From Microcaldota archaeon (GTDB lineage: Archaea; Micrarchaeota; Micrarchaeia; Micrarchaeales; CABMGC01): a DNA stretch of 39,046 bases. Made by a program: the position numbers and the translations under genes. Below the pieces are notes generated by a model. The model was given only the letters and a program-made list of their open reading frames with translations. It did no database searches and was not told where the DNA came from. The stretch covers positions 1 to 39,046 of the forward strand of contig JAJZLN010000025.1 of assembly GCA_021803425.1 (NCBI GenBank), in the 5' to 3' direction. This document shows positions 1-39,046 of this stretch, one piece after another. How positions within the stretch are numbered: the stretch's first letter is position 1; each line of letters opens with the position of its first letter.

Positions 1-1433
1 TATGCGCTCAGAGTTTCATATTCATTGGAATCTACTACAACATTCGAAGCTGAAATTGTTGGAATACTGAGTTGTGGATTTATTCTTATTGCGTTGTAAA
101 TTAATATCGCGTTTGTTCCGGTAAGTCCTGACAGCCCTTCAAGTCCAGTCGTGCTGTCCTGCGCATAGCCATACAACATCAATGTGCCATACACTGTCTG
201 ACTGTAGGGGACATTGAGCTGCGATTGGATTCCATTGAATGTTATATCAATTGTGTTTCCAGATTCGGCATACAAGTCCAAAGTCAATGCATTATTTGCA
301 TCTAAATACTCTACCGCGCTTTCGGGGACCGATATCGTATTTACTGTACCTCCTCCATCATTAGACACATAAGCTAAAGTTCCGGAAGGATTGAACAACA
401 CATAATCCGGTTGAAAAAGACCCTGTATTGTGTTTGTAACAGTATTTGTTACGGTGTTTATCACGCTTATGGTGTTTCCTCCAGTTTGGCAACTGAAAAA
501 ACAACCATTATTTGCGACATATGCAAGAGCGCCAGAAGGATCGAATGAAACGCCTATTGGATAGGATCCTACATTTATTGTGTTTATTACGGTGTTTGTA
601 GAAGTTTCTATCACGCTTACGCTGCTGCTTCCGTAATTCGATACATATGCAATTGTGCCCTGCGGATTCAATGAAACAGAATAAGGCCACGTTCCAACGA
701 TTATGGTATTTACAACAGCATTGGCTGCAACATTTATTACGTTAACGGTTCCGCTTCCCAGATTAGGTACATATGCAAGCGTTCCTGAAGGGTTGAATGT
801 GGCTATGTATGGGTCAGAACCCACAGTTATCGTATTTATCACGGTGTTAGTTGCAACATCTATGACATTTACCGTCCCGCTGTCATGGTTTGATACATAT
901 GCAAGAGTGCCTGAAGGATTGAATGACACTCCATCAGGACTAGAACCCACAGTTATCGTATTTATCACGGTGTTCGTTGCAACATCTATGACATTTACAG
1001 TATCGCTTCCATAATTTGCTACATATGCAATAGTCCCCAGATAGTTCAGGGCCACATCGCGCGGCTCTGTGCCTACGGTTATTGTGTTTATTACACTATT
1101 CGTTGCGGTGTCAATGACGCTGACTGTCCCGCTCCCAAAATTAGCAACATATACTAATGATCCGGAAGGCGAAATTGCGAGCCCCACAGGTTCAAAGCCC
1201 ACGCCAACAGTGCTAATTGTCTGGTCTTGGAGGCCGTTGTCCGCTATCAATACATATTCTCCCTTATAAGGACCTATGCCCCCGCTTATAATTGCATTTG
1301 ATATGGCTCTCTGGCCTACATCTATCGAAGTGTTTGATAGCGTAAGAAAACTATTTGATGATGTCAGTTGCGCGTGCGTAATTATGCACAGACAAGCCGC
1401 CGTAATAATAAAAAATACAAAATACTTCTGCAT
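1..1433 (-). CDS. Secreted/surface YVTN-type beta-propeller repeat protein (partial, continues beyond left edge)
   Basis: Reverse-strand reading from ATG at 1433: MQKYFVFFIITAACLCIITHAQLTSSNS (signal peptide-like), then repeats such as PSGTLAYVSNHDSGTVNVIDVATNTVINTITVGS. The frame stays open to the window edge. Absent from the ORF track, presumably because it has no stop in the window. Confidence 0.9.
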   Translation of the reverse strand, partial: MQKYFVFFIITAACLCIITHAQLTSSNSFLTLSNTSIDVGQRAISNAIISGGIGPYKGEYVLIADNGLQDQTISTVGVGFEPVGLAISPSGSLVYVANFGSGTVSVIDTATNSVINTITVGTEPRDVALNYLGTIAYVANYGSDTVNVIDVATNTVINTITVGSSPDGVSFNPSGTLAYVSNHDSGTVNVIDVATNTVINTITVGSDPYIATFNPSGTLAYVPNLGSGTVNVINVAANAVVNTIIVGTWPYSVSLNPQGTIAYVSNYGSSSVSVIETSTNTVINTINVGSYPIGVSFDPSGALAYVANNGCFFSCQTGGNTISVINTVTNTVTNTIQGLFQPDYVLFNPSGTLAYVSNDGGGTVNTISVPESAVEYLDANNALTLDLYAESGNTIDITFNGIQSQLNVPYSQTVYGTLMLYGYAQDSTTGLEGLSGLTGTNAILIYNAIRINPQLSIPTISASNVVVDSNEYETLSA

Positions 1434-1557
1434 AAAATATTCCAACCAGCAAGAGAACTAATCCGTTAAACTATAAAAACAGTTGTATCATAGTTTCTAG
1501 CAAAAATTACGAATATTCTGCAAAAGATTTAATAACTTCAATTGCCCTGTATTTACC

Positions 1558-1911
1558 ATGGATGCTAACGTTGCTGCGATATTAATATTCATACTGGTTT
1601 CGGTCTTTACTCCAGTATCCTTCATCATTACCTCAAAATTATTGAGGAGGAATACTACGCGCAATGCAGTTAAGGACTCCCCGTTTGAGAGCGCCGAGGA
1701 AAGCGTGGGATCACAGATAAGCGTGATGCACGAATACATGCATTATTTTCTGATATTCCTTGCATATGAAATACTTGTTGCAGTGGTGCTTGTATGGTCG
1801 CCGATAGTGCGATCTTTAGGCAGGATTCAGAGTGCAGCGATACTTCTGCTCCTCTTTCTCGGGATAGTGTTTTCAGGTTTTATACTTCTGATTGCAAGAA
1901 GGAATGAATAG
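1558..1911 (+). CDS. nuoA: NADH-quinone oxidoreductase-like subunit A
   Basis: Small 3-TM protein, first gene of a syntenic complex I operon. Confidence 0.8.
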   Translation: MDANVAAILIFILVSVFTPVSFIITSKLLRRNTTRNAVKDSPFESAEESVGSQISVMHEYMHYFLIFLAYEILVAVVLVWSPIVRSLGRIQSAAILLLLFLGIVFSGFILLIARRNE

Positions 1912-1919
1912 TGCATATT

Positions 1920-2498
1920 ATGGAAGAAAATGATGTTGGTTCAAAAGAATTTGAGAATGCAAAGCAGGAGATGGACAGGCTTGTCTACGAGTCACTTAAG
2001 GAAAAGGAAATAAAGCCGAATGCCATGTTTGCCAAGCTTTCAGAGCTGACAAAAGCAATGTCAGTGACAAAAGGCGTAGTCAAATGGTCAAGGGTAAATT
2101 CTCTTTGGCCAATGCAGTTCGGGCTTGCCTGCTGTGCCATAGAGCTAATGGATTTTGGTTCGGCAAGGATAGATGCAGAGAGGAAAGGCTACCTTCTTTT
2201 TAGGGGAACTCCGCGACAATGCGATGTGATGATCATTGCAGGTTGGGTTACAAAGTCAATGGTGCCTGAGATAAAGAGGCTGTACGAGCAGATGTCAAAG
2301 CCCCGCTACATAATCGCTTTCGGAGAGTGTGCAACATGCGGTGGCCCATGGTGGGAAAGTTACAACATAGTCAAGGGAATAGACCAGGTGCTTCCAGTTG
2401 ACGTCTATGTTGCAGGATGCCCTCCCAAACCTGAAAATCTGTTCGAGGCTCTTATAAAACTGCAGAAGAAGATAGATGGTAAAATTGAAAGTAGATAG
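1920..2498 (+). CDS. nuoB: Complex I subunit B (N2 Fe-S cluster subunit)
   Basis: FGLACCAIELM, GECATCGGPWW and VYVAGCPPKPE motifs. The ORF can also start at GTG 1911, overlapping the nuoA stop. Confidence 0.95.
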   Translation: MEENDVGSKEFENAKQEMDRLVYESLKEKEIKPNAMFAKLSELTKAMSVTKGVVKWSRVNSLWPMQFGLACCAIELMDFGSARIDAERKGYLLFRGTPRQCDVMIIAGWVTKSMVPEIKRLYEQMSKPRYIIAFGECATCGGPWWESYNIVKGIDQVLPVDVYVAGCPPKPENLFEALIKLQKKIDGKIESR

Positions 2499-2862
2499 AG
2501 ACGCTCTTCTGGGCACAATAAGTAAGATGAAAAGTGAAGGCTGGGAATTCTTGGTAAAGATAACTGCCGTTGATTACAAAGATCACGTAGATGTACTTTA
2601 TATCATAAGGGATTTGGCCAAGTCAAAGGACGAGATACTCGAGGTGACTCTACAGCCAACGGACCTTTGGCTTCCTACGATATTCAACATACATCAATCT
2701 GCAGATTGGTATGAAAGGGAACTATCGGAAATGTTCGGTGTAGAGATAAAGGGCCGGTTGGTGCCGAGGCTATTTTTGGAGAAATGGGATGGCATAGATC
2801 CACCGCTGAGGAAGAGTTTTGTTTGGGATTCAACATACAGGACAAGTGATGATAAGCAATGA
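2476..2862 (+). CDS. nuoC: Complex I subunit C
   Basis: SADWYERELSEMFGVEIKG and WDGIDPPLRK; overlaps nuoB end. Confidence 0.92.
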   Translation: MVKLKVDRDALLGTISKMKSEGWEFLVKITAVDYKDHVDVLYIIRDLAKSKDEILEVTLQPTDLWLPTIFNIHQSADWYERELSEMFGVEIKGRLVPRLFLEKWDGIDPPLRKSFVWDSTYRTSDDKQ

Positions 2863-3953
2863 CGATAACAAGGATCAACATAGGCCCGGTGCATCCAAGC
2901 ACACACGGGGTTATAAGGCTTGTAGTGGATCTTGATGGCGATACTATAGTCAAGGTTGAGCCCCATGTAGGGTTTCTACATAGGGGCGTCGAGAAGCTTG
3001 CAGAGACAAGAATGTACATGCAGATACCGCCTTATACCGAAAAACTCGATTATGTTGCGCCTCTCGCCTATGATGAAGCATATGTCGCAACTGTCGAAGC
3101 CGCCCTCGGTATCGAGGTAAAGGAACGGGCGCAATACCTGAGGGTAATAGAGCTTGAGCTTCAAAGGATTGCTAGCCACCTTTTGGGCATAGGCACCCTA
3201 TGCAATGATATAGGCCAGATGTTCACTACATTCATGTGGGCGTTCAAGGACAGGGATATGGTATTGGATCTGCTTCAGGAAGCTACAGGTTCAAGGATGT
3301 TCCATGTAAACATGCGCCTCGGAGGCCTGCATTCCGATGTGCCTCCTGATTTTGTGGATCACACAATAAGCCTTATGGATTATATGGAAAAAAGGATAGT
3401 TCATTACGAGAAATACATAGAGAAGAACACTACATTCAAGGAGAGGATGGTGGGGGTAGGTGTTCTTACAAAGGAGAAAGCGATTGAGCTTGGCGTTGCT
3501 GGGCCTGTTTTAAGGGCTTCAGGAATCAACTACGATGTAAGGAAAAACAGGCCTTATTATGTTTATGACAAGTTCCATTTCAATACCAAAACTCTTTATG
3601 ATGGGGACAATTTTTCAAGGTATAAGGTAAGGATGCTGGAGCTCAAGGAGAGTGTAAGGATCATCAAGGCTGTTGCAAGGGCTATGCCAGATGGTGATGC
3701 ATTGGGAATGCCCATAAAATTAAGGAGCCCAAATCCGGTAAACCGGATTGCTGTGGTGAGCAGAGAGTTACCAAGGGGCGAGTGCCTTTTGTATATGGTG
3801 GCAGATCCGCAGAAACCATACAGGCTTTCGATAAGGTCACCAAATATGATAAATCTCGCAGCAATAAGCCACATGGCAAAAGGCGCAAGGTTTGCGGACC
3901 TGTTTGCTATACTGGGATCTCTTGACATAGTCATGGGATGTATAGATCGGTGA
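2859..3953 (+). CDS. nuoD: Complex I subunit D (49 kDa-type)
   Basis: NIGPVHPSTHGVIRLVVDLDGD start and C-terminal FAILGSLDIVMGCIDR. Confidence 0.97.
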   Translation: MTITRINIGPVHPSTHGVIRLVVDLDGDTIVKVEPHVGFLHRGVEKLAETRMYMQIPPYTEKLDYVAPLAYDEAYVATVEAALGIEVKERAQYLRVIELELQRIASHLLGIGTLCNDIGQMFTTFMWAFKDRDMVLDLLQEATGSRMFHVNMRLGGLHSDVPPDFVDHTISLMDYMEKRIVHYEKYIEKNTTFKERMVGVGVLTKEKAIELGVAGPVLRASGINYDVRKNRPYYVYDKFHFNTKTLYDGDNFSRYKVRMLELKESVRIIKAVARAMPDGDALGMPIKLRSPNPVNRIAVVSRELPRGECLLYMVADPQKPYRLSIRSPNMINLAAISHMAKGARFADLFAILGSLDIVMGCIDR

Positions 3954-3960
3954 AACTTTT

Positions 3961-4974
3961 ATGCCCTACAATAATACTATAGGTAACATTGCAAACATTC
4001 CTTATTGGATGGGGTCGCAGAATCCATTGTACAACATAATAGGAATAATAATATATGTAATAATAATTTCAATAACATTTTCAATATTCGGGTACGTGGT
4101 CGGTTGGTTAGAGAGGAAATTAATAGCGAGGGCCCAGAATAGGCATGGGCCAACGTATGTTGGGATGTGGGGATTTCTTCAGAACTTCGCAGACCTTGTA
4201 AAGCTGCTTGCCAAGGAAGACATAATAATGGAGCGCGCAGACAAGCTTCTGTTCATGGTTTCAATACCTCTGATACTTGCACTGTCCGTATTTGTAATAC
4301 TCCTATTTCCCTATTCCCCTTCTCTTCAGGCAACAAGCCTGAATTTTGGGCTGTTGATTATACTTACGATAATTGCCTTCTTTCCAATAACCCTTTTTGC
4401 GGCAGGATTCTCTACTGGAAACAAGTTTGCAGGAATAAGCGCGCAAAGGTCTGTGCTCATACTACTAAGCTATGAAATACCTACTGTCCTTGTAGTTGCA
4501 TCAATAGTGCTGATCTCCGGAAGCTATAACATGGCAAGCATAGTTGCCTCGCAATCAAGCTATTACTACGTCCTGCTCGTGCCAATAGGTTTCATAGTCT
4601 TCTTCATAGCCCTTCTTGCAGAGTTTGAAAGGCCGCCGTTCGATTTGAGGGAAGCCGACTCTGAACTAATATCTGGTTGGCTTACCGATGTAAGTGCCCC
4701 GTATTACGCCCTTGCGCTTTTCATAGACTATGCAAGGATGTTTCTTGGCAGCATACTTATAGCGATATTATTCTTTGGCGGATGGCTTGGGCCCTCGTTT
4801 CTTCCTCCGTTCTTCTGGATTGTAGCTAAGGCATTCATAATATCCATATTTATAATAATGATCAGGGCAACCGCATTTAGGATGAGGATAGACAGGATAC
4901 TAAGGTTTGGGTGGGAGTGGCTCATACCTCTGTCATTAATAAATCTTATAATCGCATATATATTGTTTGTGTGA
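3961..4974 (+). CDS. nuoH: Complex I membrane subunit H
   Basis: ERKLIARAQNRHGPTYVGMWGFLQNFADLVKLLAKED and FERPPFDLREADSELISG. Confidence 0.97.
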   Translation: MPYNNTIGNIANIPYWMGSQNPLYNIIGIIIYVIIISITFSIFGYVVGWLERKLIARAQNRHGPTYVGMWGFLQNFADLVKLLAKEDIIMERADKLLFMVSIPLILALSVFVILLFPYSPSLQATSLNFGLLIILTIIAFFPITLFAAGFSTGNKFAGISAQRSVLILLSYEIPTVLVVASIVLISGSYNMASIVASQSSYYYVLLVPIGFIVFFIALLAEFERPPFDLREADSELISGWLTDVSAPYYALALFIDYARMFLGSILIAILFFGGWLGPSFLPPFFWIVAKAFIISIFIIMIRATAFRMRIDRILRFGWEWLIPLSLINLIIAYILFV

Positions 4975-4977
4975 AGT

Positions 4978-5346
4978 GTGACAATGATAGGGCCTTTGGC
5001 TAAGACCATAAAAGCAGCTGTGTTTGAAAAGAGATTCACAACTGAATTTCCAGAGAAGAGGGAATCTATGCCTGATAGCTACAGGGGTAGGCTGCGGCTC
5101 GACATGGATACGTGCATAAGCTGTTCTGCATGCGCGATAATATGCCCGAACAAGACAATAACAATGGTAAGTGTGCTTACAGATAAAGGAGACAAGATAA
5201 TGCCCCAAGTCGGGCATGAGCGGTGCCTGTTCTGTGCTCTGTGCGCCGAAGTTTGCCCTCCAAAATGCCTTACTCTTACCAAAAGCTACGAGTTCGAGGC
5301 GTATGACAAAAGGGAGTTGCTTACACGACCAGAGGAGCTTGAGTAG
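4978..5346 (+). CDS. nuoI: Complex I subunit I, 2x[4Fe-4S] ferredoxin-like
   Basis: CISCSACAIICP and CLFCALCAEVCP motifs. Confidence 0.95.
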   Translation: MTMIGPLAKTIKAAVFEKRFTTEFPEKRESMPDSYRGRLRLDMDTCISCSACAIICPNKTITMVSVLTDKGDKIMPQVGHERCLFCALCAEVCPPKCLTLTKSYEFEAYDKRELLTRPEELE

Positions 5347-5351
5347 GTAAT

Positions 5352-5828
5352 ATGCTAGAAGTATATATATTTTCCATAATCTCTGCGATGACAATTGCGG
5401 CATCAGTGCTAGTCACCGCATCAAAGAAACTGCTTTATTCGGCAATCTTTCTTGCAATTGCGTTTTTAGGCAGCGCTCTTTTATTCTTCCTCATAGGACA
5501 GACAATGATAGCGTTGCTCCAGCTCATAGTTTTTGTTGGAGGATTATCCACATTCCTGATAGTCTCAATTGCTTCTGAGAACAAATTACCAAGGCTAATA
5601 AATTTATGGCACTTTGTTGCAGTCGCAGTGATACTGTTTGCAGCAATATTCTACACCACATCTGCATTTATGCCTTATACCAGTGCGTCACCAAGCAATT
5701 TCCTGGATGTCGCATCTGCAGCTTTAAGCACAGGATACGCCGTTTTCTACATAATGGCAATGTTGCTGTTTGCTGTAGCACTTAGCGGAGTCTTTATAAT
5801 AAAAAAATTTACAAAGCTGTTGGTTTGA
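5352..5828 (+). CDS. nuoJ: Complex I membrane subunit J
   Basis: FLIGQTMIALLQLIVFVGGLSTFLIVSI; operon position. Confidence 0.85.
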   Translation: MLEVYIFSIISAMTIAASVLVTASKKLLYSAIFLAIAFLGSALLFFLIGQTMIALLQLIVFVGGLSTFLIVSIASENKLPRLINLWHFVAVAVILFAAIFYTTSAFMPYTSASPSNFLDVASAALSTGYAVFYIMAMLLFAVALSGVFIIKKFTKLLV

Positions 5829-6137
5829 ATGATACCTCCAATATACCTATTTGCGCTTTCATTTTCGCTCTTGTCAATAGGGCTTGCCAGCATAGCCTCA
5901 AACCGTAACATAATAGTGATGCTGCTTTCAGTCGAGCTGATATTTATTGCCAGTACCATAATACTTGCGTCATCATTCTATTACAATCCAAAGACCAGCC
6001 CGGACGCTGTAATAATGCTTTTCTCGATATTCTCCGTGGCGGCTGTAGAGGTAATGGCAGTAATAACATTCTATATATACCTTAAATACAGCGGTACAGG
6101 ATTTGATATGAGGAAGCTTTCGAAGATCAGATGGTGA
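5829..6137 (+). CDS. nuoK: Complex I membrane subunit K
   Basis: NIIVMLLSVELIFIAS, three TMs, operon position. Confidence 0.9.
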   Translation: MIPPIYLFALSFSLLSIGLASIASNRNIIVMLLSVELIFIASTIILASSFYYNPKTSPDAVIMLFSIFSVAAVEVMAVITFYIYLKYSGTGFDMRKLSKIRW

Positions 6138-7930
6138 AAATTATGCTTGCACTTGTAGTAATTGTACCACTCATTGCAGCAATATTGGGTATAGCTGCAG
6201 TAAAGGATCCGAAAAAAGCCAAATACATTGCGGTTGCAGGATCCATAATAAGCTTCGCATCGGTTGCACTTGTCGGATACGGTACGGCAACCATTCCTTG
6301 GCTCAGCGTCGGCGTGCATGTATTTAACATATCGATAAGTGTGACCCCACTTAATTACCTACTTCTCTTTCTTGTCTTGTTAGTGGGAGTTTTTGTAATG
6401 GTATACTCCGTAGGTTACATGACTACGCTTAGTGAGCACAGAAGGTTCTTTCTTGAGATAATTGCGTTTCAGACGGCAATGGCGGTATTCGCAGTAAGCG
6501 GCAATTTCATAACGCTTTTCTTTGCCTGGGAATTTCTAAGCCTTACCAGTTACCTTCTCATAGGCTTCTGGAATCACAGAGATTCTGCAAATCGTGCTGC
6601 AAGAAGATCCCTCACCATAATATTCATAGGCGATCTTGCGCTTCTCGGATCAATAATAATGTTCTGGAGCGCATTCGGAACCCTTGAATTTTCAAGCATA
6701 ATATCAATGCTAAGTTCTGTGCATCCAGCAGGCGTTTCGATAGCTTCTATGCTTCTTCTTATAGCGATATTTACGAAATCCGCCCAGTTCCCGTTCCATG
6801 AGTGGCTCATAGATGCAATGGAAGGCCCAACCCCCGTATCCGCATTCCTGCATTCAAGCACAATGGTGAAGGCAGGAGTATTTGTTGCAATAATTCTTGC
6901 ACCAATATTCTATGTAGGTGGAACTGACGGATTCATGGTTGCAATAGGCATTGTAACTGCAGTAATCGCGACAGTAGCCGCAGCAAGGGAAATGCATATA
7001 AAAAAGGTAATAGCATATTCGACAATACAGGAGCTCTCCATAATGCTTGTCGCGGCCGGAAGCTCCTTCATTCTTCCTGCAATATACTTCTTTTTTGCGC
7101 AGACATTCTATAAGGCGCTTCTATTCTTCAGCTCAGGTGTCTCAATGGAGTCTACCGGCAAGGAAAATCTTAATGACATGTACGGCCTCCGCTCTTCAAA
7201 GATTTTATATGCATCAACTATATTCGGCGTACTGTCTCTTGCTGGCTTCATACCATTCTCCGGTTTCTTTGCAAGCAGCCTTATAGGGACAAGCCTGCTC
7301 TCTAACACCGTTGTATACGCAATAATGCTCGGCATAAGCATGCTCACAAGTTTTTATATATTCCGTTGGGTATCCTTCCAGGCGAGAACCACAAAGAGCG
7401 TGGAGATTACGGCCAATTACATGTCGACTCCAGCAAGCATGAAATACCCCATTGCACTTCTAGCCGCATTTACCCTTCTTGCATCGGCATTCATAATCTA
7501 CATGCCCGGCTTCCTTAATTACGGCGGATATCTGAATTATCTCAGCATTCCCAATTCAGTCAACCTCTCAATTCAGGATGGCATATTATTCACAATACTG
7601 GTATCTGCCGGTGCGGCGCTTGCATACCTAGTCTATTACAAGAACATCATAAAGTTCAGCGCAAAATCAATGGACATATTCCTTTACACTAGGCCCATAA
7701 TGAATTTGATATACAGAGTATTTACCATGGTGACATACGGTATTGCGGAAGGGGCATCGGTATTCGACTCGTACCTGAGCGACGGGTTCGACATGCTCGG
7801 TAGGCTTACATATCGCTCAGGGTACATATTAAGGAGAGCATCAGTCGGCGACATAAACATGTACGCCCTGATATTCATAATAGGCATCATCGCGCTATTA
7901 ATACCATTTTATCTGCTGGTGATAGTCTGA
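6131..7930 (+). CDS. nuoL: Complex I antiporter-like subunit L
   Basis: FPFHEWLIDAMEGPTPVSAFLHSSTMVKAGVF; 599 aa multi-pass. Confidence 0.96.
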   Translation: MVKIMLALVVIVPLIAAILGIAAVKDPKKAKYIAVAGSIISFASVALVGYGTATIPWLSVGVHVFNISISVTPLNYLLLFLVLLVGVFVMVYSVGYMTTLSEHRRFFLEIIAFQTAMAVFAVSGNFITLFFAWEFLSLTSYLLIGFWNHRDSANRAARRSLTIIFIGDLALLGSIIMFWSAFGTLEFSSIISMLSSVHPAGVSIASMLLLIAIFTKSAQFPFHEWLIDAMEGPTPVSAFLHSSTMVKAGVFVAIILAPIFYVGGTDGFMVAIGIVTAVIATVAAAREMHIKKVIAYSTIQELSIMLVAAGSSFILPAIYFFFAQTFYKALLFFSSGVSMESTGKENLNDMYGLRSSKILYASTIFGVLSLAGFIPFSGFFASSLIGTSLLSNTVVYAIMLGISMLTSFYIFRWVSFQARTTKSVEITANYMSTPASMKYPIALLAAFTLLASAFIIYMPGFLNYGGYLNYLSIPNSVNLSIQDGILFTILVSAGAALAYLVYYKNIIKFSAKSMDIFLYTRPIMNLIYRVFTMVTYGIAEGASVFDSYLSDGFDMLGRLTYRSGYILRRASVGDINMYALIFIIGIIALLIPFYLLVIV

Positions 7931-7965
7931 TACTTGCATATGCACTATTTGCACTTGCCTTTCTA

Positions 7966-9291
7966 ATGGTATTGGGAAATCTGCTATTCCGGCTAGGGAA
8001 GCGCTCAAAAATGCAGTTATATTTCAACATTGCCGCCCTTTCCCTCTTAATCATAACAATAGTTGCGCTCCTTACCTCAGGATATTCCGGCGTCTTGCTA
8101 AATACCTTCTCATTCAACGGATTTTCTCTCTTTTTCGCCCTCATATTCACTGCAGGGCTTTTACTTATAAATCTCATATCATTCAGCTTTTCGGAGAACT
8201 ATCAAGATTTTGCACTAGTGTCATTGTTTTCGCTTCTGGGAATGTATGTCGTTGCATCATCAGTTTCCCTGATAACAATATTCCTTGGGCTTGAATTGTC
8301 CACAATGCCCATGGTGTTCGCAATACTTTTTTCAAGGAAGGGCACCGAAGCCGCGGCAAAGCTCCTGATAATGTCTGCAATAGCAATAGCCGTTCTCTCA
8401 TTTTCAATAGTGCTTCTGTTCAGCTCCACAAACAGTCTTGGCCTAAAGTCGTATTCGCAGGGAGGGATAATGGCATTCGCTGCGATCCTTTTCATAGCAA
8501 GCATTGGATTTGAGGCATCCATATTCCCATTCAATGTGCTCATACCCGACGTATACACCGGGGCGCAGGCGTATGTTACCGGCATGCTGGGCGGTGTAAA
8601 CAAAAAAGTGGGATTTGCAGCATTGATGCAGGTGCTAATACTGGTATTCATATCAAACAGGGAGCTCTTCATGCTCGTTGCGGCGCTTTCGGTGCTTACG
8701 ATGTTCTATGGAAACATAGTTGCTCTGATGCAGAAAAACACGAAGAGAATGCTTGCATACTCCTCAATATCCCAGGCAGGCTACATACTCATAGGCATTG
8801 CAGTCGCAACCAGCTCCGGCGCAGCGGCAAGCATGTTCCAGATATTCGCACACATGTTCATATTCATAGGCATGCTTGCAATAGTTGCCATACTTGAGAG
8901 AAGAAATAGGAATGGGATAGATGATCTGATAGGTCTTAACGGGGAAAACAGGTATCTCGCATTTGCCATGACCTTATTCATGCTTTCTCTTATAGGCCTG
9001 CCGCTTACTACCGGGTTTGTCGGAAAGTTCCTGATATTCCTTAGTGCGGTAAATGCGGGCTTTGTCTGGCTTGCAATTATAGGGATCTTGAATAGCGTTA
9101 TCTCAATACTTTATTATGCAAGGGCCATAATGGCTATGTATACCGTGAAAGAAGGGGCAAGGAGCATACACGTTGAGCCGCAACTCATGATTGCTATTTT
9201 TATATGTATAGGAATTACTCTTGCATTCGGCATATATCCTGCGCCTCTCTTGTCCTTTACAGGCAATGCAGCGGCATATCTCTTCCATTAA
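7966..9291 (+). CDS. nuoN: Complex I antiporter-like subunit N
   Basis: FPFNVLIPDVYTGAQAYVTGMLGGVNKKVGFAAL resembles the NuoN PDVYEGAPTPVT...K.GFA motif rather than NuoM; follows nuoL. Confidence 0.85.
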   Translation: MVLGNLLFRLGKRSKMQLYFNIAALSLLIITIVALLTSGYSGVLLNTFSFNGFSLFFALIFTAGLLLINLISFSFSENYQDFALVSLFSLLGMYVVASSVSLITIFLGLELSTMPMVFAILFSRKGTEAAAKLLIMSAIAIAVLSFSIVLLFSSTNSLGLKSYSQGGIMAFAAILFIASIGFEASIFPFNVLIPDVYTGAQAYVTGMLGGVNKKVGFAALMQVLILVFISNRELFMLVAALSVLTMFYGNIVALMQKNTKRMLAYSSISQAGYILIGIAVATSSGAAASMFQIFAHMFIFIGMLAIVAILERRNRNGIDDLIGLNGENRYLAFAMTLFMLSLIGLPLTTGFVGKFLIFLSAVNAGFVWLAIIGILNSVISILYYARAIMAMYTVKEGARSIHVEPQLMIAIFICIGITLAFGIYPAPLLSFTGNAAAYLFH

Positions 9292-9356
9292 ATTGAATCG
9301 GCCGTATGCCACAAAAAGCGTATATATCTGAAAATACACAAAAATAATGTGTAAAA

Positions 9357-10172
9357 ATGATGATAAAAAAGAAAAAGCCCATGCCTAAAAGCATATTGAA
9401 CACAATAAACGAGTTAAAGGTAATTAGCGAATCTGACAATAAAAGTATAGAAGAAAAGAGGCGCACATTTTTACCATTGGTAAGGGAAGTTGCAGATAAA
9501 ATGGACGTTGAACAGCCCGTAGTATCTGTGAACAGGAGCACAAACGCATATGTTATAAGAGAACAACATGTAGTTTTTGGGGATAAGGTTCTAGATAAAT
9601 TAAATGAAGAAGAGCTTAAGTCTGTAATTGCACATGAATTGGGGCATATAAAACACAAAGCATTTAAGTCTAAGGTTACTATGTCAAATATACGTAAGAA
9701 TATGGAGTTTACAATTCCATCATCGCTATTCATCTTAGAAAATATATTTGGCAATATAGGATATACAAGTGTCCCTGGATTTGTGGTGCGTGAGACACCT
9801 TTAGTGCTATCTGCAGTTGGTGCGAACTATGTAATAACGTATGTTGGAACTATGGCATCTTCAGTTTTAAGCAGGCTGCATGAAAGGAAGGCCGATATGG
9901 AAGCAATAAAAGCATATGGCCCAGAAAATTTCATAAGGTCTCAAGCAGCTATATACTCATTGAATAGCGACTTAAATCCTATTCTTTCTAGATATTCTGA
10001 AGGATTACCAAAAGCTAACCTGCGTGTTGCAGAAAAATTAAAACATTATAAATCCACATTTAAGTCAAAACTGCACCATTTTGTATTTGGTACGCATCCT
10101 ACAAAGATTCAGAGATTCAAAATGGCTGAGAAATACGCTAGAAAGCACCCTAATGAAACTGCAATAGAGTAA
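9357..10172 (+). CDS. M48-family (HtpX-like) membrane zinc metallopeptidase
   Basis: HELGH zinc motif (VIAHELGHIKHK), downstream HERKADMEA, internal TM segments. Confidence 0.9.
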   Translation: MMIKKKKPMPKSILNTINELKVISESDNKSIEEKRRTFLPLVREVADKMDVEQPVVSVNRSTNAYVIREQHVVFGDKVLDKLNEEELKSVIAHELGHIKHKAFKSKVTMSNIRKNMEFTIPSSLFILENIFGNIGYTSVPGFVVRETPLVLSAVGANYVITYVGTMASSVLSRLHERKADMEAIKAYGPENFIRSQAAIYSLNSDLNPILSRYSEGLPKANLRVAEKLKHYKSTFKSKLHHFVFGTHPTKIQRFKMAEKYARKHPNETAIE

Positions 10173-10190
10173 AATCCAGGTAATAATTAG

Positions 10191-10700
10191 CTATACTCTC
10201 CTGCCCCTTCTTCCTCCTGGCCTCTTTGTTGTATCTGTAGGTATCGGGGTCACGTCCTCTATGCTCCCTATTTTTATCCCGCTTCTTGCCAGGGCCCTGA
10301 CAACAGCCTGCGCTCCGGGTCCTGGGATTTTGGAGCCGTGGCCTCCTGGCGCCCTTATTTTTATGTTTATATTTGTCACTCCCTTCTCAAGCGCAGTTGC
10401 AGCTACCTTGTACGCTGCCTGCATTCCGGCATGCGGTGATCCTTCCTCGTGGCCTGTATTCACAACCATACCCCCGCTTCCAGTTGCTATTGTTTCACAT
10501 CCTGACAAGTCGGTAAGAGTTATTAGCGTATTGTTTTTTGACGAATAGATGTGCGCGACGCCCCACCTTATTGCCTTTGGAACATACTTCTGCTGCGCTT
10601 CAAGTGCAACATTCTCATAAGATATGTTCTCTTTTGCGCTTTCCTTATGCTGCTCCTTTTTTGTTTTTGGTTCGCTTTTTTTCTTTCCTGCCATCTTCAT
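10191..10700 (-). CDS. rps11: 30S ribosomal protein uS11
   Basis: [21 protein letters not shown] and [21 protein letters not shown]. Confidence 0.97.
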
Positions 10701-11278
10701 CCCTCTTTTTCTGCAGCCTGCTCTTTAATTTCAGCATCTGGTTTTTCTTCAGGGCGTGCTGCCTCCTCCTTTACTTTTGCTGTAGGTTCCGGCTGTGCAG
10801 GATTAAGGTTTATCGGCTTGTAATAGCTTATCCTCTGCTCTTCGTCAGACTTGACCATGTATCCTGGTGATTTTACTTTCCTTCCATTTATTGATATGAA
10901 TCCGTGTGTGATGAGCTGCCTCGCTTGTTTATGTGTCTTTGCAAGGCCAAGCCTGAAAACAACAGACTGTAGTCTCCTATTCAATATGGATTCGGGAGTC
11001 ACTCCCAGAAGGTCGTCTATTTTCGCTCCGCTTCCCACTATGCTGTACCTTTCAAGCCTCGCTATCATGTCGCTTCCAACATTCTCTCCTACCCTGTTTG
11101 ATAATATATCTCTAGCATTCCTCCTAATTCTGCTCACTTCTGTGGTGGTTTTCCATAATTCCCTGAGGTTTTTGAGCCCGTATTTCTCCTTGAGGCCGTG
11201 CTCCTTTTCTATCCTCTGCGCATTCCACATTACTTTAGAAGGCTCGAATTTTTTTCTGATTCTTTTCGGATCTCCCAT
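10697..11278 (-). CDS. rps4: 30S ribosomal protein uS4
   Basis: [42 protein letters not shown]. Confidence 0.96.
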
Positions 11279-11283
11279 TCAAA

Positions 11284-11871
11284 TCACTTCTTTGCAGGCG
11301 CTGCAGCTTCGGTGCTGGGCGCTCCGACCGGTTTTGCCGGAGTCTGTGCCGCTTTTGCTGCTGCTTCCGCAGTCTTCTTTGTGACTCCGACTGTCGCGCC
11401 CGTTCTTCCTGTAGACCTTGTCTTCTGGCCCCTTACCTTCTGTCCATACCTGTGCCTAAAGCCTCTCCATGACTGTATCCTTATATCATTTTCGATATCC
11501 TGCCTCACCTTCACAATGAGGTCCGTACCTACAAGATGCATGTCCGCGCCAGTCTCCCTGTCATTTCTTCTATTAAATATATAAAGAGGGATTTTTGCCT
11601 TTTTCGGGTCATTAAGAAGCTCCTCTATCTTCTCTATGCTGTCTTCATTAAGAGATCCAAGTTTCGTTGACTTGTCTATTCCGTACAGGCTCTTTATCGA
11701 TATTGCAAGCGCATTTGCGAAATTTTGGCCTATCCCCTTTATCTGGGACAGCGCTGATGGTATGTCTAAATCTCCGTTAATGTCTCTTCCAGCTATTCTT
11801 ATTATGCTTTCAGCCTTCTGCTTCTCTCTCTGCTCCTGCTTTGGTTTCTGTTCGTTGCTTTCTTCAGCCAT
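11284..11871 (-). CDS. rps13: 30S ribosomal protein uS13
   Basis: IIRIAGRDINGDLDIPSALSQIKGIGQNFANALA and SWRGFRHRYGQKVRGQKTRSTGRTG. Likely start is MAEESNEQ; ORF open to 11895. Confidence 0.95.
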   Translation of the reverse strand: MAEESNEQKPKQEQREKQKAESIIRIAGRDINGDLDIPSALSQIKGIGQNFANALAISIKSLYGIDKSTKLGSLNEDSIEKIEELLNDPKKAKIPLYIFNRRNDRETGADMHLVGTDLIVKVRQDIENDIRIQSWRGFRHRYGQKVRGQKTRSTGRTGATVGVTKKTAEAAAKAAQTPAKPVGAPSTEAAAPAKK

Positions 11872-12056
11872 CAATCCACCGGATGTAAAACACATTAATG
11901 ATTATAATATACCTAAAACATGCAAATCCTGCACTGCAAGATAAGCCAATATATTATAATTACAAAGCTTTTTAACTCTTATAGCAAGGTTCCTAAAATT
12001 GAGACACAAAAGATATAAGCTATTCAGGCAATATTCCCAATAGAATTAGCGAGAAT

Positions 12057-13814
12057 ATGCTGCATATCACCAAAAAAATAAGAAAGAGCAACGTGCAATC
12101 GGATTCAGTAACGAAAACCGTGGAGTGTAATCCATCTGACCAGACAATTGGCAGGGCCATACCACAAAGCATTGATTTTGGAAACCCTGCAGTCTATGAA
12201 CTTCTATCTTCAACTGCAAAAGCATATCCTAAAAATGAATGTGTATATTATAATGGCACCAAAATGACGTACGGCGAGGTGGACGAGGCTTCTTCAAGGT
12301 TTGCTTCTGCGCTGGCGTCCATCGGCGTGCAAAAAGGCGACAGGGTTGCAATATTTCTGCCAAACATACCTCAGTTTGTCATATCCTATTTCGGCATATT
12401 AAAGGCAGGTGCTACTGTAGTGCCCTGCAGCATAATGTATAAAGGGAGGGAGCTTGAACACCAATTAAGTGATTCAGGCGCGAATTTCATAGTAGCTTCA
12501 AAGGATGTCGTTAAGGAAAAGTCAAGGAAGGATGGCAAAAAAAGCAAGTCATACAACGATCTTTACAAACCAGTCGATGAATGCCGAAAAAACCTGGATA
12601 TTACTGTGGTGACAACAAGCGTTACTTCTTATCTTCCAGGGCTAAAGAGAAAGCTCTCAAGGCTTGGTGGCATAAGGAAAGTGGAAAGGCAAGGCACATT
12701 TGACTTTTCAAGGCTTATAAAATTAAACAAACCAATAGAACAACTGCCTGATGTAAAGTCAAGGGATGATGTCGCTGTGCTTCAGTACACTGGGGGCACA
12801 ACAGGTGTGTCAAAAGGAGCAATGCTCACTCACTACAATCTTTATTCAAATGCTGCATATGTTTCAATATCATTCCCTATGGCAAAAGAGGATGTCTCAT
12901 TGTGCATACTTCCGCTTTACCACATTTACGGCATGACTGCAACCATGAATTCCGCATTATATGCCGGGGCAAAAATCGTACTCCTCCCAAAGCTGCACCT
13001 AAAGGAGCTTATGAAGACAATACAGGACCAAAAGGTCACCGCGTTTTGTGCCGTTCCTGCGATATACGGTTTGATAAACGATAATCCTGAGTCAAGGAAA
13101 TATGACCTGCGCTCCGTGAGAGTATGCATGTCCGGCGGAATGGAGTTGGATGCAACAATACGCGATAAATTTGTGTCGCTTACCGGAGCAAAATTGGTCG
13201 AAGGATATGGCCTTTCCGAAGCAAGTCCGGTAACCCACAGCAATCCTTTGGATGGAAGAGCCGTAAAGGAGGGGTCGGTAGGCATTCCAATTACTGATAC
13301 TGAAGCAAGGATAGTTGATCCGGATGACCCTACAAAGGTACTTGCTTCAGGTGAAATAGGCGAGCTTGCAATAAAGGGCCCCCAGGTTATGAAAGGATAC
13401 TGGAACATGGAAGAGGAGACCAAGAGGGTTCTCAGAGACGGATGGCTTCTGACAGGAGATCTCGCAAAAGTGGATAATGCCGGATATTTCTATATAGTAT
13501 CGAGGAAAAAGGACATGATCAATGTTGGCGGATTGAAGGTGTATCCTCGTGAAGTCGAAAGCGTTCTGTTCGAAAACAATGCAGTAAAAGACGTTGCAGT
13601 AGTCAGCATGCCTGACAAATTCAGCGGAGAAGTAGTTAAAGCGTTTGTCGTATTGAAGGAAAACAATACGAATGTAACCGAAAAGGAAATAATCGAATAT
13701 TGCACAGAAAGGCTTGCCAAGTACAAGGTTCCAAAATCAGTAGAGTTTGTAGACGTGCTTCCAAAAAGCATGATAGGCAAGGTTCTTAGGAGGGAGCTCA
13801 GGAACGGCGCATGA
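12057..13814 (+). CDS. AMP-forming (long-chain-type) acyl-CoA ligase
   Basis: YTGGTTGVSKGAMLTHYN, GYGLSEASPVTH, DGWLLTGDLAKVD, PKSMIGKVLRREL. Confidence 0.93.
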   Translation: MLHITKKIRKSNVQSDSVTKTVECNPSDQTIGRAIPQSIDFGNPAVYELLSSTAKAYPKNECVYYNGTKMTYGEVDEASSRFASALASIGVQKGDRVAIFLPNIPQFVISYFGILKAGATVVPCSIMYKGRELEHQLSDSGANFIVASKDVVKEKSRKDGKKSKSYNDLYKPVDECRKNLDITVVTTSVTSYLPGLKRKLSRLGGIRKVERQGTFDFSRLIKLNKPIEQLPDVKSRDDVAVLQYTGGTTGVSKGAMLTHYNLYSNAAYVSISFPMAKEDVSLCILPLYHIYGMTATMNSALYAGAKIVLLPKLHLKELMKTIQDQKVTAFCAVPAIYGLINDNPESRKYDLRSVRVCMSGGMELDATIRDKFVSLTGAKLVEGYGLSEASPVTHSNPLDGRAVKEGSVGIPITDTEARIVDPDDPTKVLASGEIGELAIKGPQVMKGYWNMEEETKRVLRDGWLLTGDLAKVDNAGYFYIVSRKKDMINVGGLKVYPREVESVLFENNAVKDVAVVSMPDKFSGEVVKAFVVLKENNTNVTEKEIIEYCTERLAKYKVPKSVEFVDVLPKSMIGKVLRRELRNGA

Positions 13815-13850
13815 ACAAGCATTTTTGCAGCAGTGGCGATTTCTAGTAGC

Positions 13851-13855
13851 AAAAA
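13851..13855 (-). terminator. Oligo-T tract after tRNA-Ser 3' end
   Basis: Minus strand G73-TA-TTTTT. Confidence 0.45.
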
Positions 13856-13857
13856 TA

Positions 13858-13991
13858 CGCCAAGGTTGGGATTTCCAAAACTTTTGATAAATCCTTCAAA
13901 AGTCTGTTTGAACCCAAAAGGCCCGTGAAGGCCATACGCTTGCAGGAAATGTTTTCCAGGCGTACGCGATACCGGATTCCGCCACCTTGGC
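13858..13991 (-). tRNA. tRNA-Ser(GGA), apparently containing two introns (about 13 nt at 37/38; 35 nt at 59/60)
   Basis: Minus strand: GCCAAGG-TG-GCGG-AATCCGGTAT-CGC-G-TACGC-CTGGAA[AACATTTCCTGCA]A-GCGTA-T-GGCCTTCACGGGCC-TT-TTGGG-TTCAAA[CAGACTTTTGAAGGATTTATCAAAAGTTTTGGAAA]T-CCCAA-CCTTGGC-G. Acceptor 7/7 paired, D-stem GCG/CGC, anticodon stem TACGC/GCGTA, long variable arm, T-stem TTGGG/CCCAA. T8, A14, G18G19, A21, T33, T54T55C56, A58 and G73 all present. (Brackets show the T-loop intron shifted by A-tract ambiguity; the mature loop is TTCAAAT either way.). Confidence 0.88.
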
Positions 13992-14015
13992 ACGATAAGG
14001 TTATTCTCAACAAAG

Positions 14016-14027
14016 CTTAATAAAAAG
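14016..14027 (-). promoter_or_regulatory. Putative TATA box for tRNA-Ser
   Basis: Minus strand CTTTTTATTAAG about 25-36 nt upstream of the tRNA 5' end. Confidence 0.45.
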
Positions 14028-14082
14028 GTTAGTGTGTGTCGGAAGTTATTTATTGATGTCCAACAATATCCTGTTAGATAGC

Positions 14083-14682
14083 ATGACAAAGAGGATAGCA
14101 GTATGCATTACTGGGGCGTCTGGTGCAGCATATGCATACAGGTTCCTGGAAGAGATACATAATTCGGGAATCGCAGAAACCCATCTTGTTGTAACAAAGC
14201 CCGGGGCGATGGTGATAAAGCAGGAGCTGGGTATTGCTTCAAAAGATGTGGAGAAAATTGCGGATTTCAGCTATGACGAGCGCAATTTCATGTCGCCAAT
14301 AGCAAGCGGCTCTTTCAGGCTGGACGGATGCCTTGTATCTCCATGTTCCATGAAGACACTTTCAGGCATAGCACACGGATACGAAGAAAATCTTGTAATA
14401 AGGGCGGCATCAATAGCTTTAAAGGAGGGATGGAAGCTGGTTCTTATGCCCAGGGAGACTCCGTTCGGAATAATACAGATAAAGAACATGCTTGCTGCGG
14501 CAGAGGCAGGTGCAATAGTGATGCCTCCACTTCCTCAATTCTATTTCAGACCAAAAGATATTAATGAGATCATCGACATGACTGTCGGAAAGATGCTCTC
14601 CATTTTTGGCATTAAGAGCGAGCTTTCAAAGGAATGGGGAGTTGAAATGCGTGAGGAGACTGAGTATGCAAAGCATGATTAG
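14083..14682 (+). CDS. ubiX: UbiX-type flavin prenyltransferase
   Basis: MTKRIAVCITGASGAAYAYRFLEEI, LVSPCSMKTLSGIAHG, MPRETPFGIIQIKNMLAAAEAGA. Frame open to 14032. Confidence 0.93.
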   Translation: MTKRIAVCITGASGAAYAYRFLEEIHNSGIAETHLVVTKPGAMVIKQELGIASKDVEKIADFSYDERNFMSPIASGSFRLDGCLVSPCSMKTLSGIAHGYEENLVIRAASIALKEGWKLVLMPRETPFGIIQIKNMLAAAEAGAIVMPPLPQFYFRPKDINEIIDMTVGKMLSIFGIKSELSKEWGVEMREETEYAKHD

Positions 14683-14711
14683 TCTGTAATGCCGCTATAA
14701 AGTGTGAATAA

Positions 14712-16118
14712 ATGATAAAAGATCTACGAAGCTATTTGGATTACCTATCAAAAAAAGGAAAGTTGGCGCATGTAAAATCCAAAGTCAGTCCTGAGCTCGA
14801 GATATCGGCATTTACAAACAAGGAGAATTCGGAGCACAGAAATGAGAGCCGCGCATTGGTTTTCGACAATGTTGATGGATACAGCATTCCTGTCGCAACA
14901 AATCTGATGGGATCTGCATCAACACTTAGCGATCTGTTCTCCGGTTTTCAGATGGCGGATATTCTTGGCAGTCTGTACAATTCAGATGGGATTCCTATAA
15001 TAAAGAGTGCAAAAACAGTCATCAATTCAAGACCGAGGCTCGTAAAGAAAGGCTTCGGCGGCTACGAAAAGCTTTCCAGTCTTGATGAAATCCCTATACT
15101 TAAGACATGGCCAGGGGATTCGGGAAGATTCATAACCCTCCCACTTGTCATTACTGAGAGCCCTTCTGATGGATCCACAAATGTGGGGATATATCGAATG
15201 CAGGTATTTGATGGTGAGACTACGGGCATGCACTGGCAAGTGCAGAAGGGCGGAGCAATACATGCCGCCGAGGCGCTTGAGGCGAAAAAGGAGTTGAACG
15301 TCTCTGTCGCAATAGGCACAGATCCGTACAATATAATATCCGCAGTCGCCCCGCTGCCACATGGCATAAACGAGTTCTCTTTTGCAGGTGCTGCAAGAGG
15401 CTCAAGGACTGATCTTATAGACTGCGATGGCTATCCTCCTGTGCCTTCCAATTCAGAAATAATAATAAAAGGACATATAGATCCTTCAGAGAAGAGGGAT
15501 GAAGGTCCATTCGGGGACCACACCGGATATTATTCGATAAAGGAGCCAATGCATGTATTTCATATAGATGGCATATACGCCAAGAAGGATGCGATATATG
15601 CGGCAAGCGTCGTCGGCTTCCCGTGGAACGAAGACTGCGTTGCGGGGCAATTCCTGATGGACTATCTGAAGCCAATGATAAAGTTCGTAAGTCCTAACAT
15701 AGTTGACATATTCCTTCCGCCAGAGGGGGCGTTCACAAACCTGTGCTTCGTATCATTAAAAAAGAGGTTTCCTGGAGATGCAAAGAAGACCATATTTTCG
15801 CTCCTTGGACTCGGACAGCTGTCTCTGACAAAGATGATAGTGGCGTTCGACGATGACATTGATGTAAGGGACATGGGAAGAGTAATGTGGGCGCTGTCAA
15901 CCCGAGTGGATCCTGAAAGGGACGTGCAGATTCTAAATGGCACGCCAACAGATACCCTTGATCACGCATCAAATGTTACGGGATACGGATCAAAGATGCT
16001 CATAGATGCAACAAAGAAATCGAGGCAGGAAGGCTATTTCAGGGATTGGCCCGATGTCATTATTCCTGACGCTGAGATAAGCCGTGAGGTCGATAAGAAA
16101 TGGAAGCAGATAAGCTGA
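14712..16118 (+). CDS. ubiD: UbiD-family decarboxylase
   Basis: VGIYRMQVFDGETTGMHWQVQKGGAIH and RDEGPFGDHTGYYS. Confidence 0.93.
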   Translation: MIKDLRSYLDYLSKKGKLAHVKSKVSPELEISAFTNKENSEHRNESRALVFDNVDGYSIPVATNLMGSASTLSDLFSGFQMADILGSLYNSDGIPIIKSAKTVINSRPRLVKKGFGGYEKLSSLDEIPILKTWPGDSGRFITLPLVITESPSDGSTNVGIYRMQVFDGETTGMHWQVQKGGAIHAAEALEAKKELNVSVAIGTDPYNIISAVAPLPHGINEFSFAGAARGSRTDLIDCDGYPPVPSNSEIIIKGHIDPSEKRDEGPFGDHTGYYSIKEPMHVFHIDGIYAKKDAIYAASVVGFPWNEDCVAGQFLMDYLKPMIKFVSPNIVDIFLPPEGAFTNLCFVSLKKRFPGDAKKTIFSLLGLGQLSLTKMIVAFDDDIDVRDMGRVMWALSTRVDPERDVQILNGTPTDTLDHASNVTGYGSKMLIDATKKSRQEGYFRDWPDVIIPDAEISREVDKKWKQIS

Positions 16119-16948
16119 AGGGCATACTTAACGAGCTTCTCGCCCCGAATCTTTTAGTATTTAACATATGCTTTGTATATATAGGCATGCTGCTTTCGCA
16201 AAGCGTGACTTTAAGGATAACAATTCTTGTGACTATAGCATTCCTTTCCGGTAGGTCGGCCGGCATCATCGCAAACAGGTATGTGGGCAGGGATATAGAT
16301 CTTTCAAATCCAAAGAAGTCAGGCATGTACAGCCTGGGCATACCGAAGCAAAATCTCTTAGTTATGTTTGCAATTCTGTTCCTTGTATTTGCAGCTAGCG
16401 CCTATGCACTTAACCGGCTTTCATTCATGCTTACCCCGCTAGTGCTTTTGCTCTTCTTTGTGGATCCCAAGTCCAAAAAATATACCAACAAGCGCCATTA
16501 TCTTGTCGGCATCATAGAAAGCTTCGATGTTCTTGGCGGATACATAGGGGCGGCAGGAGCGATTCCAACCAGCGTAGTGGTTTACCTATTTGCGTTCAGC
16601 ATCATATTCATTGGCGGGGGATTCGATATCCTCTATTCAATAACGCACACGCAATTCGATATCAAGTACAAACTAAAAACGGTTCCGTCAACGATTGGCA
16701 TAAATGCTGCACTAGATCTGTCATTATATTCACACATTATGGCGATAGCCTTCCTGCTAGCTGCAGCAGTTCTTTCAGGAAGTTACATAATAATTGCCGG
16801 AGCAATAGGCGCATCCGCGTTGCTTCTGGCTCAGCACCACGGTATAAATCCTCATAATGACACAGATATAAGGAGAAGGATAGCATTATATAACAGCACT
16901 GCAGCGCTAGTAATGCTCTCATCATTTTTGGTAAGCACATTGGTGTAA
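16100..16948 (+). CDS. ubiA: UbiA-family prenyltransferase homologue with altered Asp motifs
   Basis: ANRYVGRDIDLSNPKKSG and GGGFDILYSITHTQFDIKYKLKTVPSTIG in a multi-TM protein; overlaps ubiD end. Confidence 0.85.
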   Translation: MEADKLKGILNELLAPNLLVFNICFVYIGMLLSQSVTLRITILVTIAFLSGRSAGIIANRYVGRDIDLSNPKKSGMYSLGIPKQNLLVMFAILFLVFAASAYALNRLSFMLTPLVLLLFFVDPKSKKYTNKRHYLVGIIESFDVLGGYIGAAGAIPTSVVVYLFAFSIIFIGGGFDILYSITHTQFDIKYKLKTVPSTIGINAALDLSLYSHIMAIAFLLAAAVLSGSYIIIAGAIGASALLLAQHHGINPHNDTDIRRRIALYNSTAALVMLSSFLVSTLV

Positions 16949-16952
16949 TATA

Positions 16953-17636
16953 ATGAGCCAGAGGATAAACGACACGTTTACAAGGATACACGGGCACTAT
17001 GATTTCTTCAATCATCTCTTCAGTTTTGGTTTAGATATCCTATGGCGCAGAGATGCTGCAAGACATTCAATAATCAGCAAGAGGAGATATCGCGTCCTTG
17101 ATGTGGCGACCGGAACAGGAGATCTTGCAATAGCAATTTCTGCGGAAGCAAAACGAAGCGGCAAGGAGGCCCAGATAATCGGCATGGATTTCAACAAATA
17201 CATGCTTGAGCATGCAGAAGAAAAGACAAGGCGGCTTGGTCTGAAAAACATAAGATTTGAATACGGGGATGCATTGCACATGGCATATCCTGATTCATAT
17301 TTTGATGTAGTTGCAAGCGGATTCGCACTTAGGAACTTCGATAGCCTTAAGGTATTCGGAAGGGAAATGAAGAGAGTAATGAAGAAGGGCGGCACATTCG
17401 TTTTGTTGGATATGTCAAAGCCTGACAGCAACCTAAATCTTACTTCATTCTATTTTAGCATAATACGTGCAATAGGTTCTATTGTATCAAAAGGATCATA
17501 TAAGTGGCTTACCAGCAGCATAATGAATTTTGACAGGAATGCAGCAGCCGAGCTTCTGAGTAAACAGGGTTTCAAGAATGTGAGAGTTATAAGACTAATA
17601 TCAGGTATATCATTCATAATAACCGGAAATAAATGA
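16953..17636 (+). CDS. ubiE: UbiE/MenG-type quinone C-methyltransferase
   Basis: YDFFNHLFSFGLDILWRRDAA, VLDVATGTGDLAIAI, SGFALRNFDS. Confidence 0.92.
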   Translation: MSQRINDTFTRIHGHYDFFNHLFSFGLDILWRRDAARHSIISKRRYRVLDVATGTGDLAIAISAEAKRSGKEAQIIGMDFNKYMLEHAEEKTRRLGLKNIRFEYGDALHMAYPDSYFDVVASGFALRNFDSLKVFGREMKRVMKKGGTFVLLDMSKPDSNLNLTSFYFSIIRAIGSIVSKGSYKWLTSSIMNFDRNAAAELLSKQGFKNVRVIRLISGISFIITGNK

Positions 17637-17641
17637 CTAGA

Positions 17642-18520
17642 CTATATCGCCACTCTTATGAGATCCGAGTATTTGATAAAAGAGCTTCCTAATCTTATGC
17701 TTGCAAGTCTCTCCTGAGCTCTTGTTACATATTCATTGTTCATGTGCACTGCTTTTATTAGTGCATAATTTCTTCCGATACCATAGTCTTTCTGAATGCT
17801 TGTGACGACATTGGGAACCAGTTGCTTATATCTGCCCTTTTTTACATAATACATGTAATCCGCTATATCATCTCTTATCTGGAATGCGATTCCTATGTCC
17901 TTTCCTGAGAGATACATCTCATCAGCAATTTTGCTTGACTTGTATATTGCTGCAGAATTAAAGCAACTCGCGATCAGCGATGCGCTCTTCAACGTAACTA
18001 TCTTTATGTACTGGCTAAGGTTGGGTGCGCTACGCATTTTTTGGTACCTGTAATCAAGCGCTTCCCCAGCGCACATTTCCATGCTCGACCTTGTTATTGA
18101 CATAAGCACATTCTCTCCGTATTTTGAGGCCAGCTCAACGGACTTCGCTATCAATGCGTCTCCTGCAAGTATGCCTATGTGAATCCCGTATTTGGAATGG
18201 ACCGATTCAACGCCTCTTCTGATTTGATCTCCGTCAATAATATCATCGTGTATGAGAGAAGAGGCATGAAGAAGCTCTGCAGCCACTGCCAAATCAACGA
18301 ACCTTATCGGATTTTCGTTTATCATGCCTGCGCCCATCAATACGAATGTTGATCTAAGGAGCTTGCTCTTTTTGCCGAGGAGATGCACCGACGGCAAATA
18401 CAAATCGCCATTTATGAAGTCTTCAGTGCTGAACGATTCCAGTCTCTTCCTAACCCGTTTCAAATTTTCCAATATGCTCCTAGGAAACTTAACGGCATAA
18501 TTCTCTAAAGTTATAGGCAT
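17642..18520 (-). CDS. Polyprenyl diphosphate synthase (trans-isoprenyl)
   Basis: LIHDDIIDGDQIRRG and FQIRDDIADY (both DDxxD motifs). Confidence 0.93.
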   Translation of the reverse strand: MPITLENYAVKFPRSILENLKRVRKRLESFSTEDFINGDLYLPSVHLLGKKSKLLRSTFVLMGAGMINENPIRFVDLAVAAELLHASSLIHDDIIDGDQIRRGVESVHSKYGIHIGILAGDALIAKSVELASKYGENVLMSITRSSMEMCAGEALDYRYQKMRSAPNLSQYIKIVTLKSASLIASCFNSAAIYKSSKIADEMYLSGKDIGIAFQIRDDIADYMYYVKKGRYKQLVPNVVTSIQKDYGIGRNYALIKAVHMNNEYVTRAQERLASIRLGSSFIKYSDLIRVAI

Positions 18521-18562
18521 AATATCAAAGCAACTTTATTATATCACACTAAGCTTAAAAAT

Positions 18563-19018
18563 CTACCAGCTTCCGGCATCAAATCTGTCGCCTATCTTCA
18601 TGTGCATTCTTGAAGATGCCCCTGCCTTAAGCTCAATCACATAGCGGGCATCTGCGTCAGGCTTAACCGTCCTGCAGGAAAATATGGATTTGCATGGCTT
18701 TGCCATTTTCCATATATGAACTATTTTCCATCCCTCATCAAGCCATATTATGTCTATGCTAATCTTCATTTTCAGCATCCAGAACCCGTGCCTTCCGTTC
18801 CTGTCAAATACGAATAGCATCCCTTCATTATTCCCAAGCCGCTTGCAGTTCATCAGTCCTACAAATTTCTTTCTAAATGTATCCGCTACAAGCAACTTTA
18901 ATTTCCTGCCGTTGAAGCTGATCGCCACGGTTTCATATTCGGGGCTGCGGTACGTCCCTCCTGCTCTTATGTGGTGACCTATTCTTCCGGGATGTTTTGT
19001 AAATTTCAGATGTACCAC
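18563..19018 (-). CDS. DUF192-family protein
   Basis: RKKFVGLMNCKRLGNNEGMLFVFDRNGRHGFWMLKMKISIDIIWLD. Confidence 0.85.
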   Translation of the reverse strand: MVHLKFTKHPGRIGHHIRAGGTYRSPEYETVAISFNGRKLKLLVADTFRKKFVGLMNCKRLGNNEGMLFVFDRNGRHGFWMLKMKISIDIIWLDEGWKIVHIWKMAKPCKSIFSCRTVKPDADARYVIELKAGASSRMHMKIGDRFDAGSW

Positions 19019-19019
19019 A

Positions 19020-20642
19020 TTATTTCACTATGGTTCTGCTCTGCTCCCTCATGAACTGCTGAAGGTAGAATTTGCTTCCTGTTCCTTTGCCGGTAAGCCC
19101 GCTTTCCTTCCATCCTACGAATGTCTGGAGTCCGACTATCGCGCCTGTCGTAGCGCTGGTCCCTCTGTTTACATATACGACTCCCGCTTCGATGTTGTCC
19201 ATAAATTCCTTTATCTCGCTCTTTTTCTTGCTGTAAAGCCCGGCGGTGAGCCCGTAAGGCACGTCATTCGCCATTTTTATGGCATCGGCGAAGTCTTTGT
19301 ATTGCGCTATTGCAAGAAAAGGCAAGAAAAGTTCATCATGAAAAAGCCTGTTATTGTGTTCCGCTTCAAATATTGTCGGTTCGACGTATGCTCCATCAAG
19401 CCCCAGCTCCATATGCTTGCCTCCGTAAACTATCCTCCCAGAAGTCTTGCCTTCTTCTACCGTTTTGTTGTATTTGTCGAGTGCTGAATGGGATATCAAA
19501 GGACCAATATAATTGTCTTTGCTCAGCGGATTTCCTATTTTAAAGGTCCTGACCTTGTCAAGAAGTTTGCTGATGAATTCCTCCTTAATAGAAGCATGCA
19601 CATATACTCTCGAGCATGCACTGCATTTCTGTCCGCAATATCCGAAAGCTGCGCTTGAGATTCCCGACACTGCTTCATCAAGGTCTGCGTATTTAGATAC
19701 TATTGCGGGATTTTTGCCGCCCATTTCAGCTACAAAAGACTTTTGTAGTCCCAGTCCATAGGCTTTTTTAATCATCCCAATTCCTATCTCTTTTGAACCA
19801 GTGAATGCAATGCCTTTCACGTCCGGATTTATTACTAGTTCATCTCCTATCTCGGATCCCGGCCCTGTAACGAGGTTGAATGCGCCCTTTGGGACTCCCG
19901 CCTCTTCAAATATTTTGTAAAGCTCCACTCCAGTAAGCATGGTCATGTTATCGGTTGAGGAAGGTTTGAATACGACTGTATTGCCGGTTATAAGTGCCCC
20001 GCTGCTCATTCCAGCCGGTATGGATATCGGGAAATTGAATGGGCCTATCACCCCGAAAACTCCGTAGGGCCTTAACACTACGTTAACCTTCTCCTCTTTC
20101 CCGGGAGCCCCTTGAAATCCTGATTTTACCTTTGCCGTGCTTGCCTTCAGAGAAGATTTTCTTATGTACCCCTTATTTTTAATAATCTCAATTGCATAGT
20201 ACCTGAAAAAATCTATGGCTTCATCAACCTCACCTACTGATTCATATCTGCTCTTTCCATTCTCTATGCTCAGGATTGCAGACACTTCGAACTTTCTCCT
20301 TGAAAGTATCCCTGCGGCCTTTTCGAATATCGCTGCGCGGTCTCTATAATCCATGCCGCTCCATGCTGGAAAAGCTTCCTCCGCAGCTTTTATGGCCTCT
20401 TTCACCTGCTCTCTAGTTCCTTTCTGGAACTTCCCTACGAGATTTTTGTCTATCGGGGAGTACTCTGAAAGTTCCTCATGCGAAAATACCTCATTTCCTC
20501 CAATATACAACGGGTGTTTCTTGCCAAGCATTTCATTCGTTACCATGCCAACTGCGTCTTCGAAAAGCTTGTCAAATTCATCCTCCCTCCCCTCTTCCAA
20601 AAATTTCTTGTAAGTAAATTCATTCTTAAAATCAGCCGGCAT
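19020..20642 (-). CDS. NAD(P)-dependent aldehyde dehydrogenase
   Basis: GVFGVIGPFNFPISIPAGMSSGALITGNTVVFKPS, FAEMGGKNPAIV-like VAEMGGKNPAIV, FGYCGQKCSACSRVYV (catalytic Cys). Confidence 0.94.
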   Translation of the reverse strand: MPADFKNEFTYKKFLEEGREDEFDKLFEDAVGMVTNEMLGKKHPLYIGGNEVFSHEELSEYSPIDKNLVGKFQKGTREQVKEAIKAAEEAFPAWSGMDYRDRAAIFEKAAGILSRRKFEVSAILSIENGKSRYESVGEVDEAIDFFRYYAIEIIKNKGYIRKSSLKASTAKVKSGFQGAPGKEEKVNVVLRPYGVFGVIGPFNFPISIPAGMSSGALITGNTVVFKPSSTDNMTMLTGVELYKIFEEAGVPKGAFNLVTGPGSEIGDELVINPDVKGIAFTGSKEIGIGMIKKAYGLGLQKSFVAEMGGKNPAIVSKYADLDEAVSGISSAAFGYCGQKCSACSRVYVHASIKEEFISKLLDKVRTFKIGNPLSKDNYIGPLISHSALDKYNKTVEEGKTSGRIVYGGKHMELGLDGAYVEPTIFEAEHNNRLFHDELFLPFLAIAQYKDFADAIKMANDVPYGLTAGLYSKKKSEIKEFMDNIEAGVVYVNRGTSATTGAIVGLQTFVGWKESGLTGKGTGSKFYLQQFMREQSRTIVK

Positions 20643-20748
20643 AAAATCACAAAAGTATCATGCAATTTAACTTATAAAAACATTCTGTTGGGCGTGCAAA
20701 GCGCATTCCATGGCAATCCATTTAAATCTTTAACTGCAAAATAAGGTT

Positions 20749-21579
20749 ATGGCTTCAAAAGCGAAAAAAGAGGACACAACGAAAACGGCAAAAAGCCATC
20801 TTAAGAGGAATGTATCGGTAATAATACTGATCCTAGTTATTTTCGGAGCAATATTGTTCTATAATGAATATTTAAGCGGAGGCATAATAAATGCTGCATC
20901 ATCCCTTTCAAAAAATCCCGAAGGCATCGGAACAATAATAACACAAAAAATCGCTGCCGCGTCACAGATAAAAATAGCCTATGTGGGGCTAGTGTCTGGC
21001 GACGTATATCCGCCTCCTCCAGCAAACGATCCGTATATCTCAATACCGTTTGCCATGAATTTTTCAAAATATGGAAATGACGAAAGAGTTTCGGTTTCGA
21101 TGAGTGACGCCCAATTACTGGGCATATCAAATTTCAGCGCTGTGGGCATATCTGTAAATAACGGAACAAAAGTGTATTCATGCTACGATATAAACGAAAC
21201 CGGCTTCAAGTGCTTTGAAACTACCGGAAACGTATTTCAGGTGGCTAGTAAACTCTCTAGCATGCTTAATCTTTCAGGCACAACAAAATTCAATGTTACT
21301 GGAGCATTTCCAAGTTCATACTCTGGGGAACCATGCTGGTCTGTAAGCGGCAACGGCACCATATTGGGGAATAGTGCGTTATTCAGGGGCAACAGCTCAT
21401 ATCTGAACATAAACGCATGCCTTTCTCCTGATTATTATGTTCCAGTATATGTGAATGCGACACTGGTTCCGTCCGGTGCGGCACCAATAAACATACTAAT
21501 CAAGGAGGTTGCATTGTCAAATGAAACTTCACAATCGCAGGTCACGTCTCTCCCCGCTCCCATATCAAATTCCACTTAA
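20749..21579 (+). CDS. Membrane-anchored extracytoplasmic protein of unknown function
   Basis: N-terminal TM (VSVIILILVIFGAILFYNEYL), then Ser/Asn/Thr-rich exported domain with many N-x-S/T sequons. Confidence 0.75.
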   Translation: MASKAKKEDTTKTAKSHLKRNVSVIILILVIFGAILFYNEYLSGGIINAASSLSKNPEGIGTIITQKIAAASQIKIAYVGLVSGDVYPPPPANDPYISIPFAMNFSKYGNDERVSVSMSDAQLLGISNFSAVGISVNNGTKVYSCYDINETGFKCFETTGNVFQVASKLSSMLNLSGTTKFNVTGAFPSSYSGEPCWSVSGNGTILGNSALFRGNSSYLNINACLSPDYYVPVYVNATLVPSGAAPINILIKEVALSNETSQSQVTSLPAPISNST

Positions 21580-21626
21580 CGGACCGCAGAATCATGGCCA
21601 TTTATGTGCAGATGCCATACGTCGCA

Positions 21627-22682
21627 TCATGAAAATAGTGCGGCTATCTCCTCCTTTCTATGTGAAAATTTCTTTGCAAGTGGCTGCATTATGCTGTCAA
21701 GCGCACGGGACGAAGAAATCTTCAGGTCGCTTGGATGCAGCTTCTTATTTGCAAAATCAGATTCCAGTTCCTTATATGAATTGTAGGTGATATCACCTCC
21801 ATATTTTCCTTCCCTTTCAATCTTCAATTCTCCTGACAAAGGAAATATTATGTATCTGCACAGTTGGAGCACAGGATTTTCGCCTATCATGCCCTCCGGG
21901 CACCATGCGCTCTTTATTATAGAATTGATTTCTTCATTGCTTGCAATTATTGGTATGGCCGATCCCGGCTTTGATTTAGACATCTTCATTGCCGCCACTA
22001 TTTCCTCCTTTGCAGCGTCTTTATCAATCGTTGGCGGCTCTTTGAGGCTTGGAATCAGATGGTGGTGTATTGGTACTATCCGTTTCATTTTCAAGTCTTC
22101 AAAGGTCTCTTTCGCCAGAACATGCACCCTTCTCTGGTCCATGCCCGCATGAGGTATATCCACGCCAAGAGCAGATATGTCTGCAACTTGCATGATTGGG
22201 TATATGTATTGCGACACGTGCAGCGTATCCTTCTCGCTCCTTCCTTGTATTATGAGCGTACGCGTAGCTCTCGCCATTGTCGTGCGGCTTGCTATCTGCA
22301 CAACAAGCTTCCAGTACTCGTTGTTGTCCCTGTAGAGATCAGAGCCCAGTATCACTTCCGTGTTTGGACAGAAAAAATTGAAGAGCTCCCTGTAAAATTC
22401 CGAAGCTTTTTTTATGCGGCTCCAGTCGCCTCCAAGCTTGTTATTAGCTACAGTATGCCAGTCTGCAAGCAGCACCTGCGTCTTCACACCTGCCTTATCA
22501 AGGTCGTTTATCTTCTTCCCTGCAACGAGTATGTGGCCTATATGCGGCATTCCGCTTATCTCAAGACCTATATAATGCTTGGGGTGTTCATTTGATTCTA
22601 GAAGAGCCCTCAGATTCTGCTCTGTTATCACTTCTTCAAGAGGCTCTGATTTTATCAGATTGATTCTTGAGTCTATGTCCAT
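21627..22682 (-). CDS. tyrS: Tyrosyl-tRNA synthetase (archaeal type)
   Basis: GLEISGMPHIGHILVAGKKI, LLADWHTVANNKLGG, MKMSKSKPGSAI. Confidence 0.93.
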   Translation of the reverse strand: MDIDSRINLIKSEPLEEVITEQNLRALLESNEHPKHYIGLEISGMPHIGHILVAGKKINDLDKAGVKTQVLLADWHTVANNKLGGDWSRIKKASEFYRELFNFFCPNTEVILGSDLYRDNNEYWKLVVQIASRTTMARATRTLIIQGRSEKDTLHVSQYIYPIMQVADISALGVDIPHAGMDQRRVHVLAKETFEDLKMKRIVPIHHHLIPSLKEPPTIDKDAAKEEIVAAMKMSKSKPGSAIPIIASNEEINSIIKSAWCPEGMIGENPVLQLCRYIIFPLSGELKIEREGKYGGDITYNSYKELESDFANKKLHPSDLKISSSRALDSIMQPLAKKFSHRKEEIAALFS

Positions 22683-22889
22683 AACTTCATCCTAAATCCT
22701 TCATTATAATAAATCCCGATAATCATTATAAATGATGGTTTTATCAGCTCCGAAGCGTAATATGTAGGGGTTGTGTCGTAATAACGGTGTCATTCTTTTC
22801 AAGGACAGGGCAAGCGAACCTGATGCGCTCGTAGATGCATTAGGCGCATAGATGAATAGCGTAAGTGCACTCTATCAGCCGGTCCGGCT

Positions 22890-23432
22890 TTATTTTGTGC
22901 TTCTTGCCAGTACAAGTGCAGCTTCCTTTGGGTCAAGTTTTGTTGTATTTATCGTCACTCCCTCCCTTAAAGTTATCTTCCTGAATGGGCCATGAGATTT
23001 CTCAAATGCATCTAGCGATTTCCTATCCGATATCTTGCTGTATTTTGAGCCATCCCGTAATAATATCCTTTTGTGCAGCTCGTTTTTGCTGCAAATCAAT
23101 TCTGCAAATACCACTTTTCCTCCATGCAATTCTACCATTTCCACAACCTTTCTTATGAACGTTCTGTCATTTGGCCTTGCGTAAGTGAAGATTAGATTCT
23201 CTTTCTTAACTGACATGAGCATTATTGCTGCAAGGTTTACTGCTCTTATCATTTCTTCTGATTTTTTGTTTCCGTGTCCATATAGCGGCCTTACAGCATC
23301 TATTGCTATGTGGTTGTGGAAAACTGGATATCTAATGAGCTTTGAAAGCTCTCTTGCTATGGTGAGCTTTCCTGCACCTGGTGGGCCGTAGATGAATACT
23401 AATTTCATAAAATCATATGCTGAAATATCCAT
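22890..23432 (-). CDS. P-loop kinase/AAA-type NTPase
   Basis: LVFIYGPPGAGKLTIARELSKL Walker A. Confidence 0.8.
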   Translation of the reverse strand: MDISAYDFMKLVFIYGPPGAGKLTIARELSKLIRYPVFHNHIAIDAVRPLYGHGNKKSEEMIRAVNLAAIMLMSVKKENLIFTYARPNDRTFIRKVVEMVELHGGKVVFAELICSKNELHKRILLRDGSKYSKISDRKSLDAFEKSHGPFRKITLREGVTINTTKLDPKEAALVLARSTK

Positions 23433-23562
23433 TGAACTTTGGCGTTGTATTTATTTTCTTGCATATGTTGTGAACATGTGCAATTATATGGGTTCTTTCT
23501 CTGCAAGTTTTCTTATGTGGATTCAAGCACCAAATATGGAAGCAGCTGTTTACACTCAAGAT

Positions 23563-24057
23563 TCACTTCACAAACTTCATATAAATCCTGCGGTACTGCA
23601 GCAGCACAGATACTATCAGGATCCCGATTATTGCAAAGTATGGGTATAAGAGATGAGAACCTGCACCTTTGATGCTGACACCTATAGTTACAGTCAAAAT
23701 CAGGCTTAGGAGCCCCAGAAAGGCGATCACCAACGCGTGTACGGTGAATATCATGCTGAATGCAACGCTCTGGTTGTCTGAACCCTTTTTCTCTTGAATG
23801 CGGTAGAACAGCGAAGGGAGGTTCATAAGATACGGATATTTTTCAAATAGCGTGTATCTGTATTTAATTATCAAAAGGAGCACTACCAGAGTGCAGGTGA
23901 ATACGAAAGGCACTATTAACAGCGTATTTGCCATGCCAACGATTCCAAAATAATATGCTCCAGCAATCCAGGCAAAAAGAACAAATAGCAGCCCTATAAC
24001 AATAAGTACTTTGGCTACGCGTTCCAGTCCGTATCTCTTAAGCCTTTTATTGGCCAT
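23563..24057 (-). CDS. Multi-pass membrane protein, unknown
   Basis: Four hydrophobic segments; no motif recognised. Confidence 0.65.
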   Translation of the reverse strand: MANKRLKRYGLERVAKVLIVIGLLFVLFAWIAGAYYFGIVGMANTLLIVPFVFTCTLVVLLLIIKYRYTLFEKYPYLMNLPSLFYRIQEKKGSDNQSVAFSMIFTVHALVIAFLGLLSLILTVTIGVSIKGAGSHLLYPYFAIIGILIVSVLLQYRRIYMKFVK

Positions 24058-24210
24058 AGTACGTTTTCCTAGCCAAATTATTTATATCTTTGTCCGGTTG
24101 ACTGTAATTTGTAGTTTTATTCCCTAATCCGCAGTTTTACTTGTGATTAAATTACAAAGCCTCCACAGAGCAATCTTTTTAATGCTCTTGTCACATGATT
24201 ATATGATATT

Positions 24211-24639
24211 ATGGCGTTTAAGTCAAGAAAACCATTTGAAAAAAAAGGAACAGAATCGGTTGAACCCGTATTGATTTCGGATAGTCAGGTATTTTTCAGA
24301 AGAGATTTGGATAATGCTATGCCTGTTGGATTCAGGCTAGCTACATTTGATGAGATAAGGCTGCATCGTATGCGGGATCCCAATTTCAGAAAGGAGATAC
24401 GGGACAAAGCGCTTTGGGCTTATAAGGATGACAAGAAATCCGAGATCGTAACAGTTTGTTACTTCGCATTTAGCATATTCCCAATGGTGAACGTTTATAA
24501 GCTGTTTGTTTCTCCTACAAACGACTTGCCCCTCGTAACTTTCGCTTGGGCAGCGTATGTGAAAGATGGACATGAAGCAAATGCACAGGAAACTGTTGTA
24601 GCTGCTCTTTCAAAAACAAGAAGAGCCAGTGCAGATTAA
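24211..24639 (+). CDS. Hypothetical protein
   Basis: 142 aa ORF with own intergenic promoter region; no recognised family. Confidence 0.55.
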   Translation: MAFKSRKPFEKKGTESVEPVLISDSQVFFRRDLDNAMPVGFRLATFDEIRLHRMRDPNFRKEIRDKALWAYKDDKKSEIVTVCYFAFSIFPMVNVYKLFVSPTNDLPLVTFAWAAYVKDGHEANAQETVVAALSKTRRASAD

Positions 24640-24800
24640 GTCTATTTCCATCACTGATAGTGCATATTGCAAAATAATAAAAGTTCAATCAGTGCGATGC
24701 GCATGATTTCGAATTGGCTTGGCAATCAAATGTCACCAATTTAGCTATGTTGTTCATATCCATGTTCAAAGCTGCGCCCTCTGCTCGAGCAACAGAAAAA

Positions 24801-24813
24801 TATTTATATATAA
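24801..24813 (+). promoter_or_regulatory. Candidate TATA box upstream of tandem-HIT gene
   Basis: TATTTATATATAA located about 80-90 nt upstream of ATG 24892. Confidence 0.35.
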
Positions 24814-24891
24814 ACAATCTCCATATACTATGGTTTCCTTTAATTTGTGTGCTTATCACACTGATTTTGTCTATGTTGGGGATGGATTTTA

Positions 24892-25845
24892 ATGAACATT
24901 ATCAAGAATTATCACATTACACATAAAGATCCATTCTGCACGAAGAAGGTAAGGAAGAGGCAGAAGATATACGAAGAAGGCAATTTAGTTGCCATATACG
25001 ATTCCAAGGCAATGGTGGAAGGGCACAGCCTTATAATAACAAAACACCACTCTCTCGGGCTCTTGGACCTCAAAGAGCAAGATGGCGCACTTCTTTTCAA
25101 AATTATCAAAAAAGTGCTTCCGCCTATACTGAATCTATACAATTGCGGAGTTCCAGCCTATGACCTTAAAATAAGGAGCGGTGATTATTCCGGGAGAACT
25201 GTCAATCATTTTCATGTCCACATGATACCAAGGAGGATAGTCTCCGGCCCGGATGGCAAATTCATGTATGAAAGGATATATGAGAATAATCTCAAGAATC
25301 CAGACCGCCCATTCCTTGATGATATAAGCGAAGAAGTGAAGAGCTTAAGGAGAAAGATCAATGAGGAAGAAGTGATACACAATATTAAGCCCATATTAAA
25401 AGCGAAATTCGATATGGATAATGTAAATATATATAAAAATACGTTCTATGTTTCAGAGCATTTCATGGCCATATACCATCCCAATCCTGTGATTGAAGGC
25501 CATTCCATATTGGTGCCAAGGAGAGATTTTTCAGACCTTTTGGATATAAGCGAATCTGAATCTATTGATCTTGTGCGCACATACGCAAAAATAATGAAAT
25601 TGCTGCTGGATAACTATGGAAAGGGCAGCAGATCATATATAACATCAATGGTAGTCGGAGGTTATGATTCTGCTCCTGTAGACAGGCTCCACATAAATCT
25701 GATTCCGCGATCCAAGCTGGATTGTTATTCAGGAAGAAACGACGAAATATATTACGATCTTTATGAAAATGCCGTCCGGATACCTATAATGAAAGAATCT
25801 CAGATAAGCGATGAAGTAAAGTCTCTGCGGCGCATGCTTTCATAA
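24892..25845 (+). CDS. Tandem (duplicated) HIT-domain protein
   Basis: First half: VNHFHVHMIPRR (HxHxH); second half: VDRLHINLIPRS, with parallel motifs (AMVEGHSLIITKHHSLGLLDL vs PVIEGHSILVPRRDFSDLLDI). Confidence 0.9.
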   Translation: MNIIKNYHITHKDPFCTKKVRKRQKIYEEGNLVAIYDSKAMVEGHSLIITKHHSLGLLDLKEQDGALLFKIIKKVLPPILNLYNCGVPAYDLKIRSGDYSGRTVNHFHVHMIPRRIVSGPDGKFMYERIYENNLKNPDRPFLDDISEEVKSLRRKINEEEVIHNIKPILKAKFDMDNVNIYKNTFYVSEHFMAIYHPNPVIEGHSILVPRRDFSDLLDISESESIDLVRTYAKIMKLLLDNYGKGSRSYITSMVVGGYDSAPVDRLHINLIPRSKLDCYSGRNDEIYYDLYENAVRIPIMKESQISDEVKSLRRMLS

Positions 25846-25862
25846 TGCCATGATATATCCGC

Positions 25863-27137
25863 TCAGATAATGTCAGACAGCCTTGCCATGCCAAGTGGAA
25901 TAAGCATCTCATTTGCACTTAGTCCACCGTGGAGTCCCAAATAGCTCTCCTTTCCGGTCTTCAAATGGTGATACCATATTGTCTTTCCATCATCCGGCAA
26001 TATCATAATGTCGCCTATTCTCTGCTTGAGCCGCCTGCTTGCATTTCCATTTCCAAACAATCCCATATCAACGGCGTTCTGAGATTTAATTATCTTTGCA
26101 ATTCCAGAATATTTGCTTGAAATGTAATTGTATGCTTCATCAAGCTTTCCCTCCTTTATGTGGATGAATAAGTCCCTGGGGCTTCCAACTGGCGGTATGA
26201 TTCTGCCGTTCTCCCTCCCAAGAAATCCCATGAATTTCTTGTCATTATTAATGTATTCTGTCGAATTCATGTCTACTTTTGTATGGCCATGATCCGCAGT
26301 GAATATTACAAGCGTGTCTTCCGCGGATTTTCTGTCTGCCTTTTCAAGTAGCTGCTTCTCAAGTATGCTTGAAACAGAAGCTATTTCGGATCTTGAATTT
26401 TCTCCAAAAGGCCCATAGAAATGCGTGACAGTGTCTATTGTTTCCATATACGAATTTATGTACGTACGGCTTTTTTCTGAACGTATCAGCCTGTTAATTG
26501 TTATCGATGCATCGGTATGTGATATGTAAGGTATTATTTCAGAACCTTTTTTCATAATGTTACTGAAAGTTCCATGCGCTATGCCTTTCGGCATAAGCGA
26601 TAGCGATTTTATTCCGTGGGCGGAGAGTTTCTGATAAAAAGTCTTGCCATTATAGAGTATTTTAGGGTCTGTGCCTATCTTTTTGAGGTCTATATTGTGC
26701 TTTGAGAGTTTTGTGAAAGGTATGGTTTTTATCGCCATCTTTATCTCTTTCATGTACAGCAGCCATTCAGCAAGCCCATGCTGGTTCGGCGTTAATCCTG
26801 TGCTTACTGTTGTAATTGCCGCCGAAGTTGTTGAGGGAAACACGCTTGTAATTGGCATTATCATGCCACGCTTCGATATGGATTTGAAGAATCCGTCGGG
26901 TTTGGCATCATTGAGCATGCGGTATCCTAATCCGTCAAACAGGAAAAAGACAACCTTTTTTATGCCCCGAAGGTTTATGTTTCCTGAATAAAACTCCTCA
27001 TTTATGGGCACCCCATCAATCTTTGTGCCCAATATTTTTGCTATTGTTGCAGGTACGTTGGCAAGGGACTGCCCATGGTAAAGCGGATACACAATGTCTC
27101 CCCTTTCGCTTCTCGGTTCAATGGAATTTAAAATCAT
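25863..27137 (-). CDS. Alkaline phosphatase superfamily / type I phosphodiesterase-nucleotide pyrophosphatase-like
   Basis: KVVFFLFDGLGYRML, SVFPSTTSAAITTVSTGLTPNQHGLAEWLLYM, VIFTADHGHTKV. Confidence 0.88.
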   Translation of the reverse strand: MILNSIEPRSERGDIVYPLYHGQSLANVPATIAKILGTKIDGVPINEEFYSGNINLRGIKKVVFFLFDGLGYRMLNDAKPDGFFKSISKRGMIMPITSVFPSTTSAAITTVSTGLTPNQHGLAEWLLYMKEIKMAIKTIPFTKLSKHNIDLKKIGTDPKILYNGKTFYQKLSAHGIKSLSLMPKGIAHGTFSNIMKKGSEIIPYISHTDASITINRLIRSEKSRTYINSYMETIDTVTHFYGPFGENSRSEIASVSSILEKQLLEKADRKSAEDTLVIFTADHGHTKVDMNSTEYINNDKKFMGFLGRENGRIIPPVGSPRDLFIHIKEGKLDEAYNYISSKYSGIAKIIKSQNAVDMGLFGNGNASRRLKQRIGDIMILPDDGKTIWYHHLKTGKESYLGLHGGLSANEMLIPLGMARLSDII

Positions 27138-27238
27138 GGCATCACAAATTGGTCATCAGATCTGCAGTCACATGTTTGCAGATTACATACCAATAAAACA
27201 CGGCAAATTATAAAATATAGCGCTATCCAATCAGTATT

Positions 27239-27784
27239 ATGGCTACCATATACTTCACAGGAAAGGGCGACAGCGGTACAACTGGAATTCTTTCACAAAA
27301 GAGGGTTAAAAAATACGATCCTATAATTGCAGCTATAGGTAGTGTAGATGAATTGAACAGCTCCATAGGAGTCTCAATGTCTTACATAAACAACAGGACT
27401 GTTACAGAGCAGTTAAGGTCCATACAGAATGATTTGTTTATAATAGGTGCAAACCTATCATCTGCAAATGGAAACAAGATAGGTAAAGCGCATATAGGCG
27501 CAGAGCGCATAAAAAATTTAGAAGAGTTCATTTCGTATTTCAGCAAAAAGACCCCTGAGTTAAAGAAATTCGTCCTTCCAGGCGGGGATATTGGCGCAGC
27601 GCATCTTCATCTTTCAAGATCTATATCCAGGCGTGCAGAGAGAGATGCAGTTCTTGCTTCCGCCACATACAAGTTAGACAAAAATCTCATCATATATCTA
27701 AACAGGCTTTCTTCATATCTGTTTGCAGCTGCAATATATGTAAATCATATTTGCGGCGTAAGCGAAATGCACCCTACTTACTAA
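27239..27784 (+). CDS. PduO-type cob(I)alamin adenosyltransferase
   Basis: YFTGKGDSGTTGILSQKRVKKYDPIIAAIGSVDELNSSIG, LPGGDIGAAHLHLSRSISRRAERD, LNRLSSYLFAAA. Confidence 0.92.
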   Translation: MATIYFTGKGDSGTTGILSQKRVKKYDPIIAAIGSVDELNSSIGVSMSYINNRTVTEQLRSIQNDLFIIGANLSSANGNKIGKAHIGAERIKNLEEFISYFSKKTPELKKFVLPGGDIGAAHLHLSRSISRRAERDAVLASATYKLDKNLIIYLNRLSSYLFAAAIYVNHICGVSEMHPTY

Positions 27785-27787
27785 AAA

Positions 27788-28261
27788 TCAGACCCCAAAA
27801 TATTCTTTAAATTTGGGCGTAGTGCTTATCCGTTTGCTTCTTTTGAATTTGCGTGATTCTACAAACTCCTTTTCAGAGAGTTCCTTTATGTAGTCGTATG
27901 TGGCACTGCCAAAATATTTTACAAGTTCGCTTTGCAGTACATTCTCATTTTTGCTTATGTATGCTAGTATGCGCAGGGCAGGCCGAGTTATATCTGGTCC
28001 AGAGGCAAGTGAATTTACCCTGGATATATACTCGTCTTTGAGGCTGAACATATATTTACCGCTTATTTCCATTATCCTTAATGAGGTGTCGCGTACATTG
28101 TATTCTGTAATCAGCTCTCTAACAAGCCTTTCTATAGTTCCTGGGGAGGCTATTCCGGTAGCTGCTGATATCTCATTCACGCTAAGTGCGTTTGGAGACA
28201 TGAATAATGCCGCTTCTATGAGCTTTTTCTGGTCTGCATCTCCTTCCATTAAATCACTCAA
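27788..28261 (-). CDS. scpB: Segregation and condensation protein B
   Basis: KKLIEAALFMSPNALSVNEISAATGI winged-helix; overlaps scpA. Confidence 0.85.
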   Translation of the reverse strand: MSDLMEGDADQKKLIEAALFMSPNALSVNEISAATGIASPGTIERLVRELITEYNVRDTSLRIMEISGKYMFSLKDEYISRVNSLASGPDITRPALRILAYISKNENVLQSELVKYFGSATYDYIKELSEKEFVESRKFKRSKRISTTPKFKEYFGV

Positions 28262-28955
28262 GCGCTATTATTATCTCAGAGAAGAATTTTTCCTGTATAA
28301 GGTTGATCTTGCCTTTATGTGCAAGGAACAGGAGCGGTATGAAAAGTTCAAGAAGAATGTCATTTATGGATGATAGCCGCGACATATATGAAAATGTTAC
28401 CATTCTGCTCTTGTCCACGTTCTCTTTTACAAGTTCGTACAGCTTTTCCGTCTCTGCTTCTATGTCAAAATTCTCTATTTTTATCGGAAAGAAGTCCGGG
28501 CTTTTTCGTCCTGCCACATTTTTGATTTCCTTCATCTTCATTGCTTCTTCAAGTGCGCTTATCAGCTCTGCAAGGGAAATCTTCCTCTTAGGAGGCAGTC
28601 TCAGCCTGAAGTTCAAAGGATCAACTATGATGTTCGGCCTTCCTGAATCAACTTCAACAGCTGTCTCTCCAACATCATCGAAATCCTGCAGCTTCAGGTA
28701 ATTAGATTTCAGCCTTAGCAATATTGCAGCTGCGAGTATTATATTTGCCGGAACCCGCAAATCCATCACCTTCATCTTCTTTACAGTATCTATATACTTG
28801 TCAACTATATCCACGATATCTATATTCCACGGGTCAAGCTGCTCTTTTTCGACTAGGCTTACGAGCAGGTCTCTCCACGTCGCTTCGCTATAAACGAGAT
28901 TTATTATATCCGTCTCATTTCGCACTACCACTTCCTCTTCCTGGACTGTCGCCAT
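28254..28955 (-). CDS. scpA: Segregation and condensation protein A (kleisin)
   Basis: WRDLLVSLVEKEQLDPWNIDIVDIVDKYIDTVKKMKVMDLRVPANIILAAAILLRLKSNYL. Start probably MATVQ; frame open to 28994. Confidence 0.92.
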   Translation of the reverse strand: MATVQEEEVVVRNETDIINLVYSEATWRDLLVSLVEKEQLDPWNIDIVDIVDKYIDTVKKMKVMDLRVPANIILAAAILLRLKSNYLKLQDFDDVGETAVEVDSGRPNIIVDPLNFRLRLPPKRKISLAELISALEEAMKMKEIKNVAGRKSPDFFPIKIENFDIEAETEKLYELVKENVDKSRMVTFSYMSRLSSINDILLELFIPLLFLAHKGKINLIQEKFFSEIIIALE

Positions 28956-29045
28956 GAATATGTATTGCAATAAAACAAATAAATATCTTAGCATGCTATC
29001 TTAGACGTATATGTCCAGTACGTTAGTCTATTTTGGTGCATATCT

Positions 29046-29747
29046 ATGAAGGCAGTGATACTTGCAGGAGGATACGGAAAGAGATTAAAGCCTCTTACAG
29101 ATTCAATCCCAAAGCCGCTTGTAAGCGTAGGCGGAAGGCCGATAATAGAGTGGCAGATCCTATGGCTAAAGCATTCCGGCATAACTTCTTTCGTCATATT
29201 GGTGGGGCATTTGAAGGAAAAGGTTATCGAGTATCTCGATTCTAAGAAGTCCGATTTAGGTGCATCAATAACATATTCCGAAGAGGAGTCTCCGCTCGGC
29301 ACCGGTGGCGCTTTGAAGAATGCAGAGCAGCATCTGAAAGACGAAGACAAATTTATAATGTTCAACGGGGACAATGTAACTAATATAAACATATCCTGGC
29401 TTTCCATTGACGGCAATGTGGCATCCCTCGGACTGGTGCCACTAAGGAGCACATATGGGATAACCCGGCTTGATGGCGATATAATAACCAAATTCGATGA
29501 AAAGCCAATACTTAAGGATTATTGGATGAATGCGGGAGTATATCTTATGACCAAAGAAATTTTCAAGTATCTTCCAGAAGAGGGTAATATGGAAAATACC
29601 GCATTCGTAGAGCTAGCAGGCAAGAAGCTTCTGAAAGGCGTAAAGTTTCCTGATGCATACTTCAAGGGAGTAGATTCCATAAAGGACATGGAGGAGGTAA
29701 ATGCAGATCTTGCCAAGCACAGCATATTTGGATCATTAGGCCAATAA
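29046..29747 (+). CDS. Sugar-1-phosphate nucleotidyltransferase (GT-A fold)
   Basis: MKAVILAGGYGKRLKPLTDSIPKPLVSVGGRPIIEWQI. Confidence 0.93.
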   Translation: MKAVILAGGYGKRLKPLTDSIPKPLVSVGGRPIIEWQILWLKHSGITSFVILVGHLKEKVIEYLDSKKSDLGASITYSEEESPLGTGGALKNAEQHLKDEDKFIMFNGDNVTNINISWLSIDGNVASLGLVPLRSTYGITRLDGDIITKFDEKPILKDYWMNAGVYLMTKEIFKYLPEEGNMENTAFVELAGKKLLKGVKFPDAYFKGVDSIKDMEEVNADLAKHSIFGSLGQ

Positions 29748-29757
29748 AATGTTTTTC

Positions 29758-29829
29758 GGGCTCGTAGTCGAGTGGTAAGACGCCACTTTCACACAGTGGA
29801 GATCCGGAGTTCGATTCTCCGCGGGCCCA
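29758..29829 (+). tRNA. tRNA-Val(CAC), no intron
   Basis: GGGCTCG-TA-GTCGAGTGGTAAGAC-G-CCACT-TTCACAC-AGTGG-AGATC-CGGAG-TTCGATT-CTCCG-CGGGCCC-A; full cloverleaf, anticodon CAC. Confidence 0.95.
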
Positions 29830-29951
29830 TTTTGAAAATAATATGACAAAACAAACACACATACAAAGAACCAAAGTTAAATTGAGTAGAGACGACCAAT
29901 GACAAAGCGCACGATGGATGTATCATAAAATCCAGTAAATAAAACCTGTGG

Positions 29952-30500
29952 TCAGCTTTTAGAGAAGATAAGCAGATAGTGGGTTACTATATCTTGCTTC
30001 TTAATAAGCCCGAAATTCTGTTTTTTCATTTTTTCTATTACCTCCTTTTCAGAAAATCTTATCTTAACAGGCGGCCCAAATTCAGTTTCCTCTTTCTTCC
30101 AATCTAAATCTATAAATCTGCCCCCAACATTAAGGACTCTTTTTATTTCCTGCTCATATCCTATAGGGACATCATGGAATGAATTTGCTGCAAATACTAC
30201 GTCAACGCTGCTGTCCTCGAACGGAAGACCATTTCGGGACGCTTTAATTATTTTTACATTTCTAAATTTATCCAAGTTTCTGTGCATTGCCATTATAGCT
30301 TCGTTAGATACATCTACGCTGTATAAGTGTTTTACATATTTATGTATTATAACTGAAAATCTCCCGCTTCCTGCACCTAGGTCTATACCATCTGATGCTT
30401 GAAAATACCCGGCATTTTCCTTTATTGCATCTATAAACTGTTTTTCCACATCTGTAATATTCAATATATTATGCACATGTGCATTTATTCTGCTGTCCAT
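29952..30500 (-). CDS. Class I SAM-dependent methyltransferase
   Basis: GIDLGAGSGRFSVIIHKYVKHLYSVDVS; VVFAANSFHDVP. Confidence 0.85.
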   Translation of the reverse strand: MDSRINAHVHNILNITDVEKQFIDAIKENAGYFQASDGIDLGAGSGRFSVIIHKYVKHLYSVDVSNEAIMAMHRNLDKFRNVKIIKASRNGLPFEDSSVDVVFAANSFHDVPIGYEQEIKRVLNVGGRFIDLDWKKEETEFGPPVKIRFSEKEVIEKMKKQNFGLIKKQDIVTHYLLIFSKS

Positions 30501-30621
30501 TATATTACCTTTCTAAGCGTTGTTGATATATAATCTGATATAAATTCACCATAAATACGTATATGCGTTGCAATTATATAGAAATATAAATATTCTGACG
30601 AAATAGTATACGTGTGATTTT

Positions 30622-31833
30622 ATGCCAGTATCTAAAGGCACAGGCATTATAGTAGGAAGTATAGTGATAGTTCTTATAGTAGTTGCTGTCGCCTCTTTGA
30701 ATAGATCCGTAGTCGTACCAAGTCAAAGCGTAAACAGTTCGGCTAGCAATGTTTCTACGGTCCATCATGCGCCTTCGCAATTGTATGTCAGCGCTGCAGG
30801 CTCTGATGCCAACCCGGGTTCTAGCTCCGCTCCGCTGAAGACAATAAGTAAGGCTATAGAGATGGCTAAGCCAGGCCAGACAATAATAGTAGAACCGGGT
30901 ATGTACAACGAGCAGGTAAATATAACTTCGCCAGTTGTTCTAGAAGGAGAGAATGCTAATACTACAATAATAAACGCTTCAGGGAAGATGAATGGCATAA
31001 ATGTGCTTGGAACCGGTGCGAATGGCACAATAGTAGAAGGCTTTACCGTGGAAAATGCAGATAATCATGGAATATATTTACAGAATGTCGGCAACGTTGA
31101 GATAATAAATAATATAGTAAAGCACAACGGTATCAATGCTACGGTATGCCCTCAGCCTCCTGCAAAGCCAACAGGTCCATGCATAATTGATGATAAGGCA
31201 TTGGAATTAGTAGGAACGCGCAATGTTATAGTTAAAAACAATATAGTAATGCAAAATCTAGCAGATGGAGGCATAGCCGTTGTAGACTTGGGCTTTTTAA
31301 ATCCAGGCAGCTTGACATCAACGCATATTATTGCAAATGCCGTGAATAACTTGATAATTGATAATAAGGTATTATACAATAAAGGCGGCTGCGGTATTAT
31401 TATATCCTCTAAGAACATGGGAACCTTGTATAATAAAGTTATAAACAATACAGTGGAATTTAATCCTGCAGGTATAATAGTTGGGGCTGGTGCGCCGAAT
31501 TCAACCACACTTAATACCGTAGTTATGAACAATACAGCGTTTAACAATTTCTTACCAGGAATTATTGTGCATAGCGCTGCACCCGGAGCTGTTATATCCA
31601 ATACTGTCGTAATGTTTAACAAAGTAGGCGGAAATGGTAACTTTATAGCTGTAGGTGCGCTGAATAAGACCGGAATTCTAGTATCCGGCGATTTCATGCC
31701 TGTATCAAATGTTCTGATAGAGAATAACAACGTAAGCAATGAATATTATGGGATATGGCTGAAAAACGCTCCTAATGCAACCCTGTTAAACAACACATCC
31801 GCAAATGTAACAGTAGCCAACAGCACCAAATGA
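30622..31833 (+). CDS. Surface right-handed beta-helix (NosD/DUF1565-like) protein
   Basis: N-terminal TM, LYVSAAGSDANPGSSSAPLKTISKAIEMAKPGQTIIVEPGMYNEQ, followed by NN-rich beta-helix repeats. Confidence 0.88.
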   Translation: MPVSKGTGIIVGSIVIVLIVVAVASLNRSVVVPSQSVNSSASNVSTVHHAPSQLYVSAAGSDANPGSSSAPLKTISKAIEMAKPGQTIIVEPGMYNEQVNITSPVVLEGENANTTIINASGKMNGINVLGTGANGTIVEGFTVENADNHGIYLQNVGNVEIINNIVKHNGINATVCPQPPAKPTGPCIIDDKALELVGTRNVIVKNNIVMQNLADGGIAVVDLGFLNPGSLTSTHIIANAVNNLIIDNKVLYNKGGCGIIISSKNMGTLYNKVINNTVEFNPAGIIVGAGAPNSTTLNTVVMNNTAFNNFLPGIIVHSAAPGAVISNTVVMFNKVGGNGNFIAVGALNKTGILVSGDFMPVSNVLIENNNVSNEYYGIWLKNAPNATLLNNTSANVTVANSTK

Positions 31834-31964
31834 GCTGCTTCCAGAATAAAAACGTGCTGATGATGAATATGGCAGAATCCAATGGCATGCATTATGCTGC
31901 AGGCAACGACTCAGTTGAGGCAGTTAATATGTGCCTCCGCAGCCTCATATAACGTCTCTATTCA

Positions 31965-32837
31965 ATGGTTGAGATGACTAAAAAAGAAAAACAGCTTATT
32001 ATTCATGCCAGCGCCGCAACGAATGCAGCTGGCGGTGCCGCTTCTGCAAAAGCAGATGTCCCTGCAAGTGGGTTCCCTCCATATACCAACCGTCTTCTGC
32101 TCCAAAGTTTTCTGCTCGGCTTGATTCCACCAATAGTGTTGTTAGCAGCCATTATACTGAAGAGCATTACTCTGCTAACCTACACGCATGTGATGTCAGC
32201 AGTTATGTGGACCGGCTTTGACTTGTTCATGGCCCTGATACTCGGGAGGGTGCTCAGATTGCTGGACGTGGTTGGCAGGGTAGAGATTGCAAAAAGGCTT
32301 ACGCCATCCACGTTCTTCATACTGCCTTCTTTGGCTGCAACGACCATAACTGCAGGAATATATCTGGCCATGTCCATTGGAGTCTTTAATCTTGCTTATT
32401 ATTGGATAGTGGCTGCATTGGTTATAGTGGCGATATTGACCATACAAGGATTCTTGATTTTCATGCCGAATAGCATGAGGATATTCATTGAGCTCGCAAA
32501 ACCAAAGCCGGAAATGGAGAGGATAGCGAAGCTGAACGGAATAAACATAAAGCTCGCTGGAGTTCAGGGGGCGTTCCAGATCCTGATAATCTTCGTGATG
32601 GTGAACATATCTAATCTTCCCAACTCCTCAGCCCAGATCAACCTACCAATAATCCTATACTCAGTCATTGCATTTGCAGCGCTTTTCCTTGGCGTGTACA
32701 TGTTCATCTATCGTGGCGCGCTGTCAAGCTACAGGAATAAGGGGCTTGACAAAAGCGCCATTGATACGCTCAGGTTCGGCTTATACGGACATATAATAAT
32801 ATTTCTGATACTAGGGTTGACGCTTGCGTTTGCGTAG
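31965..32837 (+). CDS. Multi-pass membrane protein (CopD/DUF2269-like?)
   Basis: TYTHVMSAVMWTGFDLFMALILGRVLRLL and several TMs; family assignment tentative. Confidence 0.6.
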   Translation: MVEMTKKEKQLIIHASAATNAAGGAASAKADVPASGFPPYTNRLLLQSFLLGLIPPIVLLAAIILKSITLLTYTHVMSAVMWTGFDLFMALILGRVLRLLDVVGRVEIAKRLTPSTFFILPSLAATTITAGIYLAMSIGVFNLAYYWIVAALVIVAILTIQGFLIFMPNSMRIFIELAKPKPEMERIAKLNGINIKLAGVQGAFQILIIFVMVNISNLPNSSAQINLPIILYSVIAFAALFLGVYMFIYRGALSSYRNKGLDKSAIDTLRFGLYGHIIIFLILGLTLAFA

Positions 32838-32977
32838 CAGAGCGATTGGCCTCATATTCTCTGTAATCCGGCTCTAAGATTAACTACACCAACTCATGAT
32901 ACATGTGCACAAGTGCAATCATGATTCTTGTTAGCACGAAGAAAAGTGAGCTCTGCAAAGATACTGACGAGATAAAA

Positions 32978-32992
32978 TAGCCTGTTAGGCTA
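32978..32992 (-). terminator. Hairpin between convergent genes
   Basis: TAGCCT-GTT-AGGCTA perfect 6-bp stem; minus strand followed by TTTTATC, plus strand by a T-rich tract. Confidence 0.4.
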
Positions 32993-32996
32993 ATTC

Positions 32997-34748
32997 CTAT
33001 TTTTTCTTTTCTAGCCCCTTTTCTATTTTTTCTACTCTGCGCTCATCCTCTAACTCTTCTTTGATTATGCTTTCAGTAAGATCGCTTTCTTTTCCATGGA
33101 TGTATTTTCTTCCCCTCAAAGATGATGCTATTGCAGCTATAAATGACAATGCAGCTCCTATGTAGAATGAGAGACTAAGCGATTTCATAAATGGTGTGGC
33201 TATTGCATTTGGAAACCAATCCTGTGATGTTATTATATTCAGCGTATGATTGCTTATCAGTGAAAGGTCTTTTTGCGGCAGCTGCGATAAAAGCGACTTG
33301 ATTGGATTGTAGCCAAGGAACGCAGCAAACAATGCCGTAGTAGGCGGCAAGTGTGTTACATCCACAGCAACAATTCTGGGCGCGCCTGCATTCAGCATTG
33401 CATTTGACAGTGAATTGGGCAATGAAGAGGCAAGGCTTATTATCACTACAGTGAAGAATATTGCAAGACTTGCAGTTGACCCGCTGTTCTGCAATGTGGC
33501 CCGCATGCCAGAAGCTGCACCCCTGTTTTCAGGAGGAACCGAATTCATTATCGAAGCGGTATTCGGAGATGCAAACATACCGCTTCCAAGCCCCATTATA
33601 AGCAGAATTATCGCGAATTCTAGATAAGTGAAATTGAATGGCAGAGTAGCAAGCATTACGAAAGCTATGCCTGATATTACCATTCCTAATGTTGCAAGCA
33701 CCCTTGCACCGTGTTTGTCCGAAAGCCATCCGCTAAGAGGTCCCATGATTACAAAGCCAAGCAGCATAGGGATCATGTATATTCCGGACCAGAACGGGGT
33801 TTCTGAAAATGTATAGCCATGCAACGGAAGCCATATTCCCTGCAGCAGTATTATAAGCAGTATGAAGACTCCTCCTCTTGCCATGGCGCCAAGCATTCCT
33901 GCCACATTTGCTGCTGAGAACATCCTTATGCTGAACAGCTCAAGCTTGAACATTGGGTCCTTCACTTTCTTTTCGATGAATATGAAAGCAATAAGAAGAA
34001 GCAGTCCAATAAACATGCTAGCGATTACAAAAGGGCTTGACCATCCCATCACTTCGGTTCCATATGGCAGCAATCCATAAGTCACTCCTACAAGTACCAA
34101 TGTAAGTCCTACTGCAAAAGTAGCATTGCCATAAATATCGATGTGCTGTCCCTTTTGTGCTTTTCCAAGTTCTTTTAGTTTGAAGTATGACCATGCTGTG
34201 CCAGTTATTCCCACCGGCACGCTTACTAAGAATACAAGCCTCCAATCAACCACTGCGAGCACTCCGCCAAGCAGCAAACCCAGCAGCGAGCCGACAAGTG
34301 CTGCAACCTGATTTATACCCAAGGCCTTGCCCCGTTCATTATGCGGAAATGCGTCAGTAATTATTGCAGCACTGTTTGCGAACAGGAATGCGCCTCCTAT
34401 CGCCTGTATTATTCTAAATATTATAAGCTCCAGCGCTCCTTGCGATCCCGTATTTGGAGTAAGCGAAAGAAGTATTGAACCTATGGTAAATATCAAAAAT
34501 CCCAAATTATAAAGGCGCACCCTTCCGAAGATATCAGAAAGCCTGCCAAATGTTACAAGTAGTGTTGCAGTTATTATGTTATAACCGAACAGCAACCATA
34601 GAAGATACTGGAATGCGTCAGGAGAGAGAGGATTGAGATGTATTCCATTAAATATGGCTGGTATTGCAATTAGCAATATATTGGAATTTATACTCGCCAT
34701 CATAACTCCAAGGGTGGTGTTAGAGAGCGCTATCCATTTATATTGCAT
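32997..34748 (-). CDS. MFS drug:H+ antiporter (DHA2/EmrB-QacA type)
   Basis: About 14 TMs; [49 protein letters not shown]. Confidence 0.92.
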
Positions 34749-34774
34749 GTATTTTCACAAATCATTTTCTATGA

Positions 34775-35593
34775 TTATTTTAGAGTTGATTCGAAGAAAT
34801 CTACGACCATCTTCCATGCTTCTTCAGCAGCCAACTTGTTATATGTCTGTGGCCGTGTATCGTTGAAGAATGCATGGTGCGCGCCAGGGAATACGCGTAT
34901 GGTAAACGGTTTGTTGTATTTAACAAGCGCATTTACAAGATTGCCTATGCCTGAATTTATCCTGTGGTCTTCTCCCCCGTACAGCCCCATAACGTAGCCC
35001 TTTGCATTCGCTATCTTTTCTATCGGATTTGGGTTTTCACCATAAAATATTATGCATCCATCTATCTTTCCGCCGCAGCCAAGATTTATTGACATACCTC
35101 CTCCAAAGCAGAAGCCCACACTTCCCATTTTTTCTCCCACAGTTTTCAGTGATTTTAGATATTCGACTCCATACGCAAGGTATTCTGTGAATAAATCTGT
35201 AGGCCTATTTACAAAAAGCACCTGATTAACTCTTGATACGACCTCTCGTTCCTCTTTCTTCAGGCTTTCAAGCGCCTGCATTCTATAGTTCTCATCCCTT
35301 TGTTTGTCTACAGGTATTGACATCATGAATTTCATTGCTGCAGTGATATTCTCCTGTGAAAGTATATCGGAAAACTTGCTGCTTGAAAATAGGTGAGGTG
35401 CAAGCACAACATATCCCTCCATTGCCAATCTGTCAGCAACATTCCTTATATGGTCATCAAGGCCAAATATCTCATGTATCAATATTATTCCGGGATGCTT
35501 TTTTTCGTCATCCGGTCGCGTAAGATACGACTTGATTGAGTCATCTGCAGTTTTATAAATCACATCTTCAGATTTCAAATTTTCTTTCAACAA
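34775..35593 (-). CDS. Dienelactone hydrolase family protein
   Basis: HPGIILIHEIFGLDDHIRNVADRLA, VGFCFGGGMSINLG (Cys nucleophile), GAHHAFFNDTRP. Confidence 0.93.
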   Translation of the reverse strand: MLKENLKSEDVIYKTADDSIKSYLTRPDDEKKHPGIILIHEIFGLDDHIRNVADRLAMEGYVVLAPHLFSSSKFSDILSQENITAAMKFMMSIPVDKQRDENYRMQALESLKKEEREVVSRVNQVLFVNRPTDLFTEYLAYGVEYLKSLKTVGEKMGSVGFCFGGGMSINLGCGGKIDGCIIFYGENPNPIEKIANAKGYVMGLYGGEDHRINSGIGNLVNALVKYNKPFTIRVFPGAHHAFFNDTRPQTYNKLAAEEAWKMVVDFFESTLK

Positions 35594-35850
35594 GATTACA
35601 CCCTAAACAACAGTTAACTCTAAAATATGAGCTAATGGCGCACAATGTAGAATATTGCGCTACATTATCAATAACATTACCATGAATTAACTAAAAACTA
35701 TTAAAATGTTAGTTTAGTCCCTTATACTTAATTTTGTCAGTAACCTAAAGAAAACAATGCGCATTAGCGAAGCTTTTATTGCCTATTCATTAAGCGTGTA
35801 TTCGAATATAAATTATTAATTTATCAGCTTCTAATAAAAGCAATGATTTT

Positions 35851-35930
35851 GTGAAGGCGTATGACTTATTTGTAGACTGCCTGGAAAATGGGCGTGTAAA
35901 GTAAATATTCCGGATAGGCCATCACACCAG
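35851..35930 (+). pseudogene. Decayed 5' fragment of a TPP-dependent (acetolactate-synthase-like) enzyme gene
   Basis: GTG start then MKAYDLFVDCLENGRVK*IFRIG, matching the family N-terminus pattern (M)KA.DL.V.CLE.EGV.YIFG.PGEE with a stop at the Tyr position and loss of the remainder. Confidence 0.5.
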
Positions 35931-36034
35931 TCCAGCTAAAGCACATTTTCAATTATTTACTATGCCGAAGTTACAACCAAAAAATCGTCATATTTTTATT
36001 TCTTTACAGCAAGTGTATTAATGGCGATTAGTTC

Positions 36035-37102
36035 ATGCCCGATATACTTTCACAGGACGATGAAGAACTTCTCAAGTTCATAGAGTCCGCAAAGCCCAAG
36101 ATATATGTAGTGGGCGCAGGAGGAAGCGGTTCAAACACCGCAACGAGAATGTCCGAGCTTAATATAGAGGGGGCGTCAGTGATTGCAATGAATACCGATG
36201 CACCTCATCTTGCCAGGACAAAATCGCACAGGAAGGTCCTTCTTGGAAAAAGGATTACTAAGGGCCTTGGAGCAGGAAGCGATCCGAAGATAGGAGAGGA
36301 ATCTGCACTGGAGAGCAAAGAGGACATAAGGCACATACTTAGCGACGCGCAGCTTGTATTCATAACATGCGGACTCGGCGGAGGCACAGGCACAGGTTCG
36401 GCTCCAATAATAGCCCACGAGGCAAAGGAGCTTGGTGCGCTCACTGTAGGCGTGGTCACGCTTCCATTTTCAAGCGAAGGAAGAATAAGAATGCGCAATG
36501 CGCTTGAAGGGCTTTCGCGTCTCAAGAGGGCAACGGACACCACAATAATAATACCAAATGACAAGCTACTTTCAGTTGCACCCGACCTGCCACTTAATAT
36601 GGCATTCAAGATAAGCGATGAAATACTTGCCAACGCCACAAAGGGCATAATAGAGATGGTCACAAAGCCGGGAATGGTAAATCTTGACTTTGCAGACCTG
36701 AAGAGCGTGCTGAAGGACTCCGGATACGCTGTGATAGGCATGGGCGAAGCGAATGCTGCACAGACTAATGACCGCGCAACAATAGCGATAGAGAACACGC
36801 TTAGGAGTCCATTGCTTGATGTTGATATATCCACTTCCAAAAAAGCCCTTGTGAATATAGTGGGCGGCGATGACCTTACGCTCAGGGAAGCGGAGAGCGT
36901 ATTCCAGAACGTATCAAGCAGGATAAGCGGCGACTCTCTGCTCAAATGGGGAGCAAGGATAGAGCCGAAGCTCCAGAAGAGCTCCCTCAAGGTGATGGTT
37001 GTGCTGGGTGGAGTGGAATTTCCTGATTACAGCGAAGACGGCATAAAGAAGAAGCTGGTCAACGACGAGCCAGTAGACCTTGACAAGATATTTGAGGAGT
37101 AA
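36035..37102 (+). CDS. ftsZ: Cell division protein FtsZ
   Basis: GGSGSNTATRM, NTDAPHLARTKSHRKVLLG, CGLGGGTGTGSAPIIA, NLDFADLKSVLKDSGYAVIGMG. Confidence 0.97.
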   Translation: MPDILSQDDEELLKFIESAKPKIYVVGAGGSGSNTATRMSELNIEGASVIAMNTDAPHLARTKSHRKVLLGKRITKGLGAGSDPKIGEESALESKEDIRHILSDAQLVFITCGLGGGTGTGSAPIIAHEAKELGALTVGVVTLPFSSEGRIRMRNALEGLSRLKRATDTTIIIPNDKLLSVAPDLPLNMAFKISDEILANATKGIIEMVTKPGMVNLDFADLKSVLKDSGYAVIGMGEANAAQTNDRATIAIENTLRSPLLDVDISTSKKALVNIVGGDDLTLREAESVFQNVSSRISGDSLLKWGARIEPKLQKSSLKVMVVLGGVEFPDYSEDGIKKKLVNDEPVDLDKIFEE

Positions 37103-37103
37103 G

Positions 37104-37298
37104 ATGAAATTCAATCCAATAAGCAAGCTGAAGGGCTTCTATTCTGACGCAAAGCACATAGCAAGCGTGAGCTACAAGCCTGACGCAGACACCTTCAAGA
37201 GGACGCTCAAGATTGTGCTCATTGGGATAATCATACTCGGTATCCTCGGATTCATAATTTCGCTTGTAATAAACAATATTATACTCTCTATCCTATAA
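37104..37298 (+). CDS. secE: Preprotein translocase subunit SecE/Sec61-gamma
   Basis: Short single-TM protein, KPDADTFKRTLKIVLIGIIILGILGFIISLV, directly after ftsZ. ORF track start at 37080 is probably too early. Confidence 0.85.
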   Translation: MKFNPISKLKGFYSDAKHIASVSYKPDADTFKRTLKIVLIGIIILGILGFIISLVINNIILSIL

Positions 37299-37314
37299 AT
37301 AGCTCAGTGTAAGG

Positions 37315-38088
37315 ATGGAAATTAAGATAGATTTCACAAAGTCTGCCCAGGACAATGCCGGCGACTACTTCAAGCTTTCAAAGAAATTAAAGAAGAAATC
37401 CGAGGGCGCAGCATTGGCGATAAAGGATCTCGAGAAGAAGATATCAAAAATAAGGGAAAGAAAACCCGAGGCAAAAATAGTAAGGCAGATATCCGAGAAG
37501 AAGTGGTATGAGAAATTCAATTGGTTTTTAACAAGCAACGGAATGCTTGCTATAGGCGGAAGGAGCGCCCTTCAGAATGAGCTTGTAAATTCAAAATATT
37601 TTGACTCTGGCGATTTGTTCTTTCATGCAGACGTATTCGGTGCATCTGCAGTGGTTTTGAAGAACGGTTCAACAGGCGCAAGCTTGCAGGTCAGGGAGGA
37701 AGTTGCACAGTTTGCAGGATGTTTTTCAAGGTCGTGGGACAGCGGTGCGGCTTCTGTAAATGTATATGCGCTTGGAAGGGAACAGGTAAGCAAATCAAAG
37801 GAAAAGGGCTCGTTAGGCACCGGCAGTTTTCTTCTTGAAGGGGAGAGAGAGTGGTTTAAGGGCGTTGCCCTTGAACTTTGCGCCTATTCCGATGATGCAA
37901 AGCCGCCTGGGATCAGCATAGTGCCCCTGCTCACCGCCATGGCGGAGGGAATAAAAGGATACATATTAATAAAACCGGGAATCAAGAAAAAATCAGATGC
38001 AGCCAAGGAGCTATCTGAAAGGCTCAAGTTTCACGATATAGATTACATAATGCAGCATCTTCCATCAGGAGGATTTTCCATCAAGTAG
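37315..38088 (+). CDS. NFACT-R (DUF814)-domain protein, RqcH/Rqc2 C-terminal-like
   Basis: FTKSAQDNAGDYFKLSKKLKKKSEGA coiled-coil, KKWYEKFNWFLTSNGMLAIGGRSALQNELVNSKYFDSGDLFFHADVFGASAVVLKNG. Confidence 0.9.
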   Translation: MEIKIDFTKSAQDNAGDYFKLSKKLKKKSEGAALAIKDLEKKISKIRERKPEAKIVRQISEKKWYEKFNWFLTSNGMLAIGGRSALQNELVNSKYFDSGDLFFHADVFGASAVVLKNGSTGASLQVREEVAQFAGCFSRSWDSGAASVNVYALGREQVSKSKEKGSLGTGSFLLEGEREWFKGVALELCAYSDDAKPPGISIVPLLTAMAEGIKGYILIKPGIKKKSDAAKELSERLKFHDIDYIMQHLPSGGFSIK

Positions 38089-38115
38089 GGCGTGCATTTC
38101 TTTCCCGGTTGCTGC

Positions 38116-38634
38116 CTACTTTTTTGCCCTTGCCACTGCCTTATTAACAAAGTCAAACGCTTCATCTGCAGACGCCCATCCGCTTACTTCGGCCCACTTT
38201 CCAGGCTCAATGCTCTTGTAATAAGAGAAGAAGTGGCCTATCATGTCGCGTGTATGTTTGGGCAGGTCTTTTGCATCAGTTATCCCAGAAAATTCCGGGT
38301 CTATCTTTTCCAGCGGGACCGCCATTATTTTGGTGTCAACTCCTTCTTCATCCTTCATCAGTAAAGCTCCTATCGGCCTTGCCATAACTGTGGTGCCCGG
38401 CGCAAATGATGCTGAGCTTATTACCATAATATCAAGCGGATCTCCGTCTTCGCCAAGACTGCCAGGCACAAAACCATAGTTGAAAGGATATACCATTGAA
38501 GTGTGCAGTATCCTGTCTACCTTTATGAATCCTGTCTTCTCGTCGTGTTCATATTTAATATTGCTGCCCTTAGGAATCTCTATAAATACTCTTACTTTTT
38601 TAGGCGCATCTTCTCCGGCATCAAGCTCCAACAT
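38116..38634 (-). CDS. ppa: Inorganic pyrophosphatase (family I)
   Basis: EIPKGSNIKYEHDEKTGFIKVDRIL, YPFNYGFVPGSLGEDGDPLDIMVI. Confidence 0.96.
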   Translation of the reverse strand: MLELDAGEDAPKKVRVFIEIPKGSNIKYEHDEKTGFIKVDRILHTSMVYPFNYGFVPGSLGEDGDPLDIMVISSASFAPGTTVMARPIGALLMKDEEGVDTKIMAVPLEKIDPEFSGITDAKDLPKHTRDMIGHFFSYYKSIEPGKWAEVSGWASADEAFDFVNKAVARAKK

Positions 38635-38722
38635 TCAGTCCACCCGAAAATAATGGCGACTAACATTTAAATAGATACTCTTGCATGGCTGGTATTTAAA
38701 ATCCCTATTCTTTAAATAAAAT

Positions 38723-39046
38723 ATGCAAACCAAATACATTGTTGTTCTGGGCTCCCTGATGAGCGGGCTTGGAAAGGGCGTACTCACCTCATCAATCCTG
38801 AAGCTCCTCGATTTCTACAATTACAATGTGCTTCCAATAAAATTCGATGGCTATCTGAATTATGACTGCGGCACCATGAATCCATTCAGGCACGGCGAGG
38901 TCTTTGTCCTTGATGACAAGAGCGAAGTAGATATGGATTTCGGCATATATGAGCGCTTCCTTAATAAGAATCTTACCGGAGACCTCTCAATAACTGGGGG
39001 GAAACTCTTCAGTGCAATAACTTCCAAGGAGCGCAGCGGCGATTTT
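38723..39046 (+). CDS. pyrG: CTP synthase, N-terminal part (continues beyond right edge)
   Basis: MQTKYIVVLGSLMSGLGKGVLTSSILKLLDFYNYNVLPIKFDGYLNYDCGTMNPFRHGEVFVLDD. Confidence 0.94.
   Translation, partial: MQTKYIVVLGSLMSGLGKGVLTSSILKLLDFYNYNVLPIKFDGYLNYDCGTMNPFRHGEVFVLDDKSEVDMDFGIYERFLNKNLTGDLSITGGKLFSAITSKERSGDF

Follow-up and report, generated by a model that had tools for sequence, protein, structure and literature searches.

The window, by which we mean the whole 39,046-nucleotide (nt) stretch of DNA that was analyzed, comes from a Micrarchaeota archaeon of the ARMAN lineage, whose assembly spans 0.88 Mb and is 93% complete. An interrupted tRNA-Ser(GGA) gene lies on its minus strand, in the gap between an acyl-CoA ligase gene (positions 12057 to 13814) and a ubiX-like gene. 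The features of the locus are as follows.

13858 to 13991, minus strand: tRNA-Ser(GGA) gene, class II, with two introns (134 nt of DNA, 86 nt spliced, G73 discriminator)
14017 to 14026, minus strand: TATA-like box, TTTTTATTAA, at positions −35 to −26
13954 to 13991, minus strand: exon 1, nucleotides 1 to 37 (mean identity to homologues, 0.91)
13941 to 13953, minus strand: 13-nt intron at 37/38, AACATTTCCTGCA, bulge-helix-loop type
13907 to 13940, minus strand: exon 2, from A38 to A59 of the T loop (3′ strand of the anticodon stem, variable arm, and 5′ strand of the T stem)
13872 to 13906, minus strand: 35-nt intron at 59/60, CAGACTTTTGAAGGATTTATCAAAAGTTTTGGAAA, canonical hBHBh′ type
13858 to 13871, minus strand: exon 3, comprising T60, the 3′ strands of the T and acceptor stems, and G73 (mean identity, 0.89)
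13850 to 13857, minus strand: T-rich stretch directly 3′ of the gene, TATTTTTG, a possible terminator; homologues are also T-rich downstream
13490 to 14089, minus strand: mechanically called open frame of 199 codons with a TTG start, covering the tRNA and the 3′ end of the ligase gene

Read on the minus strand, the gene contains an acceptor stem (GCCAAGG/CCTTGGC, followed by G73), a D stem (GCG/CGC) with GG in the D loop, an anticodon stem (TACGC/GCGTA), a 17-nt variable arm, and a T stem (TTGGG/CCCAA). The anticodon loop is 20 nt long (CTGGAAAACATTTCCTGCAA), and the T loop of the precursor is 42 nt. Excision of positions 13953 to 13941 and 13906 to 13872 leaves an 86-nt class II tRNA with a GGA anticodon, a long variable arm, and G73, the last of which is present in 123 of 124 homologues. 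This is the product that a preliminary description of the sequence had proposed, down to an intron of about 13 nt in a 20-nt anticodon loop and the 35-nt removal that restores the T-loop sequence TTCAAAT. The 199-codon frame was judged spurious because the conservation across this region is accounted for by tRNA exons and introns of variable length.

The same description had foreseen that gene finders would overlook the locus, and two of them did. Applied to the window, ARAGORN called only a tRNA-Val(CAC), and the Rfam tRNA model returned nothing at the locus, either locally or in a genome-wide search at E values of up to 1; when the cutoff was relaxed to 10, Rfam gave only chance matches there. 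ARAGORN assigned no score to the unspliced form or to a form lacking only the anticodon-loop intron, and it recognized the spliced 86-nt form as tRNA-Ser(GGA). A tRNA grammar in which both loops were of variable length produced a single hit in the window, namely this locus, its two inserts being 13 and 35 nt long; it gave no hits on either strand of 60 dinucleotide-shuffled windows.

Homologues of the locus are widespread. Matches to its DNA occurred in 87 of 98 related genomes, many of which terminate precisely at the 5′ splice site predicted in the T loop, the 3′ border of exon 2. An exact pattern combining the D arm with the interrupted anticodon arm, and requiring CTGGA, was found in at least 118 contigs; among the matches listed, nearly all contigs are from Micrarchaeota, including “Candidatus Micrarchaeum sp. 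A_DKE,” and some bins are labeled Marsarchaeota. Parsing yielded 124 distinct Ser(GGA) loci with a parser that required GGA, and this anticodon was also present in relatives recovered by similarity alone. The anticodon-loop insert occurs in all 124 homologues, ranging from 10 to 24 nt and mostly 12 or 13 nt in length. (A claim that 10 nt is a record for an anticodon-loop intron was dropped, as the known minimum was not found in the literature.) At the T-loop junction, 21 of the 124 homologues have an uninterrupted TTCAAAT and the rest carry an insert, such that the 59/60 junction initially proposed from the window coincides with a site at which the insert is precisely missing in nature. Nearly all of these T-loop inserts are 13 to 43 nt long, with one doubtful parse of 7 nt. 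Mean identities are 0.85 to 0.91 for exons, as opposed to 0.44 to 0.61 for introns and 0.52 to 0.55 for flanks. Upstream, a TATA box at about −30 is conserved, with A+T content peaking at 0.93 to 0.95 between about −31 and −29 (n = 121 homologues). In many relatives (e.g., L043, L046, L081, and L088), Ser(GGA) ends some 10 to 20 nt 5′ of the start codon of a protein gene, and the sequences suggest that the two are transcribed together in many of these genomes.

The two introns differ in structure. At 59/60, a 4-bp central helix (TTCA at 13912 to 13909 with TGGA at 13877 to 13874) has a 3-nt bulge on either side (AA^C and AA^T, each cut after its second base), the arrangement of archaeal bulge-helix-bulge (BHB) introns, and is followed in the window by a 10-bp inner helix (13905 to 13896 with 13887 to 13878). 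In the homologues, the central helix pairs in 99.5% of cells when in register but in 30 to 52% when the register is shifted. The two 3-nt bulges are likewise conserved, and inner helices have a mean length of 3.6 bp, as opposed to 0.65 bp in shuffled sequences. At 37/38, C32, T33, G34, and G35 pair with CCTG except for one U-U mismatch at position 33. Among the homologues, the four intron bases that precede the 3′ bulge pair with positions 32, 34, and 35 in 96 to 98% of cases, and about 70% have no pair at position 33. (One relative, L080, has C33 in place of U33 in its Ser(GGA), and the central helix of its precursor, CCGG/CCGG, is perfectly paired.) The inner helix at this site averages 0.52 bp versus 0.38 bp in shuffled sequences and is thus practically absent; a central helix and a 3′ bulge are present, and the 5′ bulge is merged into the loop. 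Because it lacks an inner helix, the 37/38 intron is assigned to the relaxed bulge-helix-loop type. The hBHBh′ fold noted at the outset, with its central helix, bulges, and 10-bp inner helix, is therefore borne out for the T-loop intron, and on the predicted structures it is the only canonical one of the pair.

The genome encodes enzymes suited to both steps of splicing. Its splicing endonuclease (383 amino acids) matches ARMAN-2 EndA (PDB 4FZ2) over its full length (E = 1e-148) and has the attributes of the ARMAN-type epsilon2 enzymes: a single three-unit chain of about 390 amino acids, a Tyr/His/Lys triad, and the lysine of the ARMAN-specific loop (ASL). Neither the catalytic residues nor the ASL lysine vary among 90 genomes of the order, one of which is that of the window. 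The window's genome also has an RtcB gene (E = 1e-163). According to reviews, enzymes of the epsilon2 type remove relaxed motifs efficiently (PMC6379350), and the ARMAN-specific loop touches the intron bulge (PMC12397907), so that, as judged from sequence, the anatomy of the gene and the type of the enzyme appear to fit each other. In the pathway we propose, the precursor transcript would form a bulge-helix-loop around the 37/38 junction and a bulge-helix-bulge around 59/60, the epsilon2 endonuclease would cut both inserts, and RtcB would join the exons into the 86-nt class II tRNA, which would read UCC and UCU.

We are highly confident that the locus is a working tRNA-Ser(GGA) gene, the only one detected in the genome, with two introns whose predicted removal gives the 86-nt product. 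The possibility that it is instead a tRNA pseudogene or remnant, with Ser(GGA) decoding performed by another tRNA, could appeal to the failure of standard finders to detect it and to the theoretical ability of Ser(UGA) to decode part of the UCN set, but it is very improbable given that the exons are conserved beside unconstrained introns and flanks, the loops are invariant, and the promoter is maintained among the homologues. Nor is there an evident substitute: an intact Ser(GGA) elsewhere, which the preliminary description had named as grounds for rejecting the gene, was not found by genome-wide tRNA and DNA searches of the 93%-complete assembly, in which the other serine tRNAs detected were Ser(GCU), Ser(UGA), and Ser(CGA). 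A different reading of the anticodon loop, in which the insert is cut earlier, after CTGG, to give CTGGCAA and hence tRNA-Ala(GGC), is the one that ARAGORN chooses once the T-loop intron is removed. It is ruled out to our satisfaction, and its probability is negligible, because GGA is constant in the relatives whereas the base that would serve as C36 varies; moreover, G73 and the long variable arm are features of serine tRNAs, and the genome has a separate Ala(GGC) gene at G000:C29.

Other tRNA genes of this genome are also interrupted. Ser(CGA), at G000:C5:7267-7401 on the minus strand (locus L391), is a second hidden class II tRNA that the Rfam search misses, interrupted near 30/31 by 13 nt and again in the T loop, at 59/60; the Ser(CGA) gene of a relative is 81% identical to the 3′ part of the window's Ser(GGA), intron included. 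Read by eye, Ala(GGC) (G000:C29:24314, L125) and Leu(CAA) (C27:18695, L123) have T-loop inserts, Leu(UAA) (C18:5837, L127) has a D-loop insert, and Trp(CCA) (C27:970, L126) has a long intron holding TGATGA boxes.

The T-loop intron appears to have been gained or lost repeatedly. At least nine changes of state are required among 77 scored genomes on a 90-genome endonuclease tree, which is based on a single gene with many weak branches, does not distinguish gains from losses, and includes two states entered by eye. Within the genus of the window, the intron is absent from three genomes and present in all others scored. Other orders of the class show either intron alone: families f11 and f26 have the anticodon-loop insert without the T-loop insert, and family f12 has the T-loop insert without the anticodon-loop insert. 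The anticodon-loop insert is also present in family f8.

A probable source of the T-loop intron is a dispersed hairpin of about 28 nt with the form AAACTTTT-nnn-AAAAGTTT-nATCAAAA, whose arms and tail covary in most variants. Where the arm TTTT is replaced, the tail is replaced as well in 7 of 9 cases, at loci that were in part selected by the motif. A 28-nt search pattern taken from the Ile(UAU) intron of the nearest relative (G001), with up to three mismatches allowed, recovered 47 copies in 32 of the 164 genomes of the order, and a close variant occurred in 51 of 295 genomes across the phylum. By ARAGORN tests, 23 of the 47 copies reside inside tRNA genes, 19 in the anticodon loop and 4 in T loops; the amino acid names that the program gives are unreliable for several copies because it misplaces the intron. 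Hosts include the 37/38 and T-loop introns of many tRNAs, the class II Ser tRNAs among them. In Thr(UGU) of one genus, the same site lacks an intron in two genomes and holds differing variants of the hairpin in others. Outside tRNA genes, copies are located immediately at the 3′ end of rRNA genes, both 16S and 23S, in several Micrarchaeota (L417:647, L440:201, L422:1501, and L408:1501), a setting confirmed by Rfam for L417 and L440, as well as downstream of genes and in open frames with pilin-like signal peptides. In L421, L423, L437, L446, and L477, the hairpin is in open frames just 5′ of a signal peptide of the QSAMEYLMT type, and it is in tandem in L421. Two viral contigs carry the hairpin, but no clear carrier element was found on them.

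In the nearest relative, the Ile(UAU) 37/38 intron contains the perfect 28-mer, and the Ser(GGA) 59/60 intron, 84% identical to that of the window, shares the element. The window's own T-loop intron would be a diverged copy, with only moderate similarity to the consensus (P = 0.001 by shuffles), and its likeness to the Ile(UAU) intron of its own genome, noticed by eye, is modest (about 1 in 1,000); for these two reasons, its membership in the hairpin family is graded as likely. The T-loop insert of an otherwise identical tRNA gene might be lineage specific, its resemblance to the hairpin reflecting convergence on an A+T-rich stem, as that moderate similarity would allow and as the many T-loop introns of other genomes that are unlike the hairpin might suggest. 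We consider such convergence unlikely, though it retains some weight: the same-site intron of the nearest relative carries the element, the perfect 28-mer occurs in a second tRNA gene of that relative's genome, and the reversed pattern, with equal ability to form a stem, had no match in the same 164 genomes. The T-loop intron therefore probably derives from a hairpin family that moves between the tRNA genes of Micrarchaeota. More tentatively, and with somewhat less than even confidence, we propose that the hairpin is a mobile sequence of Micrarchaeota that gives rise to new tRNA introns, both at 37/38 and in T loops, in class II tRNAs as well as in others. If it is mobile, its presence both in tRNA introns and at the 3′ termini of the 16S and 23S rRNAs would imply that it spreads by means of what the splicing endonuclease releases; splicing might, for instance, run in reverse, with the resulting RNA then being converted to DNA again.

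These features place Ser(GGA) in a known class, that of archaeal tRNAs with several BHB-type introns, and in a lineage already known for it. ARMAN-1 and ARMAN-2, in the accounts of Fujishima 2011 given by PMC4033280 and PMC6379350, have tRNA genes with multiple introns and an epsilon2 endonuclease; the system described here resembles them in phylum, endonuclease type, the coexistence of relaxed and canonical motifs, and the occurrence of several introns in a single tRNA. To this, the present analysis adds the distribution across 124 homologues, the exact absence of the T-loop intron in some of them, and the link to a dispersed hairpin. The transposed tRNA introns of Thermoproteales, as PMC4090602 and PMC4390854 relay them from Fujishima 2010, closely resemble one another within one lineage even when they sit in different tRNAs, at canonical and noncanonical positions alike. 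A shared intron of this type is seen in G001, between Ser(GGA) 59/60 and Ile(UAU) 37/38, whereas in the window's own genome the similarity is only moderate. Unlike in the Thermoproteales as portrayed there, the phylum and endonuclease type are different, class II tRNAs are included, and copies also occur outside tRNA genes (at rRNA 3′ ends, downstream of genes, and in pilin-like genes). A 2015 review described class II tRNAs as being without known translocatable introns (PMC4390854), but the Ser tRNAs of Micrarchaeota, which are of this class, appear from their sequences to carry them. The noncanonical introns treated by tRNAscan-SE 2.0 are similar in having BHB motifs at noncanonical positions and in occurring as multiple introns; according to PMC8450103, the program derives its BHB models from Crenarchaeota, Euryarchaeota, and Thaumarchaeota, and a text search of that article returned no mention of Micrarchaeota or ARMAN. 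What would take the present case further than the known class is the order-wide series of intron presence and absence, the apparently translocated class II introns, and a putative hairpin family found inside and outside tRNA genes.

The Ser(GGA) gene fills in a missing tRNA in an archaeal order whose genomes are known almost solely from assemblies, and its double interruption shows why such tRNAs appear to be absent from genomes. Nature provides this one tRNA in a large series of versions, some that have the T-loop intron and some that lack it, so that it becomes possible to measure how fast and how precisely introns are gained and lost. And because the hairpin copies outside tRNA genes could be their source, the shared hairpin renders the origin of archaeal tRNA introns testable.
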